This document shows, piece by piece, positions 1-64,000 of a stretch of 64,000 nucleotides of DNA; the stretch's first letter is position 1; each line of letters starts with the position of its first letter. Origin of the DNA: Thioalkalivibrio sp. AKL19 (lineage in GTDB: Bacteria > Pseudomonadota > Gammaproteobacteria > Ectothiorhodospirales > Ectothiorhodospiraceae); contig NZ_ATUK01000014.1 in the NCBI RefSeq assembly GCF_000420165.1, positions 206,001 through 270,000 on the forward strand, given 5' to 3'. Position numbers and translations under genes: made by a program. The notes beneath the pieces are model-generated. The model was not told where the DNA came from. It saw only the letters and a program-made list of their open reading frames with translations, and did no database searches.

Positions 1-77
1 AGCGGATGGGCAAGCCGGTCCTGCACCTGGAGGACGGGCGCGTCGAAGCGCGGGCGGCCGGCGAGGGCACGGCATGA
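1..77 (+). CDS. ftsE: FtsE, C-terminal end (partial)
   Basis: The window opens inside a gene whose last 24 codons read RMGKPVLHLEDGRVEAR and on to a TGA at 75-77. This is the usual tail of FtsE, the ATPase of the FtsEX cell-division complex, which controls septal peptidoglycan hydrolysis. The stop overlaps the ftsX ATG in an ATGA junction, the normal ftsE-ftsX coupling. The ATPase motifs lie outside the window, so the call rests on position and the tail. Confidence 0.75.
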   Translation, partial: RMGKPVLHLEDGRVEARAAGEGTA

Positions 78-1003
78 AGCCCGCGCGGCGCATGCTGGAT
101 GTCGTCCCGGCCTGGCTGGAGGCCCACCGGGATGCCGGCCGGCGCAGCCTCCAGCGGCGCATGCAGGCCCCGGTCCTGAGCCTGATCAGCATCGCCGTGC
201 TGGGCTTTATCCTCGCCCTGCCGGCCTACCTCTGGGTCCTGCTGGACAACGCCCGCGCCCTGTCCGCCCACGTGGACCACGACCCGCGCATCGCCCTCTA
301 CCTCGACGGCGTGGAGGCGGCCACGGTTGCGGATCTGGAACGCCACCTGGAGACCGATGCGCGGGTGGAACGCTGGACCTGGATCGATGCGGATGACGCC
401 CTGGCCACCTACCGCGAGGGAATGAGCGATCCGGGCCTGCTGGACTGGCTGGACGAGAACCCGCTGCCGGACGTGGTCGACGTCGTGCCCGCCACGGCCG
501 ACCCGGACACGGTGGCGGCGCTGCGCGAGGCGCTCGCGGCGACCGCCCCGGACGCGACCGTAGTCAGCGACGACGAGTGGGTCCGCCAACTGAACAGCCT
601 GCATCAACTGGGGCTGCGCATCCTGGCGGTGGTCGGCGCGTTGCTGGGCCTGGGAGCACTGCTGATCCTGGCCCTGGCGACCGCCTCGGAGCTGCGCGAG
701 CGCCGGGAGGAAATCGCGATCTCGCGCATCAGCGGGGCCACCCACCGTTTCCTGCGCCGGCCTTCCCTCTACGGGGGCCTGATCACCGGCCTTGGCGGCG
801 GGATCTTCGCCGGCATCCTGCTGCTGATCGGGATCGGGCTGAGCCGGGCGCCCCTGGAACAGGCCGCCGCGGCCTTCGATCTCGAATTCGCGCTCGGACT
901 CCCCGGGGCCAGCCACCTCCTGACCCTGCTGCTGGCCGGGCTCCTCCTTGGCTGGCTGGGGGCGCGGCTGGGCAGCGGCCATGCCCTGCGCGATGCGCCG
1001 TAA
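74..1003 (+). CDS. ftsX: Cell division protein FtsX
   Basis: FtsX is the inner-membrane partner of FtsE; its periplasmic loop activates peptidoglycan amidase regulators at the septum. The 309-residue product has a cytoplasmic N-terminus, a membrane segment near 33-57, a large periplasmic domain to about 175, and three more membrane segments near 177-200, 228-252 and 276-298, which is the FtsX four-helix plan. The SELRERREEIAISRISGAT stretch after helix 2 is the typical cytoplasmic coupling loop. The start is fixed by the ATGA overlap with ftsE, and rpoH follows, as in many gammaproteobacteria. Confidence 0.93.
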   Translation: MKPARRMLDVVPAWLEAHRDAGRRSLQRRMQAPVLSLISIAVLGFILALPAYLWVLLDNARALSAHVDHDPRIALYLDGVEAATVADLERHLETDARVERWTWIDADDALATYREGMSDPGLLDWLDENPLPDVVDVVPATADPDTVAALREALAATAPDATVVSDDEWVRQLNSLHQLGLRILAVVGALLGLGALLILALATASELRERREEIAISRISGATHRFLRRPSLYGGLITGLGGGIFAGILLLIGIGLSRAPLEQAAAAFDLEFALGLPGASHLLTLLLAGLLLGWLGARLGSGHALRDAP

Positions 1004-1045
1004 GGAGGCTCGGGCTGGCAAAAACGGCCGGAACTTTTGCAGGGT

Positions 1046-1072
1046 TTAGCACTCTTATCCACAGACTGCTAA
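1046..1072 (+). promoter_or_regulatory. CIRCE element (HrcA operator) upstream of rpoH
   Basis: The sequence is TTAGCACTC, nine bases, then GACTGCTAA. The CIRCE consensus is TTAGCACTC-N9-GAGTGCTAA, so 17 of 18 arm positions match with the exact spacer. It lies 33 bases before the preferred rpoH ATG, in the gap after ftsX. CIRCE is bound by the heat-sensitive repressor HrcA, so rpoH transcription is probably repressed by HrcA at normal temperature. No hrcA gene is in the window. Confidence 0.85.
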
Positions 1073-1105
1073 TCTAGAGTAATGAACCCGGAGGTATCAC
1101 CACGC

Positions 1106-1969
1106 ATGACCCAAGCCCTGACCACCCCGCGCATCGACATGCCCGTACCGGTGGGCGACCTCGATCACTACATGCAGGCCGTTGGCCGCATCGAGGTACT
1201 GGACGTCGAACAGGAACGCGAACTGGCCGTGGCGCTGCACGAGCGCCAGGACCTGGACGCCGCGCGCCAGCTGATCCTGCATAACCTGCGCTTCGTGATC
1301 CACGTCGCGCGCGGCTACCAGGGTTATGGCCTGCCGCTGGGTGACCTGATCCAGGAGGGCAACGTGGGCCTGATGAAGGCCGTGCGCCGCTTTGATCCGA
1401 ATCAGGGCGTGCGCCTGGTGTCCTTCGCGGTGCACTGGATCCGCGCCGAGATCCACGAATTCATCCTGCGCAACTGGCGCATCGTGAAGGTCGCGACCAC
1501 GAAGGCCCAGCGCAAGCTGTTCTTCAACCTGCGCAGCGCCAAACAGCGCCTGGGCTGGCTGTCGAACGCCGAGGTCTCCGCCGTCGCGCAGGACCTGGGT
1601 GTCTCGGAGAAGGACGTCTGGGAGATGGAACGTCGCCTGTCGAGCCAGGATGCGAGCTTCGACCCGGGCCCGGAGGCCGACGACGAGGGCTACCAGTCCC
1701 CGTCCGAGCGCCTGAGCCTGGAGGACCTGAGTGACGACCCGGCGCACGTGACCGAGGACGAGGACTGGGACCGCCACTACCAGGAACGCCTGAGCCAGAC
1801 CCTGGGCGAACTCGACGAGCGCGCCCGCACCATCCTGATGCGCCGCTACATGGCGGACCAGAAGGCCACGCTGCACGAGCTGGCCGCGGAATACGGCGTC
1901 TCGGCCGAACGGATCCGCCAGATCGAGAACAACGCGATCAAACGCATCCGGGCAGCCTTCGACGACTGA
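1106..1969 (+). CDS. rpoH: RNA polymerase sigma-32 factor RpoH
   Basis: This is the heat-shock sigma factor. From the chosen ATG the product has 287 residues. Region 2.2 reads DLIQEGNVGLMKAV (about 80-93), and the diagnostic RpoH box QRKLFFNLR is at 135-143. Region 4 ends in a helix-turn-helix with SAERIRQIENNAIKRIR. The ATG at 1106 is preferred because GGAGG lies 11 bases upstream; an in-frame ATG at 1082 has no ribosome site and lies close to the CIRCE element. ftsX is directly upstream and a strong hairpin terminator follows. Confidence 0.96.
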   Translation: MTQALTTPRIDMPVPVGDLDHYMQAVGRIEVLDVEQERELAVALHERQDLDAARQLILHNLRFVIHVARGYQGYGLPLGDLIQEGNVGLMKAVRRFDPNQGVRLVSFAVHWIRAEIHEFILRNWRIVKVATTKAQRKLFFNLRSAKQRLGWLSNAEVSAVAQDLGVSEKDVWEMERRLSSQDASFDPGPEADDEGYQSPSERLSLEDLSDDPAHVTEDEDWDRHYQERLSQTLGELDERARTILMRRYMADQKATLHELAAEYGVSAERIRQIENNAIKRIRAAFDD

Positions 1970-2007
1970 CGACCGGGTCTGGCGCCGGAAACGGAATCGC
2001 CCGAACG

Positions 2008-2039
2008 AAAAAGGCCCCGGCATACGCCGGGGCCTTTTT
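2008..2039. terminator. Bidirectional intrinsic terminator
   Basis: A perfect 14-bp stem (AAAAAGGCCCCGGC, loop ATAC, then its complement) carries five A on one side and five T on the other. It can terminate rpoH on the plus strand and the cco cluster on the minus strand, since both transcripts converge here. Confidence 0.93.
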
Positions 2040-2093
2040 GTTGCCGGGTGCACCGGGGCCCTGCCCCGCGATCCCGGCTGGGTTCGTTTCCGG

Positions 2094-2195
2094 TCAACCG
2101 AACAGGATCACCGAGAAAAAGCTGATCCAGGACCAGATGATCAGGCCGACCGTGAAGGTCAGCGGAAAGTTGTCAAAGCTAAACCATTCGCGCAT
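2094..2195 (-). CDS. 33-residue single-pass membrane protein at the end of the cco cluster
   Basis: A short reading frame encodes 33 residues: a hydrophilic start (MREWFSFDNFP) followed by one hydrophobic helix of about 20 residues rich in Ile, Trp and Phe, ending VILFG. GAGG lies 8 bases before the ATG. It is 78 bases downstream of ccoS on the same strand and is the last frame before the terminator at 2008-2039. Small single-helix subunits such as CcoM and CcoQ are known in cbb3 oxidases, but I do not recognise this sequence as CcoM. A role in oxidase assembly or stability is inferred from position only. Confidence 0.6.
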   Translation of the reverse strand: MREWFSFDNFPLTFTVGLIIWSWISFFSVILFG

Positions 2196-2273
2196 CTCGC
2201 AATCCTCGGAATTTTCCAACCAGAACAGGCGAAGGGTAAGCCGCGCCGCGCCGAGGCGCAAGTGCGACCCACG

Positions 2274-2498
2274 TCAGCGCTCGGGATTGTCCGGCCCGCG
2301 CGGGGCATCCTCATCCCGGTCCGGCGGATGATCATCCGAACCGGTCGGGATGCGCGGGTCGTCGTCATCCATCAGGATGCGATGGGCCGGGCCCTGGAGG
2401 TCATCGTACTGCCCCGAGCGGATGGCCCAGAACAGCACCAGACCCACCACCAGGGCAAACAGCATCGCCAGCGGAATCAGCAGGTACAGGATGGTCAT
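2274..2498 (-). CDS. ccoS: cbb3 oxidase maturation protein CcoS
   Basis: CcoS is a small inner-membrane protein needed to insert cofactors into cbb3 oxidase. The 74-residue product has one N-terminal helix (about 3-26) and then the family signature FWAIRSGQYDDLQGPAHRIL, followed by an acidic tail. It lies 30 bases after ccoI, in the usual ccoGHIS order. Confidence 0.93.
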   Translation of the reverse strand: MTILYLLIPLAMLFALVVGLVLFWAIRSGQYDDLQGPAHRILMDDDDPRIPTGSDDHPPDRDEDAPRGPDNPER

Positions 2499-2528
2499 GC
2501 CCCCAGTGTACCCAGCCGCGGGGCGGGC

Positions 2529-5078
2529 TTAAACCGGGGGCGCACCCGATGGCCGGCCGCGCGCGAGCGCTTCGGACCGGGATTCGGACGGCCGCTCCTC
2601 AACCCCCCGCGCAGGGCGCAGCCGCAGGGCATTGCCGACGACCAGCAACGAGCTGAGCGACATGCCCAGCGCGGCCAGCCAGGGGGTCAGCAGCCCGGAC
2701 GCCGCCACCGGCAGCGCCACCACGTTGTAGCCGATCGCCCAGGCAATGTTCTGACGGATCACGCGCCGGGTGTGGCGAGCCTGGTCCAGCGCCTGCGGCA
2801 GATGCTCCAGCCGATCCGACAACAGGACCAGGTCCGCCTGTGTCTGAGCCAGCTGGGTGCCGCCACCCATTGCCAGCGAGACGTCGGCGCCGGCGAGTAC
2901 CGGGGCATCGTTGATACCCTCGCCGGCCATCAGCACGACCCGACCCTCGGCCTGACGGGCCCGCACATAGGCGAGCTTGTCCTCCGGGCTCATGCCACCC
3001 TCGGCGGCCGAGATGTCCATTTGCGCGGCGAACGCCCGCGCGGCCTCGGGCCGGTCGCCGGTCAGCAGAACCACCTCCAGGCCGCGCGCACGCAGGTCCT
3101 GTATGACATGCCGCGCCTCCGGACGCGGGGTATCGGCCAGCCAGAACCGTGCGACTGGCTGGTCGTCGACGATCAGCCAGACGGGGGTGGCGAGGGGATG
3201 ATCGGCGGGGGGCTGCGGGCTCGGCGCCCCACCGGACGGAAGCATGGAAGCACCACCAATCGCGACACGATGCGTCCCAATGCGTCCCTGGAGGCCCTGG
3301 CCGGGGATATTGCGGATTTCACTGGCGGTCAACGCCGGGGTCCCGGCCGGCTCGACCAGGGCACGCGCCACGGGGTGTTCGGAGTGGGCCTCCAGGGCAG
3401 CCGCCCAGTGCAGCCAGTCACTGCCCGCGGGCGCGGCCCGCAGGTCCGTCCGCGCGACCAGGCGCGGCATGCCGATCGTCAGCGTTCCGGTCTTGTCGAG
3501 GCACACCAGGTCGACGCGCGGCATTGTCTCCAGGGCGCTTCCGCGAGTCACCAGGAGGCCGAGGCGCGACAACGCGCCGGTGGTGGCGGTCAGCGCCACC
3601 GGCGTGGCAAGCGCCAGGGCGCAGGGGCAGGTAGCCACCAGCATCGCAACCATGACCCACAACGCGCGCGCGGGATCGATCCAGGCGTACCAGACCAGGC
3701 CGGCCAACGCGGTCAGGACCAGGACGGTGCCCACGAACCAGCCCGTGCCGGCCTCGGCGATCCGGGCCATGCGCGGCTTTTCGGTCTGGGCGCGGTCGAG
3801 CAAGCGCTGAATGGCCGCCAGGGTGGTCTCCGCTCCGACCCGCCGGACCTCGATCATCAAGGGGCCGTCGACATTCACGGTCCCGCCGGTCACCGCATCG
3901 CCGGGTCGGGCCGGGTGCGGCTCGGGCTCCCCGGTCAGCAGGGCCCGGTTAACGGTGGACTCGCCCGTGCACACCACGCCGTCCATGGGAATGGTCTCGC
4001 CGGGGCGCACGCGCACCCGATCGCCCGGGACCAGCTCACCAACCGGGACCGCCTCCACCTGGCCGTCCGCGCCCTCGCGGTTGGCGATGGCCGGGACCAG
4101 CCGGTCCAGGCGGTCGATGGCATGGCTGGCGCGCTGGCGCGCGATCAGCTCCAGGTAGCGACTGGTGAGCAGGAAGAAGACGAACATCACGACCGACTCG
4201 AAATAGACGTGCTCCCCGGTCCCGAGGATCACCGCGTAGAGGCTGGCCAGGTAGGTGACGATGATGGCCAGGCTTACGGGTACATCCATGCCGAGCTGCC
4301 AGTGGCGCAGGTCGCGCCAGGCGCTCTGGTAGAACGGGATCGCGGAATACAGCACCACCGGGGTGGTCAGGGCCGCCGCGACCCAGCGCATAAACTGGAG
4401 CAGATCCTCATGTTCGGTGTCCTCCGCGCCCAGCCAGAGGGCCACGGCCAGCATCATCACCTGCATCATTCCCAGCGCGGCCACGGCGATGCGGCGCAGG
4501 GCCAGCCCGCGTTCGCGTGCGATCGCCTGTTCCCGGGTTCCGGGGTCGTAGGGATGGGCGTGATAGCCGATGTCGCGGATCGCCTTGAGGATGTCCGACA
4601 GGGCAATCCGCTCAGGATCCCACACCACCTGCGCGCGATGAGTGGAGTAGTTGACGCGGAAGCTCTCCACGCCCGGCAGCGCCTGGACATGGCGTTCGTT
4701 GAGCCAGACGCAGGCTGCACAGGTGATGCCCTCGAGCATCAGGGCGGCTTCGCGCCGGTTGCCACCATCACCCGCGGACGCCACGAACTGCTGCTGCACA
4801 CCGGGGTGGTCGAACAGCTCGAGCTCGCGGAGCTCTTCGGGAATCAGGGGACTGCCGCTTTCCGCCGGTGGCGCATCACGGTGATGGTAATAGGCGCCCA
4901 GGCCGCGTTCGATAATCGCACCGGCCACGGCCTGGCAGCCGGGGCAGCAGGTGGGTTCCTCCCGGCCTTCGAAGGCGACGGGATAGCAGGCGCCGTCGGG
5001 CACATCCAGCCCGCAGTGGAAACAACGGGTAGGGGCCGCGGACGATGCCGGGCCCTGCGAATCGGACGCGAGCGCCAC
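2529..5078 (-). CDS. ccoI: Cu(+)-translocating P-type ATPase CcoI (FixI)
   Basis: CcoI is a slow copper-exporting P1B ATPase that supplies copper for the heme-copper centre of cbb3 oxidase. In 849 residues it shows an N-terminal Cys cluster (CFHC at 19-22, CCPGC at 44-48), a heavy-metal domain with CAAC at 120-123, the TGE loop at 382-384, the membrane CPC metal site at 484-486, the phosphorylated Asp in DKTGT at 528-532, and SEHP at 566-569. The hinge motif, normally GDGxND, reads GEGIND at 719-724, a conservative Asp-to-Glu change at a usually fixed position. The gene sits between ccoH and ccoS. Confidence 0.95.
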   Translation of the reverse strand: MALASDSQGPASSAAPTRCFHCGLDVPDGACYPVAFEGREEPTCCPGCQAVAGAIIERGLGAYYHHRDAPPAESGSPLIPEELRELELFDHPGVQQQFVASAGDGGNRREAALMLEGITCAACVWLNERHVQALPGVESFRVNYSTHRAQVVWDPERIALSDILKAIRDIGYHAHPYDPGTREQAIARERGLALRRIAVAALGMMQVMMLAVALWLGAEDTEHEDLLQFMRWVAAALTTPVVLYSAIPFYQSAWRDLRHWQLGMDVPVSLAIIVTYLASLYAVILGTGEHVYFESVVMFVFFLLTSRYLELIARQRASHAIDRLDRLVPAIANREGADGQVEAVPVGELVPGDRVRVRPGETIPMDGVVCTGESTVNRALLTGEPEPHPARPGDAVTGGTVNVDGPLMIEVRRVGAETTLAAIQRLLDRAQTEKPRMARIAEAGTGWFVGTVLVLTALAGLVWYAWIDPARALWVMVAMLVATCPCALALATPVALTATTGALSRLGLLVTRGSALETMPRVDLVCLDKTGTLTIGMPRLVARTDLRAAPAGSDWLHWAAALEAHSEHPVARALVEPAGTPALTASEIRNIPGQGLQGRIGTHRVAIGGASMLPSGGAPSPQPPADHPLATPVWLIVDDQPVARFWLADTPRPEARHVIQDLRARGLEVVLLTGDRPEAARAFAAQMDISAAEGGMSPEDKLAYVRARQAEGRVVLMAGEGINDAPVLAGADVSLAMGGGTQLAQTQADLVLLSDRLEHLPQALDQARHTRRVIRQNIAWAIGYNVVALPVAASGLLTPWLAALGMSLSSLLVVGNALRLRPARGVEERPSESRSEALARGRPSGAPPV

Positions 5079-5095
5079 GGCGAAGGCGGAGAGAT

Positions 5096-5929
5096 CTAGC
5101 CGGACTGGGCGCTACGCACGCGGGTCCGGGCCTGCTGCTCCAGCAACTGCCCGTCGCGCTGTACCTGGAAACGCAAGTCCCAGCGGCCCGGGGCCGACAA
5201 TGCGACCTCGACCTGGTACAGGCCATCCCCCATGTGCTGCATCTCGAAGCCCTGGTCGCGGCGCTCGTCGGCAAGCCACATGAACAGGCCGCGGATGCTG
5301 GCGTCGTCGATCGGCACGCCGTCGGCATCGCGGACCTCGACCTGGAGGGTGGCGGTCTCGCCCTCGGTGGGACGCTCCACCCAGCCCTGGCGGACCTGCC
5401 AGCCCTTTTCGCGCTGGGCCTGAAGCTCGGACACTCGGTGCACCGCCAGCGCCTGCTTGCGACTTTCCATGCCGGCCACGGTCCCCGGGAAGGCCGAGGT
5501 TACCTGCTCCGCCCGGTTCTCGGGTTCGGGCAGGATCGAGCCGATGAACTGCTGCGGCATGCCGTTATGGGCCAGCGTGATCAAAACGGCTTGAACGGAC
5601 GCAACGATGGTGAAGAACCCGACGAGTACCAGCGGCGCCCAGTGCAAGCGGCCCATCTTGGCCTTGCCACCGTTCTCGGCCTCGGCCTCTTTCTGGGTGA
5701 AGACGATCCCCAGGCCATAGGGCACGATGATGTACAGCGCAAGATGGATGGCGAATACATCCGCCCCCTGCCAGGTGAGGATCGAATAGGGGATAAACAG
5801 GAACAGCATGATCGCGACCACCACCGCTGCGGTGCTGTAGGCCTTCAACCGCGTGAAGCGATAGATCAGGGCAAACAGGAAGGCCAGGGCCGCACTGCCG
5901 ACGCCGAGGGTAATGACGAGATTGCTCAT
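5096..5929 (-). CDS. ccoH: CcoH/FixH domain protein with an extra N-terminal membrane domain
   Basis: CcoH is an assembly factor that stays with cbb3 oxidase. Typical family members have one membrane helix and 150-180 residues. This one has 277 residues and four predicted helices (about 4-23, 33-50, 57-77, 96-120). The C-terminal half (about 150-270) carries the FixH-like periplasmic domain with GLYQVEVALSAPGRWDLRFQ. It lies between ccoG and ccoI on the same strand. The extra helices look like a lineage-specific extension; whether they anchor the protein or do something else cannot be told from sequence. Confidence 0.85.
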   Translation of the reverse strand: MSNLVITLGVGSAALAFLFALIYRFTRLKAYSTAAVVVAIMLFLFIPYSILTWQGADVFAIHLALYIIVPYGLGIVFTQKEAEAENGGKAKMGRLHWAPLVLVGFFTIVASVQAVLITLAHNGMPQQFIGSILPEPENRAEQVTSAFPGTVAGMESRKQALAVHRVSELQAQREKGWQVRQGWVERPTEGETATLQVEVRDADGVPIDDASIRGLFMWLADERRDQGFEMQHMGDGLYQVEVALSAPGRWDLRFQVQRDGQLLEQQARTRVRSAQSG

Positions 5930-6043
5930 GACGGTTTCTTCGTTTCCTGCGTTGTCGCAAGCTAGGCGCTTGCGTTGAGCTGCGCGATTTCCGGCAGCCG
6001 GATTACTGTTTCTCGCCCGTCCGCCGCTCGCGGCGGAGGGCGG

Positions 6044-7444
6044 CTATCGATGACTGAACTGCGAGGTCACCTCGAGCGGTTCGATATGTCCCTCGCGGTC
6101 CGTGATGACAAACCGGAAAGGCTGTGGCGACGGCGCCCCCGCGGGTACCTCGTGGCGCACCCGGGCGACCACGGTCAGTCGCTCCCCGGGCTCCAGGCGA
6201 ATGCGCTCCACCTGGCCGAGATCGAGCTCGGCGCCCTCGAGTCCCGCGAGCCCGATCTCGAAGTCCAGCTCGCGGTCGGCGGTGTTGTTCAGGCGGATCT
6301 CGTAGCCGTTCTGGATCCGCCCATCGGACATCTGAACGTACAGGGGCTGACGCACCTGGTTGACGTTGGCATCGACCGGGGGGCGGCCGAGGATGCTGGC
6401 TGCCAGCGCCACGATCACGATGACGACCGCGGCCCCGTAGCCAAGGGTCTTGCCCCTCAGGACACGGGTCTCCCCCCCCTCCTGCTCGCGTTCCGAGGTG
6501 TAGCCAATCAGCCCGCGCGGCCAGCCCTGCTTGTCCATGATGGTATTGCACGCATCGATGCAAAGCGCACAGTGGATGCACTGGAACTGCAGCCCGTCGC
6601 GGATATCGATCCCGGTCGGACAGACCTGGACGCAGTACCCGCAGTCGATGCAGTCGCCCACGCCGGCCGCCTGGCGCTCCTCGCGGGTCTTCAGGCCGGC
6701 CGTGACTTTCGCCCGGCCAGCCGTGCCTTCGCCCCGCGCCTCGTCGTAGGACACGATCATCGTGTCGCGGTCGAACATCACGCTCTGGAAGCGCGCATAG
6801 GGGCACATGAAGGTGCAGACCTGCTCGCGCGCCAGGCCGGCGAAGGTATAGGTAGTGGCCGTGAGGATTCCGGCAGTGACATAGGCGGCGTAGACCGCCT
6901 GCCCGGTGAAGAAGTCGGCCACGATGGACGGCGCGTTACCCCAGTAGAGGACGAAACCCAGCCCGGTCGCGAACGCGACCACCAGCCAGGAAGCGTGGGT
7001 CAGCCCGTACTTGATGAGCTTTTCGCCGTTCCACGGCTGCTTGGCCAGGCGCAGCCGCGCGGGCCGCTCGCCCTGGATCTTGCGCTCCAGCCACATGAAG
7101 ACATCGGTCCACAGCGTCTGGAAGCAAAAATAGCCACAAAACACACGCCCCGCCACACCGGTGACGAAGAACAGGAGCAAGGCGGCCAGCACCAGGAACC
7201 CCGCCAACCAGAAGATATCCTGGGGATAGACCACCAGGTCGAAGATGTGAAACTGGCGGCCCGGAATATCGAAGAGCACAGCCTGGTTGGGCCCGTACTC
7301 CCGCTCCCAGCGTATCCACGGCAGTCCGAAGAACACACCGTAGGCCACCAGGAGGATCCCGGTCTTGAGGTTACGGAAACGGCCCTTGACCGATCGCGGA
7401 TGGATCGGGATACGCGCTTCGTACAACGGCTGGGCCTGGGACAT
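6044..7444 (-). CDS. ccoG: cbb3 oxidase accessory iron-sulfur protein CcoG (RdxA/FixG)
   Basis: CcoG is a polytopic membrane ferredoxin-like protein implicated in copper(II) reduction for cbb3 oxidase assembly. The 466-residue product has several N-terminal membrane helices including the VFCGYFCFQTLWTDVFMWLE segment, a two-cluster ferredoxin region (CIDCGYCVQVCP and CIHCALCIDACN), one more helix (about 336-356), and a C-terminal Ig-like domain. Full length for the family. Two hairpins separate it from ccoP, so ccoGHIS may form its own transcription unit. Confidence 0.95.
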   Translation of the reverse strand: MSQAQPLYEARIPIHPRSVKGRFRNLKTGILLVAYGVFFGLPWIRWEREYGPNQAVLFDIPGRQFHIFDLVVYPQDIFWLAGFLVLAALLLFFVTGVAGRVFCGYFCFQTLWTDVFMWLERKIQGERPARLRLAKQPWNGEKLIKYGLTHASWLVVAFATGLGFVLYWGNAPSIVADFFTGQAVYAAYVTAGILTATTYTFAGLAREQVCTFMCPYARFQSVMFDRDTMIVSYDEARGEGTAGRAKVTAGLKTREERQAAGVGDCIDCGYCVQVCPTGIDIRDGLQFQCIHCALCIDACNTIMDKQGWPRGLIGYTSEREQEGGETRVLRGKTLGYGAAVVIVIVALAASILGRPPVDANVNQVRQPLYVQMSDGRIQNGYEIRLNNTADRELDFEIGLAGLEGAELDLGQVERIRLEPGERLTVVARVRHEVPAGAPSPQPFRFVITDREGHIEPLEVTSQFSHR

Positions 7445-7527
7445 CGAATCCTCCCGGAGGCTATCCGGCAGAGGGGCGCCGGCGGCATCGCCGAGCTACC
7501 CGCGGGTACTCTTCAAGCCAAACAAAC

Positions 7528-7568
7528 AGGGGTGCCCTCGGGCGTCAAGAAACCCGGCGGGCACCCCT
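7528..7568 (-). terminator. Terminator-like hairpin between ccoP and ccoG
   Basis: Ten-base arms AGGGGTGCCC and GGGCACCCCT enclose 21 bases. On the minus strand the stem is followed by a T-rich run, TGTTTGTTTGG. It lies downstream of ccoP and could terminate or attenuate transcription into ccoGHIS. Confidence 0.6.
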
Positions 7569-7582
7569 GTGGAAAAGCGGTT

Positions 7583-7612
7583 CTGTCGACCGCCAGCCCC
7601 GGCGGTCGACAG
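7583..7612. other. Perfect 12-bp hairpin after ccoP
   Basis: CTGTCGACCGCC, loop AGCCCC, then the exact complement. It begins 17 bases past the ccoP stop and has no T-run. It probably protects the 3' end of the ccoNOQP transcript or works with the next hairpin as a processing site. Confidence 0.55.
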
Positions 7613-7628
7613 ATGATCCAGCGCCAGG

Positions 7629-8558
7629 CTACTGACCCCCGCCGAGGGAGTGAACGTAGGCGGTAAGCATCTTGATCTCCGCGTCCGACAAACGATCCGC
7701 GAAAGCGGGCATCTCGCGCTGGGCGCCATCCCGAATGAAGTTGGCGACCAGGCGCTGGCGCTCGCTGTCGCTTTCTGCGCCACGCACGTCGATCAGACCC
7801 CAGAGATCATTGGTCAGATTGGGCGCACCTTGCGAGGTCAGCCCCTGTGCATCCATGCCGTGGCACTGGAAGCAGCCGCCGTCCGAGCCGGTGAAGATCC
7901 GGGCGCCGGCATCGGCGTCGTCCTGATCGACGGTGTAGTCGTTCAGCGACAGCACGTAAGCGGCAACCTGGTTCAGCTGATCGCTGTTCAGGGTGTCGCG
8001 GTAGCCAGGCATGTAGCCCAGACGACCCTGGTGCAGGGTTTCCTCAATCTGCTCCACGGTACCGCCCCACTTCCAGTGGTCATTGCGCAGGTTCGGGTAC
8101 TGACCGACCACCCCCGCGCCACCGACCTGATGGCACGCGGCACACCAGGTGCCGAACGAGCCCTGGGCGTAGGCGTTGACGAAGCTCATGCTCTCGGCGT
8201 CGGCCAGGATCGTTTCGTAGTCCTGGGCGGCCACCTGCTCCAGCATTTCACGCTGACGCACCGCGTAGGTGCCGGTCTGCATGTCCTTGGCGAGCAACGC
8301 ACGGGTATTCCAGTGCATCGTCCGCTCTTCACCGCCCTGCTCGAAGGTGATGGTATTGAAGCCCTTGGTGAAGGTGTCGCCGATCGGCCATGCGGGGTAG
8401 ATCAGCCAGTACACCACCGCGAATACGATCGTGGCGTAGAAGCCCCACAGCCACCAGCGCGGGAGCGGGTTGTTGTATTCCTGAAGGTTACCGTCCCAGA
8501 CGTGCCCAGTGGTCTCGACCTGGTTCGGGTCCTTTTCACGGTTGTCCTGTGTGCTCAT
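7629..8558 (-). CDS. ccoP: cbb3-type cytochrome c oxidase subunit III, diheme CcoP
   Basis: CcoP passes electrons from soluble or membrane cytochromes to CcoO. The 309-residue protein has an N-terminal membrane helix (about 36-57) and two c-heme sites, CAACH at 139-143 and CFQCH at 229-233, each in a class I cytochrome c fold with a distal Met (GYMPGY and REMPAF). The start overlaps the end of ccoQ in ATGA. Confidence 0.97.
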   Translation of the reverse strand: MSTQDNREKDPNQVETTGHVWDGNLQEYNNPLPRWWLWGFYATIVFAVVYWLIYPAWPIGDTFTKGFNTITFEQGGEERTMHWNTRALLAKDMQTGTYAVRQREMLEQVAAQDYETILADAESMSFVNAYAQGSFGTWCAACHQVGGAGVVGQYPNLRNDHWKWGGTVEQIEETLHQGRLGYMPGYRDTLNSDQLNQVAAYVLSLNDYTVDQDDADAGARIFTGSDGGCFQCHGMDAQGLTSQGAPNLTNDLWGLIDVRGAESDSERQRLVANFIRDGAQREMPAFADRLSDAEIKMLTAYVHSLGGGQ

Positions 8559-8773
8559 TGCTCGTCACTCTTGGTTTTGTCACGCCGGGCCACGGGCTCC
8601 CGGTGTGAATCATCGTCGTCCAGAGGAATGTAGCGATACGTCTCGAACTTCTGGGCGCGCCGACGATTGGAAAACAGGAAGATCACGACCCCGATAAAGG
8701 TGCCCATGAACAGCAACAGCGCGACGATCTTGCTGTTGCCCATGTCGGTGATCCACTCCCACAGTCCCATCAT
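8555..8773 (-). CDS. ccoQ: cbb3-type oxidase small subunit CcoQ
   Basis: CcoQ is a small single-helix protein that stabilises the CcoNOP core. The 72-residue product has one helix (about 15-35) and a charged C-terminal tail containing FETYRYIPLDDDD, as usual for the family. It overlaps ccoP by four bases and follows ccoO by 18 bases. Confidence 0.9.
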   Translation of the reverse strand: MMGLWEWITDMGNSKIVALLLFMGTFIGVVIFLFSNRRRAQKFETYRYIPLDDDDSHREPVARRDKTKSDEQ

Positions 8774-8791
8774 GCTTGCGCCCGCTCCTCC

Positions 8792-9526
8792 TTACCGGAA
8801 TTCGGCAAAGTGCCCGTCGTCGTATTCACTGAAGTCGACCATGGTCCCGAGGACCTGGAGATAGGCCACGATGGCGTCCATCTCGGTGATCGTCCCGGGG
8901 TTGCCGTCGAAGTTTTCAGCCTGCGCCTGGGCAATCAGGTTGTCCTCGGCGTCGCGGATGTCGAACATCCGGGCGTGTTCCTCGCCGAACTTCTCGACGT
9001 TGGCCTCGTATTCCTCGTCGGTGAGCGAGTACGGCACACCCACGCGCTTCAGCGCGATCATCCGGCGGTCGATGTCGGAGTAGTCAAGCGGGGTCTCGGC
9101 CAGCCAGGGGTAGCCCGGCATGATCGACTCCGGCACCAGCGACTGCGGATCAATGAGGTGCTGGACCTGCCATTCGTTGGAGTACTTGCCCCCCACGCGA
9201 GCCAGGTCGGGTCCGGTGCGCTTGGAGCCCCACTGGAACGGATGGTCGTACTGCGATTCGGCCGCCAGCGAGTAGTGGCCGTAGCGCAGCATTTCGTCAC
9301 GGAACGGACGCACCATCTGCGAGTGACAGGTGTAGCAGCCCTCGCGGACGTAGATGTCACGCCCGCGCTGTTCCAGCGGGGTGTACGGGCGAACGCCGTC
9401 CACTTCCTCGATCGTGTCGTCGATGTAGAACAGCGGCACGATCTCGACCAGGCCGCCGACGCTGATCACCGCAAGGGTGAGGATGATCAGCAGGCCGGCA
9501 TTGGTTTCAACGCTTTCATGCTTCAT
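8792..9526 (-). CDS. ccoO: cbb3-type cytochrome c oxidase subunit II, monoheme CcoO
   Basis: CcoO is the membrane-anchored monoheme cytochrome c between CcoP and the CcoN active site. It has 244 residues, one N-terminal helix (about 11-32), the heme site CYTCH in the conserved [15 protein letters not shown] context near residue 60, and a distal Met ([10 protein letters not shown]). Spacing to ccoN is 19 bases, consistent with one transcript. Confidence 0.97.
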
Positions 9527-9545
9527 GGATCTATTCTCTCCCTAA

Positions 9546-11030
9546 TCAGGCCGTGCGGGCTTCGGCGGACGCGGCCTGGGCCTCGCGGGCCTCGGCCTTG
9601 ATGCCCGTGCGAACGGTCATCGCGATGTTGAACGCCATGATCAGCATGCCGGCGAGGAAGAACCCGCCACCAATGGCGCGCACAACGTACGGCTTGTGCA
9701 GGAACACCACCGACTCGGTGAAGGTGTAGGCGAGGTTCCCGTACTGGTCGAAGGCACGCAGCATCAGGCCCTGACCGATACCGGCGACCCACATCGCAGT
9801 GATGTAGAGCACGATCCCGATGGTCGCGAGGAAGAAGTGCACGTACACCAGCTTCAGGCTGTACAGGTTCACGTTCCACAGCCGCGGCATCAGGTGGTAC
9901 AGGGAGCCGAAGGTAATCATCGCCACCCAGCCCAGGGCACCGGAATGCACGTGGCCCACGGTCCAGTCGGTGTAGTGCGACAGCGCGTTCACGCTCTTCA
10001 GCGACATCATCGGACCCTCGAAGGTCGACATGCCGTAGAACGCCAGCGCGGTGATCAGGAACAGCATGATCGGGTCGGTGCGCAGTTTGTCCCAGGCGCC
10101 CGACAGGGTCATGATCCCGTTGATCATCCCGCCCCAGGAGGGCAGCAGCAGCAGGATGGAGAAGGTCGCCGCCAGGGTGGAGACCCAGTCCGGCAGGGCC
10201 GTCCAGTGCAGGTGGTGCGCGCCCACCCACATGTACAGGAAGACCAGCGCCCAGAAGTGGATGATGGACAGCTTGTACGAGTAGATCGGGCGCCCGGCCT
10301 GTTTCGGCACGAAGTAGTACATCATCCCGAGGAAGGCCGCGGTAAGGAAGAAGCCTACCGCATTATGGCCATACCACCACTGGGTCATCGCATCCTGCAC
10401 TCCGGAGAAGATGGAGTAGGAATGCGGGTGGAACAGACCCACCGGAACCTGGATGTTGTTGAAGACGTGCAGCAGCGCGGTCGCCAGGATGAACGACATG
10501 AAGAACCAGTTGGCCACGTAGATGTGCGGCTGGTTGCGACGCAGCAGGGTCATCAGGAAGACCATGAAATAGGCCACCCAGACCACCAGGATGATCAGGT
10601 CGATCTGCCAGTTGAACTCGGCATACTCGCGGCCCTGGGTGATCCCCATCATATAGGTGATCACGCCGAGGACCAGTGCCAGGTTCCACCCGTAGAAGGT
10701 GAAGCTTGCCATGGAGTCGCTCCACAGCCGCGCCTGACAGGTCCGCTGCACCACGTAGTACGAGGTGGCGAACAGCGCGTTACCCCCGAAACCGAAGATC
10801 ACGGCCGTGGTGTGGACCGGACGGAAGCGCCCGAAGGTGATCTGCGCGATATCGAAGTTCAGGAACGGGAACGCCAGCTGCGAGGCGATCCAGACGCCGG
10901 CCGCCATGCCGAACACGCCCCAGAGGACGGCGGCAATGGCAAACCGCTTGATAATCGCGTAGTTGTACTGCTCGGAAGTCGCGACTGACGCTGCGGGTGC
11001 GGCACCCGCCGTAGTGGCTGCTTGTGACAT
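9546..11030 (-). CDS. ccoN: cbb3-type cytochrome c oxidase catalytic subunit CcoN
   Basis: CcoN carries the low-spin heme b and the heme b3-CuB site where oxygen is reduced and protons are pumped. From the chosen ATG (MSQAATTAG) it has 494 residues and about 12 helices. It keeps characteristic blocks such as [15 protein letters not shown] and [11 protein letters not shown] with metal-ligand histidines. An in-frame upstream extension to 11108 is rejected because GGTGG precedes the 11030 ATG and the extra residues are not family-like. First gene of the cco cluster; an FNR box lies about 195 bases upstream. Confidence 0.97.
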
Positions 11031-11224
11031 GACTTTTCCACCTTGCTGCGGGGAACACGGATGTCCCGATGGTTCGGGGGCGTGAACTCTACCCCATTCC
11101 GGGCCCACAAAAAACCAATACCGCCTGTGTCACTCGGATATTGAGCACGATCGACGGAACTTTTGACGACGACAAGAATACATTCTCCGCGCGCGTCCAG
11201 GCGAGGGGTTGAGCAACGGATTGC

Positions 11225-11238
11225 TTGATCTGGATCAA
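11225..11238 (-). promoter_or_regulatory. FNR/ANR-type binding site upstream of ccoN
   Basis: TTGATCTGGATCAA is an exact match to the FNR consensus TTGAT-N4-ATCAA. It overlaps the bioC stop codon. A TATTCT at 11175-11180 (minus) is a plausible -10, placing the site about 60 bases before a start near 11168, a class I position. Oxygen control of cbb3 oxidase by FNR/ANR is well established in proteobacteria. Confidence 0.75.
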
Positions 11239-12107
11239 TGAACGGGCTGTACCGGGATCACGCGGCCCTGCGGACGCGACGGCGGCGGCGCATCCGGCAC
11301 CCAGGCATGCCCGTACACCACCTCCCAGGTCGCGGGCAGGCGGCCCTCCACGCCGAACTCGCGCGCATAGGCCTCGGCCACGGCCACCAGGCGGCGCGGC
11401 CCGAACAGGCCCGACGACCGGCCCGACAGGGCATTGCGCACCCCGACCCCGCGCAAATCGCGGATCAGTCCGGTCAGATCGGGGTAGGTCAGGGTCAGGG
11501 CCTCCTGGTCCATGACCGGGTCGGCGAACCCGGCCCGGACCAGGGCATCGCCGATGTCGTGCATGTCCATGAACGCGTTGACGTGCGCCCCGGCACCGCC
11601 ATCCACCGCCGCGAAGGCCGCGCGCAGCTCGCGCAGGGTATCCGGACCGAAGGTGGTGAACATCCACAGCCCCTCGGGCCGCAGGATGCGGCGGACCTCG
11701 GTAAACGCCTGGTCGAGGTCGCTGCACCACTGCAGGGCCGAGCTGGAGACCGCCAGATCGAAGGACCGCTCTGCCAGCGGCAGGGCCTCGAGATCGCCGC
11801 ACACTACCTGCGGCCGGCGCAGCCAGCGGCCGCGGCGTCGCGCCCGGGCCACCATCTCCGGGGCAAAGTCCACGCCGGTCAGGCGCGCCCCGCGGTAGCG
11901 GCGGCTCAGGTGATCCAGGGCCTCGCCGATGCCGCAGCCCAGGTCGACGACCCGCTCCGGCTCCATCCGGATCCAGTCCAGCCGCCCCAGCATCCGCTCC
12001 TGCACCTCGCGCTGCAGGACCGCATGCTCCTCGTACGTGGCCGCCGCCCGCGCGAAGGCCTCGCGGACCCGCGCCTTGTCGAGATCGAAGCTGTCGGGTC
12101 GGCTCAT
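11235..12107 (-). CDS. bioC: Malonyl-ACP O-methyltransferase BioC
   Basis: BioC methylates malonyl-ACP to start pimeloyl synthesis for biotin. The 290-residue product starts MSRPDSFDLDKARVREAFAR, with the SAM-binding motif VVDLGCGIGEALDHL near 49-63, an acidic motif II region, and the class-typical WMFTTFGPDTLRELR. The ATG at 12107 overlaps the bioH stop in ATGA, which sets the start; the longer in-frame extension upstream would run through bioH. Confidence 0.9.
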   Translation of the reverse strand: MSRPDSFDLDKARVREAFARAAATYEEHAVLQREVQERMLGRLDWIRMEPERVVDLGCGIGEALDHLSRRYRGARLTGVDFAPEMVARARRRGRWLRRPQVVCGDLEALPLAERSFDLAVSSSALQWCSDLDQAFTEVRRILRPEGLWMFTTFGPDTLRELRAAFAAVDGGAGAHVNAFMDMHDIGDALVRAGFADPVMDQEALTLTYPDLTGLIRDLRGVGVRNALSGRSSGLFGPRRLVAVAEAYAREFGVEGRLPATWEVVYGHAWVPDAPPPSRPQGRVIPVQPVH

Positions 12108-12889
12108 ACGGACTCCCCTGCACTGCAGTGATCCAGAAACTCGGAAACGAAAGCGGCCAGTGGCCCCGGCCGGGCCAACCACTCCGCATGGCCAGCCATA
12201 CCCCGCCCCACCCGGCAATCGGGCCGCAGAGCACGCAACTCGGCCTCCACCGCCGCGGGCACCAGCGCGTCCTCCGGCTCCAGCCAGAGCGCCGCCGGCG
12301 CCCGCAGTTCGGCCCAGATGGCGCGCTGGTCGGCACGGCGCAACAGGTCCAGACCGGCCGCGAGGCCTTCCGGCGAGGCCGGAACCGCCTGCAGCTGCGC
12401 GGCCAGTTCGCGAGCCAGCGAGGCCGCGTCTGGACTGCCGCGGGCACAGAGCATGGCCAGGCGCCGTCCCAGCCGACGACGGTCGCCCTCCAGGGCGGCA
12501 CGGAAATCTTCCAGCTCGGCCGGTGGCAAAGCAGCCGGCCAGTCGTCGCCACGGAGAAAGCGCGGCGTCGCACCAATCAGCATGAGCCCCTGGGGCCCGG
12601 GCCATTGCCGTGCGGCCGCGAGTGCGACCAGCCCGCCCAGGGACCATCCGGCCCAGACGGGGTACTCGATTTCGGCGGGCAACGCGGCGATCAGCGCCGC
12701 GGCGGCGTCCTCGGCTTCCGCCAGCCGTCCGCCGTCGCCCGAGGCCCCGTGCCCGGGCAGATCCGGGGCCAGCACCCGCGTCGTTGCCGGCAATTCGGCC
12801 CGCAGCGGCGCCCAGACCGAACCGGAAAAGCCCCAGCCATGCAGCAGCACCAGCGTCGGGGCGCGCGCCCTGGATTCCGCACCCCGCAT
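12104..12889 (-). CDS. bioH: Pimeloyl-ACP methyl ester carboxylesterase BioH
   Basis: BioH removes the methyl ester from pimeloyl-ACP methyl ester. This alpha/beta hydrolase (261 residues from the chosen ATG) has the oxyanion LVLLHGWGFSGSVW, the nucleophile elbow AGWSLGG, an Asp in PEDALVP and the catalytic His in GHAEWLARPG. The ATG at 12889 is preferred: AGGG lies 7 bases upstream and the N-terminus then matches the family length. Longer starts at 12928 and 12940 are possible. It is coupled to bioC and divergent from plsY. No other bio genes are in the window. Confidence 0.88.
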   Translation of the reverse strand: MRGAESRARAPTLVLLHGWGFSGSVWAPLRAELPATTRVLAPDLPGHGASGDGGRLAEAEDAAAALIAALPAEIEYPVWAGWSLGGLVALAAARQWPGPQGLMLIGATPRFLRGDDWPAALPPAELEDFRAALEGDRRRLGRRLAMLCARGSPDAASLARELAAQLQAVPASPEGLAAGLDLLRRADQRAIWAELRAPAALWLEPEDALVPAAVEAELRALRPDCRVGRGMAGHAEWLARPGPLAAFVSEFLDHCSAGESV

Positions 12890-12975
12890 GTCAGCGCCCT
12901 GAACGGCGTCCACCGGCTTGCGTATCATGTGCGCTCGCATCCACTCGCCAATCCGCGCAGGCAGGCTGACCGTTC

Positions 12976-13605
12976 ATGGCAATTACAATCGGCATCATCA
13001 TCGCGTATCTGCTGGGATCGCTTTCCACGGCCATTCTGGTCAGCAAGCTGCTGCGCCTGCCGGACCCGCGCACCACCGGCTCTAGGAACCCCGGCGCCAC
13101 CAATGTACTGCGCTCGGGCGGCAAGACGGCGGCCATCATCACGCTCATCGGGGATGTCGGCAAGGGCTGGCTGCCGGTGTTCGTCGCCCTGCAACTGGAC
13201 CTGTTCCCCGGCTGGGCGATCGGCCTCATCGGCCTGGCCGCCTTCCTCGGGCACGTCTTTCCGGTCTACTACCGATTCCAGGGCGGCAAGGGCGTGGCCA
13301 CCGCGCTCGGCGTGATGCTCGCGATCAGCCCGCTGGTCGGCGGGCTGGTTCTGCTGACCTGGCTCGTCGTCGCCGCCGTCTGGCGCTACTCGTCCCTGGC
13401 TGCCCTGGTGGCCGCGGGTATGGCCCCGGTGTACATGGTCCTTCTGGGCATGGACCACTGGCTCAGTGCCGCGGTAGCCCTGATGAGCGTGACCCTGTTC
13501 ATCCGCCACGACAGCAACATCCGCCGCCTGATGCGCGGCGAGGAATCCCGAATCGGCCAGAAAGACAAGGCCTCGCGGCCCTCGCAGGAAAACTCCTCCG
13601 ACTGA
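12976..13605 (+). CDS. plsY: Glycerol-3-phosphate acyltransferase PlsY
   Basis: PlsY acylates glycerol-3-phosphate from acyl-phosphate, the first step of membrane phospholipid synthesis. The 209-residue membrane protein opens with IIIAYLLGSLSTAI and has the three conserved loops: GSRNPGATNVLR, a GDVGKGW block and HVFPVYYRFQGGKGVATALG. The C-terminal tail of about 25 polar residues is longer than usual. Divergent from bioH with 86 bases between starts, convergent with tsaD. Confidence 0.95.
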   Translation: MAITIGIIIAYLLGSLSTAILVSKLLRLPDPRTTGSRNPGATNVLRSGGKTAAIITLIGDVGKGWLPVFVALQLDLFPGWAIGLIGLAAFLGHVFPVYYRFQGGKGVATALGVMLAISPLVGGLVLLTWLVVAAVWRYSSLAALVAAGMAPVYMVLLGMDHWLSAAVALMSVTLFIRHDSNIRRLMRGEESRIGQKDKASRPSQENSSD

Positions 13606-13660
13606 AACCTGCAGGCCTGCGGACAGGTCTGAAAATTTGCAAGCCGGCTCGCGTGCCGCT

Positions 13661-14683
13661 TCAAGCCGGGGCTGGCGGTCCCAGTTCGGACAGCGGCCAG
13701 CGCGCCCGCGCCGCCACCACCGGCGCCCCGGTATCCGCGCACGCCCCGGCCTGCAGCCGTCGCAGTCCGGCCAGCGCGATCATCGCGCCGTTGTCGGTGC
13801 AGAACTCCGGGCGCGGGAAGTACACCGGGACCCCCTGACGCTGCGCCATGGCCTTGAGCCCGGCGCGCAATGTGGTGTTGGCTGCCACGCCGCCGGCGAC
13901 CACCAGCGCCGGGGCCCCGGTCTGCTCCAGGCCGCGCCGGGTCTTTTCCACCAGCGTGTCGGTCACCGCCTCCTCGAAGGCGCGGGCAACATCTTCCGGG
14001 CGGTAGGCCTGCTTTTTCAGCGCGGTCAGTACCGCGGTCTTCAGGCCGGAAAAACTCATGTCCAGCCCCGGGCGGTCGAGCATCGGGCGCGGCAGACGCA
14101 GGGCATCCGGCGCGCCGCGCTCGGCCAGACGCGCCAGCGCCGGACCACCCGGATAGCCCAGCCCCAACAGCTTGGCCGTCTTGTCAAAGGCCTCGCCGGC
14201 GGCGTCGTCGATGCTCTCGCCAACCAGGTCGTAGTCGCCCAGGGCCCGCGCATGGATCAACTGGGTGTGCCCGCCGGAGACCTGCAACACCAGGAACGGG
14301 AAATCGAGTCCGGTGTCCTCCAGGAACGGTGCCAGCAGATGCCCCTCCAGGTGATGAACCGCCAGCGCCGGGATGCCCCAGCCCCAGGCCAGGGCACGCG
14401 CCACCGAGGCCCCGGTCAGCAGCGCCCCCAGGAGCCCCGGTCCGCCGGTATAGGCAACCGCATCCAGGTCGTGCCCTTCCACGCCCGCCTCCTCCAGTAC
14501 CGTGCGCACTAGCGGAAGGAGTCGCCGGATGTGGTCGCGCGACGCCAGCTCCGGCACCACGCCACCGTAGACCGCGTGCAGATCCGTCTGGCTGTACAAC
14601 CGATGGGCCAGCAGGCCCTGCTCGGCGTCGATCAGCGCCACGCCCGTCTCGTCACAGGAGGTCTCGATACCCAGTACTTTCAT
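13661..14683 (-). CDS. tsaD: tRNA N6-adenosine threonylcarbamoyltransferase TsaD
   Basis: TsaD transfers the threonylcarbamoyl group to A37 of tRNAs reading ANN codons. The 340-residue protein starts [17 protein letters not shown] and contains [15 protein letters not shown] with the metal-binding His pair (HxxxH type), [10 protein letters not shown] and SGGHTQL, then VAGGVAAN near the C-terminus. The longer in-frame extension to 14809 lacks family residues. It is convergent with plsY; in many gammaproteobacteria the two genes are neighbours. Confidence 0.96.
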
Positions 14684-14759
14684 GACGCCAGCATGCCCGG
14701 TTTCGGGGAACGCACCAAACAGCCCCGGATCCACTGCGCCATAAGACCGGGTGCGGACA

Positions 14760-15959
14760 TCACAGGCGCCCCCGGCGATCCGGAATCCCGTCCAGCGGCA
14801 GGTGCGCACAACCGCGACCCAGGGCCATGACCTGGAAACGCTCGCCCATCTCGCCCGGCAGGGTCAGCATGCGCACGGCCTGCGCCGCCTGCATGGTCAG
14901 GCGGGCATCCTCACCGCTCCCCACCCGCGCCTCGAAACGCTGCGGCAACCCGGCCCCCAGCAGGAATTCGCCCTGCCCGGCGTAGGCCAGCACATCGAGG
15001 CCCGCGGCATCCGCGGCCTCGGCCACCCCGGTGAAGTCCACGCTGGCGGTCAGGTCCATCAGGCCCGGGTGGGCCAGCGGATCCTGGATCATCTGCTGAC
15101 GGTAATAGCCGACCAGGGTGCCTTGGTGACGCTCCGGCGCGTAGTAGGCACGACGAGGGAAGCCATAATCCACGAGCATGGCCACCCCCTGCTCGAGGAC
15201 ATCGGCCAGCGCGGTCACCCACGCCGCCTGCGCCGGGCGCCACTCGGAGAGGTAGCCCTCGGGCCAGGGACCGCATTCGGCCGCCAGCCGCGTCACCGGC
15301 CCGGCAAGCGCGGGCGGCGCCTCGCGCTCGGCCAGGGTCAGCCCGCCGTCGGCGCTCGTCGTGACCCCGACCTGCCAAACGTGGCCGTCGCGCCAGCGGA
15401 AGAGCTCCACGGGCAGGGCATCCAGCACCTCGTTGGCGAGCACCACACCGCGCAGGGGAGTCTCGGGGAGGGAGTCCAGCCACGCGACACGCCGGTACTC
15501 CGCCGGCTCCAGGGTGGCCTCGAGAAAGGCCTGCTGCCGGGCCCGCAGGTCCGGGCTGACCTCTATGATCCAGTAACGCTCCCAGTCGACCCCCAGTTCG
15601 CGCAGGGTCGTGATCACATCCCCCGCCAGGCGCCCACTGCCGGCGCCGAACTCCAGCAGGGTTCCGCGACCACCAAGGTCGTCGCGCAGGACCGGAGCCA
15701 GCCAGGAGGCCAGGGTCTCGCCGAACAGTGGCGAGAGCTCTGGCGCCGTGACGAAGTCCCCGCCTTCACCCAGCTTGTGGGCACCGTTCACGTAATAGCC
15801 CAGCCCCGGCGCGTACAGCGCCGCCTGCATGTAATCGACGAACGGAAGGAACCCCGCGCCCGCGGCGACACTCTCTTGCAGGTGAACGCGCAGGCGCGCG
15901 GCGATCTCCCGGGCAACCGGATCGCCCGCGGTGTTTGTGCTAGGTTTCGGCGGCATCAT
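14760..15959 (-). CDS. SAM-dependent methyltransferase of the MidA/NDUFAF7 (DUF185) family
   Basis: The mitochondrial member methylates an arginine in complex I; the bacterial role is poorly known. The product (399 residues from the ATG at 15959) has the family start region [20 protein letters not shown], a [18 protein letters not shown] block, the SAM motif [15 protein letters not shown] and [16 protein letters not shown], then [15 protein letters not shown] codons at 15959 and 15956 are both possible; neither has a clear ribosome site. The gene is divergent from the pteridine reductase gene. Confidence 0.85.
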
Positions 15960-16014
15960 GGCGACGCATGGTACCAACCCGGGGGCAGACGTGGCGCAGG
16001 GACAATTCAACAGC

Positions 16015-16764
16015 ATGGACACAGCTTCCGGGTCGGCCCCGGTAGCACTGGTCACCGGGGCCGCACGACGGGTCGGCGCCACCATCGCGCGGCATCTGCA
16101 CGCCGCCGGATTGCGGGTCCTGATCCACTACCGCGGGTCACACGCGGACGCCGCGGCGCTCGCCTCCGCGCTGAACGCGGAGCGCCCCGACAGCACCCGC
16201 ACGCTGCAGGCCGATCTGCTCGACCCGGAGGGCATCGAACGCCTGGCCCGCGAGGCCGAGGGCGCTTGGGGCCGCCTGGACTTCCTGGTCAACAACGCCT
16301 CGACGTTCTATCCAACCCCCGTGGGCGCGATCACGCAACAAGCCTGGGACGACCTGATCGGCTCCAACCTGAAGGGCCCGACGTTCCTCACCCAGGCCTG
16401 CAACCCGGCGTTGCAGCGCCAGCAGGGCGCGGTCGTCAATATCGTCGACATCCATGCCCTGCGCCCGCTGAAGGGCTACCCGGTGTATTCGGCAGCCAAG
16501 GCCGGGCTGTGGGCCCTGACCCAGGCCTACGCCCGCGAACTGGGACCGGGCGTACGGGTCAATGGCGTCGCCCCCGGCGCGATCCTCGCCCCCGAGGACG
16601 CGAAAAACACCGGCACCCACGAGGCGATGATCGAACGCACCGCGCTCAAACGCGAGGGCAGCCCGGAGGACATCGCGCGTACCGTACGCTTCCTGCTCCT
16701 GGACGCGCCCTACATCACCGGACAGGTGATTCCGGTGGACGGCGGGCGCTCGGCATCGCAGTAG
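16015..16764 (+). CDS. Pteridine reductase, short-chain dehydrogenase family (FolM-like)
   Basis: This SDR has the TGAARRVG cofactor motif, in which the Arg replaces the usual glycine-rich pattern and marks NADPH-dependent pteridine reductases. It also has NNASTF and the catalytic Tyr-x3-Lys in YPVYSAAKAG. It likely reduces dihydromonapterin or dihydrofolate, as FolM does. From the ATG at 16015 it has 249 residues and AGGGA lies 12 bases upstream; an ATG at 15958 is also in frame but overlaps the divergent gene. C-terminal GQVIPVDGGRS is standard for the family. Confidence 0.85.
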   Translation: MDTASGSAPVALVTGAARRVGATIARHLHAAGLRVLIHYRGSHADAAALASALNAERPDSTRTLQADLLDPEGIERLAREAEGAWGRLDFLVNNASTFYPTPVGAITQQAWDDLIGSNLKGPTFLTQACNPALQRQQGAVVNIVDIHALRPLKGYPVYSAAKAGLWALTQAYARELGPGVRVNGVAPGAILAPEDAKNTGTHEAMIERTALKREGSPEDIARTVRFLLLDAPYITGQVIPVDGGRSASQ

Positions 16765-16828
16765 CCGCACACCCCGTCCGCCGCGCTACACTGAACCCGA
16801 CCAAGCACACGCGCCAGGAGACCACCGC

Positions 16829-17089
16829 ATGATCGATTCCAAACGCTTCGACGATCTCGCCCGCCGTATCACGGAGAGCCTGCCGGAGTCGGTGCGCCAC
16901 ATGCAGGAAGACGTCCAGCGCCAGGTCCGCTCGTCGCTGCAAAGCGGCTTTGAGCGCATGGACCTGGTCACCCGCGAGGACTTCGACATCCAGGTCGCCC
17001 TGCTGGAACGCACCCGCGAACGCCTGGCGGAACTGGAGGCGCGCGTCGCCGCGCTGGAAAGCCGCCCGAACGACGAATCCGGGCAGTAA
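16829..17089 (+). CDS. ubiK: Ubiquinone biosynthesis accessory factor UbiK (YqiC)
   Basis: UbiK is a small coiled-coil protein that works with UbiJ in the aerobic ubiquinone assembly complex. The 86-residue product has the BMFP layout: an amphipathic N-terminus (FDDLARRITESLP), a middle stretch with RSSLQSGFERMDLVTREDFD, and a C-terminal coiled coil (RTRERLAELEARVAALE). The gene precedes comM, as in several gammaproteobacteria. Confidence 0.92.
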   Translation: MIDSKRFDDLARRITESLPESVRHMQEDVQRQVRSSLQSGFERMDLVTREDFDIQVALLERTRERLAELEARVAALESRPNDESGQ

Positions 17090-17148
17090 TCACCACCTGA
17101 ACCCACGCGCCGCGCACGGATGCCCGGCGCCCAGACGGAGGGGCACGG

Positions 17149-18654
17149 ATGCCCGTCACCATCGCCTACGCCCGCGCCATCGACGGCATCCATGCCCCGC
17201 TGGTGACCATCGAGACACACCTGGCGAACGGCCTCCCGGCCTTCCAGATCGTCGGCCTGCCCGAGGCCGCGGTGCGCGAGAGCCGCGACCGCGTACGCGC
17301 GGCGATCCAGACCAGCGGCTTCGAATTCCCTCGGCGCCGCATCACCGTCAACCTGGCCCCCGCCGACCTCCCCAAGGACGGCGGACGCTTCGACCTCGGG
17401 ATCGCCCTGGGGATCCTGGCCGCCAGCCAGCAGATCCCGGCCGAGGCCCTGGCCCGCCACGAATTCCTGGGCGAGCTCGGCCTCGACGGTCAGCTGCGCG
17501 CGGTCGGGGGCACCCTCGCGGCCGGGATCGCCGCCGCGGATGCCGAGCGCGCCCTGGTCGTTAGCCCGGACGACGGCACAGAAGCCGCCCTGGCCAGCAG
17601 CGCCCGGGTCCTCACCGGCTCGCACCTGACCGCGGTGTGCGCCGCCCTTTCCGGGCGCGACGCCCTGACGCCCGCACAGCCGCCCGAACGCGCTCCGCCG
17701 ACGCACCCGGACCTCGCGGACGTGCGCGGCCAGCATCAGGCACGCCGGGCGCTGGAGATCGCGGCCGCCGGCGGGCACCATCTGTTGATGGTCGGGCCGC
17801 CCGGCAGTGGCAAGTCGATGCTGGCGGCTCGCATACCGGGCATCCTGCCGCCCATGGAAGAGGCCGAGGCACTGGAAACGGCTGCGATCCACAGCCTGCG
17901 CGGCAGTGCCCACCTGCGGGGGGACTGGCGCGAGCGCCCCTTCCGCTCGCCCCACCACACCGCCTCGGGCGTCGCGCTGGTCGGCGGCGGCAGCACGCCC
18001 CGCCCGGGCGAGATCTCGCTGGCACACCAGGGGGTGCTGTTCCTGGACGAGCTAACCGAATTCGACCGGTCGGTGCTGGATGTGCTGCGCGAACCCCTGG
18101 AGACCGGCGTCATCCATATCTCGCGCGCCGCCCGCCAGGCCGAGTTTCCGGCACGCTTCCAGTTGGTGGGCGCGATGAACCCCTGCCCGCAGGGCTTCGA
18201 CTGCGACCTGGCCGAACGCTGCGAATGCACCCCGGAACAGCGGGCCCGCCACCGCAAGCGCCTGTCCGCGCCGCTCCTGGACCGGATCGACCTGGCGATC
18301 GAGGTCCCGCGCATCCCGCCGAGTGAGCTGGCCGGCGCGGAGACGACTGCCGAAGGATCGGCGGCGGTCGCAGAGCGCGTGGTCCGGGCACGAGCCCTGC
18401 AGCACGCACGGCAGGGCGGGCTCAACAGTGCACTCGAGGGCGCGGGCTTGGACCGGCACGCCACCCTCGCGACCCAGGATCGCCAGCTGCTGGACAAGGC
18501 GGCGGAACGCTTCCGGCTTTCCGCGCGGGCCTATCACCGCATCCTGCGCGTGGCGCGCAGCATTGCCGACCTGAACGGCGCGGACCGTATTGACACACCC
18601 CATCTGACAGAGGCGCTCAGCTATCGCGCCCTCGATCACTGGCGCGCCCAGTAA
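17149..18654 (+). CDS. comM: ComM/YifB-type Mg-chelatase-like AAA+ ATPase
   Basis: ComM is a hexameric helicase that promotes branch migration during natural transformation. The 501-residue protein has the ChlI-like N-terminal domain (GLPAFQIVGLPEAAVRESRDR), Walker A GPPGSGKSM (about 222-230), Walker B VLFLDELTEF, and the family block NPCPQGFDC with Cys residues before CTPEQRARHRKRLS. The C-terminus is Mg-chelatase C-like with RAYHRILRVARSIADL. Full length. Confidence 0.94.
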   Translation: MPVTIAYARAIDGIHAPLVTIETHLANGLPAFQIVGLPEAAVRESRDRVRAAIQTSGFEFPRRRITVNLAPADLPKDGGRFDLGIALGILAASQQIPAEALARHEFLGELGLDGQLRAVGGTLAAGIAAADAERALVVSPDDGTEAALASSARVLTGSHLTAVCAALSGRDALTPAQPPERAPPTHPDLADVRGQHQARRALEIAAAGGHHLLMVGPPGSGKSMLAARIPGILPPMEEAEALETAAIHSLRGSAHLRGDWRERPFRSPHHTASGVALVGGGSTPRPGEISLAHQGVLFLDELTEFDRSVLDVLREPLETGVIHISRAARQAEFPARFQLVGAMNPCPQGFDCDLAERCECTPEQRARHRKRLSAPLLDRIDLAIEVPRIPPSELAGAETTAEGSAAVAERVVRARALQHARQGGLNSALEGAGLDRHATLATQDRQLLDKAAERFRLSARAYHRILRVARSIADLNGADRIDTPHLTEALSYRALDHWRAQ

Positions 18655-18678
18655 CCGGAACACGGGGCCGACAAACAA

Positions 18679-18710
18679 AAGGCCCCGCCCGGTTTCCCGG
18701 GCGGGGCCTT
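18679..18710. terminator. Bidirectional terminator between comM and the cytochrome c gene
   Basis: A perfect 14-bp stem (AAGGCCCCGCCCGG, loop TTTC). The minus-strand side ends in CCTTTTGTTTGT, so it mainly serves the convergent cytochrome gene. The plus-strand T-run is short. Confidence 0.88.
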
Positions 18711-18733
18711 CGAGCGGCTCGGCTGCGAGACGG

Positions 18734-19606
18734 TCAGTCTTCGAAGGTTGCCACGTAGACCGCCAGGTCGGCGATCTCCTGATCCGACAGGTTCGCGGCA
18801 TTGGGCGCCATCAGGGCCGTCTGGTCGCCGACGGTCTCGCCGGCACGGTAACGCACCAGCTTGTCCGCGATGTACTCGGCGTCACGACCGGCCAGCTTGG
18901 GGAATACCGGGGTGCCCTGGCCCTGCGCACCATGGCAGGCGACGCAGGTGTTGTAGCGCGACTGGCCGCGCTCGGCATCACCGTCTTCTACCGCGATGGC
19001 CGCAACCGCTTCGGCCTCTTCATCGGCCGCGGCGGCGCCAGTCTCGGTCGTGGCGACCGGTTCTTCGCCCTCGGCAGCATCTTCAGCGGCGGTGTCGCCA
19101 TTGCCGTTATCGCTGCCTTCGTAGTCGTGATCGACCCCGGCCTCGTCCAGCATGTAGGCGACCACGTCGCGCATCTGCTCATCGGTCAGGCTGGAGTCGC
19201 CACCGCGCGCCGGCATGGCGCCGATGCCATTGATGGAATTGTCGAAGATCGTATCCAGGCCCTTGTCGTTCAGGCGATTCGCCCATTCGTCGGTGTCGTC
19301 CTTGATCGGGGCACCGGAGGCTCCGCTGTCGTGGCATGCGGCACAGACGTTGGCGTAGATGTCACCCGGACTCAGATCCGCGGCTTCCGCGGCCGTATCC
19401 ACCTCGCCGGAAACGACCCGACCAATGGGGGCAATACGCTGCGCGATGCGCTCCTCACTCACGGCCTCCGCCTGGGAACCCGTCATCCCCGCAATCCAGC
19501 CCGCAAGCTGCGACACCAGAAAGAGTACCGCCCCCAGCAGGGCCAGCGACGAGATAAACAGCAACACCTTGTTCCCGGTGTCCATCTTGATCGGTTGATT
19601 TCCCAC
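18734..19606 (-). CDS. Membrane-anchored diheme cytochrome c (c5-like plus c4-like domains)
   Basis: The 290-residue product starts at a GTG (19606) that has GGAGG 7 bases upstream. It has an N-terminal signal-anchor helix (about 13-37) and two heme domains. The first has CAACH with GIGAMPARGG and resembles small cytochromes c5. The second has CVACH in a c4-like setting (KLAGRDAEYIADKLVRYR) with a distal Met in ALMAPNA. They are joined by an acidic, Ala-rich linker of about 60 residues. It likely shuttles electrons in the periplasm between the quinol side and cbb3 oxidase; partners are not shown by context. Confidence 0.85.
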   Translation of the reverse strand: MGNQPIKMDTGNKVLLFISSLALLGAVLFLVSQLAGWIAGMTGSQAEAVSEERIAQRIAPIGRVVSGEVDTAAEAADLSPGDIYANVCAACHDSGASGAPIKDDTDEWANRLNDKGLDTIFDNSINGIGAMPARGGDSSLTDEQMRDVVAYMLDEAGVDHDYEGSDNGNGDTAAEDAAEGEEPVATTETGAAAADEEAEAVAAIAVEDGDAERGQSRYNTCVACHGAQGQGTPVFPKLAGRDAEYIADKLVRYRAGETVGDQTALMAPNAANLSDQEIADLAVYVATFED

Positions 19607-19790
19607 TTCTCTCCCTCCGAGATCCTGGCCGTGCGTGGCCTTGTGGTGTGCTCTTTCGAAAGCGCTCGCGCGGTACGCGCAAATCGGGCGCAGAGTATAG
19701 GGCATCATGCCGGGCGCGACCACAAACCCAGCGGCGTGGTCAAATATGGCTGGACGCGCCGAAGCCGCCGCCCGTATCATTGTAGGTCTT

Positions 19791-19867
<77 letters not shown>

Positions 19868-19870
19868 TCA

Positions 19871-19906
19871 TAAAGAAGAAGGGCCCTCAGGGGCCCTTCT
19901 TCTTTA
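19871..19906 (+). terminator. Terminator of the tRNA-Arg gene
   Basis: A perfect 16-bp stem whose arms read TAAAGAAGAAGGGCCC and its complement around the loop TCAG. It starts 4 bases after the tRNA CCA end. Confidence 0.85.
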
Positions 19907-19936
19907 TGGGGGTGTGCCCCGAGGGCCCGATTCGAA

Positions 19937-20340
19937 CCTCCGTTCGAGCCGAGGCCCGCGTAGCGGGCCGACGCGCGGTACCGCCACAGGCGGTGCCGGC
20001 CCGAAGGGCCAAGCGACCGCAGGTCGCGCAGCCATCCTCTCGGGCGCGCGGCCCGAATACCCCCGAGTCCGACCCCGCGAACCTCCGTTCGAATCGAGGC
20101 CCGCGCAGCGGGCCGACATCGCGGCGCAGCCAACGGCTGCACCGGTCCGAAGGACCGAGCCGCCGCAGGCGGCGAAGCCATCCTCTCGGGCGCGAAGCAC
20201 GAACACCCCGGAGCCCGACTCCATGCCCCTCCGTTCGAGCCGAGGCCCGCGCAGCCAGCCCGACCCCTTGGCGTTCGCCGGCGCGAAGCCGTGCTTCGCA
20301 AAACCCCGGCTCACCCTCTCGGGCGCAAGCGCCCCAACCA
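19937..20340 (+). repeat. Three tandem repeats of about 146 bp downstream of tRNA-Arg
   Basis: Units begin at CCTCCGTTCGA, at 19937, 20082 and 20228 (steps of 145 and 146). Each carries CGAGGCCCGCG, a variable hairpin-rich centre, and a block CCTCTCGGGCGC (about 20035, 20182 and 20315) that is identical to the 3' strand of the tRNA T-arm and acceptor stem. The third copy is the most degraded. No convincing gene is present. The units may be tRNA-derived remnants of repeated integration or slippage; this is inference. Confidence 0.75.
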
Positions 20341-20378
20341 CACCTCACAAAACTACGTTCGACCCAACGCCTCCACCA

Positions 20379-20675
20379 GGGAAACACTGATTAATGTGCA
20401 CGCTCGCGCTCGAGTCGCTTTTGCGTGCGAACAAGGCGCGGTGACGGCCGTGCAGTCACTCTGCACAAGGGAGCCGCAACGCCGAGCGCGCGCCCGTTTT
20501 CATCAACAACGGGCGGCCGAGCCCCGTCGTTCAATAGCTTGTGGGGTTGGCACCCCAGGTTCCCCGATCCTGCGTTGCGCCACTTGCGGGTAGAACCACT
20601 ACCTGCTGCGCACCGCGCCTTGTCTCGGAAAACCTGGGGTGCCAACGCGAGCGTGCACATTAATCAGTGTTTCCC
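20379..20675. mobile_element. MITE-like non-autonomous element with 30-bp perfect terminal inverted repeats
   Basis: The ends at 20379-20408 and 20646-20675 are exact inverted copies over 30 bases, starting GGGAAACACTGATTAATG. Inside are two further inverted pairs: GTTGGCACCCCAGGTT (20546-20561) with its complement at 20631-20646, and ACAAGGCGCGGTG (from 20431) with its complement near 20611-20623. No transposase or other coding frame is convincing in 297 bp. Flanks are ACCA and CTAG, so there is no clear target duplication. End structure suggests mobilisation by a transposase elsewhere; an IS5-like relation is only a guess. Confidence 0.8.
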
Positions 20676-21197
20676 CTAGGACGCGCTTACCAAGGCCGCA
20701 GGCCCCACCGCCGCAGCCGGAAGTTCGACCTCCTGACTCTGGTTCATGATCTGCATGAGAACCATGACGCGCTCGTCGCCGGTTCGGGCGAGGAATAGCG
20801 CCTCATGCCCCTGGAAAGGGCCCTCGGTGATCGTGACGGGCTGCCGGGCGACCAAATCAGCGTCACGGGTCAGGTCGAGGCAACCACTCGCCGGGTCCAG
20901 TCGCAGGCGAATTGCCTCGATCACCGGCTCGGGCACCGGGATCGGGACATGACCAAAACGAACGAGCCCCAGGACCCCCCGGGTGGAACGGATCGGTGCC
21001 CAGTTTTCGTGGCTGTCGCACAGTTCCGTGAAGAGATACCGCGGAAACAGGGATTCGGTCACCGTGGTGCGCCGTCCACCACGACGCGCGGCACGGCGGA
21101 TCAGCGGACGAAACGTGTGATAGCCCTGCCGGGCCAGATTGGCCTCCGCGCGGGCCTCCTCGCGAGGTTTGCAGTGGACGGTGTACCAGTGTTTCAA
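20676..21197 (-). CDS. rfaH: RfaH-like transcription antiterminator (NusG paralogue)
   Basis: RfaH recruits ribosomes and suppresses termination in long operons that carry an ops site. The 173-residue product begins MKHWYTVHCKPREEARAEAN, the standard NGN-domain start of RfaH, and has LFPRYLFTEL and the RSTRGVLGLVRFG stretch. The start is a TTG at 21197 with GAGG 5 bases upstream; an upstream ATG would add 43 non-homologous residues. Its TAG stop (20676-20678) directly abuts the MITE-like element, so its last residues or terminator may be altered. No target operon is recognisable nearby. Confidence 0.88.
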   Translation of the reverse strand: MKHWYTVHCKPREEARAEANLARQGYHTFRPLIRRAARRGGRRTTVTESLFPRYLFTELCDSHENWAPIRSTRGVLGLVRFGHVPIPVPEPVIEAIRLRLDPASGCLDLTRDADLVARQPVTITEGPFQGHEALFLARTGDERVMVLMQIMNQSQEVELPAAAVGPAALVSAS

Positions 21198-21312
21198 GAG
21201 GACCTCGCAACGCCACCGGCCGGATGCCGGGGCGGAATCCGCCGTGTAACGTCTTGATGATACCCATCCGCGAAGCACGGTGGCCAGACAACAGCCCCGA
21301 TCGGGGCAAGCC

Positions 21313-21326
21313 ATGATCTGGATCAA
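21313..21326 (+). promoter_or_regulatory. FNR-like box upstream of the DUF3149 gene
   Basis: ATGATCTGGATCAA matches TTGAT-N4-ATCAA at 9 of 10 fixed positions. It lies 61 bases before the ATG at 21388, in the gap divergent from rfaH. No good -10 was found, so it is a candidate only. Confidence 0.4.
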
Positions 21327-21387
21327 TTTCGGTGTCCGGTACCGGCGCTAGCGTCGAAGGTGCATGGACCCAACCGGAGGAAAGATC

Positions 21388-21522
21388 ATGCTGATGGAAA
21401 TCATGTTTCAGTCGCCCATCGGGATCCTGACGATCCTGACCCTGGCCGGCATCGTGGCATTCTTCGCTTACGTCGGGTATTTCATCGTTCACGGCATGCA
21501 CGAGAACGACAAGGGCCGGTAA
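21388..21522 (+). CDS. Small membrane protein, DUF3149-like
   Basis: A 44-residue protein, MLMEIMFQSPIGILTILTL and so on, with a single hydrophobic helix (about 9-35) followed by a charged tail (HENDKGR). GGAGG lies 7 bases before the ATG and a terminator follows. The pattern, a short start, then S-x-x-G and one Phe/Tyr-rich helix, resembles DUF3149, a family of 40-residue proteobacterial membrane proteins with no known function. Too short for routine gene calling. Confidence 0.65.
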   Translation: MLMEIMFQSPIGILTILTLAGIVAFFAYVGYFIVHGMHENDKGR

Positions 21523-21562
21523 CACGCTTCCAGCTGCTGGCGGGTCCCGCCCATACATAAAA

Positions 21563-21596
21563 AGGCCAGGGCATCGGATGACCTCCGCCCTGGCCT
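21563..21596. terminator. Bidirectional terminator between DUF3149 and soeC copy 1
   Basis: Arms AGGCCAGGGC and GCCCTGGCCT pair over 10 bp around 14 bases. On the minus strand the stem is followed by TTTTTATG, which would end the soeABC transcript; the plus side has a weaker GTTCTTGTG. Confidence 0.85.
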
Positions 21597-21660
21597 GTTC
21601 TTGTGTCGTTCGAAGCCCCCGCGGGCGGCCGGACAAGCCGGACAGCCCGCGGGGCCGGCA

Positions 21661-22710
21661 TCAGGAGCCGGAACCCCCGGGCGTATCGCCCAGCTCGCCA
21701 CGGGGCGCGTCGCCGCGACGGGTATCCGCGGCCACTTCCGGGCCGACACGGCTCGGCTCGGCCAGGGAGTCGGTGCAGGTTTGGGCACCGTGGTAGAGAC
21801 GCACCACATGCTTCGCCTCGGCGAAGAACAGCCAGCGCTCCATGCCGATCCCGACCAGACTCGAAACCGCCGCCAGCCAGGCGATGCCAGCGGGTGCACC
21901 GGAAAGGATCGAAGCGAACACCAGCACCGGGGCGATGAAGCCGAGCAGGAAAACGCCCATCTTGATGTTGTCGATGGTGTCCTTGCGCGGGTCGTAGCCG
22001 AACTCGTCGGTCAGGAAGGTGCCGGCGGTGTGGCCGGTATCCAGAAGACGGACGGTGGCCCGGTTGAAGGTGGTCGCGGTATTGATGGTCGGGCCGTTCA
22101 CCCGCGAGATCCAGAAGTAGTAGATCCCTTTCAGCACCGCTGCCGCGACCAGCGCAACCATCGCTACACCGGCGTGCATCGTGGTGGCATTGCCAAACGC
22201 GGCCGCGATGGCGGCAAACAGCGCGGTACCGGTGGCGATGCCCAGCATGATGTAGTTGGCCGGAGTCAGCGCGGTGTTCCACTGGCGGATGGTCTTCAGG
22301 CAACCGTAGATCATGCCCGTGGAGAACAAGGTGACCACGGCCAGCACGGCGGCGATCACGCCCGCCATCGCCGGGAGCGGCCCGATGGCTGAGCCCTGCA
22401 GCAGCACGCCGAGCCCGTAGATCCCGGCGAACGGATAGAACAGCACCGCAAACACCGCCTCGCGTGACAGCCAGGAGGTCTTGAAGCGCATAAACGAACG
22501 CCAGGCGTTCTTCTTGTTCGCCAGGTGACCGGTGGAGAGCATCAGCCCCAGGGTGATCATGCCGAGCGACGCGACGCCGTGCGCGAGCAGCTCACCGTGG
22601 CTCATCGCCGGACCAATGCCCGCGAGATGGAACGCCGCCAGCAGGATGAACAGGCCATAGCCCGCGCCCGAGATGACGGTAAACAGGATGACGGAAAATG
22701 CCGGATGCAT
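21661..22710 (-). CDS. soeC: SoeC-type membrane anchor of sulfite dehydrogenase, copy 1 (DmsC/NrfD-like)
   Basis: This subunit anchors the SoeAB dimer on the cytoplasmic face and passes electrons to quinone. The 349-residue protein starts MHPAFSVILFTVISGAGYGL, typical of DmsC-like subunits, with about eight helices and the STGHLANKKNAWRSFMRFKTSW loop. It ends in a hydrophilic tail of about 35 residues absent from copy 2. GGGAG precedes the ATG by 7 bases. Last gene of the soe operon. The substrate assignment comes from the whole operon. Confidence 0.85.
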   Translation of the reverse strand: MHPAFSVILFTVISGAGYGLFILLAAFHLAGIGPAMSHGELLAHGVASLGMITLGLMLSTGHLANKKNAWRSFMRFKTSWLSREAVFAVLFYPFAGIYGLGVLLQGSAIGPLPAMAGVIAAVLAVVTLFSTGMIYGCLKTIRQWNTALTPANYIMLGIATGTALFAAIAAAFGNATTMHAGVAMVALVAAAVLKGIYYFWISRVNGPTINTATTFNRATVRLLDTGHTAGTFLTDEFGYDPRKDTIDNIKMGVFLLGFIAPVLVFASILSGAPAGIAWLAAVSSLVGIGMERWLFFAEAKHVVRLYHGAQTCTDSLAEPSRVGPEVAADTRRGDAPRGELGDTPGGSGS

Positions 22711-22735
22711 ATGAATTCTCCCGTTCGGGCCGCGC

Positions 22736-23431
22736 CTAGCGCGCGACCATCTTGTTGACCCAGTCCTTCACCGAGGTGACCAACTTGTTGGCCCGCACGT
22801 CGTCGGTCGGGATGGGGCGGGTGATACGCGGGGGCAGATAGGTGTTGACCGGCTTGTAGCCCAGCTCCGGCATCTGCTTCACCCCGCCGCGCTCGCGCAC
22901 CAGGCGGCTGACTTCGGAGTTGTCGTCGTCGAAGTCACCAAAGAACCGGGCATGCGCCGGGCAGGTGATCACGCAGGCGGGCTGGCGCTCTTCCGGCGGC
23001 AGCTGCTCGTCGTAGATGCGATCCACGCACAGCGTGCACTTCTTCATCACCCCGTCCTCGCGATCCAGCTCGCGAGCACCATAGGGGCAGGCCCAGGCGC
23101 AGTAGTTGCAGCCCATGCACTTGTCCTGGTCGACCAGCACGATGCCGTCTTCCGGGCGCTTGTAGGAAGCGCCGGTCGGGCAGACATTCACGCAGTCGGC
23201 ATGCTGGCAGTGCATGCAGGACATGGGGATGTTGACGGTCTTGTTGTTGGGGTAGTCCCCGACTTCATAGTGGCGGATGCGGTTGAACCACACGCCGCTG
23301 GGATCCTCGCCATACGGGCGATAGTCGGTCAGCGCACCGGTGGTGCCGCTGGTGTTCCACTGCTTGCAGGCCACCGCGCAGGCGTGGCAGCCCACGCAGG
23401 TGTCCATGTCGATTACGAGTCCAAGTCGCAT
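22736..23431 (-). CDS. soeB: SoeB-type four-cluster iron-sulfur subunit, copy 1
   Basis: SoeB carries electrons from the molybdenum subunit to the membrane anchor. The 231-residue protein opens MRLGLVIDMDTCVGCHACAV and has four Cys groups: CVGCHACAVACK, CMHCQHADCVNVCP, CMGCNYCAWACP and CTLCVDRI with a later CVITCP, as in DmsB/PsrB. The ATG at 23431 has GAGGAG 7 bases upstream. No signal peptide, consistent with a cytoplasmic complex. Confidence 0.92.
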   Translation of the reverse strand: MRLGLVIDMDTCVGCHACAVACKQWNTSGTTGALTDYRPYGEDPSGVWFNRIRHYEVGDYPNNKTVNIPMSCMHCQHADCVNVCPTGASYKRPEDGIVLVDQDKCMGCNYCAWACPYGARELDREDGVMKKCTLCVDRIYDEQLPPEERQPACVITCPAHARFFGDFDDDNSEVSRLVRERGGVKQMPELGYKPVNTYLPPRITRPIPTDDVRANKLVTSVKDWVNKMVAR

Positions 23432-23498
23432 ACAGCTACTCCTCAAATTCTCTCGAGCCGCCGGTCGCTGCCGGCGGCATGTCCCGGGTTCGTGGCGT

Positions 23499-26405
23499 TT
23501 ACTTGTCTTCGTCCAGCGAACCGCGGGTCAGCACGTCGCGGATGGAGCGATTCAGGTGCACCGGCTTGTGCGCCGCGTAGCGCAGCTGGTCCGGGGCCTC
23601 GGACATACCGGGGGCCGGCTTGATCGTGTCGAACTCGGGCCAGGTGTTGGCCTCGTCCGGATCCGCCGGCGTGATCTTGACCTTCAGGTCGTACCACGCG
23701 GCCTGACCGGTCACCGGGTCGGAATTGGTGATGTTGTCCACCGGATCACCCTTTTTCGGCAGCAGCTCGCTGATCAGGTGGTTCATCAGGAAGCCCTTGT
23801 TGGACTCGTTGGCGTCCGGCTTCAGACCCCAGGCGCCCTTCTGCTTGCCGATGGCGTTCCAGGTCCAGACAGTGCTGGGCTCGCAGCCCTCGATCAGCTT
23901 GACCTGCACGCGGATCTTGCCGTTGTGCGACTCCAGCCAGACCCAGGACATGTCCTCGATACCCATGGACTGCGCCTTGCCGCGGTTCATGTACAGGTAG
24001 TTCTGGGCGCAGATCTGGCGCAGCCAGGCGTTCTGCGAATCCCAGGAGTGGTACATGAACATCGGGCGCTGGTTGACCGCGTAGAACGGGTACTCGTCCT
24101 CGTCGATACGGGTCTGCTCCAGCGGCTTGTGCCAGATCGGCAACGGATCGAAGAACTGCGTCAGGCGATCCTTGTGCTCCTGCTTGGTCGGCTGCGGGCC
24201 GTCATACAGCCCCTGGCCGGCCAGCTTGAAGCGCTGCTGGGTCTCGGAGTAGAGCTCGATCGTGATCGGATCGGTCTTGCCCACCCAGCCGGCGTGCTTG
24301 GCCAGCTCCAGGTAGTCCTTGTTGGCGTAGCGATAGAACTGCTGGCTCGGTGCGAGGTGATGCACGAAGAACCCCTGGTTCTCGATGTACGCCTCCCACT
24401 GCTTCGGGTTCGGCTCGCCGCGCAGATGGGTCGTGCCGTCCTTGCCGCGGTAGCCGGACAGGAAGCCGATACCCGGCTCCTTCTCGTAATTGACGATGAA
24501 GTCCTTGTAGTCCGCGAACTTGCGGCTGCCGTCGTCCTTGGTGAACGCCGGGAACTTCAGACGCCCGGCCAGCTCGACCATGACCTCCTGCCACGGGCGC
24601 ACGTTGCGATCGACCTCGAGGATCGGGTGACGGATGGAGTCCGCCGCCGCGGCCGGTTCGGAGATCGGGCGGTCCAGCATGGAGATGGTGTCGTAGCGCT
24701 CCAGATAAGTGGTGTCCGGGAGCACCAGGTCGGCGAAGTTGACCGTCTCCGAATGGAACGCATCCGAGACCACCAGGAACGGGATCTTGTACTCGCCGTT
24801 CTCGTCCTTGGCCCGCAGCATGTCCATCACCTCGGCGGTATTCATCGAGGAGTTCCAGGACATGTTCGCCATGAAGAAGATCAGCGTGTCGATCGGATAG
24901 GGATCGCCGTTGACCGCGTTGGTCACCACCATGTGCATCAGGCCATGGTTGGAGATCGGCGCATCCCAGGAGAAGGCCTTGTCGATGCGCAGCGGATTGC
25001 CGTCGTCATCGATGACCAGGTCCTCCGGCGCGGTCGGGAAACCGAGCGGCGGGCTCTTCAGCGGGGTGTTCGGCGCGCATTCCTTGGCCGGCTTGATGCC
25101 CGGCGGGACATGCTTCGGGTAAGGCGGCTTGGCCAGGTGGCCACCGGGGCAGTCCACCGAGCCGAGCATGATCTGCAGCAGATGGATCGCGCGGCAGGTC
25201 TGGAAGCCATTGGAGTGCGCGGAGATGCCGCGCATCGCATGCATGGACACCGGACGCCCGAACACCTTGTCGTGCTTGCGGCCCCAGGAGTCGGTCCACT
25301 CGATATCGAGCTCGATGGTCTCCTTGAAGGCGACGTGGGCCATCTCCAGCGCCAGGCGCTCGGTCTGCTTGGCCGGCACACCGGTGACTTCTTCGGTGTT
25401 CTCCGGGGAATACTCATCCGACAGGTAGCGCTCGGCCAGCAGGGTCATCACGGTCTTGACCGGGCGGCCATCCGGGGCGGTGTATTCGCCGAACAGGGCC
25501 GGCTTGATATCCACCTGGCTGCCGTCGACGAAGGCCTCCTGCTCCAGCTCCCACACCAGCGGGTTGCCATCGTCGTCACGCAGGATCAGGCCGTCGCCCT
25601 TCTGGCCCGGGGTCTGCACCACGAGCTGAGTGGCGTTGGTGTAGCGCACCAGGAAGTCCCAGTCGAACTGGTCGTTCTTCAGCAGCACGTGCAGCATCGA
25701 CAGCGCGAACAGGCCGTCGGTACCGGGCTTGATGCCCACCCACTCGTCGGCAATTGCCTGATAACCGGTACGCACCGGGTTGATGGCGACGAACTTGCCG
25801 CCGCTGCGCTTGAGCTTCTCCAGCCCGATCTTGATCGGGTTGGAGGCATGGTCTTCCGCCACGCCCCAGAGCATGTGGTACTTGGTGCGGTCCCAGTCGG
25901 GGTCGCCGAATTCCCAGAAGGCGAAGCCGGTGGTATACAGACCGCCGGTCGCCATGTTCACCGAGCAGAAACCGCCATGGGCCGCCCAGTTGTAGGTACC
26001 GAACTGGGTCGCCCACAGGCCGGTCAGGGCCTGCATCTGGTCACGGCCGGTGAAGAACGCCAGCTTGCGCGGGTCGGTCTCGCGGATCTTCTGCAGGCGC
26101 GTGGACAGGGTGTCCAGGGCCTCGTCCCAGGAGATCGGCTCGAACTCGCCGGCGCCGCGCTCGGTGCCCGGCTTGCGGCGCATCGGCTGATGCAGGCGCG
26201 CGGGGGACTGCTGCTTCATGATCCCGGCGTTACCCTTGGCACAGAGCACACCCTTGTTGATCGGGTGGTGCCGATTGCCCTGGATATAGCGGACCTTGTT
26301 GTTCTGGACGGTAACCTTGATGCCGCAGCGGCAGGCACACATGTAGCAGGTGGTGTACTTGATTTCCTGCTCGCTGTGGTTCTCGAACTCGGGCAACGCG
26401 CTCAT
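23499..26405 (-). CDS. soeA: SoeA-type molybdopterin subunit, cytoplasmic sulfite dehydrogenase, copy 1
   Basis: SoeA belongs to the DMSO reductase superfamily and in purple sulfur bacteria oxidises sulfite to sulfate in the cytoplasm. The 968-residue product binds a 4Fe-4S cluster at C20, C23, C27 and C55 (CYMCACRCG and CAKGN), followed by the molybdopterin domains and the dinucleotide-binding C-terminal domain (NSDPVTGQAAWYDLKV). No twin-arginine signal is present, unlike periplasmic relatives. It heads the operon and is divergent from moaA. The exact substrate cannot be proven from sequence; polysulfide or thiosulfate use is an alternative. Confidence 0.88.
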   Translation of the reverse strand: MSALPEFENHSEQEIKYTTCYMCACRCGIKVTVQNNKVRYIQGNRHHPINKGVLCAKGNAGIMKQQSPARLHQPMRRKPGTERGAGEFEPISWDEALDTLSTRLQKIRETDPRKLAFFTGRDQMQALTGLWATQFGTYNWAAHGGFCSVNMATGGLYTTGFAFWEFGDPDWDRTKYHMLWGVAEDHASNPIKIGLEKLKRSGGKFVAINPVRTGYQAIADEWVGIKPGTDGLFALSMLHVLLKNDQFDWDFLVRYTNATQLVVQTPGQKGDGLILRDDDGNPLVWELEQEAFVDGSQVDIKPALFGEYTAPDGRPVKTVMTLLAERYLSDEYSPENTEEVTGVPAKQTERLALEMAHVAFKETIELDIEWTDSWGRKHDKVFGRPVSMHAMRGISAHSNGFQTCRAIHLLQIMLGSVDCPGGHLAKPPYPKHVPPGIKPAKECAPNTPLKSPPLGFPTAPEDLVIDDDGNPLRIDKAFSWDAPISNHGLMHMVVTNAVNGDPYPIDTLIFFMANMSWNSSMNTAEVMDMLRAKDENGEYKIPFLVVSDAFHSETVNFADLVLPDTTYLERYDTISMLDRPISEPAAAADSIRHPILEVDRNVRPWQEVMVELAGRLKFPAFTKDDGSRKFADYKDFIVNYEKEPGIGFLSGYRGKDGTTHLRGEPNPKQWEAYIENQGFFVHHLAPSQQFYRYANKDYLELAKHAGWVGKTDPITIELYSETQQRFKLAGQGLYDGPQPTKQEHKDRLTQFFDPLPIWHKPLEQTRIDEDEYPFYAVNQRPMFMYHSWDSQNAWLRQICAQNYLYMNRGKAQSMGIEDMSWVWLESHNGKIRVQVKLIEGCEPSTVWTWNAIGKQKGAWGLKPDANESNKGFLMNHLISELLPKKGDPVDNITNSDPVTGQAAWYDLKVKITPADPDEANTWPEFDTIKPAPGMSEAPDQLRYAAHKPVHLNRSIRDVLTRGSLDEDK

Positions 26406-26632
26406 TCAGACGACCCCATAGATTACGGTTTGCTTATTCAGGGGCCATATTGGCCATAAACGGGACTTCTGGCCAACGAAAACTTCTTATCTAGAAATAA
26501 GGAAAGATTATCTGCGAGAGATTTTGTTTATTGCCATAGCGAATCTGGGGCATTCTTGTTGCGTTCCCGGGCCAGTGGTCTACGATGTGTATCGTGGAAC
26601 ATATCGCCCTCACCGGCAGGAAGGATGACCCC
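26406..26632. other. AT-rich divergent promoter region between soeA copy 1 and moaA
   Basis: This 227-base gap is markedly richer in A and T than its surroundings (about 26430-26560). It contains GGCCATATTGGCC (about 26441-26453), an interrupted palindrome CTTAT-N6-ATAAG at 26486-26501, and repeated GGCCA words. These are candidate regulator sites. No match to a molybdenum-cofactor riboswitch or ModE site was recognised. Confidence 0.4.
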
Positions 26633-27637
26633 ATGGACCAACACCTCAAGGACGAGAACGCCCTGGTCGACACCTTCGGACGCCGCATCGAGTATGTCCG
26701 CCTCTCGGTCACGGACCGCTGCGACCTGCGCTGCTTCTACTGCATGCCCAAGGGGTTCCGCGACTTCGAGGAGCCCGACCACTGGCTCAGCTTCGAGGAG
26801 ATCGAGCGGGTGATGGGCGCCTTCGGCCGCCTCGGCACCCGTCGCGTGCGCCTGACCGGCGGCGAACCGCTGGTGCGCAAGAACCTGCCGGATCTGGCCG
26901 CGCGCCTGAATGCCCTGCCCGGCATCGACGACATCTCGCTGTCCACCAACGCCACACGCATGGCGCGCCACGCGCAGGAACTGAAGGACGCCGGCGTCGG
27001 CCGCATCAATGTCAGCCTCGACTCGCTCAAGCCCGAGGTCTTCAAGGAGATCACCGGCGGCAAGCTGGAGAAGGTGCTGGACGGGCTGATGGCCTCCAAG
27101 GCCGCCGGGCTCGACCCGATCAAGATCAACATGGTCGTGATGGGCGGGATCAACGAGCCGGAGGTCGAGGACATGGTCGACTTCTGCATCGAGCACGGGT
27201 TTACCCTGCGCTTCATCGAGACCATGCCCATGGGCGATACCGGCCGCGAGGCGAAAGAGGGGCATTACGTGAACCTGCAGGACGTGCGCGCCCGCCTGGA
27301 ACCGCGCTACAACCTGGTGCCCGGCGTGATGCCCGGCGGCGGCCCGGCGCGCTACATGCAGATCCCGGATACCGACGTGCGCATCGGCTTCATCACCCCG
27401 ATCTCGCAGCACTTCTGCGATACCTGCAACCGTGTGCGCCTGTCGGTGGACGGCACGATCTACACCTGCCTGGGCAACGACCACAGCCTGAACCTGCGCC
27501 CCTACCTGCGCGAGGGCTGCACCGATTCCGAGCTGGAGGACCTGGTGGTCCAGGCCATCAACCTGAAGCCGGAACGCCACGAATTCTCCGAGCGCCCGGA
27601 GAAGGTGATGCGGTTCATGTCCATGACCGGGGGCTGA
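26633..27637 (+). CDS. moaA: GTP 3',8-cyclase MoaA
   Basis: MoaA is the radical-SAM enzyme that begins molybdopterin synthesis by rearranging GTP. The 334-residue product from the ATG at 26633 has the SAM cluster motif CDLRCFYC, the TGGEPLVRKNL motif, a second cluster motif CDTCNRVRLSVDGTIYTC and the C-terminal Gly-Gly essential for activity. AGGAAGG lies 8 bases upstream, so the longer start at 26585 is rejected. Placement next to soeA fits supply of cofactor to the molybdoenzyme. Confidence 0.96.
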   Translation: MDQHLKDENALVDTFGRRIEYVRLSVTDRCDLRCFYCMPKGFRDFEEPDHWLSFEEIERVMGAFGRLGTRRVRLTGGEPLVRKNLPDLAARLNALPGIDDISLSTNATRMARHAQELKDAGVGRINVSLDSLKPEVFKEITGGKLEKVLDGLMASKAAGLDPIKINMVVMGGINEPEVEDMVDFCIEHGFTLRFIETMPMGDTGREAKEGHYVNLQDVRARLEPRYNLVPGVMPGGGPARYMQIPDTDVRIGFITPISQHFCDTCNRVRLSVDGTIYTCLGNDHSLNLRPYLREGCTDSELEDLVVQAINLKPERHEFSERPEKVMRFMSMTGG

Positions 27638-27650
27638 GGCCCGGCGTACC

Positions 27651-27771
27651 CGTCATCGCGAGGCGCGAAGCGCCGTGGCGATCTCCAGCGCCGCCCCGCC
27701 ACTCGCCGGAAGCCAGGCCCGGTGCGGCGTCTGGAGATGGCCACGGCCCCTGCGGGGGCTCGCCATAACGG
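27651..27771. repeat. Dispersed palindromic repeat (CGTCATCGCGAGG family)
   Basis: The unit opens CGTCATCGCGAGG and contains inverted arms GCCGTGGCGATCTCCAG (27672-27688) and CTGGAGATGGCCACGGC (27731-27747), differing by one base. A relative lies at 30301-30472. It is non-coding. Confidence 0.7.
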
Positions 27772-27804
27772 TGCCCTGAAAAACACCCCGGCGCGGCCCC
27801 GCCC

Positions 27805-27876
27805 CCGTAGGAGGCCAGCCTCTGGCCGATGGGGCGTGGATCAAGCCCTATCGCTCAGAGGGCTGAGCTCCTACGG
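27805..27876. repeat. REPIN: two inverted REP elements
   Basis: Two copies of a GTAGGAG-type REP face each other: CCGTAGGAGGCCAGCCTCTG at the left and, on the other strand, CCGTAGGAGCTCAGCCCTCT at the right. Each has its own short inner palindrome (GCCAG/CTGGC and GCTCAG/CTGAGC). Such pairs are usually mobilised by RAYT (TnpA-REP) proteins; none is present in the window. Confidence 0.75.
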
Positions 27877-27918
27877 TCCGGGGCACCGACGCTGCAAGAG
27901 CATTCCGCAGGAACGAGA

Positions 27919-27941
27919 AAGGCCCGCTGAAAGCGGGCCTT
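27919..27941 (-). terminator. Terminator of the universal stress protein gene
   Basis: A 10-bp perfect stem (AAGGCCCGCT, 3-base loop) followed on the minus strand by TTTCTCGTT. It begins 28 bases past the gene's stop. Confidence 0.75.
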
Positions 27942-27968
27942 CTGCGTGTCGGGGAACGGCGAGCCAGC

Positions 27969-28457
27969 TCAGTCGACGGCGCCTTCCGGCGGCAGCTTTT
28001 CCTTCATCGAGTCGGACAACGGCACGTCGTGCACCACCAGCACCGGCAGGCGTGCATTGCGCACCAGCCACTCGGTCGCCGAGCCGGAGAGCATGTTGGC
28101 GATCTGACTACGCCCGCGGGTCCCCATCACGATCATGTCCGCGCCCCACTCCTCGGCGTGGCGCGAGATTTCTTCCGGGGCACTGCCCACGGCGATCGCG
28201 ACGTCGTCGTCTGCCTCCGCCCACTCCTGCAACTGCGCACGCACCTTCTCTTCCGCCGAGTTGCGCATTTCCTTCGCGTTCAGCGGCGACGAGCCCGCAC
28301 CACTGAACGCACCGGCGGAGCTGGGACCGGCCACTTCCGACGGCTTCATCACGTAGAGCAACCGCTTCTTCGCCCCCGGGCAGTGCTGGCGGGCAACCGC
28401 CAGGGCCGCCGCCGAGGCGGGCGAGAAGTCGATGGCGATGATGACGCGCTGCAGCAT
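27969..28457 (-). CDS. Universal stress protein (UspA family)
   Basis: The 162-residue protein has the Usp fold markers: VIIAIDFSPASAAAL at the N-terminus and the ATP-binding signature GTRGRSQIANMLSGSATEWL (G-x2-G-x9-G-S/T pattern) near the C-terminus, then LPVLVVHDV. It therefore probably binds ATP. A Ser/Gly-rich insertion lies near 44-60, and the tail after VHDV is longer than usual. It is divergent from the SulP gene with 310 bases between, which hints at a joint response but proves nothing. Confidence 0.9.
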   Translation of the reverse strand: MLQRVIIAIDFSPASAAALAVARQHCPGAKKRLLYVMKPSEVAGPSSAGAFSGAGSSPLNAKEMRNSAEEKVRAQLQEWAEADDDVAIAVGSAPEEISRHAEEWGADMIVMGTRGRSQIANMLSGSATEWLVRNARLPVLVVHDVPLSDSMKEKLPPEGAVD

Positions 28458-28518
28458 GGGGATCCCCTTTTTGATCGCATGAAAGCGGCCCGGCGTGCGG
28501 GCTCGCGGGCATGAAAAC

Positions 28519-28547
28519 TTCAGAAACGACTAATGGAGTGGTATAAT
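28519..28547 (+). promoter_or_regulatory. Sigma-70 promoter of the SulP transporter gene
   Basis: TTCAGA (28519-28524), 17 bases, then a consensus TATAAT (28542-28547). Transcription would begin near 28554, about 214 bases before the sulP start. Confidence 0.75.
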
Positions 28548-28553
28548 TTCGCG

Positions 28554-28767
28554 CCTTTCCAGAGCGGTTCTCAGTCTGTACTGGCCACGAACCGCTTGCA
28601 ACCGCGCCATCCACTGGTGGCAACCGGGCCCGGCTACTTCACCGGGGAAGCGCCGATCCACCCACTCGTGTTGATCCGTGCCTCCCAAAGTCTCTGGTAC
28701 CTGTTCGTTCACCCGTTGATCCCGACCCGGGTCGGCTTCGGCGCGCATCGGTATTGGGGAACGCAAC
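28554..28767 (+). other. Long 5' leader of the SulP gene
   Basis: About 214 bases separate the inferred start of transcription from the GTG. The leader holds short inverted segments such as GTTGATCC-type repeats and GCAACC...GGTTGC-like pairs. An open frame overlaps it from 28533 but shows no recognisable protein. It could contain a regulatory RNA; no known riboswitch was recognised. Confidence 0.35.
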
Positions 28768-30273
28768 GTGCAGCAGACCATACAAGACTTCCTGTCCCGC
28801 CAGCGCAAGGTCTGGTTCTTCAATGTCCGCGGCGACCTGATCGCCGGGATCGTGGTCGCACTGGCCCTGATCCCCGAGGCGATCGCCTTCTCCATCATCG
28901 CCGGCGTGGATCCCAGCGTAGGCCTGTACGCCTCGTTCACGATGGCCGTGGTGATCGCCTTCGCCGGCGGGCGCCCCGGAATGATCTCGGCGGCAACCGG
29001 GGCGATGGCCCTGCTCACGGTCACGCTGGTGGCCGAGCACGGGCTGCAGTACCTGCTGGCGGCCACGATCCTGACCGGGCTCATCCAGCTCCTGTTCTCG
29101 TGGGCCAAGCTCGCGCGCTACATGATGTTCATCCCCCGAACGGTGCTGGTCGGCTTCGTCAACGCGCTGGCGATCCTGATCTTTCTCTCCCAGGTGCCGT
29201 ACCTGGTCGATGGCGACACCACCATGTGGGCGCTGGTCGCGACCGGCCTGATCATCCTCTACGGCCTGCCGATGATCCCGGGCTACCCGAAGCTCCTGCC
29301 GCCACCGCTGGTCGCGATCATCGCGCTAACCGCCGTCGTTTACTACATGGGCATGCCCACGCTGGAAGTCGGCGACATGGGCGACCTGCCCTCCGGCCTG
29401 CCGGTGTTCCTGTTCCCCGACATCCCGTGGAACCTGGAGACCCTGCAGATCATCTTCCCGACCGCGTTCGCGCTGGCGATCGTTGGTCTGCTGGAGTCGC
29501 TGCTGACGGCCTCGATCCTCGATGACCTGACCGACACCCCCTCCGGCAAGAATCGCGAGGCCCAGGGCCAGGGCATCGCCAACATCGTCACCGGCTTCTT
29601 CGGCGGCATGGCCGGCTGCGCGATGATTGGCCAGTCGGTCATCAACATCAAGTCCGGAGGGCTCGGCCGTTTGTCCACGCTGGCGGCCGGCCTCTTCCTC
29701 CTGCTGTTCATCGTGTTCCTGGGCGATCTGGTGTCGATCATCCCGATGGCCGCGCTGGTCGCGGTGATGATCATGGTCTCCATCGCCACCTTCGACTGGG
29801 GCTCGCTGACCACGCTGCACAAGCTGCCGCGCACCGATGCCGTGGTGCTGATCGTGACCGTCGCGGTCACCGTGATCACCCACGACCTGTCGATGGGCGT
29901 GTTCGCCGGCGTGCTGCTCTCGGCGATCTTCTTCGCACGCAAGATGGTCAAGGCCGTCGACGTGAAAAGCGACCTGTCGGAGGACGGCAAGACCCGCATC
30001 TATACCGTTCGCGGCCAGCTCTTCTTCGTCGCCGTGGACAAGTTCATCGACAGCTTCGACTACCGCGAACGCATCCACAACGTCGAGATCGACCTGACGC
30101 GCGCCTCGCTGTGGGACAGCTCGGCGGTGGCCGCGATCGACAAGGTCGTCGGCAAGTTCCGCCGTAACGGCATGGAGGTCGAGGTCAAGGCCCCGCGCGG
30201 CGAGAGTGGTGAACTCCACGACAAGCTTGCCCTGCACGACAAGGGCGCCGACCTGGGGCCGGGCGGGCACTGA
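28768..30273 (+). CDS. SulP family anion transporter with STAS domain
   Basis: The 501-residue protein starts at a GTG with GGGGAA upstream. It has the SLC26/SulP membrane core ([35 protein letters not shown], conserved [14 protein letters not shown]) with about 12-14 helices, then a STAS domain from about residue 405 ([34 protein letters not shown]). Substrates in the family include sulfate, bicarbonate and other anions. In a sulfur-oxidising autotroph, sulfate export or bicarbonate uptake are both reasonable; sequence does not decide. Confidence 0.9.
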
Positions 30274-30300
30274 CCCGCGCGCGACTACGTACTCGCACCG

Positions 30301-30472
30301 TCATTGCGAGGCCCCGGAGGGGCCGCGGCAACCTCCATCCGGAACCACCGGCTCCCAATTAGGCGCCAGCTTTCGGAGGTTACTCGCTCCGCTCGCCCTT
30401 CGGGCCGGCCTTCGGCCGTTCAAGGCAGCTTCGCTGCTTTTGTGCCGCGTCGGCTTCGCCTCCTCGCAATGA
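30301..30472. repeat. Dispersed palindromic repeat (TCATTGCGAGG family)
   Basis: Eleven-base ends TCATTGCGAGG and CCTCGCAATGA are exact inverted copies 150 bases apart. Inner GGCAACCTCC/GGAGGTT arms pair as well, with several small hairpins in the centre. It is related to 27651-27771. Together with the flanking bases it fills the gap between sulP and the rhomboid gene. Confidence 0.75.
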
Positions 30473-30541
30473 TGGTGCTGGGGCCGGCGCCCGGGGACTG
30501 GAGAAATTGGACCCAGCTCCAAGGCATGGCAGGCTAGGCGC

Positions 30542-31270
30542 ATGATGAATCTGCGCCGGCCGGCACCCCCGACCGATCCCAGGGCGGAACGCGAGCGCAT
30601 TCGGCGTGCCCTGATCTGGCCCCTGCTCGGCGCCGGCATCCTGATCGCGATCCATGCGCTGCAGGAGCTGACCGGCGGCGACTGGTCACGCCTGGGCATC
30701 CTCCCGCGCGATGCCGTCGGCGCGCTGGGCATCATCACCTCGCCGCTGATCCACGGCTCCTGGGGCCACCTGCTGGCCAATGTCCCGACTCTCTGGGTAC
30801 TGGGCATGCTCACCCTCTACGGTTTTCCCCGTGCCACACGCGTGGCGGTCCCGCTGATCTGGCTGATGGGCGGGCTGGGCGTCTGGCTGTTCGCCCGCGA
30901 GGGGCTGCATATCGGTGCCTCGGGCCTGACCCACGGGCTGATGTTCTTTGCCGTCGTGATCGGCATCCGCCGCCGCGATGCGCTATCCATCGCGCTCGCC
31001 ATCATCATCCTGTTCCTCTACGGCAGCATGCTGTGGGGCGTCTTTCCCAGCACCCCCCGGGTGTCGTTCGAGGCGCATTTGTTCGGAGCGGTGGTCGGCG
31101 CGGTCTGCGGCTGGTTTCTGTACCGCCGCGACCCGTTACCCCGGGCACGGCGGCCCGCCTGGGAGGAGGACGACGACACCGACCCGGAGACCCTGCGCAA
31201 GATCGAACAGGGGCGCCTGGACGAGATCGAGCCCGGGAAGTCGTCGGACGAGCCGTGGCGTCGCGATTAG
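30542..31270 (+). CDS. Rhomboid family intramembrane serine protease
   Basis: The 242-residue protein has six predicted helices and the catalytic residues of rhomboids: HGSWGHLLANV (oxyanion His and Asn), GASGLTHGL with the nucleophile Ser, and EAHLFGAVVGAVCGW with the general-base His. It therefore looks active. The C-terminal 45 residues form an acidic cytoplasmic tail. The ribosome site is weak. Substrate unknown; neighbours give no clue. Confidence 0.92.
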   Translation: MMNLRRPAPPTDPRAERERIRRALIWPLLGAGILIAIHALQELTGGDWSRLGILPRDAVGALGIITSPLIHGSWGHLLANVPTLWVLGMLTLYGFPRATRVAVPLIWLMGGLGVWLFAREGLHIGASGLTHGLMFFAVVIGIRRRDALSIALAIIILFLYGSMLWGVFPSTPRVSFEAHLFGAVVGAVCGWFLYRRDPLPRARRPAWEEDDDTDPETLRKIEQGRLDEIEPGKSSDEPWRRD

Positions 31271-31287
31271 TCGGACACGTGTGTGGA

Positions 31288-31370
31288 TGCGGTTCGTTGC
31301 GCTCAGCGCATCCTGCAATGATGCTTCCGGACCCGCCGATCGCAGGGTGCCGTGAGCGCAGCGAACCGCA
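31288..31370. repeat. Palindromic repeat (GCGGTTCG...CGAACCGC type)
   Basis: Arms TGCGGTTCGTTGCGCTC and GAGCGCAGCGAACCGCA match at 16 of 17 positions when inverted, separated by about 49 bases. It fills the gap between the rhomboid gene and the receptor gene. The core of the nested repeat at 54977-55067 is of the same type. Confidence 0.7.
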
Positions 31371-31385
31371 CCGGTCCCACCCCGC

Positions 31386-33503
31386 TCACTGTCCGAAATA
31401 CATCCGCACCCCCGCCATCAAGGTCAGGCCGGGCGCGGGCTCGTAGTAGCGGCCGCCCGCCGCATTGATACGGATGTTGTCGACGTGGTCCGCATCCAGC
31501 AGGTTGTTGGCGGCGACGAAGGCCTCGGCGCGGGTACCGCCCTGCCGCCAGAACCGGCCGGCGCGCAGATTCAGCGTCGTCTGCGGCCCCACCTTCTCCG
31601 TGTTCGCATTGTCCGCGTAACGCGACCCCACGTGCAGCGTGTCCACGGTCACGAACCAGGGGCCGTCGCGCCAGTCGGCCTCGACGAACAACTGCTCGCG
31701 CGGCAGCCCCGGCATGCGGTTGCCGTCGAAGTGCTCGCCCCCAGCATCCGCATACTCCCGAAACTGAAAGCGGTTCAGACTCAGCGCACTGCTCAAGGTC
31801 CAGGCCTCCGACGCCCGCCACTCGACTCCAAGCTCCACCCCTTCACGCGCCGTACGTCCCGCATTCTCATAGAAATCGCGGAAATCTCCCTCGTCGTCCA
31901 CGACGATCTCGTCTCGAACCCGCGTGGCATAGAACGAGGCCTCCCAGGAGAGCTGCGGATTCTCGCGCCGGATACCGACCTCGATACTGCGCGCCCGTTG
32001 TGGCTCCACCTCGGGGTTGAAGCCGCCCCCGCCCTCCGGATTGGCAAACTCGGTGAAGGTCGGGGTCTCGAAGTTGGTCGCCACATTCACGTAGGCGCGA
32101 TACTCGGGCCGGAAGTGCCAGATCAGCCCGGCCATGCCACTGGTCTCTTCGAAGGTACGCGCGCCCGATTGATCGGGCTGCCCCACCTGGGTAGAGAAGT
32201 GATCGTCGATGGACATGCGGACGCGATCGTGTCGGGCGCCCAGAACCAGGTTCCAGTCCGACCCGAGCGCCGTATCGGTCTGCACGAACACCCCGCGCGA
32301 GCGGGCCCGTTCGCGCTGATCCAGAGCCAGATCGCCGACCACTTCGTCATCGTCGCAATCCAGCTCCCCAGGCTCGAAAGTGCCCGACGTACAGCGGCGA
32401 GTCCGGTCGTCGCGCTGTTCCTCCAGGTCGATACCGGTCAACACTCGGGTCCGCCCGAAGTCTTGCTCGTACTGGGCGTTGAGACCGTAGAAATCCCGGT
32501 CATACGCCACTCTTGAGTCAGTAGGAAATGGAAGCTGTTGTGCGTAATCACGCTGGGTCCAGAATCCGCCGAGGCGCAGCTCGCCGGCGCCCAGCAACTG
32601 CTCCCACTGGAGCCCCATTGTCAGCTGCTCGGCCTCCTGGGTGCTGTTCAACTCCTTTGCTCGCGGTGCCGCTGCACGCCGATTCTGTTCCATCTCCTCG
32701 CGCGTGAGTCCGCCGGGATCGTCGGTGCGCGGCGCATCCAGGTAGCGCAGGTGAAAGTTGAGCGTGCCCGCCTCCAGCTCCGAGGCGGTGTGCAGGCGCA
32801 TATAGCGCTTCTCGGCGGTGGACTGTTCGCGGTAGCCGTCGATGGCGAAATCATGGGCGGTCAGGGAATAGCGGTGGGTCCCATGGTTCTGCTCCGCCAC
32901 CGCTTCGGCGCGACGATAACCGTAGCTGCCCATCAGCACGCCGCCGCCGAATCCGCGCGGATCCCGCCCGTCGCGGGTGCGCGCAGCGATCACGCCGCCA
33001 GAGGCATTGCCGTACAACGCCGCGCTGGGCCCGCGCAGGACCTCGATGTCGCGCAGGTTCAGCAGATCGATCGCATCCACCTGCGACTGCCCGTCCGGCG
33101 TAGTCTCGGGGATGCCGTCCTGCAGAATACGCAGCCCGCGCACCCCGAACGGGGCGCGCGAACCGAAACCGCGGATCGAGAGCCGCGCATCCTGGGCAAA
33201 GTTGTAGCGGTTCTGCGCGAACAACCCCGGCACACGGTTGAGCGCCTCGTCCAGCTGCAGCCCCTGCCGCCCCTCGGTGGCCTGGCGTTCGTCGACCCGG
33301 CTGACCGCCGCCGGCAGATCCGCCAGCGGGGTCGCCAGGCGCGGCGCGGTCACCGTGACTTCTACCGGGTCGAGGACCGGGGGCGGCGCGTCTTCCGCCC
33401 AGACCGGGCTTGCCGGCACCCAGAGAATCGGCAGGCCGAGCACGAGGAGGCCGCGGACTGCGGTTGCCGCCGCGGTCTCCGGCACCGATACCGCCCGCAC
33501 CAC
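31386..33503 (-). CDS. TonB-dependent outer membrane receptor
   Basis: The 705-residue protein has a signal peptide (to about residue 36, ASPVWA), a TonB-box-like stretch (DPVEVTVTAPR), a plug domain (LDEALNRVPGLFAQ, SIRGFGSRAPFGVRGLRILQDG, IEVLRGPSAALYGNASGGVI) and a beta-barrel ending in an aromatic-rich strand (MAGVRMYFG). It takes up a ferric chelate, cobalamin, copper or another scarce substrate; sequence features resemble FecA-type siderophore receptors without deciding the ligand. It starts with GTG, 7 bases after the upstream periplasmic gene, so the two form a unit. Confidence 0.92.
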   Translation of the reverse strand: MVRAVSVPETAAATAVRGLLVLGLPILWVPASPVWAEDAPPPVLDPVEVTVTAPRLATPLADLPAAVSRVDERQATEGRQGLQLDEALNRVPGLFAQNRYNFAQDARLSIRGFGSRAPFGVRGLRILQDGIPETTPDGQSQVDAIDLLNLRDIEVLRGPSAALYGNASGGVIAARTRDGRDPRGFGGGVLMGSYGYRRAEAVAEQNHGTHRYSLTAHDFAIDGYREQSTAEKRYMRLHTASELEAGTLNFHLRYLDAPRTDDPGGLTREEMEQNRRAAAPRAKELNSTQEAEQLTMGLQWEQLLGAGELRLGGFWTQRDYAQQLPFPTDSRVAYDRDFYGLNAQYEQDFGRTRVLTGIDLEEQRDDRTRRCTSGTFEPGELDCDDDEVVGDLALDQRERARSRGVFVQTDTALGSDWNLVLGARHDRVRMSIDDHFSTQVGQPDQSGARTFEETSGMAGLIWHFRPEYRAYVNVATNFETPTFTEFANPEGGGGFNPEVEPQRARSIEVGIRRENPQLSWEASFYATRVRDEIVVDDEGDFRDFYENAGRTAREGVELGVEWRASEAWTLSSALSLNRFQFREYADAGGEHFDGNRMPGLPREQLFVEADWRDGPWFVTVDTLHVGSRYADNANTEKVGPQTTLNLRAGRFWRQGGTRAEAFVAANNLLDADHVDNIRINAAGGRYYEPAPGLTLMAGVRMYFGQ

Positions 33504-33510
33504 GGCGCCC

Positions 33511-34926
33511 TTACTCCCGCAGGATCAGGCGCTCGGTCAACAGCTCGCCATGGGCGAGAAAGGCGTCGTACAGGGTGCGGCTGCGTTCGGCCAGTCGCGA
33601 GCCCTCTTCCCAGGTGCCGGGACGGTCGAACGCCTCGCCAACCCGGTACCCATTTCCGACGGCCTGGACGAAGGCCGCGACCGAGCGCGTAGTCACACGC
33701 GGATCGATCACGCGGCCGTCAGAGTAGCTCAGGGCGGCGGGGATCATCCCGTCGCCCAGCTGGTAATCCAGCGCACCGAGGACCAGGCGGTCGACCGCGC
33801 GCCCCACCTGGCCTTCCAGTTCCGGCGCACGCTCACCGATGAGCCCGGAGGTCCCCTCGCGTTCCCGGAGCAGGGAGAAGCCGCCGGTCAACTGGTGCAC
33901 GAAGCGCCACTGCGCCGCGGTATCGACGCGATCGGAGGCGGCCCGGGCCTTGCCGTCCTCGAACGTCAGTCGAGCCGGCAATCCCCAGTCACGCATCGCA
34001 CCATGCCCGGCCACGACCGCTTCGGTAATGGCGGCAGCGCGATCCGCCAGGGTTTCGGCGCGCGCTGCATCGTCGGAGTCCCCGTACAAATACAGCATCT
34101 CGTAGAGCGCCTTGTGGCCGCGCAGCATTGCGCCGAGCTGGTCCAGCGACCATTCCGCGCCCTGGTCGAACACGTAAATGCCGGCGTCCGCATCCCAGGC
34201 GGCCTCGGCACGTTCGGCAAGGGCCCGAGCGATGACCACCAGATCCTCGCGGGAATGGCCCAGCCAACCCGACAGCGCGGCCCGGTCCATCTGGCCCATA
34301 TCCTCCGCACCACCGGGCTTGTCCTGCCGCACCCATGCATAGACCGCCGCGTGCAGCGCATCCAGGCCATACGCGAAGCCATCGCCCCGGGAATCGTTCG
34401 CGGCATGCACCGCACCATCGGCATAGAGCTCATTGACGAGATGGCTAGTCAGGATGGAAATCAGCGGCGACGGTGTATGGGTCAGTTCGTCGTAGAGCCC
34501 GAGGTGTTCGAACCGTCCGGCACTGTGGTGCATGTGATAGAGATACGCGGCATCCGCGTAGGCCACCGGTGACGCCTCGACATCACCACCGGCGTGCGCA
34601 CGGATGCGGCCATCGTCCACCAGCCGGCCGTGGACCACGTCCAGCAGTTCCAGCCAGGTCTCGCCGACCGCCCGCATCGGGTCCCCGGTTAACTCGGGCC
34701 GGTAACCCTCGTGACCCAGCTCGCTGTCGCGCATCAACCGGCCCTTCACGGTCAGCGCCCCCAGCGCCATGAAGGCATCCTCGGCGGCCATACCCTGGGC
34801 ATGCACCAGCACCCGCTCCTGGGCATCCAGCCCCTGCGCGACGCTGGTCACCGCGGCCTGCGCCGCCGCCAGCCCGGACAACGAAAGTGCCGCCGCTACG
34901 CTCAACGCCTTGATCGATTTCGCCAT
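33511..34926 (-). CDS. Periplasmic protein of unknown function, paired with a TonB receptor
   Basis: From the ATG at 34926 the product has 471 residues and a clear signal peptide (KALSVAAALSLSGLAAAQAA). The rest is mostly helical, with repeated helix pairs rich in Ala, Tyr and His (AAYLYHMHHSAGRFEHLGLY, HKALYEMLYLYG), which suggests an alpha-helical toroid or repeat fold. It ends 7 bases before the receptor start. I do not recognise the family. A role in binding or handling the substrate brought in by the receptor is the simplest idea. The frame extends upstream to 35073, but GGGGG and the signal sequence support 34926. Confidence 0.75.
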   Translation of the reverse strand: MAKSIKALSVAAALSLSGLAAAQAAVTSVAQGLDAQERVLVHAQGMAAEDAFMALGALTVKGRLMRDSELGHEGYRPELTGDPMRAVGETWLELLDVVHGRLVDDGRIRAHAGGDVEASPVAYADAAYLYHMHHSAGRFEHLGLYDELTHTPSPLISILTSHLVNELYADGAVHAANDSRGDGFAYGLDALHAAVYAWVRQDKPGGAEDMGQMDRAALSGWLGHSREDLVVIARALAERAEAAWDADAGIYVFDQGAEWSLDQLGAMLRGHKALYEMLYLYGDSDDAARAETLADRAAAITEAVVAGHGAMRDWGLPARLTFEDGKARAASDRVDTAAQWRFVHQLTGGFSLLREREGTSGLIGERAPELEGQVGRAVDRLVLGALDYQLGDGMIPAALSYSDGRVIDPRVTTRSVAAFVQAVGNGYRVGEAFDRPGTWEEGSRLAERSRTLYDAFLAHGELLTERLILRE

Positions 34927-35167
34927 CGGTTCGTACCCCCTGATCTGGATCTGACAGTCGGGCGGACCGCGCCGCCCCTGCCAGAGCAGACCTGCCCGGG
35001 TTCCGGCCGGTTCCCTGAACGCCCGTTGTAATCGGGCAACGCTGTTGGCTTTTAACGCGATGTTCATCGCCACGTAACGGGCCCTTCACCGGCTCTCCCC
35101 ATTCTAGCGCCCTGTCGGGACACCACCGTGCCCCGCCAACCTTTAAACGCCACTAGGGGAGAATTCC

Positions 35168-36196
35168 ATGAACCGCAAACACCTGCTGACCAGTCTGATC
35201 GCCGCCGGCCTGGTCGTCCCGGCCCTGGCCACTGCCGACTGGACGCTGTACGGGCGGGCCCATCTGTCCGCCGACATCCTGGATGACGGCGCCGAATACA
35301 ACGAATTCAACGTCTCGAGCAATTCCAGCCGCCTGGGCTTCAAGGGCGAGCGCGAGTTTCGCGAGCAGTTGATCGCCATGTTCCAGATCGAGCAGCAAAT
35401 CGACTTCGACACCGCCGCAGACAACGATCTCAGCTTCGCAACGCGCGATACCTTCGTTGGCCTGAAAGGTGACCAGTGGGGCATGCTGCGAATCGGTAAG
35501 TTTGATACGCCGTTCAAGCGTGCGCGGGGTGAGGCCAACTTCTTTGGCGATCGCGTCGGCGACTTGCGCAACCTTGCCCGCTCGCGCGCCCAGACCGGGC
35601 GGTTCGATCAACGCTTCAATAACAGCATCCACTACCGGACTCCGGAGTTCGGGGGCCTGACCTGGGATCTCCAATACTCCAACGAGACGGGCGACGCCAC
35701 CACCGAGGATGGCGCGCCCAACAAGGCCTACTCGACCGCGCTGAACCTCAACATGGGGGACTTCAGCGGGGCACTCGCCTACGAAAAGCAGGAAGACGGT
35801 GCGGTAGACCCGGATGCAGTGCGTGCTGTGCTGGCCTACAGCATCACACCGGCACTGCGGATGGCGGCGTTCTACCAGAACTCGGAAACCACCAGCGGCG
35901 ACGAGGCGGATGTGTACGGCCTGGCCGGGCAGTTCCGTCTGACGCCCAGCCTGCGTCTCAACAGCCACGTCTTTCAGCTCGATTCCGATCTGGATGATGC
36001 CGACGCCACGATGTACGCGATTGGCCTGGAGTACCGCCTCGACAGCGACCTGCGCTTTTACGGCGACATTGCGACCGTCGACAATGACGCCGTCTCCAGC
36101 CTGACACCGTGGGGCCAGGCGCGCAGCGCAACGCCGGGTGGCGCCGCCGGGGAAACGGCCACCGCATTCTCCGTTGGCATGCGCTACGACTTCTGA
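35168..36196 (+). CDS. General porin (Gram-negative Porin_4 type)
   Basis: The 342-residue protein has a signal peptide (MNRKHLLTSLIAAGLVVPALA) cleaved before DWTLYG. It shows alternating beta strands with the porin blocks SSRLGFKGEREF, FVGLKGDQWGMLRIGKFDTP and NNSIHYRTPEFGGL, and ends in the outer-membrane signal MRYDF. It forms a passive channel in the outer membrane. Acidic residues dominate, as is common in porins of haloalkaliphiles. AGGGGAG precedes the ATG. Confidence 0.92.
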   Translation: MNRKHLLTSLIAAGLVVPALATADWTLYGRAHLSADILDDGAEYNEFNVSSNSSRLGFKGEREFREQLIAMFQIEQQIDFDTAADNDLSFATRDTFVGLKGDQWGMLRIGKFDTPFKRARGEANFFGDRVGDLRNLARSRAQTGRFDQRFNNSIHYRTPEFGGLTWDLQYSNETGDATTEDGAPNKAYSTALNLNMGDFSGALAYEKQEDGAVDPDAVRAVLAYSITPALRMAAFYQNSETTSGDEADVYGLAGQFRLTPSLRLNSHVFQLDSDLDDADATMYAIGLEYRLDSDLRFYGDIATVDNDAVSSLTPWGQARSATPGGAAGETATAFSVGMRYDF

Positions 36197-36250
36197 CGCC
36201 GTAGCAAGAGCCAGCCGGCAGCCAGGACTGTCGGCGGGCAGGCAGTAAAA

Positions 36251-36282
36251 GGCCCCCGCCGGACTACGCCCCGGCGGGGGCC
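36251..36282 (+). terminator. Terminator of the porin gene
   Basis: A 12-bp GC stem (GGCCCCCGCCGG, 8-base loop) followed by ATTTTGC. The convergent apr operon could also use it, since AAAA precedes the stem. Confidence 0.85.
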
Positions 36283-36347
36283 ATTTTGCTGCACAAGAGA
36301 CTAGTCCCGGACCCCGTTTACCGGGGTAGGGCCTTCACGCCGCGGCT

Positions 36348-36512
36348 TCAGGGGCGCTTGGGTGTCTGGTACTCGGCCTCTTTCTGGAAGGGTTCCCAGA
36401 TGGTCTCGTAGCCGACAAAGCCCTTTTCGTTCGGCTTCATCTGCCGGGTTATCAGAAAGCGTGACTTGCCGTCCGGAACTTCCGGGTGCTTCTTGTCGGA
36501 TTGCTGACTCAT
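36348..36512 (-). CDS. 54-residue protein at the end of the apr operon
   Basis: A short gene with GAGGTG 8 bases before its ATG. The product is hydrophilic and basic: MSQQSDKKHPEVPDGKSRFL, then a middle block with ITRQMKPNEKGFVGYETIWE and a Pro/Lys-rich end. No membrane helix or Cys. It lies 93 bases downstream of the FKBP gene on the same strand, the last frame before the terminator at 36251-36282. Family not recognised; co-transcription with aprMBA is inferred. Confidence 0.65.
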   Translation of the reverse strand: MSQQSDKKHPEVPDGKSRFLITRQMKPNEKGFVGYETIWEPFQKEAEYQTPKRP

Positions 36513-36605
36513 GGTGCATTCACCTCGCTGCGATGAAAAAAGAGGGGACGGAAGAAACGCCGTCTCGCCCCCGACTCACTGACAAAACCGGGCGAACGTG
36601 GTCCA

Positions 36606-37118
36606 TCACTCGATGGGGACCGCTCGCCCGCTGTCGATCTCCGGCCCCGTCTCCACCTTGCCGCCATGCTCGATTTCTTCTGCGCTGGCATCCCGCACCA
36701 GCAGGATGTTCAGCTTGAAGACCACCTGTCGACCACACAGCGGGTTGTTGCCGTCGATGGTGATGGTCTGGTCGTCCATCCGGGTCACCAGGAAGCTCTT
36801 GGTCTGGCCGCGCTCGTTCTCCATCAGGATGGCGGTGCCGACCTCGCGGTACTCCTCGGGCACGTTCTCGATCGATTCGGTGATCACGAGGGACTCGTCA
36901 CGCGGCCCGTACAGGGCGTTGCAGTCGATGGGAACCTCGATGGTCTCGCCCTGGGCCTTGCCTTCCAGCTCGCCCATCACCTGGGGTGAAAGGACCTCGT
37001 TCACGCCGTGCACATAACCGAGCGGGAACTCGACCTCGGTCAGAACCTGGCCGGATTTCTCGTCGATCACCTGGTAGTTCAGTTCGACGTACTTGTTGTC
37101 CTGGATTACATCTGTCAT
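36606..37118 (-). CDS. SlyD-like FKBP-type peptidyl-prolyl isomerase
   Basis: The 170-residue product follows the SlyD plan: YVELNYQVIDEKSGQVL, a flap (PLGYVHGVNEVLSPQVMGEL), an insert domain (about 70-125), and then the returning strand TIDGNNPLCGRQVVFKLNIL with VRDASAEEI. It lacks the His/Cys-rich metal-binding tail of E. coli SlyD. It would catalyse proline isomerisation and act as a chaperone in the cytoplasm. Its place in the apr operon, 16 bases after the preceding gene, suggests help in folding APS reductase or its partners. Confidence 0.85.
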   Translation of the reverse strand: MTDVIQDNKYVELNYQVIDEKSGQVLTEVEFPLGYVHGVNEVLSPQVMGELEGKAQGETIEVPIDCNALYGPRDESLVITESIENVPEEYREVGTAILMENERGQTKSFLVTRMDDQTITIDGNNPLCGRQVVFKLNILLVRDASAEEIEHGGKVETGPEIDSGRAVPIE

Positions 37119-37134
37119 TCAAAGTCCCGCAGTC

Positions 37135-37524
37135 TCAGAAAATGGACGCACCGAAGATACGCACCTCGCCTTCCTCGTATCCGAGGACCATGCGACCAAG
37201 CCATTCGCCCTCCTTCTTCGTGCTGCGCACCCGGTAGAGGACGGTGACGTGTTCGCCCCGACGGATAATGCCGAGGAAGTCCCAGTCCGCGCTCAGGTTG
37301 CGGGTCAGTTCGCTCTGGGCGAACTGCTTGCCGACTTCGACCTCGTTGAGCCCGAACAGCAGGTGGTAGGAGAACCGGCGGACGAATTTGCCGTACTGCC
37401 CCTTGTTCGAATACTTGACCAGATCGGCCCACATGGGGTGGGCGATCTCCACGATCTCCTCGTCCGAGTGATCGATGATGTTCATCGTCTCCGGCAAGCT
37501 TTGTGCTTCAGCTGCGCTGGTCAT
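37135..37524 (-). CDS. 129-residue protein of unknown function in the apr operon
   Basis: From the ATG at 37524 (GAGGG 7 bases upstream) the product has 129 residues: a helical first half (WADLVKYSNKGQYGKFVRRF) and a second half with beta strands (DFLGIIRRGEHVTVLYRVRS, WLGRMVLGYEEGEVRIFGAS). The helix-then-sheet pattern resembles NTF2-like folds, which is a guess. No Cys, no signal. It follows aprA by 114 bases. A frame extending to 37629 is open but lacks a ribosome site. Confidence 0.75.
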   Translation of the reverse strand: MTSAAEAQSLPETMNIIDHSDEEIVEIAHPMWADLVKYSNKGQYGKFVRRFSYHLLFGLNEVEVGKQFAQSELTRNLSADWDFLGIIRRGEHVTVLYRVRSTKKEGEWLGRMVLGYEEGEVRIFGASIF

Positions 37525-37638
37525 GTTGAAACCCTCAGGTCTGGCGGTTGAAAGAGAAGACCCGCGCGTGAACGCGCCGGCCGTCGCGGCTTCCGTGCGA
37601 GGTGACGGGGTCGCGGCCGACCCCGCCACGTTAGCACC

Positions 37639-39540
37639 CTAGGCTTCCTCTTTCTCGGCTTCCTTCGCCGGGGCCTCGTCCTTGTCGACCAGGTGATAGC
37701 ACGGCGCCTTTTCCATGGTGTACTCGCCCGTCTTCGGGTCACGACGGGAAACGGTCAGGTGATGCCAGTTCTGATCGTCGAGTTTCATGTAGTCGCCGCG
37801 GTAGTAGTAGCCCGGCCAGCGGGTCTCCTTGCGGAACAGGGTGTGGTGGAAGACGCTCTCTGCGGTGCGCACGCGGTGCTTGAGCTCCCAGGCGCGCAGC
37901 AGTTCGTGAATGTCTTCCGCTGCCAGCTTTTCCAGGTCCTCTTCGAGGATCTTCATCTTTTTCAGGCCGATATTGAGCAGCTTTTCGTTGGTCATGTAGC
38001 TGACCGTCACGCCACCGCAGTATTCGTCCATCAGCTTCTGCAGACGGTCCAGACCCTGGCGCGGGTTGATGAAATTCGGGTTGACCGAACCAGCAACCAC
38101 CTCGTTGCTATAGACCTTGTAGTGCTCCAGCGGCTTGTAGATCTCCTCTTTCAGCTTGCTGATCTGCGAATCGGAGACGCGGATGCCGTCGGCCTTGCCA
38201 TCGTCGATGTACTTGCAGGCAGCCTTTGCGGCCAGGCGGCCCTCGGTGAACGAACCGGAGGAGAACGCGTGCGGCGTCCCGCCCACGGCATCGCCGGCAC
38301 CGAACAGGCCCTCGACGCTGGTCATGCGGTTGTAGCCCCAGAAATATTCGGGCGGGGAAACATCCTCCGGACCGGAGCACCAGGCGCCGCAGCCGGTGGC
38401 ATGCGAACCCATCACGTAGGGCTCCGAGGTGGTCAGCTCGGGGTTCTCGTTCTTCGGGTCCACATCCGTGGCGGCCCACAGCACGGCCTGGCCGACGGTC
38501 ATGCCGAGGAAGTTCTCCCAGCCCACCTCCTCGAGGTGCGGATCCTGGAAGGCCTCCATGGTGACCATGTGGATCGGGCCACGCCCCGCGTTCACTTCGT
38601 TGAGGAAGGCATGGTTGCGCAGGCAGGTCGGGATCGGCCGATGGGTCCGGTGGGAGACCTCCGGATCCAGGTATTCCTTGCCGACCATTTCCTGCAGCCC
38701 TGGCCACCACTTGGATTCGTACTCTTCCCCGTTACAGTTCTGGGTACGCGTCTTCAGGTGCAGGAAGTAGGCACCGACCGGGCCGTAGCCATCCTTGAAA
38801 CGGGCCAGCACGATGCGGTTTTCCATCTGCGTCATCTTGGCGCCGGCGTTGATCAGCAGGCCATAGGCCGAACCGGACGACCACGGGGCGTACCAGACGC
38901 GACCCGCGCCTTCGCCCACGGAACGCGGCTTGAAGATCATGGAGGCGCCACCGGCGGCGACGACCACCGACTTCGACTTGAAGACGTGGTAGTTGCCGGT
39001 GCGCACGTTGAAGCCCACCGCACCGGCCACCCGGTTCTCTTTTGATTCGTCCATCAGGAGATGGGTGACACAGATGCGATTGTAGATCGTGTCGGCGGAC
39101 TTCTTGGCCGCCTCGGCCACGATCGGCTTGTAGGACTCGCCGTGGATCATGATCTGCCAGCGGCCTTCACGCTGGTAGGCGCCCGTCTTCGGGTCGCGCA
39201 TCAGCGGCAGGCCCCATTCCTCGAACTGGTGCACGGTGGAGTCGACGTGGCGCGCCATGTCGAACAGCAAGTCCTCGCGCACCATACCCATCAGGTCGAT
39301 ACGGGCGTAGCGCACATGGTCCTCGGGGTTGTTCTCGCCCCAGCGGGTCCCCATGTAGCAGTTGATCGCGTACAGGCCCTGGGCCACCGCACCGGAGCGG
39401 TCAATGTTGGCCTTTTCGGCAATCACGACCTTCTTGTCCTGGCCCCAGAAGCGGGCTTCCCAGGCGGCGCCCGTGCCCCCGAGCCCCGCACCACAGACCA
39501 GGATGTCGATGTTGTCTTCGACGATTGTCTTGTAGGCCAT
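37639..39540 (-). CDS. aprA: Adenylylsulfate (APS) reductase alpha subunit AprA
   Basis: AprA is the FAD subunit that interconverts APS with sulfite and AMP; in sulfur oxidisers it runs toward APS. The 633-residue protein has the dinucleotide fold DILVCGAGLGGTGAAWEARF near the N-terminus and the FAD-binding block GTPHAFSSGSFTEGRLAAKA, with full family length. Its ATG shares one base with the aprB stop (TGATG), so the two are translationally coupled. The tail is rich in Glu and Ala. Confidence 0.97.
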   Translation of the reverse strand: MAYKTIVEDNIDILVCGAGLGGTGAAWEARFWGQDKKVVIAEKANIDRSGAVAQGLYAINCYMGTRWGENNPEDHVRYARIDLMGMVREDLLFDMARHVDSTVHQFEEWGLPLMRDPKTGAYQREGRWQIMIHGESYKPIVAEAAKKSADTIYNRICVTHLLMDESKENRVAGAVGFNVRTGNYHVFKSKSVVVAAGGASMIFKPRSVGEGAGRVWYAPWSSGSAYGLLINAGAKMTQMENRIVLARFKDGYGPVGAYFLHLKTRTQNCNGEEYESKWWPGLQEMVGKEYLDPEVSHRTHRPIPTCLRNHAFLNEVNAGRGPIHMVTMEAFQDPHLEEVGWENFLGMTVGQAVLWAATDVDPKNENPELTTSEPYVMGSHATGCGAWCSGPEDVSPPEYFWGYNRMTSVEGLFGAGDAVGGTPHAFSSGSFTEGRLAAKAACKYIDDGKADGIRVSDSQISKLKEEIYKPLEHYKVYSNEVVAGSVNPNFINPRQGLDRLQKLMDEYCGGVTVSYMTNEKLLNIGLKKMKILEEDLEKLAAEDIHELLRAWELKHRVRTAESVFHHTLFRKETRWPGYYYRGDYMKLDDQNWHHLTVSRRDPKTGEYTMEKAPCYHLVDKDEAPAKEAEKEEA

Positions 39541-40019
39541 CAGTAGTACACCCCTTCTTTCAGTTTGAGACCGGCGGCCTCAAGCGTGTGCAGATCCCCC
39601 TCATCCATGCGGATGTACTTGGGCTCGTTGAACAGCAGCTGGCTGTCGCGCATCGACTTGTCGGGCGCGGGGACGTCCGCCAGCTGCGGGATGTGCTTGC
39701 CCCAGGGCTTGGTGGTAATCGGAGAAAGGAAATTCTTCTCGCGACCATCCCGGAACTTGATCTTCCAGGCGATCGTGCCGCGCTCTTCGTCGCGGTCGAC
39801 CCGCACGCTGTGACCCAGTGGCGCAAAATCCGCGTAGCCGCGTACATCAATGGCGTGATGCGGGCAGGCCTTCACGCAGGAATAGCACTCCCAGCACATG
39901 TTGGGTTCGATGTTGTAGGCGCGACGGGTGGTTTCGTCGATATGCATGATGTCTGACGGGCAGATATCCACGCAGTATCCACAGCCATCGCAACGGGTCA
40001 TGTATACGAAAGTTGGCAT
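39540..40019 (-). CDS. aprB: APS reductase beta subunit AprB
   Basis: AprB holds two 4Fe-4S clusters that link the FAD of AprA to the membrane. The 159-residue protein has CDGCGYCVDICPSDIMHID and CWECYSCVKACPHHAIDVRG, then the long C-terminal arm that wraps AprA (ending GLKLKEGVYY). Organised aprM-aprB-aprA. Confidence 0.97.
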   Translation of the reverse strand: MPTFVYMTRCDGCGYCVDICPSDIMHIDETTRRAYNIEPNMCWECYSCVKACPHHAIDVRGYADFAPLGHSVRVDRDEERGTIAWKIKFRDGREKNFLSPITTKPWGKHIPQLADVPAPDKSMRDSQLLFNEPKYIRMDEGDLHTLEAAGLKLKEGVYY

Positions 40020-40057
40020 GGTAGTCCTCGATCGATGCTGGTGTTTGGATAAGTGGC

Positions 40058-40888
40058 TTAGTAGTGGTGGGGCGCTTCACGCTGGATACCCTTCCCCATG
40101 TCCATCGGCGCGTCGCGCAGCAGTTCCATCGAGTGGCGCTGCTGTTGCTCGGGGTCGTCGCGCGTGAGGGTCGGAAGGTTCTCCGCGGAGCCGTCGGCCC
40201 GGGTAATGCGCTTCTGGTAGGCAGCAGCGGGCTTGAAGAACATGTGCGCGAACTTGGACCAGTAGACCGTCGCGAACAGGGTCGTGGTGGCCGCGAGGAA
40301 GAGCGCGAAGAACAGCCAGCCAAGGGCGCCGGTCCCCTGGGTCAGCGACCAGAGGATGGCGAAGGTCGACATTGCCAGCAGCGACACGATGAACAGGTCG
40401 GCGCGGACCAGCTGGTACCAGCGCCGACCCTCGGAATACACATCGACGCGGATGAAGAACCAGAACCAGTAGCCACCAAAGGCCAGCGACAGGGCGCCCA
40501 GGTGCCACAGGACCGGCCACACGCCCGCAGCCGGTTCGGTCGCATAACCGAAGATCAGCACGGCGGAGGAGACGACGAACACGATAAAGCCCCACATCGT
40601 GAACAGGTGCGAGGCGCGGCGCTTCGGGTTTTTGAACTCGCCGGAGGTGATGACCTCTTTCCCCAGGGTCTGGACGGCCTGGGAGAATTTCTCGCCACCG
40701 CTCACGCCGCGGGTCGCATTCTTTTCGGCTTTCTTGGCGTTCTCGAAGAAGTACTGGGCACTCCTCTTGTGCATCATGTCGAGGATCGTGCCGACGGCCA
40801 CCAGAATGACCATGAGCACGACATACGCCTGCATTGCGGCTGGTGGGATAAACGCAGCCAGTTCGGCAAAGGGATTGCTAGTGATCAC
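40058..40888 (-). CDS. aprM: AprM, membrane anchor of APS reductase
   Basis: AprM occurs in some sulfur oxidisers in place of QmoABC and is thought to link AprBA to the quinone pool. The product has 276 residues from a GTG at 40888 (GAGG 9 bases upstream), with five predicted helices (about 19-38, 94-115, 128-150, 166-188, 196-216). Several His residues in or near helices could bind heme. An ATG at 40924 is in frame but sits inside the palindrome at 40916-40938. First gene of the apr operon. Confidence 0.85.
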   Translation of the reverse strand: MITSNPFAELAAFIPPAAMQAYVVLMVILVAVGTILDMMHKRSAQYFFENAKKAEKNATRGVSGGEKFSQAVQTLGKEVITSGEFKNPKRRASHLFTMWGFIVFVVSSAVLIFGYATEPAAGVWPVLWHLGALSLAFGGYWFWFFIRVDVYSEGRRWYQLVRADLFIVSLLAMSTFAILWSLTQGTGALGWLFFALFLAATTTLFATVYWSKFAHMFFKPAAAYQKRITRADGSAENLPTLTRDDPEQQQRHSMELLRDAPMDMGKGIQREAPHHY

Positions 40889-40915
40889 GGCGTCAGGCCT
40901 CCTCAGAGTGTCCAA

Positions 40916-40938
40916 TTGGCACACCGAGTCTGTGCCAA
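40916..40938. promoter_or_regulatory. Inverted repeat just upstream of aprM
   Basis: TTGGCACA, 7 bases, TGTGCCAA: perfect 8-bp arms. It lies 28-50 bases before the aprM GTG, just ahead of the ribosome site. It could be an operator or a leader hairpin. The regulator is unknown. Confidence 0.5.
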
Positions 40939-41400
40939 CTCGATCTTGCGCTTCAAATCAAACTTGCTTGCCGGCGCATAAATTAAACCTATTAGGTCAT
41001 ATGCTTATTTATGGAAACGCTAATCTAGGGTCGCGGGAGGCATCACGGGAACGGCCGCGGACACCGGATGATGCCGGGGCGCGCGAGGGCCGCATTGACG
41101 CGCACAAGGCGGGGGTCGCGGGCGTGCGGCGGGGGACCCGATGGGGGCTCAAGCCAAGCGGCGAGTCGTTGCGTATAACCTGACCGGGTGCCGGCTCGCG
41201 CCGGGCCACGCAGGAGGCGCCCGGGTTAAGGGGTCAAGAAACCCGGCCCTTTATGGACTATCTTGTGCTACGTTCGGGGGCGATTCCGCAGAACGCCGGC
41301 CACGCGGCCGACTGAACGAATGCGGCCCGGACCACATCCGGCGGCCCATGCCGCCCTACCCATGCAGCCCACATCCAGCGTCGGCAGGAGATAAAGCCCC
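40939..41400. other. Divergent promoter region between apr and sat
   Basis: This gap between the divergent apr and sat units has an AT-rich part at about 40975-41035 holding the 11-base palindrome ACCTATTAGGT (40987-40997), most likely the apr promoter. Nearer sat lies a hairpin-like CCGGGTT...AAACCCGG (41221-41246) containing TTAAGGGGT, and GGCAGGAG before the sat ATG. No convincing small gene was found in the 512 bases. Confidence 0.45.
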
Positions 41401-42594
41401 ATGATCAAACCGCACGGTGCAGACACCCTGAAGCCCCTGTTCGTATACGACCCCGATCGACACCATGCCCTTTTGCAAGAGGCGGAGACCCTCCCCTCCG
41501 TGGTGATCAGTTCCGCGGCCGCCGGCAATGCCGTAATGATGGGCGGCGGCTATTTCACGCCGCTCACCGGCTTCATGAATGTGGCGGATGCCGTGAGTTG
41601 CGCCGAGAACATGCGGACCACCAGTGGTCTCTTTTTCCCGGTCCCGATCGTCAACCTACTGGAAGACGCCGACGCAATCCGCGGGGCCAAGCGCATCGCG
41701 CTGCGCGATCCGAATATGGAGGGGAACCCGGTGCTCGCCATTCAGGAGGTCGAAGCGATCGAGGAGTTCACGCCGGAGCAGATGGAGGCCATGACCCGGA
41801 AGGTCTATGGCACGACCGACATGGAACACCCCGGTGTTGCCGCCTTCAACAGCGTCGGTCGCGTCTGCGTCTCCGGGCCCATCGAGGTCCTGCATTTCTC
41901 GTACTTCCAGGACGACTTCCCCGACACCTTCCGCACGGCCGTGGAGATTCGCAACGAAATCAGCGAACGCGGCTGGAACCGGGTGGTCGCGTTCCAGACG
42001 CGAAACCCGATGCACCGCGCCCACGAAGAGCTGTGCCGGATGGCGATGGAGCAGCTGGACGCCGACGGGATTGTGATCCACATGCTGCTGGGCAAGCTCA
42101 AGCCCGGAGACATCCCGGCCCCGGTGCGCGACGCCGCCATTCGCAAGATGGCCGAACTCTACTTCCCCCCGAACACGGTGATGATCACCGGGTATGGCTT
42201 CGACATGCTCTATGCGGGCCCCCGCGAGGCAGTCCTTCATGCACTGTTCCGGCAGAACATGGGAGCGACCCACTTCATCATCGGCCGCGACCACGCCGGG
42301 GTCGGCGACTACTACGGGCCGTTCGATGCCCAGACCATTTTCGATACCGAGGTCCCGGACGATGCCCTGGAGATCGAGATCTTTCGCGCCGACCACACGG
42401 CCTATTCGAAGAAGCTCGACCGCGTCGTCATGATGTGCGACGCACCCGACCACACGAAGGAGGACTTCGTGCTGCTATCCGGCACCAAGGTGCGCGAGAT
42501 GCTGGGACGCGGGGAGGCGCCCCCGGTCGAGTTCTCCCGCCCGGAAGTGGCGAAAATCCTGATGGAGTACTACCAGGGAATCAACCAGCAGTAG
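41401..42594 (+). CDS. sat: ATP sulfurylase (sulfate adenylyltransferase) Sat
   Basis: Sat converts APS plus pyrophosphate to ATP and sulfate, conserving energy at the end of the APS pathway. The 397-residue protein is the homo-oligomeric type, with the nucleotide-binding motifs QTRNPMHRAHEELCR and IGRDHAGVGDYYG and the LSGTKVREMLGRGE block. No APS kinase domain. It is divergent from aprM-aprB-aprA with which it works. GGAG lies 11 bases before the ATG. Confidence 0.97.
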   Translation: MIKPHGADTLKPLFVYDPDRHHALLQEAETLPSVVISSAAAGNAVMMGGGYFTPLTGFMNVADAVSCAENMRTTSGLFFPVPIVNLLEDADAIRGAKRIALRDPNMEGNPVLAIQEVEAIEEFTPEQMEAMTRKVYGTTDMEHPGVAAFNSVGRVCVSGPIEVLHFSYFQDDFPDTFRTAVEIRNEISERGWNRVVAFQTRNPMHRAHEELCRMAMEQLDADGIVIHMLLGKLKPGDIPAPVRDAAIRKMAELYFPPNTVMITGYGFDMLYAGPREAVLHALFRQNMGATHFIIGRDHAGVGDYYGPFDAQTIFDTEVPDDALEIEIFRADHTAYSKKLDRVVMMCDAPDHTKEDFVLLSGTKVREMLGRGEAPPVEFSRPEVAKILMEYYQGINQQ

Positions 42595-42639
42595 CGCTGG
42601 CGGCCCCTCAACACGCCGCCTTCGGACACACGCAGGCCA

Positions 42640-42674
42640 ATTGCTGCCGCAGCACCCGCTGCTGCGGCAGCAAT
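42640..42674. terminator. Hairpin between sat and the CBS-domain gene
   Basis: A perfect 15-bp stem (ATTGCTGCCGCAGCA, loop CCCGC) between convergent genes. There is no T-run on either side, so it may be a transcript-stabilising or Rho-assisted end. Confidence 0.6.
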
Positions 42675-42691
42675 CCCTGCCTGACCGTGGA

Positions 42692-43294
42692 CTAATAGGC
42701 CTTGGACAAGGTCGCCTGGATCTGCGCGAAGGTCCGCGCGACATCGAATGTCTGCACCTGGATTCCCAGCTGGCGACCAATCTGCGTAGCCGAGAACATC
42801 CCCCGGATACGGGCTTCCCCGGTCTGCGGATCTCGCTGCCCGACCAGCGCGTGCTGACGCCCCCAGTCCTTCAGGGTCGCGACGATGTCGGCCACGTCGG
42901 CCTGCATGACACGCTGCATGTCCAGAAGGTCGATATCATCCACCGGAACCATCAGGTCACGCACCCTCAGGTCCTCGTGCCGCATCCCGCGCTCGTTCAC
43001 CATCTGGATCGGGCGTTCGCCCTGCGTATCGCGCGCCGTGATCAGGCCGAGCACGCGCTCCGAGTCGACCACGATCAACAGCCGCACACCCTTGGCAATC
43101 ATCTGCTCGGTCGCCTGGTTCAGCGTCGCCTCGGGCCCAATGGTCGCAACCGGAACCCGGCGAAAGTCCGTCATCACGCACAGCGCGGACGATGCCAGCG
43201 TGACCTGGGGGTCCTCCTCCGTAACCTGCTGGAGACCGGTCCCGGGCGATGCCTTGCTCGACGGTAGGGGTTTGTGCGGGAATTCTGCTGTCAT
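42692..43294 (-). CDS. CBS-domain pair protein
   Basis: The 200-residue protein has two CBS motifs (about 55-95: PEATLNQATEQMIAKGVRLL, VLGLITARD; and about 110-175: RVRDLMVPVDDIDLLDMQRV with HALVGQRD). CBS pairs bind adenosine nucleotides such as AMP, ATP or SAM and signal energy state. It has no catalytic partner domain. Since it lies next to sat and the apr operon releases AMP-linked chemistry, an adenylate-sensing role is attractive but unproven. GGAG precedes the ATG. Confidence 0.85.
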   Translation of the reverse strand: MTAEFPHKPLPSSKASPGTGLQQVTEEDPQVTLASSALCVMTDFRRVPVATIGPEATLNQATEQMIAKGVRLLIVVDSERVLGLITARDTQGERPIQMVNERGMRHEDLRVRDLMVPVDDIDLLDMQRVMQADVADIVATLKDWGRQHALVGQRDPQTGEARIRGMFSATQIGRQLGIQVQTFDVARTFAQIQATLSKAY

Positions 43295-43428
43295 CGCGTT
43301 CTCTCCATCCAGGGTGGGAACCTAGACGATGCCCTGACACGCACCCGCTGACAAGCCGGTCCCGCGATCAGGGGTGGAACAGGCACCAACAGCGAACCAC
43401 GACCCAGCGGTGCTCGATTGCGGCGGAT

Positions 43429-43956
43429 TCAGGCCGCATCTTCCTCCGGCGTCGACCGGATCTTGAACTCCATGCTTTCGAGGTCGCCGAGCGCCCAGGT
43501 CGCCTCGGGCGCCCCGAGACCGGCTACGGTGCCGGGATTCACGAGCCAGGTGGAACCACCCTTCACATGGGGCTGCTGGCGGATCTCGGTCTCGTGACTG
43601 TGCCCGCAACAGACGAGGTCGTAGTCACCCGTACAGGCCATCGCATGGGCGTAATGGGGATAGTGCGTAACGAAGATACGCCGGCCACCGAGCGTGATGG
43701 TGGCGTCCAGCCCGTAGTAATGGAGCAGGCCGTCGGACTGGTGGGCGATGCGCGAGATCGCGACCGGGTCGCCCAGGTTGTTGCCGTGCACCGCATGGAT
43801 CGGGACACCCAGCTTCAGCGAGGCGCGCAGCGTATTCCCGCCAATCACGTCACCACAATGGATGACCGCCTCGGCGCCGTCGGCAATGCCGGCCTCGATG
43901 GCACGGGCCAGCATCGGGCCGCGGTCGTGACTGTCGGAAACAATGCATACCTTCAT
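43429..43956 (-). CDS. YfcE/MJ0936-type metallophosphoesterase
   Basis: The 175-residue product from the ATG at 43956 has the metal-binding set of calcineurin-like phosphoesterases: SDSHD, IHCGDVIG, HGNNLG, THYPHYAH and CGHSHETE. It resembles the small YfcE family, phosphodiesterases with uncertain natural substrates. A GTG at 43965 is also in frame; neither start has a well-placed ribosome site. Confidence 0.85.
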   Translation of the reverse strand: MKVCIVSDSHDRGPMLARAIEAGIADGAEAVIHCGDVIGGNTLRASLKLGVPIHAVHGNNLGDPVAISRIAHQSDGLLHYYGLDATITLGGRRIFVTHYPHYAHAMACTGDYDLVCCGHSHETEIRQQPHVKGGSTWLVNPGTVAGLGAPEATWALGDLESMEFKIRSTPEEDAA

Positions 43957-44183
43957 GGGGTTCACGCGCCTTTGTTGTCAAGCTACTGGCTCGAAACCAT
44001 AACACTGCGGCGCCCATCCTCGCGTCCCGGTCGTGCCCGGGCCTGTAAAAACAGGCCGCGAAGATCGCACTCGAAACGCCTTGTGGTGGGCACCCCGGAA
44101 CTGCATAGTGGGGGCAACCCCGAAGGAATTAAGGGGTTTTGCAGTATATCGCGATTGTCTAACTTTCAAGGCGTTGACGATTT

Positions 44184-47048
44184 ATGGCACAGACCCCTTC
44201 GCACGAAATCAAGAACACCACCTGTTACATGTGCGCCTGCCGTTGCGGCATCCGGGTGCACCTGCGTGACGGGGAGGTGCGCTACATCGATGGCAACCCC
44301 GAGCACCCCATCAACGAGGGGGTCATCTGCGCCAAGGGTGCCTCCGGGATCATGAAACAGCACTCGCCCGCGCGGCTGACCCAGCCCCTGCGGCGCAAGG
44401 CCGGTGCCGAACGGGGCGACGGAGAATTCGAGCCGATCTCCTGGGAGGAGACCTTCGAGATCCTTGCCGAACGGCTCGGGCATATCCGCGAGACCGACCC
44501 GAAGCGCTTCGCGCTGTTTACCGGGCGCGACCAGATGCAGGCCCTGACCGGGCTGTTCGCCAAGCAATTCGGCACCCCCAACTACGCCGCGCACGGCGGC
44601 TTCTGCTCGGTCAACATGGCCGCCGGCATGATCTACACCATCGGTGGCTCGTTCTGGGAGTTCGGCGGGCCCGACCTCGAGCGCTCCAAGCTGTTCGTGA
44701 TGATCGGCACCGCCGAGGACCACCACTCGAACCCGCTCAAGGTCGCGATCTCCAAGTTCAAGCGCCAGGGCGGACGCTTCATTTCCATCAACCCGGTGCG
44801 CACGGGCTATTCCGCCATCGCGGACGAATGGGTCCCGATCCGTCCGGGCACCGACGGCGCCCTGCTGCTGGCCCTGATCCACGAGATCATGAGCAAGGGC
44901 CTGTACGACCGCGACTTCCTGGTGCGGTACAGCAACGCCGGTCAGCTGGTGAACATGGACGAGGACAGCGACGCCTTCGGGATGTTCCTGCGCGCCGACG
45001 CACCACCGGCGGAGGGCTGTTACGACGCGCAGGACCAGCTCTGGTGGGACCGCAAAACAGGCCGCCCGGTGCAAACCCATACCCCGGGCGCGGACCCCTA
45101 TCTACTGGGTGAATTCACCCTGCAAGACGGCACCCGCACCAAGCCCGCATTCCAGCTGCTGCAGGACCGGGTCGCGGAATACACGCCCGAGTGGGCGGAA
45201 CGCATCACCGGCATCTCGGCCGAGGATATCCGGCGCCTGGCCCACGAGATGGGGGTGACCGCCCGCGACCAGCGGATCGAGCTCCCCATCGCCTGGACCG
45301 ATTCCTGGGGCGAAGAACACGAGTCGGTCACCGGCAATCCGGTCTCTTTCCACGCCATGCGCGGCCTGGCAGCGCACTCGAACGGATTTCACACAATCCG
45401 CTCCCTGTCGATCCTGATGTCGCTGCTGGGCACCATCGACCGCCCCGGCGGTTTCCGCCACAAGGCGCCGTTCCCGCGTCCGATCCCACCCTGCGCCCGC
45501 ACCCCGAAGGGGCCGGAAGGCGTGCAGCCCGGCAAGCCGCTGGACGGCATGGTACTCGGCTGGCCAGCGGACCCGGATGACCTGTTCGTGGACGACAAGG
45601 GCGAGCCCGTACGACTCGACAAGGCCTTCTCCTGGGAATACCCGCTGGCCGTGCACGGCATGATGCACAACGCCATCACCAACGCCTGGCGCGGGGACCC
45701 CTACCCGATCGACACCCTGCTGATCTTCATGGCCAACATGGCGTGGAACTCGACCATGAACACGGAAGAGGTCCGCAAGATGCTGAACGACAAGGACGAC
45801 AACGGGGAATACAAGATCCCGTTCCTGGTTGTGGCGGACGCCTTCCAGTCCGAGATGACGGCCTTTGCCGACCTGATCCTGCCGGACACCACATACCTCG
45901 AGCGCCACGACGTGATGTCCATGCTCGACCGCCCGATCTCTGAATTCGACGGCCCGGTGGACTCGGTGCGCATCCCGGTGGTGCCGCCGAAGGGCGAGTG
46001 CAAGCCGTTCCAGGAAGTCCTGATCGAACTGGGTTCGCGCCTGAAACTGCCGGCGTTCGTGAACGAGAAGGGCGACCGCAAATTCCGCGACTACCCGGAC
46101 TTCGTGGTCAACTACGAAACCGAACCGGGCTCGGGCATCGGCTTCCTCGCCGGCTGGCGCGGCAAGGGCGGCGAGAAATCCCTGCGCGGCGAACCCAATC
46201 CCAACCAGTGGGAGATGTACGCCCAGAACAACTGCGTATTCCAGTACGAGCTGCCACGCAGCTACCAATACATGCGCAACTGGAACAAGGGTTATCTCGA
46301 GTGGTCGCAGCGCAACCGCATTACGCGCTTTGGCGAGCCAATCCTGATTCACCTCTACTCCGAGGTGCTGATGAAGTTCCGCGCCGCGGCCCAGGGCAAG
46401 GGCCCATCGCGCAAGGCGCCCGCACACCTGGCCAAGCGGGTCGAGACCTTCTTCGATCCGCTGCCGTTCTACTACGACCCACTGGAATACCAGTCCACCA
46501 ACAAGCACACCTACCCGCTGGCCGCCATCACCCAGCGTCCGATGGCGATGTACCACTCCTGGGACTCCCAGAACGCCTGGCTGCGTCAGATCCACGCGCA
46601 CAACCTGCTGTACGTGAACGCGCGTACCGCGCATGCCGCCGGGATCCAGGACGAAGACTGGATCTGGGTGGAGAGTCAGTGGGGCCGGGTGCGCTGCATG
46701 GCCAAGTACTCCGAGGCGGTGGAACCCGGTACGGTCTGGACCTGGAATGCCATCGGCAAGGCCTCGGGTGCCTGGAACCTGACCCCGCGCGCCAACGAGT
46801 CGCGCAAGGGCTTCCTGCTCAACCACCTGATCTCCGAGGAGCTGCCGAGTGACGACGGCCCGATCTCCAACTCCGACCCGGTGACCGGTCAGGCGGCCTG
46901 GTATGACGTCCGCGTACGCATCTACAAGGCCGAAGAAGGGGAGCCGCAGGAGACCTCACCCCAGTTCAAGGCCCTCAAACCGTACCCCGGCCAGTCCACG
47001 CGGGCACGTGTTTTGAACTTCTTTGCGGGCCTAGGAGGCAAGAAATGA
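44184..47048 (+). CDS. soeA: SoeA-type molybdopterin subunit, copy 2
   Basis: A paralogue of the SoeA at 23499-26405, with shared blocks throughout (FTGRDQMQALTGL, AAHGGFCSVNMA, MYHSWDSQNAWLRQI, NSDPVTGQAAWYDV). The 954-residue product binds 4Fe-4S at C14, C17, C21 and C49 and has no twin-arginine signal. It lacks the C-terminal extension of copy 1 and has a different segment around 250-310. It leads a soeABC operon, overlapping soeB by four bases. Likely a second sulfite dehydrogenase; a related sulfur substrate is possible. Confidence 0.87.
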   Translation: MAQTPSHEIKNTTCYMCACRCGIRVHLRDGEVRYIDGNPEHPINEGVICAKGASGIMKQHSPARLTQPLRRKAGAERGDGEFEPISWEETFEILAERLGHIRETDPKRFALFTGRDQMQALTGLFAKQFGTPNYAAHGGFCSVNMAAGMIYTIGGSFWEFGGPDLERSKLFVMIGTAEDHHSNPLKVAISKFKRQGGRFISINPVRTGYSAIADEWVPIRPGTDGALLLALIHEIMSKGLYDRDFLVRYSNAGQLVNMDEDSDAFGMFLRADAPPAEGCYDAQDQLWWDRKTGRPVQTHTPGADPYLLGEFTLQDGTRTKPAFQLLQDRVAEYTPEWAERITGISAEDIRRLAHEMGVTARDQRIELPIAWTDSWGEEHESVTGNPVSFHAMRGLAAHSNGFHTIRSLSILMSLLGTIDRPGGFRHKAPFPRPIPPCARTPKGPEGVQPGKPLDGMVLGWPADPDDLFVDDKGEPVRLDKAFSWEYPLAVHGMMHNAITNAWRGDPYPIDTLLIFMANMAWNSTMNTEEVRKMLNDKDDNGEYKIPFLVVADAFQSEMTAFADLILPDTTYLERHDVMSMLDRPISEFDGPVDSVRIPVVPPKGECKPFQEVLIELGSRLKLPAFVNEKGDRKFRDYPDFVVNYETEPGSGIGFLAGWRGKGGEKSLRGEPNPNQWEMYAQNNCVFQYELPRSYQYMRNWNKGYLEWSQRNRITRFGEPILIHLYSEVLMKFRAAAQGKGPSRKAPAHLAKRVETFFDPLPFYYDPLEYQSTNKHTYPLAAITQRPMAMYHSWDSQNAWLRQIHAHNLLYVNARTAHAAGIQDEDWIWVESQWGRVRCMAKYSEAVEPGTVWTWNAIGKASGAWNLTPRANESRKGFLLNHLISEELPSDDGPISNSDPVTGQAAWYDVRVRIYKAEEGEPQETSPQFKALKPYPGQSTRARVLNFFAGLGGKK

Positions 47049-47776
47049 CCCAACTCGCCCTCGTCATCGATCTCAACGTATGCGTGGGCTGCCACGCCTG
47101 CGTGACCAGCTGCAAGGAATGGAACACCTCCGGCGATGCCGGCCCACTGGTCGACCAGAACCCCTACGACGCGGACCCCACCGGTACCTTCTTCAACCGC
47201 GTACAGAGTTTCGAGGTCGGCGAGTATCCGAACACCGAGACGGTGCACTTTCCCAAGTCCTGTCTGCATTGCGAGGAACCCCCGTGCGTACCGGTTTGCC
47301 CGACCGGGGCTTCCTACAAGCGCGAGTCCGACGGCATCGTGCTGGTCGACTACGACAAGTGCATCGGCTGCAAGTACTGCTCCTGGGCCTGCCCCTACGG
47401 CGTGCGCGAGGTGGATGCCGAACGCAAGGTGATGACCAAGTGCACCCTGTGCGTGGACCGCATCTACAACGAGGAACTGCCGGAGTGGGATCGCAAGCCG
47501 GCCTGCGTGCGGGCCTGTCCGACCAATGCGCGCCTGTACGGCGACATTCATGACCCCGAATCGGTGGTCTCGAAGGCGATCCGCGAGGCCGGGGGCTATC
47601 AGCTGATGCCCGAGTGGGGGACCAAACCGGCGAACCACTACCTGCCGCGCCGCAAGACGCACGTCACCATCCGCGAGGACGAGGTGGAACGCGCCGACAA
47701 CCCGCTGAAGATCGACAGCCAGCTACCCAAGCCCGGGCAGGAAGAACCCTCGCTCGACGACGTCACCAGCTGGTAA
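47045..47776 (+). CDS. soeB: SoeB-type iron-sulfur subunit, copy 2
   Basis: The 243-residue protein has four cluster motifs: CVGCHACVTSCK, CLHCEEPPCVPVCP, CIGCKYCSWACP and CTLCVDRI with a later CVRACP. It starts in an ATGA overlap with soeA. Compared with copy 1 it has a longer acidic C-terminal tail. No signal peptide. Confidence 0.92.
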   Translation: MTQLALVIDLNVCVGCHACVTSCKEWNTSGDAGPLVDQNPYDADPTGTFFNRVQSFEVGEYPNTETVHFPKSCLHCEEPPCVPVCPTGASYKRESDGIVLVDYDKCIGCKYCSWACPYGVREVDAERKVMTKCTLCVDRIYNEELPEWDRKPACVRACPTNARLYGDIHDPESVVSKAIREAGGYQLMPEWGTKPANHYLPRRKTHVTIREDEVERADNPLKIDSQLPKPGQEEPSLDDVTSW

Positions 47777-47793
47777 ACAGGGACGAACACGTT

Positions 47794-48780
47794 ATGCATC
47801 CAGCCTTTTCGGTCATTTTCCTCACCACCCTCATCGGCGCCGGCCAGGGCCTGTTCCTGGCCCTGTTCGGTGCCGAGTCACTGGGCCATCTGGGTGTGCT
47901 CCCGGCACCCGGCTCCGAGTTCCTGGCGCTCGGGTCGCTGATCGCGCTGATATTCCTGGTGCTCGGCCTGGTGGCATCGTTCTTTCATCTGGGGCGCCCG
48001 GAGCGGGCCTGGCGCACGGCCACCAAGTGGCGCACCTCGTGGCTCGCGCGCGAGGTGATCGTGCTTCCGGCATTCATGGGGGTGGTGTTCCTCTATGGTG
48101 TCGCCCACTGGTTCGGTTTCAACCCGCCATTGGGCACGCTGGCCGGCGGCTATCCGGTCCTCCCGACCGTATTGCTCGGGGCCCTCGGGGCGTTGCTCGC
48201 GATCGTGCTGTATATAACGACCGCGATGATCTACGCCTGCATCAAGTTCCTGCAGGAATGGCACTCGCCGCTGACCGTGGTCAACTACACCGTGCTGGGA
48301 GCCGCCTCCGGCTTTACCCTGGCGGCGGCCTATGCCGCCTGGGCCGGCGCCGCGGGGCTGGTGAACTTCCTGGTGACGGTGGCCATCGTGCTGACCATCC
48401 TGGGGCTGGCCACCCGGGCCGCCTCGCTGGTTCGCAATTCACGCATCAAGGCCAAGTCCACGCTGCAGACCGCGATCGGCGTCAAGCACCCGAAGATCCA
48501 GCAGAAATCCCAGGGCTTCATGGGCGGATCGTTCAACACCCGGGAATTCTTCCACCACATGTCCGCCGCGTTCCTGCGCGGGATGAAATGGATGTTCCTG
48601 CTGACGGCTTTCGTGATCCCGGCGGTCCTGCTGGTGGTCGTCCTGGCCACGCGCATGGACCCGACCGGCGTGCTGATCGCGGCGTTCGTGATCCAGTACC
48701 TGGGCCTGATCGCGGAGCGCTGGTTCTTCTTCGCCCAGGCCAACCACCCGCAGAACATCTATTACCAGTCAGTCGCCTGA
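47794..48780 (+). CDS. soeC: SoeC-type membrane anchor, copy 2 (DmsC/NrfD-like)
   Basis: The 328-residue membrane protein starts MHPAFSVIFLTTLIGAGQGL, close to copy 1, with about eight helices and the LGRPERAWRTATKWRTSWLA loop. It ends RWFFFAQANHPQNIYYQSVA without the hydrophilic tail of copy 1. AGGGA lies 10 bases before the ATG, and the gene follows soeB by 17 bases. Confidence 0.87.
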   Translation: MHPAFSVIFLTTLIGAGQGLFLALFGAESLGHLGVLPAPGSEFLALGSLIALIFLVLGLVASFFHLGRPERAWRTATKWRTSWLAREVIVLPAFMGVVFLYGVAHWFGFNPPLGTLAGGYPVLPTVLLGALGALLAIVLYITTAMIYACIKFLQEWHSPLTVVNYTVLGAASGFTLAAAYAAWAGAAGLVNFLVTVAIVLTILGLATRAASLVRNSRIKAKSTLQTAIGVKHPKIQQKSQGFMGGSFNTREFFHHMSAAFLRGMKWMFLLTAFVIPAVLLVVVLATRMDPTGVLIAAFVIQYLGLIAERWFFFAQANHPQNIYYQSVA

Positions 48781-48788
48781 GCACACTG

Positions 48789-48811
48789 AAGGGGTGGGAC
48801 CACCGCCCCTT
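48789..48811 (+). terminator. Possible terminator after soeABC copy 2
   Basis: AAGGGGTGG and CCGCCCCTT pair over 9 bp with one G-T wobble around GACCA, 9 bases past the soeC stop. The T-run is minimal. Confidence 0.45.
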
Positions 48812-48862
48812 CGGCCATTCCCCACCCGAAGCGGGCTCGAACCCTCCAAATCAAGCGGCGGG

Positions 48863-50029
48863 TCAGGCGGCGGGCCAGCCCTCGGTCGCGATGCCCTGCC
48901 CCAGATCCACCTCCACCAGACGGCGGCGCACCTCCAGCAGTTTCTCGATCAGCGCCGGCTCGTGGCGCTCGTAGGCCTCCGCGTCCGGCACCCGGTTGAC
49001 CACCACGCCCAGTAGCTCGGTGATCGCGTTGCCGATCGAGTTCTGACTGATCGTGACAATCAGCCGGCCTTCGTCATTGCGATAGATCAACTGCTTGAAT
49101 GCCGGCTGCCAGCGGATTGCGTGGGCGTACTTGGCGTCGGTGAAGCAGCGGTCGCGCACCTTCTTCGCGGTCTTCAGGAAATCGTTGTTGAATAAAAGAA
49201 CCTCTTCCACCGCATTCGGAAAATGCACGCCAGCGGGCATCGGCGCATTGCGGGTGGAAACCTGCGAGAAGAAGGTGCGGTAGAAGTCCAGGAAGCCCTG
49301 CAGGACCGCGTCGTATTCACGCCAGAAGCGGATGTCCTTCAGCGCCTCGACGCCGCCCTGGATCTCCCAGCTCGGCAGGCCGTGCGGGTAGCCGGTCAAT
49401 TCCAGGCGGGCCTCGTGATCCGACGCCGGCCGGAGGATCTGCAGATCCAGCGCCCGGGTAAAGAAGGCGCGGTACACCTCGCGCATGTAGGCCTGGAACA
49501 GGCTGTGCTGCCCCCCGTCGGTCAGATTGGGATTACCCGGGTCCGCCAGCGGCGCATCGGCCAGTTTCGACTTCGGGAAGACGATGAAATGGTTGTGCAG
49601 CATGCGGATGCTGGGCACCCCCGGGGCAGTCAGCGGCCAGGTCGCATCCAGGCTCGCCTCCCCCGCCAGCACCAGGGCCTCGGCCGGATCCGGGTACTGT
49701 TCCAGCATGTACTCGATGATGACCCCGTTCATCCGGTTCCAGACATGCCGGACGGGCTCCGGGACCTGGGTGCGGCGCACCGGGCGCCCCATGGGATCCA
49801 GAATCGTCTGCGAGGTGTTGTAGATGATGGAGCAGTCGAATTCGTTGCTGTGCCCCAGAGCCTTGCGATAGAGCAGGAGGTTCTCCGGGTTGACCAGCAG
49901 GCCGTTGTTGTTGACCAGGTCAGCCAGGTTCTCGGTGCTGTTGAAGAACTCGTTGGGTTTCATGCCCTCCGGGATATCGAGAGGGATGGGACGGAACGGC
50001 GTGGTGATCTCGCGAGGGCCGGCTTGCAT
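48863..50029 (-). CDS. Unrecognised 388-residue cytoplasmic protein
   Basis: From the ATG at 50029 the product starts MQAGPREITTPFRPIPLDIP. It has no signal peptide or membrane helix and no Cys-rich motif. Notable stretches are NPENLLLYRKALGHSNEFDC, MLHNHFIVFPKSKL and FFSQVSTRNAPMPAGVHFPN. The H-x-H in HNHFIVF is a little like HIT/GalT-type nucleotidyl transferases, a family that includes the APS:phosphate adenylyltransferase of Thiobacillus, but I cannot place it there with confidence. It is convergent with soeABC copy 2 and divergent from adk. A GTG-less upstream extension to 50098 is disfavoured. Confidence 0.7.
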   Translation of the reverse strand: MQAGPREITTPFRPIPLDIPEGMKPNEFFNSTENLADLVNNNGLLVNPENLLLYRKALGHSNEFDCSIIYNTSQTILDPMGRPVRRTQVPEPVRHVWNRMNGVIIEYMLEQYPDPAEALVLAGEASLDATWPLTAPGVPSIRMLHNHFIVFPKSKLADAPLADPGNPNLTDGGQHSLFQAYMREVYRAFFTRALDLQILRPASDHEARLELTGYPHGLPSWEIQGGVEALKDIRFWREYDAVLQGFLDFYRTFFSQVSTRNAPMPAGVHFPNAVEEVLLFNNDFLKTAKKVRDRCFTDAKYAHAIRWQPAFKQLIYRNDEGRLIVTISQNSIGNAITELLGVVVNRVPDAEAYERHEPALIEKLLEVRRRLVEVDLGQGIATEGWPAA

Positions 50030-50041
50030 GACGGTCGATGA

Positions 50042-50836
<795 letters not shown>

Positions 50837-50876
50837 CAATCTCCCGGAAGGTCCGGAAACTGCCTCCCACGAGGTA

Positions 50877-50910
50877 AAAAGGCCCGCCCGAAACACCGGG
50901 CGGGCCTTTT
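50877..50910. terminator. Bidirectional terminator between adk and pfp
   Basis: A perfect 14-bp stem (AAAAGGCCCGCCCG, loop AAACAC) with five A on the left and four T on the right, placed between convergent genes. Confidence 0.93.
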
Positions 50911-50964
50911 CGATTCGGGGGCCCGCCAACCGGCCAGCCCCCTCTCCTGCCGGTCTGGCCGCGA

Positions 50965-52173
50965 CTAGCGCCCCAGGACCTTGGTCACCTTGTTCTGCCG
51001 CAGCCGGTAGGCATCCGGCATGCGCGAACCCAGCAGGGGACGCAGGTACATGCGGAAGGCATCGGTGACATCGGTGCCCGAGGCATCGATGAACTCGTCC
51101 GGCATCACCTTGGTCTTGCCCGCGACGGCCTCCAGCGGGACGTACTCGTAGTCCACCGAGTAAAAGCCGGTGCGCTTGATCGCGACCGAGCCGTCGCGGC
51201 CTTCCCACATCGCGAACTGCACCGCCTTCTCGCCCACCTCGCGCGCTTCGCGCTGGTCGACGTCCGACACACAGCCGATAAAGGCCCGCTGGAGGTAACC
51301 GAAGGTGTCCCCGCGTACGCGCTTCACGCCGAGCTTGTCGCGGATCTCGCCACACAGCATATCGGCCAGCGCACCGGTACCGGAGAGCTGGACGTTGCCG
51401 TGCGCATCCTTTTCCACGTCCTTGGCCAGCTTGGTGGCGATCGGTTCGCCCTCCGCATCATGGATGCCTTCGCTGACGGCAATCACGCAGCGACCGTAAC
51501 GGTCCATGGTCGCCTTCACGTCTTTCAGGAAACGGTCCACATCGAACACCCGCTCCGGCACGTAGATCAGGTGCGGGCCGTCGTCCGGAAACTTCTTGCC
51601 GAGCGCGGAGGCGGCCGTCAGGAAGCCGGCATGACGCCCCATGACCACCGCCAGATAAATCCCCGGCAGGGCGTAGTTATCAAGGTTGGCACCGATAAAG
51701 GCCTGCGCCACAAAACGCGCCGCCGACGGGAAGCCCGGCGTGTGGTCGTTCTCCACCAGGTCATTGTCGATCGTCTTGGGGATGTGCACGCAGCGCATCG
51801 GGTAGTTCGCCTTGCGCGCCTCCTCGCTGACGATGCGCACCGTGTCGGAGGAGTCATTACCCCCGATGTAAAAGAAATAGGTGATCTCGTGGGCCTTCAG
51901 GACCTTGAAGATCTCCTTGCAATAGTCGAGGTCCGGTTTGTCGCGCGTGGAGCCCAGGGCCGACGAGGGCGTCTGCGCGACCATTTCCAGGTTGTGGGTG
52001 GTCTCCTGGGTCAGATCCAGAAACTCCTCGTCGATAATCCCGCGCACCCCGTGGAAGGCCCCGTAAACGAGTTCCACATCGGTAAATTTCCGGGCCTCGA
52101 GGACCGCGCCCACCATGGATTGATTGATTACCGCCGTCGGGCCTCCGCCCTGGGCGATCAGAACCTTTGCCAT
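50965..52173 (-). CDS. pfp: Pyrophosphate-dependent 6-phosphofructokinase
   Basis: This enzyme reversibly phosphorylates fructose 6-phosphate with pyrophosphate, or works in reverse in gluconeogenesis and in the Calvin cycle of autotrophs. The 402-residue protein has IAQGGGPTAVINQ, YIGGNDSSDT (the Asn-Asp form seen in PPi-using enzymes), the catalytic PKTIDNDL and MGRHAGFL. The ATG at 52173 is preferred, with AGGAGG 6 bases upstream; an ATG at 52179 touches that site. Pyrophosphate use links it to the PPi consumed by Sat. Confidence 0.93.
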   Translation of the reverse strand: MAKVLIAQGGGPTAVINQSMVGAVLEARKFTDVELVYGAFHGVRGIIDEEFLDLTQETTHNLEMVAQTPSSALGSTRDKPDLDYCKEIFKVLKAHEITYFFYIGGNDSSDTVRIVSEEARKANYPMRCVHIPKTIDNDLVENDHTPGFPSAARFVAQAFIGANLDNYALPGIYLAVVMGRHAGFLTAASALGKKFPDDGPHLIYVPERVFDVDRFLKDVKATMDRYGRCVIAVSEGIHDAEGEPIATKLAKDVEKDAHGNVQLSGTGALADMLCGEIRDKLGVKRVRGDTFGYLQRAFIGCVSDVDQREAREVGEKAVQFAMWEGRDGSVAIKRTGFYSVDYEYVPLEAVAGKTKVMPDEFIDASGTDVTDAFRMYLRPLLGSRMPDAYRLRQNKVTKVLGR

Positions 52174-52297
52174 CTTCATCCTCCTTTCTGGACTTTCGTG
52201 CGTACAAACCGGGAACCGGCCGTGCAGCGACCGGTGCAGCTCGATGACGTAAAGCCCGAAGATAGCAAATTCCGCACTCTGCGCACGGAAACATTTA

Positions 52298-52325
52298 ATT
52301 GTATTGTCAAAGACTTATTGATCAA
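52298..52325 (-). promoter_or_regulatory. Candidate sigma-70 promoter of pfp
   Basis: On the minus strand TTGATC, 16 bases, TACAAT, within an AT-rich patch about 125 bases before the pfp start. The -10 matches 5 of 6 consensus positions. Confidence 0.5.
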
Positions 52326-52342
52326 TTCAGACTGCCGGAAAC

Positions 52343-52378
52343 GACGATGCCACCAACCCCCGGGTTGGTGGCATCGTC
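52343..52378 (-). terminator. Strong hairpin downstream of the hydrolase gene
   Basis: A perfect 16-bp stem (GACGATGCCACCAACC, loop CCCG) 33 bases past the stop of the minus-strand hydrolase gene. The following TCGTTTCC has only a short T-run. It isolates this gene from pfp. Confidence 0.75.
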
Positions 52379-52410
52379 CCGCTGGCAGAGCGGGAGGGCG
52401 GAGGAAGGAC

Positions 52411-53283
52411 TCAGTCGCGCAAATTCTGATTGACGAAGCGCGTTACACGCATCATCGCGTCGCGCGACGCGAGGTCGTCGGCGAAGGTGCGGTTGTTGCC
52501 GTTGCGGAAGTCGAAGCCACGGCCCACGCCCGGATACTCGATCCAGTGCACCTCGCCGCCGCGGCTTTCGAGGCCGTCGGCGGCCATGCGCGCGGTGCGA
52601 TGGCGCTGGTACTGCTCTTCCTCTCCGATCAGGATCATCATCGGGATCTCGAGCTGGTTGACCTCGTTGGCGTAGCGATACACCTGGTGCGGCTCGCCCA
52701 GGTTCGGGTCCTGCAGGTGCGGGTAGTAGCCGGCCCAGCAGGCGACATCGGCGACCTGGCGCTCGAAGGTGACGGCGACCTTGAGCGCCTTGTAACCGCC
52801 ACGGGTGATGGACACCAGGCAGGCACGGTCACCCACGATGTCGTCGCGCTCCAGCAGTACGTCCAGCCCCCTGTCCAGGTCGCCTTCCAGTTCGTAGTCA
52901 TGATCCAGCGGGTGGCTTTCCATGAAACGACCGGTGTACATGTCCGGTGCCAGCACCACGAAGCCACGCGCCGCGAGGCGCTTCACGTGCAGCTCGGCAA
53001 GGTCATCGAGCCCGCGCCGGCCATGCGCCCAGAGGATCGCCGGATAGGCCTCGCCATCGGACGGGCGGGCCACCATCGCGGGGATATCAAGGTCGTCGCG
53101 CTGGTACTCGAAGCGCTCGATCTCGACCTCGTGGTTTTCCAGGTCGGAGTACATCACCCCGTCCTCCCACCAATCGTCGTCCCACCACCAGTTGTCGGAA
53201 CCGGTGGGTTCATCGGCCGTCAGCGGGGCGGAGACCAGGGCCGTGGCGGCCAGCAGACAGAAGGAGCGCAGCACGGGAAACAT
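52411..53283 (-). CDS. Secreted dienelactone-hydrolase-like protein with an altered catalytic triad
   Basis: The 290-residue product has a signal peptide (RSFCLLAATALVSAPLTA) and then an alpha/beta hydrolase fold: AILWAHGRRGLDD, GFVVLAPDMYTGR, CLVSITRGGYKAL and IEYPGVGRGFDFRNGN. In dienelactone hydrolases the elbow has a Cys or Ser nucleophile and the last motif has His before Gly-Phe; here these positions read Thr and Arg. It may be inactive as a hydrolase or use other residues. An N-terminal WWWDDDWWED acidic-aromatic patch is unusual. AGAGG precedes the ATG at 53283. Confidence 0.8.
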   Translation of the reverse strand: MFPVLRSFCLLAATALVSAPLTADEPTGSDNWWWDDDWWEDGVMYSDLENHEVEIERFEYQRDDLDIPAMVARPSDGEAYPAILWAHGRRGLDDLAELHVKRLAARGFVVLAPDMYTGRFMESHPLDHDYELEGDLDRGLDVLLERDDIVGDRACLVSITRGGYKALKVAVTFERQVADVACWAGYYPHLQDPNLGEPHQVYRYANEVNQLEIPMMILIGEEEQYQRHRTARMAADGLESRGGEVHWIEYPGVGRGFDFRNGNNRTFADDLASRDAMMRVTRFVNQNLRD

Positions 53284-53399
53284 CGGAAACCTCTCATAGT
53301 GGACGAACGGGTGCGACGTCCTCGAAAGACGGACGGCGCGGGTGCTTTCTTCCGAGGGTAGTGCAATCCCGCAGGCCGTGCCTGCCCGCCAGCCCGGGA

Positions 53400-53864
53400 T
53401 CATGTGCCGCCGGGGAACCCCAGTTGGCTCCAGGCCTCGTAGACCACCACCGCGACGGCATTGGAGAGATTGAGGCTGCGACTGCCCTCGCGCATCGGGA
53501 GGCGCAGGCAATGCTTCGACGGCAGGGCATCCAGGACGGACTCGGGCAGGCCTCGCGTCTCCGGACCGAACAACAAGGCATCGCCATCGCGGAAGGTCGG
53601 GGCGTCGTAGCGAGCCTGCCCGCGCGTGGTGATGGCGAACACCCGGCCAGGCTGCACCGATTCCCGCCAATGGTCGAGGCTGTCATACTCTTGCACCCGG
53701 GCCAGCTCGTGATAGTCGAGCCCGGCGCGGCGCGCCCGCGCACTGTCCAGCTCGAAGCCGAGCGGGTGGATCAGGTGCAGCGCCGCCCCGGTATTGGCCG
53801 CCAGACGAATGATATTGCCCGTGTTCGGCGGGATCTCCGGTTCATAGAGGACGATGTGAAGCAT
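53400..53864 (-). CDS. trmL: tRNA (cytidine/uridine-34-2'-O)-methyltransferase TrmL
   Basis: TrmL methylates the wobble ribose of tRNA-Leu isoacceptors. The 154-residue SPOUT protein starts MLHIVLYEPEIPPNTGNIIR and has the knot motifs LLFGPETRGLP and LPMREGSRSLNLSNAVAVVV. The ATG overlaps that of pyrD on the other strand within CATG. The open frame continues to 54050, but the family start and sequence support 53864. Confidence 0.93.
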   Translation of the reverse strand: MLHIVLYEPEIPPNTGNIIRLAANTGAALHLIHPLGFELDSARARRAGLDYHELARVQEYDSLDHWRESVQPGRVFAITTRGQARYDAPTFRDGDALLFGPETRGLPESVLDALPSKHCLRLPMREGSRSLNLSNAVAVVVYEAWSQLGFPGGT

Positions 53865-54855
53865 GAGTGATTCGCGCACCGATCCGCGGCTGGCCCTGGA
53901 CTTCTGCGGGCTGCATTTGAACACGCCGCTGGTGCTGCTGTCCGGCTGTGTCGGCTTTGGCGAGGAATACACCCGCGTGGCGGGTTTCTCCAATCGCGAT
54001 GCCGGGGCTATCTGCCTGAAGGGCACCACGGGCGCCGCACGGCTGGGCAATGCCCCGCACCGCGTCTACGAGACCCCGGACGGCATGCTGAACGCGATCG
54101 GCCTGCAGAACCCCGGGGTCGATCACGTGGTGGACCACACCCTGCCGCAGCTGGACTTCGACGAGACCCGCTTCTTCGCCAACGTCTCGGGCTCAACAAT
54201 CGAGGAGTACATCGAGGTCACCCGGCGCTTCGACGACTCGCCGATCGACGCCATCGAGATCAACATCTCCTGTCCCAACGTGAAGGAGGGCGGCGTCGCC
54301 TTCGGCAATGACCCGGACATGTCCGCGCGGGTGGTCGAGGCCTGCCGCAAGGTCACCTCCAAGCCGCTGATCACCAAGCTATCGCCCAACCAGACCGACA
54401 TCGCCGAAAACGCCCGACGCTGCATCGAGGCCGGCACCGACGCCTTTGCGGTGATCAACACCCTGATGGGGATGGCAGTGGACGTGGAAAACCGCCGCGC
54501 GGTCATTGGTAACAACCAGGGCGGCCTGTCCGGCCCGGCGATCAAGCCGATCGCGCTTCTGAAGGTGCAGCAGGTCTATCAGGTGGCCGCGCCGCACAAC
54601 GTGCCGATCATCGGCCAGGGCGGCGTGATGAATGCCACCGACGCGCTGGAATTCCTGATCGCCGGCGCCAGCACGGTCGGCGTGGGCACCGGGCTGTTCT
54701 ACGATCCCCTGTGCCTGCCGAAGATCCTGCACGGCGTCAGCGACTACATGGACCGCCACGGCTACACCCACGTGCGCGACCTGACCGGCACCCTGCAACT
54801 GAATGGTGCCGTCTCCGCCTGCGCCCCGCCCGCACCGCAGGATCCCACCACCTGA
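53863..54855 (+). CDS. pyrD: Dihydroorotate dehydrogenase, class 1B type
   Basis: The 330-residue flavoprotein oxidises dihydroorotate in pyrimidine synthesis. It has LSGCVGFGEEYTRV, the class 1 catalytic Cys in EINISCPNVKEGG, and NTLMGMAVDVENRR, GGLSGPAIKPIAL and IIGQGGVMNATDALEF. Class 1B enzymes usually pair with the iron-sulfur subunit PyrK, which is not beside it. It could instead be a related FMN oxidoreductase. The start overlaps the trmL start on the opposite strand; GAGG lies 12 bases upstream inside trmL. Confidence 0.87.
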   Translation: MSDSRTDPRLALDFCGLHLNTPLVLLSGCVGFGEEYTRVAGFSNRDAGAICLKGTTGAARLGNAPHRVYETPDGMLNAIGLQNPGVDHVVDHTLPQLDFDETRFFANVSGSTIEEYIEVTRRFDDSPIDAIEINISCPNVKEGGVAFGNDPDMSARVVEACRKVTSKPLITKLSPNQTDIAENARRCIEAGTDAFAVINTLMGMAVDVENRRAVIGNNQGGLSGPAIKPIALLKVQQVYQVAAPHNVPIIGQGGVMNATDALEFLIAGASTVGVGTGLFYDPLCLPKILHGVSDYMDRHGYTHVRDLTGTLQLNGAVSACAPPAPQDPTT

Positions 54856-54882
54856 AAGGCCGGTTCACTAAAGAGCCTGTTG

Positions 54883-55166
54883 ACCACGAAGCCCACGAAG
54901 GCACGAAGAAGGGCAAGGGCGATTTAACCACAGAGATCACGGAGGACACGGAGAAAACCAGGGATGGTTTTGTTACGGGTAGGATGCCGATGAGCGTAGC
55001 GAATCGCATCGGCCACACGGGGTGGCCCGGCCCCGATGCGTTTCGCATGGCTCAACGCATCCTACCCCTCTGAAAAATTGGCGCCGTTCTCCGTGTCCAA
55101 TGTGCACTCTGTGGCACAAAAGCTTTTGGCCTTCGCCCTTCTTCGCGCCTTCGTGTGCTTCGTGGT
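54883..55166. repeat. Nested palindromic repeat, three layers
   Basis: The gap between pyrD and ntrC is filled by repeats placed one inside another. The outer layer has ACCACGAAGCCCACGAAGGC (from 54883) paired with an inverted copy ending CTTCGTGGT at 55166. The middle layer has AACCACAGAG...GGACACGGAGAA (54926-54955) paired with GTTCTCCGTGTCC...CTCTGTGG (55086-55114). The inner layer has GGGTAGGATGC...CGATGCG arms (54977-55067). All are common intergenic repeat types in proteobacteria. No gene is present. Confidence 0.8.
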
Positions 55167-55174
55167 GAAAGAAC

Positions 55175-56610
<1,436 letters not shown>

Positions 56611-56611
<1 letters not shown>

Positions 56612-57708
56612 CAGTGCGTGGCCTCCCGGGCCTTCGGGGGTTCAATCGGAAGCAGGATGTCGAACGAGGTCACCCCGGGGCGTGAATGGCATTCGATCAG
56701 TCCGTCGTGCAGCTGGATCAGGCTCTGGGCAATGGGCAGCCCGAGACCGGTACCCGCCGCGCGGCCCGTCACCATCGGAAAGAAGATGCGCTCGCGGATC
56801 TCTTCCGGGATACCGGGCCCGTTGTCGCGCACGCTCAGTTTGGCGACCAGGCGGTGGCGGTGGCCGGAGATGGTGTACTGGCGCAGGATGCGCGAGCTCA
56901 GGGTGATCTCGCCCCCATCCTCCAGGGCGTGCACCGCGTTCTGCACCAGATTCAGGATCGCCTGCACCAGCATGTCGCGATCGGCTTGCACGTCGGGGAT
57001 GCTGGGGTCGTAGTCACCGCGGATCTTCAGCCCCAGCGGGAGCTGGACGCTGACCAGGCCCCGGACATGCTCCAGCACCTCGTGCAGGTTGACCGCCTCG
57101 CGCCGCGGCAGGTTGTTCGGCCCCAGCATCCGGTCCACCAGGCTGCGCAGACGATCGGCCTCGCGGATGATGATCTGAGTGTATTCCCTGAGCCCCGAGT
57201 CATCCAGTTCGCTGGCCAGCAACTGGGCCGCGCCGCGCAGCCCGCCCAGCGGGTTCTTGATCTCGTGGGCCAGCCCGCGGGTCACTGCACGGGTGATCGC
57301 CTGCTGCTTCTGCAGCTGTTCCTCGCGGCTGATGCGCTCGTGGCGGTCGATCGCGTTCAGTTCGAACAGCAGCTGACCCGGTTGTCCCGCCTCGCCGTGC
57401 AGCGGCGTGATGACGACGTCGGCGAGGAAGCGGTCGGCGCGCAGCGGCTCCATCTGTCGGGCGCGCAGGGTGATGGGCTGATCCAGGGTCAGGGCCGAAC
57501 GCAGCCGGTTCGCCAGGTTCCGGTCCAGCTTGAGCCACTGCCCCAGCCCATGGCCGACAATGCGCTCGCGGCTCAGCCCGAGCAGCACCTCGGCGGCACT
57601 GTTCATGCTCAGCAGGCACAGGTCGGCATCGGTGACCAGCACGGCCGTGGACAGATCGTCCCACCAGGGCGGGGTGGCCGGTCCGGAATTGGAAGGGGGC
57701 GTGGTCAT
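56611..57708 (-). CDS. ntrB: Nitrogen regulation sensor kinase NtrB (GlnL)
   Basis: NtrB phosphorylates or dephosphorylates NtrC under control of PII. The 365-residue protein from the ATG at 57708 (GAGG 7 bases upstream) has a PAS domain (about 15-120), the phospho-acceptor box LAHEIKNPLGGLRGAAQLL, an N box LNLVQNAVHAL, and ATP-lid motifs RDNGPGIPEE and GTGLGLPIAQ. It has no membrane helix, as expected for cytoplasmic NtrB. Confidence 0.97.
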
Positions 57709-57818
57709 CAACAGGCCTCAAGCAGGAATCGCGCCAAGCAAACATGGCCGGGCGAGGCGCCGAAGCCGTGGGCTGGGTCACGAATCGAAGCCGGCCACCA
57801 CACCCTGAAAACAAAAAC

Positions 57819-57855
57819 GCCCCAACATGGTGCAACTATAGCACCATGTTGGGGC
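57819..57855 (-). terminator. Terminator of the DUF4124 gene, overlapping two NtrC-like sites
   Basis: A perfect 15-bp stem (GCCCCAACATGGTGC, loop AACTATA) followed on the minus strand by GTTTTTGTTTT, 36 bases past the DUF4124 stop. Each arm also matches the NtrC site GCACC-N5-GGTGC at 9 of 10 positions, so the element may have two roles. Confidence 0.85.
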
Positions 57856-57862
57856 TCATGGC

Positions 57863-57877
57863 GCACCAATAAGGTGC
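57863..57877. promoter_or_regulatory. NtrC binding site upstream of ntrB
   Basis: GCACCAATAAGGTGC is an exact match to GCACC-N5-GGTGC and is followed by A, as in the longer TGCACC-N5-GGTGCA form. It starts 22 bases from a weaker copy at 57841 and 44 bases from another at 57819. It lies about 160 bases before ntrB, a usual enhancer distance. Auto-regulation of ntrBC is likely. Confidence 0.7.
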
Positions 57878-57890
57878 AGAAAAAGGTTTG

Positions 57891-58547
57891 TCAGTTCGCG
57901 CCAGGCGTCACCGGCTGCGGCGCCCGTGGCGCCTGCGGGGCCTGGGGCGCCTGGGGCGCGCCGCCGGGCGGGAACTGCTGGGGTCGCTGCTGCTGTTGCT
58001 GCTCGCGCGGAACGGCCATGCGCAGGACGTTGAACTCGATGGTCTCGCTCGCCCCCAGCTCCTGGCCGGATTCATCCACGATCCGGGCCTGCAAGGTGTG
58101 CGCGCCACGATCGAGCCCCTCGAAGGTGGTGCTGGGTGCGACACCTTCGCCGGCCTCCTCGCCGTTCAGCAGCCAGATCACGCGATGCCCGGCATCGGCA
58201 TCCAGCGCTGGCTCGAGGTCCAGCTCGGCGGTGACGTTGCCGTCGTTCGCGCGCACCCCCTCGCCGTCCTCCGGCCGGTCGATCGCGACTCGCTGATAGG
58301 CGCCCTCCGCTTCCGGCTGGCCGCGCGGACGCACGGGACGTTCGAGGATCTCCCGCGCCCCCTCCAGCGGCACCCCGCGCATCGGCTCGCGCACATCCAC
58401 GGACTCAGTGGAACGCCCCTCCGGCGGCCGGTCCCCGAAATGGACATTGCCCTGATCGTCGGTCCAGCGGTAGACCTCGGCGCTGGCGAGCGCCGGGGCC
58501 AGAAGGACGGCCAGCGCCAAGGCCAGCCAGAGCGTGGTTCGGAACAT
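57891..58547 (-). CDS. DUF4124 domain periplasmic protein
   Basis: The 218-residue product has a signal peptide (FRTTLWLALALAVLLAPALASA) followed directly by the DUF4124 signature EVYRWTDDQGNVHFGDRPP. A second domain (about 90-180) looks like a beta-sandwich of the Ig type (HRVIWLLNGEEAGEG, GAHTLQARIVDESGQ). The end is a Gln/Pro/Ala-rich tail with APQ repeats. The family often sits between glnA and ntrBC; function is unknown. AAGGAGG precedes the ATG at 58547. Confidence 0.88.
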   Translation of the reverse strand: MFRTTLWLALALAVLLAPALASAEVYRWTDDQGNVHFGDRPPEGRSTESVDVREPMRGVPLEGAREILERPVRPRGQPEAEGAYQRVAIDRPEDGEGVRANDGNVTAELDLEPALDADAGHRVIWLLNGEEAGEGVAPSTTFEGLDRGAHTLQARIVDESGQELGASETIEFNVLRMAVPREQQQQQRPQQFPPGGAPQAPQAPQAPRAPQPVTPGAN

Positions 58548-58648
58548 GGGCCTTCCTCCTTGGGAGACGCGGACCAATCCCGCCTCCTTTGTGCTTGCCG
58601 ATCGCGGCGAGCTCGGCTGCCCGCCGCCGGAGCGGGTGCGCGTCAGGA

Positions 58649-59503
58649 TCAGGCGGCCGCGCGTACCCAGACGCCCTGCAGGCGTGCCGCTTCGGCCTGC
58701 AAGGCCGCGAGGCGATCCCGCCGCGCGGTCCCGCCGGCGCCCGCTTCCAGTTCCTCGAGCCAGTCGTCCAGCGCGGCCAGGCGGAGCATCGTGGGCGCCG
58801 CACCGCGCTCGATGGCGGCCAGCGGACGACGCCCATTGAAACCGGACAGCAAGGCCCGGTAACGCTCGGCGTCCGGCTGGCCGACCTCGTCCACGGCCAC
58901 GGCCAGGGCGATGCGCGCGAGCTGCCAGAAGGCCGGGACGGGTGCGGGCGGGACGACCAGGTCCGCCAGGCCGGGGCCCTCCGGATAGACGCGCACGGAT
59001 TGCCAGTAGCTCCCCGCCAGGGGCAGATCCTCGAAGCGATAAAGCCCCTGGTGGTGCAGTTCGGCATCCAGGATCGCGCGCGACTCGGCATCCAGCGAAG
59101 CCGCGATGGCATCCGCCCGCTCGCGCATCTGTTGCTGCAGCACACCGCGCCGGTAGCCATCGCCGGCCGGCAGGGCGCCGGCCGTGTGCCGGCCCTGCCA
59201 GTCGGCCGCGCGCTCGCCCAGGGCCTCAAGGCTGCCCGGCCCCTCGGCCGCGACCGCGTCCTGCCGGGGCTGGCCGCGCTCCAGCACCAGCACCACCTGC
59301 CCGGTATCGGCATCCACGCCACGGCCGATCACGCGACCGCAGCCGGCGGGCACTTCGGCGAGCGCGGCTTCCAGGGCCGGGGCGGCGCCTGGCGCCACGC
59401 GCAGACACTGCGCCGGACGGCCTTCGTGTTCCGGGCCGCCGGCACCGGGGTCCAGGGCCAGGCCGGCACACTCGCCACAGGCGCGGATCTCGGAATCAGT
59501 CAT
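58649..59503 (-). CDS. Unrecognised 284-residue protein, coupled to DUF2782
   Basis: The ATG at 59503 overlaps the DUF2782 stop in TAATG, so it is translated with it. The N-terminus has a CGECAG pair that could bind metal, followed by an alpha/beta stretch (GRGVDADTGQVVLVLERGQP) and a mostly helical remainder with many Leu, Ala and Glu. No signal or membrane helix. Family not recognised. Confidence 0.7.
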   Translation of the reverse strand: MTDSEIRACGECAGLALDPGAGGPEHEGRPAQCLRVAPGAAPALEAALAEVPAGCGRVIGRGVDADTGQVVLVLERGQPRQDAVAAEGPGSLEALGERAADWQGRHTAGALPAGDGYRRGVLQQQMRERADAIAASLDAESRAILDAELHHQGLYRFEDLPLAGSYWQSVRVYPEGPGLADLVVPPAPVPAFWQLARIALAVAVDEVGQPDAERYRALLSGFNGRRPLAAIERGAAPTMLRLAALDDWLEELEAGAGGTARRDRLAALQAEAARLQGVWVRAAA

Positions 59504-59901
59504 TACCATCGGAAAATCACCCAGGAAGGGGGTACAAAGTCAGGATCCAGCTCGTTGCGACGGCCATCCAGCGTGCCATCGCCGGTGGTATCGATCAGGT
59601 AGTAGGTCGGACCCACCGCGGGTGTAACCTCGATCATCACCAGCTCGCCACCCACACGGTATTCGCGCCGCGTCTCGCCTTCGCGCTCGATAATGATGAT
59701 GTCGGCGTCCTCCAGCGAACGCTGCTCGCGGGCGCGCTCGTCGAGCACCGGGGGCGGCGGGTCGTCGCCCTCCTCGAGTTCCGGAGGAGGCGGGGCATCG
59801 CCCCATTCGCGGTCTTCCTGCGCCAGCGCCGTACCGGAGACCAGCAGCAGGGCCGCCAGCAGCGACAGGGGCAGACTCGGGCGGATCGGGGTCATCATCA
59901 C
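59503..59901 (-). CDS. DUF2782 domain protein
   Basis: The 132-residue product has a signal peptide (to about residue 27, GTALAQ), an acidic Pro-rich linker (DAPPPPELEEGDDPPPPVLD), and a small beta domain with REYRVGGELVMIEVTPAVGP and YYLIDTTGDGTLDGRRNELD. This family is typically encoded near polA in gammaproteobacteria and has no known function. Its start overlaps the LOG-family gene's stop in ATGA. Confidence 0.9.
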   Translation of the reverse strand: MMMTPIRPSLPLSLLAALLLVSGTALAQEDREWGDAPPPPELEEGDDPPPPVLDERAREQRSLEDADIIIIEREGETRREYRVGGELVMIEVTPAVGPTYYLIDTTGDGTLDGRRNELDPDFVPPSWVIFRW

Positions 59902-60623
59902 AGCTCCATGAGTCGTTTCTTTTCTTCCGCGGACGGTTCGAAGCTGCGCGCCTCGTAGTACTCGAAGATCACGTCCACCACGTCCTCCGGCGAATCTACC
60001 AGCGAGTATAGCTGGAGGTCCTCCTGGTCGATGGTGCCCTGTTCCACGAGCGTGTCCTGGAACCAGTCGAGGAGTCCCTTCCAGAACTCGCTGCCCACCA
60101 GCACCACGGGAATGCGCCGGGTCTTGCCGGTCTGCACCAGGGTGAGGATCTCCGCCAGCTCGTCCAGCGTCCCGAAGCCCCCGGGCAGGACCACATAGGC
60201 CGAGGCGTACTTCACGAACATCACCTTGCGCGAAAAGAAGTGGCGAAAGCCCAGGCCCACGTCCTGGTAGTCGTTCGCGCTCTGCTCGTGCGGCAGCTGG
60301 ATATTGAGCCCGATGCTGGGCGAACGGCCACCGAACGCCCCTTTGTTGGCCGCCTCCATGATGCCCGGCCCGCCTCCACTGACGACCGCGAACCCGGCAT
60401 CCGACAGCTGTCGCGCAGTCGTCTCGCCCAGCTGGTAATAGCGATGCTCCGGGGGAAAACGGGCAGAGCCAAAAATGCTCACCGAGGGCTTGATGTGCGC
60501 CAGGCGCTCGAAGCCCTCCACGAACTCCGCCATGATCTGGAAGATCTTCCAGCTTTCCCGGGTCAGGGCGGAGTCATCGATCGGGCGCAGGCCCGGGTGT
60601 TCGGCACGTTCGCGGTTGTTCAT
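59898..60623 (-). CDS. LOG-family protein (TIGR00730 Rossmann fold)
   Basis: The 241-residue protein has SIFGSARFPPEHRYY, VSGGGPGIMEAANKGA and the family signature LPGGFGTLDELAEILTLVQT. LOG proteins release free cytokinin-like bases from nucleoside monophosphates or act as nucleotide hydrolases; in most bacteria the true substrate is unclear. The ATG at 60623 is chosen over an upstream TTG. It is divergent from polA. Confidence 0.92.
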   Translation of the reverse strand: MNNRERAEHPGLRPIDDSALTRESWKIFQIMAEFVEGFERLAHIKPSVSIFGSARFPPEHRYYQLGETTARQLSDAGFAVVSGGGPGIMEAANKGAFGGRSPSIGLNIQLPHEQSANDYQDVGLGFRHFFSRKVMFVKYASAYVVLPGGFGTLDELAEILTLVQTGKTRRIPVVLVGSEFWKGLLDWFQDTLVEQGTIDQEDLQLYSLVDSPEDVVDVIFEYYEARSFEPSAEEKKRLMEL

Positions 60624-60742
60624 GCAGCAGATTCCCAAGGGTCAGGACATCAGCGTACCGGCGGCCCCGGGTGGGCACAAATGGTCGCGGCACGGGCCGG
60701 GCCTGTAGAATGGCGCGCGTTCCCTGTCCGGACTCCGTATCC

Positions 60743-63445
60743 ATGTCGCAAGCGCCCCTCGTCCTGGTCGACGGCTCGTCGTATCTGTTCCGCGCCTTCC
60801 ATGCGCTGCCGCCGCTGACGGCCCCGGACGGCGCCCCGACCGGCGCGATGATCGGCGTGGCCAACATGCTGCGCAAGCTGCGCGCGGACTACGGGCCGAA
60901 GCACATGGCGGTGGTGTTCGACGCCAAGGGCAAGACCTTCCGCGACGACATCTACCCCGAATACAAGGCCACCCGCCCACCGATGCCGGATGAGCTGGCC
61001 GCCCAGATCGAGCCGCTGCACGAACTCGTCCGCGCAATGGGCCTGCCGCTGCTGTGCGTCGGGGGCGTCGAGGCCGACGACGTGATCGCGACCCTCGCGG
61101 ACCAGGCCGCGCGCGCCGGGCACGACGTGGTGATCTCCACCGGCGACAAGGATCTCGCCCAGCTGGTGGATGATCGCATCACGCTGGTGAATACCATGAG
61201 CGGCGTCACCCTGGACCCGGACGGGGTGCAGGAGAAGTTCGGTGTGACCCCGGAGCAGATCGTCGACTATCTCGCGCTGATGGGCGACAGCGTCGACAAC
61301 ATCCCGGGCGTGGACAAGGTCGGCCCGAAGACCGCGGCCAAGTGGATCGCGAAGTACGGCGACCTCGACACCATCCTCGAGCAGGCCGACGACATCGGCG
61401 GCAAGATCGGCGAGAACCTGCGCGCGGCCGCCGACCGGCTGCCGACCTCGCGCGAGCTGATCACGGTCAAGCGTGATCTCGAGCTGGACATCGGCCCCGA
61501 CGACCTCGCCATCCGGGAACCGGACCACGACCGCCTGCTGGAGATGGTTCGCCGCTACGGCTTCACCCGCTGGCGTGCGGAGCTGGAAGGCGGCAACGGC
61601 GATACCGCCGCCGAAAATCCCGGCCCCGCGCAGACGAAGGGCGACTACCAGACCCTTCGCGAGGAGGCCGAGCTGGCCAAGCTGCTGGAACGCCTGGAGC
61701 AGGCCGACCGGGTCGCGTTCGACACCGAGACCACCAGCCTGGACGCGATGCGCGCCGAACTGGTGGGCATGTCCTTTGCGTTCGAGCCGGGTACCGCGTA
61801 CTACCTTCCGCTCGCCCATACTGGGCCGGATGCGGACCCACAGTTACCGTTCGACGCGACGCTGGAGCGCCTGAAGCCGTGGCTGGAATCCACGGACCAC
61901 GGCAAGCTGGGCCATCACCTGAAGTACGACCGCAACGTGCTCGGCAATCACGGCATCACCCTGCGGGGCATCGTCGATGACACGCTGCTGGAGTCCTTCT
62001 GCCTGGACGCCGGCGCCAACCGCCACGATCTCGACTCGCTGGCCGAGCGTCATCTCGACTACAAGACCACGCACTACGAGGACGTGGCCGGCAAGGGCGC
62101 CAAGCAGATCCCGTTCGCCGAGGTGGATATCGGGATCGCCACCGACTACGCGGGCGAGGACGCCGACATCTGCCTGCAACTGGATGCCGTATTCCAGCCA
62201 CGCCTGAACGAGGCCGAGGGCCCGGCCTTCGTCTACCGCGAGATCGAGATGCCACTGGTACCGGTCCTGGCGGACATCGAACGCGCGGGCGTGAAGGTGG
62301 ACCCGGACCTGCTGGGCGAGCAGAGCCAGGAACTGCTGAGCGAGATGGAGCGCATCGAACGCGAGGCCTTCGCGGAGGCCGGCGGCGAGTTCAACCTCGG
62401 CTCGCCCAAGCAGATCCAGGAGATCCTGTTCGAGCGCCTGGGGCTTCCGGTGCTGCGGCGCACGCCCAAGGGCCAGCCCTCCACCGCCGAGGACGTGCTC
62501 GAACAGATGGCGGACGACTACGCCCTGCCGCGCCTGATCCTCGAGCACCGCGGCCTGTCCAAGCTGCGCAGCACCTACACCGAGACGCTGCCGCGGCGCA
62601 TCCACCCCGAAACCGGGCGGGTGCATACGTCCTATCACCAGGCTGGCGCCGCCACCGGACGCCTGTCGTCGTCGGAACCCAACCTGCAGAACATCCCGGT
62701 ACGCACCGAGGCCGGGCGGCGCATCCGCCAGGCCTTCGTCGCCGAGGCGGGCCACCAGCTGCTGGCGGCCGACTACTCGCAGATCGAGCTGCGCATCATG
62801 GCCCACCTGTCGCAGGACGCGGGCCTGCTCAAGGCCTTTGCCGAGGGCCAGGACATCCACCGCGCGACCGCCGCCGAGGTCTTTGGCACAGAGCCGGACC
62901 AGGTCTCGAGCGACCAGCGCCGGGCCGCCAAGGCGATCAACTTCGGGTTGATCTACGGCATGTCCGCCTGGGGGCTGGCGCGCAACCTCGGCATCGAGCA
63001 GGGCGAGGCGCGCGAATACATCGACCGCTACTTCAATCGCTATCCCGGCGTGCACGACTATATGGAGAAGGCCCGCGCCAGCGGGCGCGGGAACGGCTAT
63101 GTCGAGACCTTGTTTGGTCGTCGCCTGTACCTGCCGGAGATCAACAGCCGCAACGGCGCGCGGCGCCAGCAGTCCGAGCGCGTCGCGATCAACGCCCCGA
63201 TGCAGGGCACGGCCGCCGACATCATCAAACGCGCGATGGTGCGGGTCGCGAACGACCTCGCGGAGTCGCAAATCGATGCCCGCATGATCATGCAGGTGCA
63301 CGACGAACTGGTATTCGAGGTGGCCGACGATGCGATCGACTCCCTGACCACGCTCGTGCGCGGGGCCATGAGCGGCGCTGCCGAGCTCGACGTGGAGTTG
63401 GTGGTGGATGTCGGCACCGGCGCCAACTGGGACGACGCGCACTAG
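60743..63445 (+). CDS. polA: DNA polymerase I
   Basis: PolA fills gaps and removes RNA primers. The 900-residue protein has a 5' nuclease domain (about 1-295; LVLVDGSSYLFRAFHALPPL, DKVGPKTAAKWI), a 3'-5' proofreading domain with intact acidic residues (FDTETTSLD, HHLKYDRNVL), and the polymerase domain with motif A ADYSQIELRI, motif B RRAAKAINFGLIYG and motif C MQVHDELVFE. The ATG at 60743 gives the standard MSQAPLVLVDGSSYLFR start. Confidence 0.98.
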   Translation: MSQAPLVLVDGSSYLFRAFHALPPLTAPDGAPTGAMIGVANMLRKLRADYGPKHMAVVFDAKGKTFRDDIYPEYKATRPPMPDELAAQIEPLHELVRAMGLPLLCVGGVEADDVIATLADQAARAGHDVVISTGDKDLAQLVDDRITLVNTMSGVTLDPDGVQEKFGVTPEQIVDYLALMGDSVDNIPGVDKVGPKTAAKWIAKYGDLDTILEQADDIGGKIGENLRAAADRLPTSRELITVKRDLELDIGPDDLAIREPDHDRLLEMVRRYGFTRWRAELEGGNGDTAAENPGPAQTKGDYQTLREEAELAKLLERLEQADRVAFDTETTSLDAMRAELVGMSFAFEPGTAYYLPLAHTGPDADPQLPFDATLERLKPWLESTDHGKLGHHLKYDRNVLGNHGITLRGIVDDTLLESFCLDAGANRHDLDSLAERHLDYKTTHYEDVAGKGAKQIPFAEVDIGIATDYAGEDADICLQLDAVFQPRLNEAEGPAFVYREIEMPLVPVLADIERAGVKVDPDLLGEQSQELLSEMERIEREAFAEAGGEFNLGSPKQIQEILFERLGLPVLRRTPKGQPSTAEDVLEQMADDYALPRLILEHRGLSKLRSTYTETLPRRIHPETGRVHTSYHQAGAATGRLSSSEPNLQNIPVRTEAGRRIRQAFVAEAGHQLLAADYSQIELRIMAHLSQDAGLLKAFAEGQDIHRATAAEVFGTEPDQVSSDQRRAAKAINFGLIYGMSAWGLARNLGIEQGEAREYIDRYFNRYPGVHDYMEKARASGRGNGYVETLFGRRLYLPEINSRNGARRQQSERVAINAPMQGTAADIIKRAMVRVANDLAESQIDARMIMQVHDELVFEVADDAIDSLTTLVRGAMSGAAELDVELVVDVGTGANWDDAH

Positions 63446-63964
63446 ATGGCCGGCTCGCTTGCGAAGGGGTTCAATCGGGTCGCCCCCTGGCTGGTCGCGG
63501 TCCTGCTGCTGGCGACGGCCTGGGTACTGGCCGATCGCTATCTGGATACCGGTGGTTCCGACGACATCACCATCGTCCAGCCCGGCGACTGCGACCTGAA
63601 CACGCGGCCCTGCAGCGCCCCCCATCCGGCCGGCGGCACGCTCACCCTGGCGATCACACCGCGCCCGGTGCCGATGCTGCAACGACTGGACCTGACCCTG
63701 AAACTGGATGCGGCGGCCCGCGCCAGCCTGGGCGAGCCGGAGGCCCTGGAGCTGGACCTGGCGGGGGTGGAGATGTACATGGGCTTCCAGCGCCCGCGGC
63801 TGGAACACACCGGCAACGGGCGCTACACCGGCGAGACGACGCTGCCCATCTGTACCACCGAGGCCATGACCTGGGCCGCCACCGTAATGCCCGCGGGCGA
63901 CCCGGACGCGGCCCGGGTCCAGTTCCGCTTCATCACCCGCCGCAGCCACGCGGGGACACCCTGA
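63446..63964 (+). CDS. Membrane-anchored periplasmic protein of unknown function
   Basis: The ATG directly follows the polA TAG. The 172-residue product has an N-terminal signal-anchor helix (about 13-30) and a beta-rich periplasmic domain with two early Cys (GDCDLNTRPC) that could form a disulfide or bind metal, a later single Cys (LPICTTEAMTW), and a MYMGFQRPRLEH stretch with Met and His. The Cys/Met/His pattern and the position before another reading frame could fit a copper-related protein, which is speculative. Confidence 0.7.
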   Translation: MAGSLAKGFNRVAPWLVAVLLLATAWVLADRYLDTGGSDDITIVQPGDCDLNTRPCSAPHPAGGTLTLAITPRPVPMLQRLDLTLKLDAAARASLGEPEALELDLAGVEMYMGFQRPRLEHTGNGRYTGETTLPICTTEAMTWAATVMPAGDPDAARVQFRFITRRSHAGTP

Positions 63965-63975
63965 GGGAGACCGAC

Positions 63976-64000
63976 ATGCAGCGTATTCCGCTGAGCAGCC
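63976..64000 (+). CDS. Start of a further gene (partial)
   Basis: An ATG at 63976 with AGGGAG 6 bases upstream begins MQRIPLSS and runs out of the window. It follows the preceding gene by 11 bases, suggesting the same operon. Product unknown. Confidence 0.5.

Follow-up and report, generated by a model that had tools for sequence, protein, structure and literature searches.

The region studied here lies between an ftsX-like gene and rpoH, the gene for sigma-32, in Thioalkalivibrio sp. AKL19. The window, i.e., the whole stretch of DNA that was analyzed, spans 64,000 nucleotides (64 kb), and the features around rpoH are collected in Table 1. The identity of rpoH was supported by a TIGR02392 score of 384 bits (cut-off 323), and the encoded protein was 99% and 92% identical to its two best named matches, both from Thioalkalivibrio. 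Translation most likely starts at the ATG at 1106, which is preceded by GGAGG; a second in-frame ATG was found at 1082. The 5' neighbor matched TIGR00439 best, with a score of 206 bits that did not reach the cut-off of 255, and in E. coli (NC_000913.3) ftsX is likewise found 5' of rpoH. Directly 3' of rpoH, a GC-rich inverted repeat with a run of T after it was noticed by eye at 2010-2041, and it looks like the rpoH terminator. A scan of positions 900-1120 revealed no intrinsic terminators.

Table 1. Features of the rpoH locus, in coordinates of the window
Feature	Position	Strand	Basis
ftsX-like gene, 5' neighbor of rpoH	74..1003	+	TIGR00439 best match, below cut-off
GGAACTT, sigma-E-type -35	1030..1036	+	GAAC at a fixed place in genus and class
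CIRCE (predicted HrcA operator)	1046..1072	+	1/18 mismatch; genus-wide conservation
CIRCE, left arm	1046-1054	+	
CIRCE, spacer	1055-1063	+	
CIRCE, right arm	1064-1072	+	
TTAGCA, possible -35	1046-1051	+	18 nt from the extended -10 candidate
TCTTA, sigma-E-type -10 (form TCNNA)	1053..1057	+	E. coli rpoH has the same spacing
TGCTAATCT, possible extended -10 of a weak housekeeping promoter	1067..1075	+	Class consensus TGCTAAAAT
rpoH (sigma-32)	1106..1969	+	TIGR02392 and NF005143 above cut-off; GGAGG at 1090-1094

The predicted operator reads TTAGCACTC-TTATCCACA-GACTGCTAA and ends 33 bp before the likely start of rpoH. When compared with the CIRCE consensus TTAGCACTC-N9-GAGTGCTAA, 17 of the 18 arm bases matched and the spacer was exactly 9 nt, which confirms the arms, spacing and single mismatch described in an earlier note on this DNA. 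It was the sole match with up to three mismatches in the 64-kb window, and none was obtained in 100 dinucleotide shuffles (0/100).

The conservation of the element was surveyed in 30 genomes of the genus, 29 of which contained rpoH; G028, where it was not found, is a 58% complete genome. CIRCE with at most two mismatches was found before rpoH in all 29 members (no mismatch in 9, one in 16 and two in 4). Among the 28 distinct sequences, mean column identity was 1.00 and 0.94 for the two arms, 0.59 for the spacer and 0.55 for the downstream flank. The arms are thus kept while the spacer is free to vary, with 26 forms among the 29 sites. All seven other family members searched also had CIRCE before rpoH, with at most one mismatch, and a first search of 20 genomes from other families revealed it (at most two mismatches) in 14 and not in 6.

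To cover the class, 143 genomes were sampled; rpoH was present in 130 and gave no match in 13. A second rpoH copy in G068 was not used, and G116 was counted by coordinates and is excluded from all counts based on 94 sites. CIRCE with at most three mismatches preceded rpoH in 86 of the 92 hrcA-bearing genomes, versus 9 of 38 without detected hrcA. The co-occurrence was similar at two mismatches or fewer (81/92 vs 8/38) and among genomes at least 90% complete, with completeness values entered by hand (78/84 vs 5/31). Fisher's test gave p ~ 2e-15 for the class-wide association, a value that serves only as a guide since the genomes share ancestry and p-values overstate their independence. No site with up to three mismatches appeared in 2180 shuffled rpoH upstream regions (109 regions, 20 shuffles each, base content only being kept). 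Two sets of genomes depart from this pattern, and both count against an operator for HrcA. Six genomes with hrcA had no CIRCE before rpoH, and the nine without detected hrcA kept CIRCE with up to three mismatches. Five of these nine are at least 90% complete (G163, G130, G111, G170 and G052); in these, either hrcA was missed or the site has another user. In G113 (L147), also without detected hrcA, the promoter letters described below were kept and the right CIRCE arm was one base short, possibly a relic of an operator. Among named genome records, counted regardless of hrcA and with masked bases upstream in one locus (L254) and a few short regions, CIRCE with up to three mismatches was found at 41 of 80 rpoH loci; the 39 loci lacking it included 12 from Halomonas-type genera and 7 from Pseudomonas.

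A single hrcA gene was identified in the genome itself, with PF01628 (226 bits) and PF03444 (27 bits) both above cut-off. It is followed by grpE, and the open frames beyond were named by eye as dnaK and dnaJ. The earlier note had made its proposal depend on an hrcA gene in this genome and on arms conserved in close relatives, and both were found. Across the 2.88-Mb genome, CIRCE with up to three mismatches occurred twice, before rpoH and 61 bp upstream of groES in groESL, and these two are therefore the best-scoring candidates for direct HrcA targets. No such site was found before hrcA, where only a degenerate copy with five mismatches lies 6 bp upstream of the ATG (L089 4388-4414). Among the matches listed, five genus relatives (G002, G009, G020, G021 and G024) have a three-mismatch CIRCE equally far from the hrcA domain, as if self-control of HrcA were weakening in the lineage studied here.

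Sigma-E promoters have the consensus GGAACTT, about 16 nt and TCNNA. This pattern was recognized at CIRCE: GGAACTT begins 16 nt 5' of the element, and GAACTT (1031-1036) is followed after 16 nt by TCTTA, which takes two bases from the end of the left arm and three from the start of the spacer. In the genus, 28 of 29 members have a GAAC that starts between -17 and -15 relative to CIRCE, and 23 of 29 have the sigma-E-type -10. In the class, 62 of 94 sites had GAAC between -17 and -13, with 50 exactly at -15. All 62 belonged to the 83 sites from genomes with rpoE, and the 11 from genomes lacking it had none, when rpoE was called at E <= 1e-50 (107 of 143 genomes, 97 of which pass the curated cut-off). 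Under the curated cut-off, applied by hand, three genomes (G106, G149 and G164) shift to the rpoE-negative side and the -35 is present in 61 of 80 versus 1 of 14 sites; the sole exception is G106, a 78% complete genome with a partial rpoE match. The third spacer position, which forms the last base of the -10, was A in 55 of the 62 sites with the -35, versus 12 of the 32 without it. Counter to a promoter, 21 of the 83 sites from rpoE genomes had no GAAC in place. The genome studied here encodes rpoE (TIGR02939 above cut-off), adjoined by RseA-type and RseB-type genes with RseA_N and MucB_RseB matches. In the 495 nt upstream of this rpoE, the pattern applied gave no sigma-E motif; by eye, GAACTT-N16-TCCAT was seen upstream of the gene.

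The same arrangement of promoter elements is found in E. coli, where GAACTT-N16-TCTGA, likewise of the form TCNNA, lies before rpoH and downstream of ftsX; we take this stretch to be P3. Unlike here, E. coli rpoH has no CIRCE (the best match in 261 nt has eight mismatches), and the E. coli control genome was not among the genomes with a match in the HrcA family search. In 35 class genomes without CIRCE before rpoH, GAACT-N16-18-TCNNA was found within 250 nt in 5, versus 0.375 on average in shuffled sequences. Where CIRCE is absent, the sigma-E element is therefore only sometimes there by itself.

A second, weaker housekeeping promoter may also overlap CIRCE. The possible extended -10 (TGCTAATCT) lies within and just past the right arm, after which the class consensus runs on as AAT to give TGCTAAAAT. 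A T at +29 was present in 84 of the 94 class rpoH sites and the full AAT in 40. A sigma-70 scan of 900-1120 (TTGACA, 16-18 nt, TATAAT) gave no hit at threshold, and the extended -10 in the window is therefore tentative. To compare these letters with CIRCE in general, 20 control sites were hand-picked away from rpoH among the matches listed, and the 19 with a groES start downstream were used. Palindrome and spacing in these sites and in the groESL site of the genome itself are the same as before rpoH. However, none of the 19 had GAAC at -15 or -16, one had A at the third spacer position and one had T at +29. The promoter letters thus belong to the rpoH site, which is fused to promoter elements, and not to CIRCE generally.

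Starting from the observed sequences, their conservation and their co-occurrence with hrcA and rpoE, we infer that the element at 1046-1072 is very probably a genuine HrcA operator overlapping one or more rpoH promoters, and that HrcA would repress rpoH by covering the sigma-E-type promoter. How HrcA would bind and repress, and how heat and promoter usage would come into play, may be envisaged as follows. In the unstressed cell, active HrcA on CIRCE would cover the sigma-E-type -10 of GAACTT-N16-TCTTA, and perhaps also the extended -10 of the weaker housekeeping promoter, and transcription of rpoH would be held down by this occupancy. HrcA of other bacteria needs GroEL to remain active. Once unfolded proteins occupy GroEL, HrcA would leave both of its targets, groESL and rpoH, and the release of rpoH would allow sigma-32 to raise further chaperones. 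Envelope stress would free sigma-E, and the same rpoH promoter could then fire once HrcA is off.

An HrcA operator does not in itself require a functional sigma-E promoter. The motif could be there by chance or be unused, with rpoH driven by a housekeeping promoter only, an alternative that we consider improbable. It would account for the -10 being TCTTA here versus TCTGA before E. coli rpoH, for the 32 of 94 class sites that carry CIRCE without GAAC in place, and for GGAACT-N15-17-TCNNA having a second occurrence in the 64-kb window, at 36475, besides the one at 1030. A chance motif is at odds with the fixed spacing, which placed GAAC at exactly -15 in 50 of 94 class sites, with the identical spacing of -35 and -10 before E. 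coli rpoH, and with the absence of the -35 both from the 19 groESL sites and from the 11 whose genomes lack rpoE; a housekeeping promoter as the only one is at odds with the lack of any sigma-70 match in the scan of 900-1120.

It is even less probable that the arms are conserved as promoter letters and not through HrcA binding. The nine genomes that kept the element without detected hrcA would fit such a role, as would G113, where GAACTT-N16-TCTTA and TGCTAAAAT are present next to the short right arm. However, GAG of the right arm lies outside both proposed promoter hexamers and is nevertheless kept in 84 to 92 of the 94 sites, and the palindrome is absent from 29 of 38 genomes without hrcA versus 6 of 92 with it. 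Slightly less probable still is a DnaA box in the spacer, tying rpoH to replication instead of or besides HrcA. The DnaA-box consensus is TTATNCACA, and DnaA acts on rpoH in E. coli. The spacer TTATCCACA fits this consensus exactly, and a DnaA-box-like TGTGGATAA lies on the other strand within the stretch that separates GAACTT from TCTGA upstream of rpoH in E. coli. Only two of the 29 genus members (G000 and G002) fit TTATNCACA, against the background of 26 different spacers, and a DnaA box was rejected as a conserved feature of the spacer. The least probable alternative is that the inverted repeat acts at the RNA level, as an mRNA hairpin or thermometer, which its closeness to the start codon and the thermosensor in E. 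coli rpoH mRNA would favor. Against it, the left arm would be untranscribed from a sigma-E start, and the 13 weak Rfam matches in 700-2100 all fell short of their gathering scores. The RNA of 1063-1300 was no more stably folded than its shuffles (z 0.49), which is weak evidence against a thermometer because a single stretch from a single sequence was folded.

An HrcA operator on the rpoH promoter agrees with the earlier note in making rpoH a target of HrcA and joining two heat-shock systems in a cascade. That proposal is supported; it was incomplete in that the overlap with a sigma-E-type promoter was missed. Because CIRCE is superimposed on this promoter, three systems may be joined, not two. 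Since many related bacteria share this arrangement, a single stretch of 40 bases is probably the meeting point of three stress systems.

The placement of CIRCE before rpoH, to which the note had drawn attention, is real and not new, since it was listed for Geobacter sulfurreducens in 2004, when Rodionov et al. predicted a CIRCE upstream of rpoH in that organism (PMC545781). As here, CIRCE lies upstream of the gene; in Geobacter, its arms are perfect, its position is -51 from the start, and the predicted regulon also contains groESL and the hrcA operon (PMC545781). In the available parts of that study, CIRCE before rpoH is given for one genome only and, unlike here, the account of Geobacter mentions no overlap with a sigma-E promoter (PMC545781). 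It was the only one of the sources consulted whose available text places CIRCE before rpoH, versus PMC11764788, PMC1978210, PMC8103513, PMC3989490 and PMC3224663. CIRCE before rpoH is hence already known as a prediction, and the apparent overlap with a sigma-E-type promoter is what is added here. Our literature search found no report of such an overlap or of a gammaproteobacterial spread, part of which may be contained in Permina and Gelfand (2003), reportedly a survey of heat-shock regulons in beta-, gamma- and epsilon-proteobacteria that may list some of the sites. In Xylella fastidiosa under nitrogen starvation, the available part of one expression study gives a four-fold rise of hrcA at 2 h and a two-fold rise of rpoH at 8 and 12 h (PMC3224663). 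As far as that text goes, these rises do not look like simple repression, which would count against repression of rpoH by HrcA.

RpoE was first recognized through its use of P3 of E. coli rpoH, according to the part of the source available (PMC8103513). The chances seem about even that the composite promoter of rpoH is ancient and widespread among the Gammaproteobacteria, and that in it CIRCE supplies the sigma-E -10 and parts of the housekeeping promoter, HrcA gates the output of sigma-E on sigma-32, and E. coli P3 is a remnant left after the loss of hrcA. Such gating would follow from the CIRCE palindrome itself supplying promoter elements. HrcA would report the folding state of the cytosol via GroEL, and sigma-E would report the state of the envelope. 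As E. coli has no CIRCE before rpoH and gave no HrcA match, rpoH control as known from E. coli may not hold generally, and the composite promoter offers a testable account of the origin of the E. coli promoter. If HrcA gates rpoH across the Gammaproteobacteria that carry hrcA, the repressor-based and the sigma-factor-based heat-shock systems would be one cascade. HrcA control would then extend indirectly, via sigma-32, to genes that lack a good CIRCE, among them the hrcA-grpE-dnaK operon of the genome studied here.
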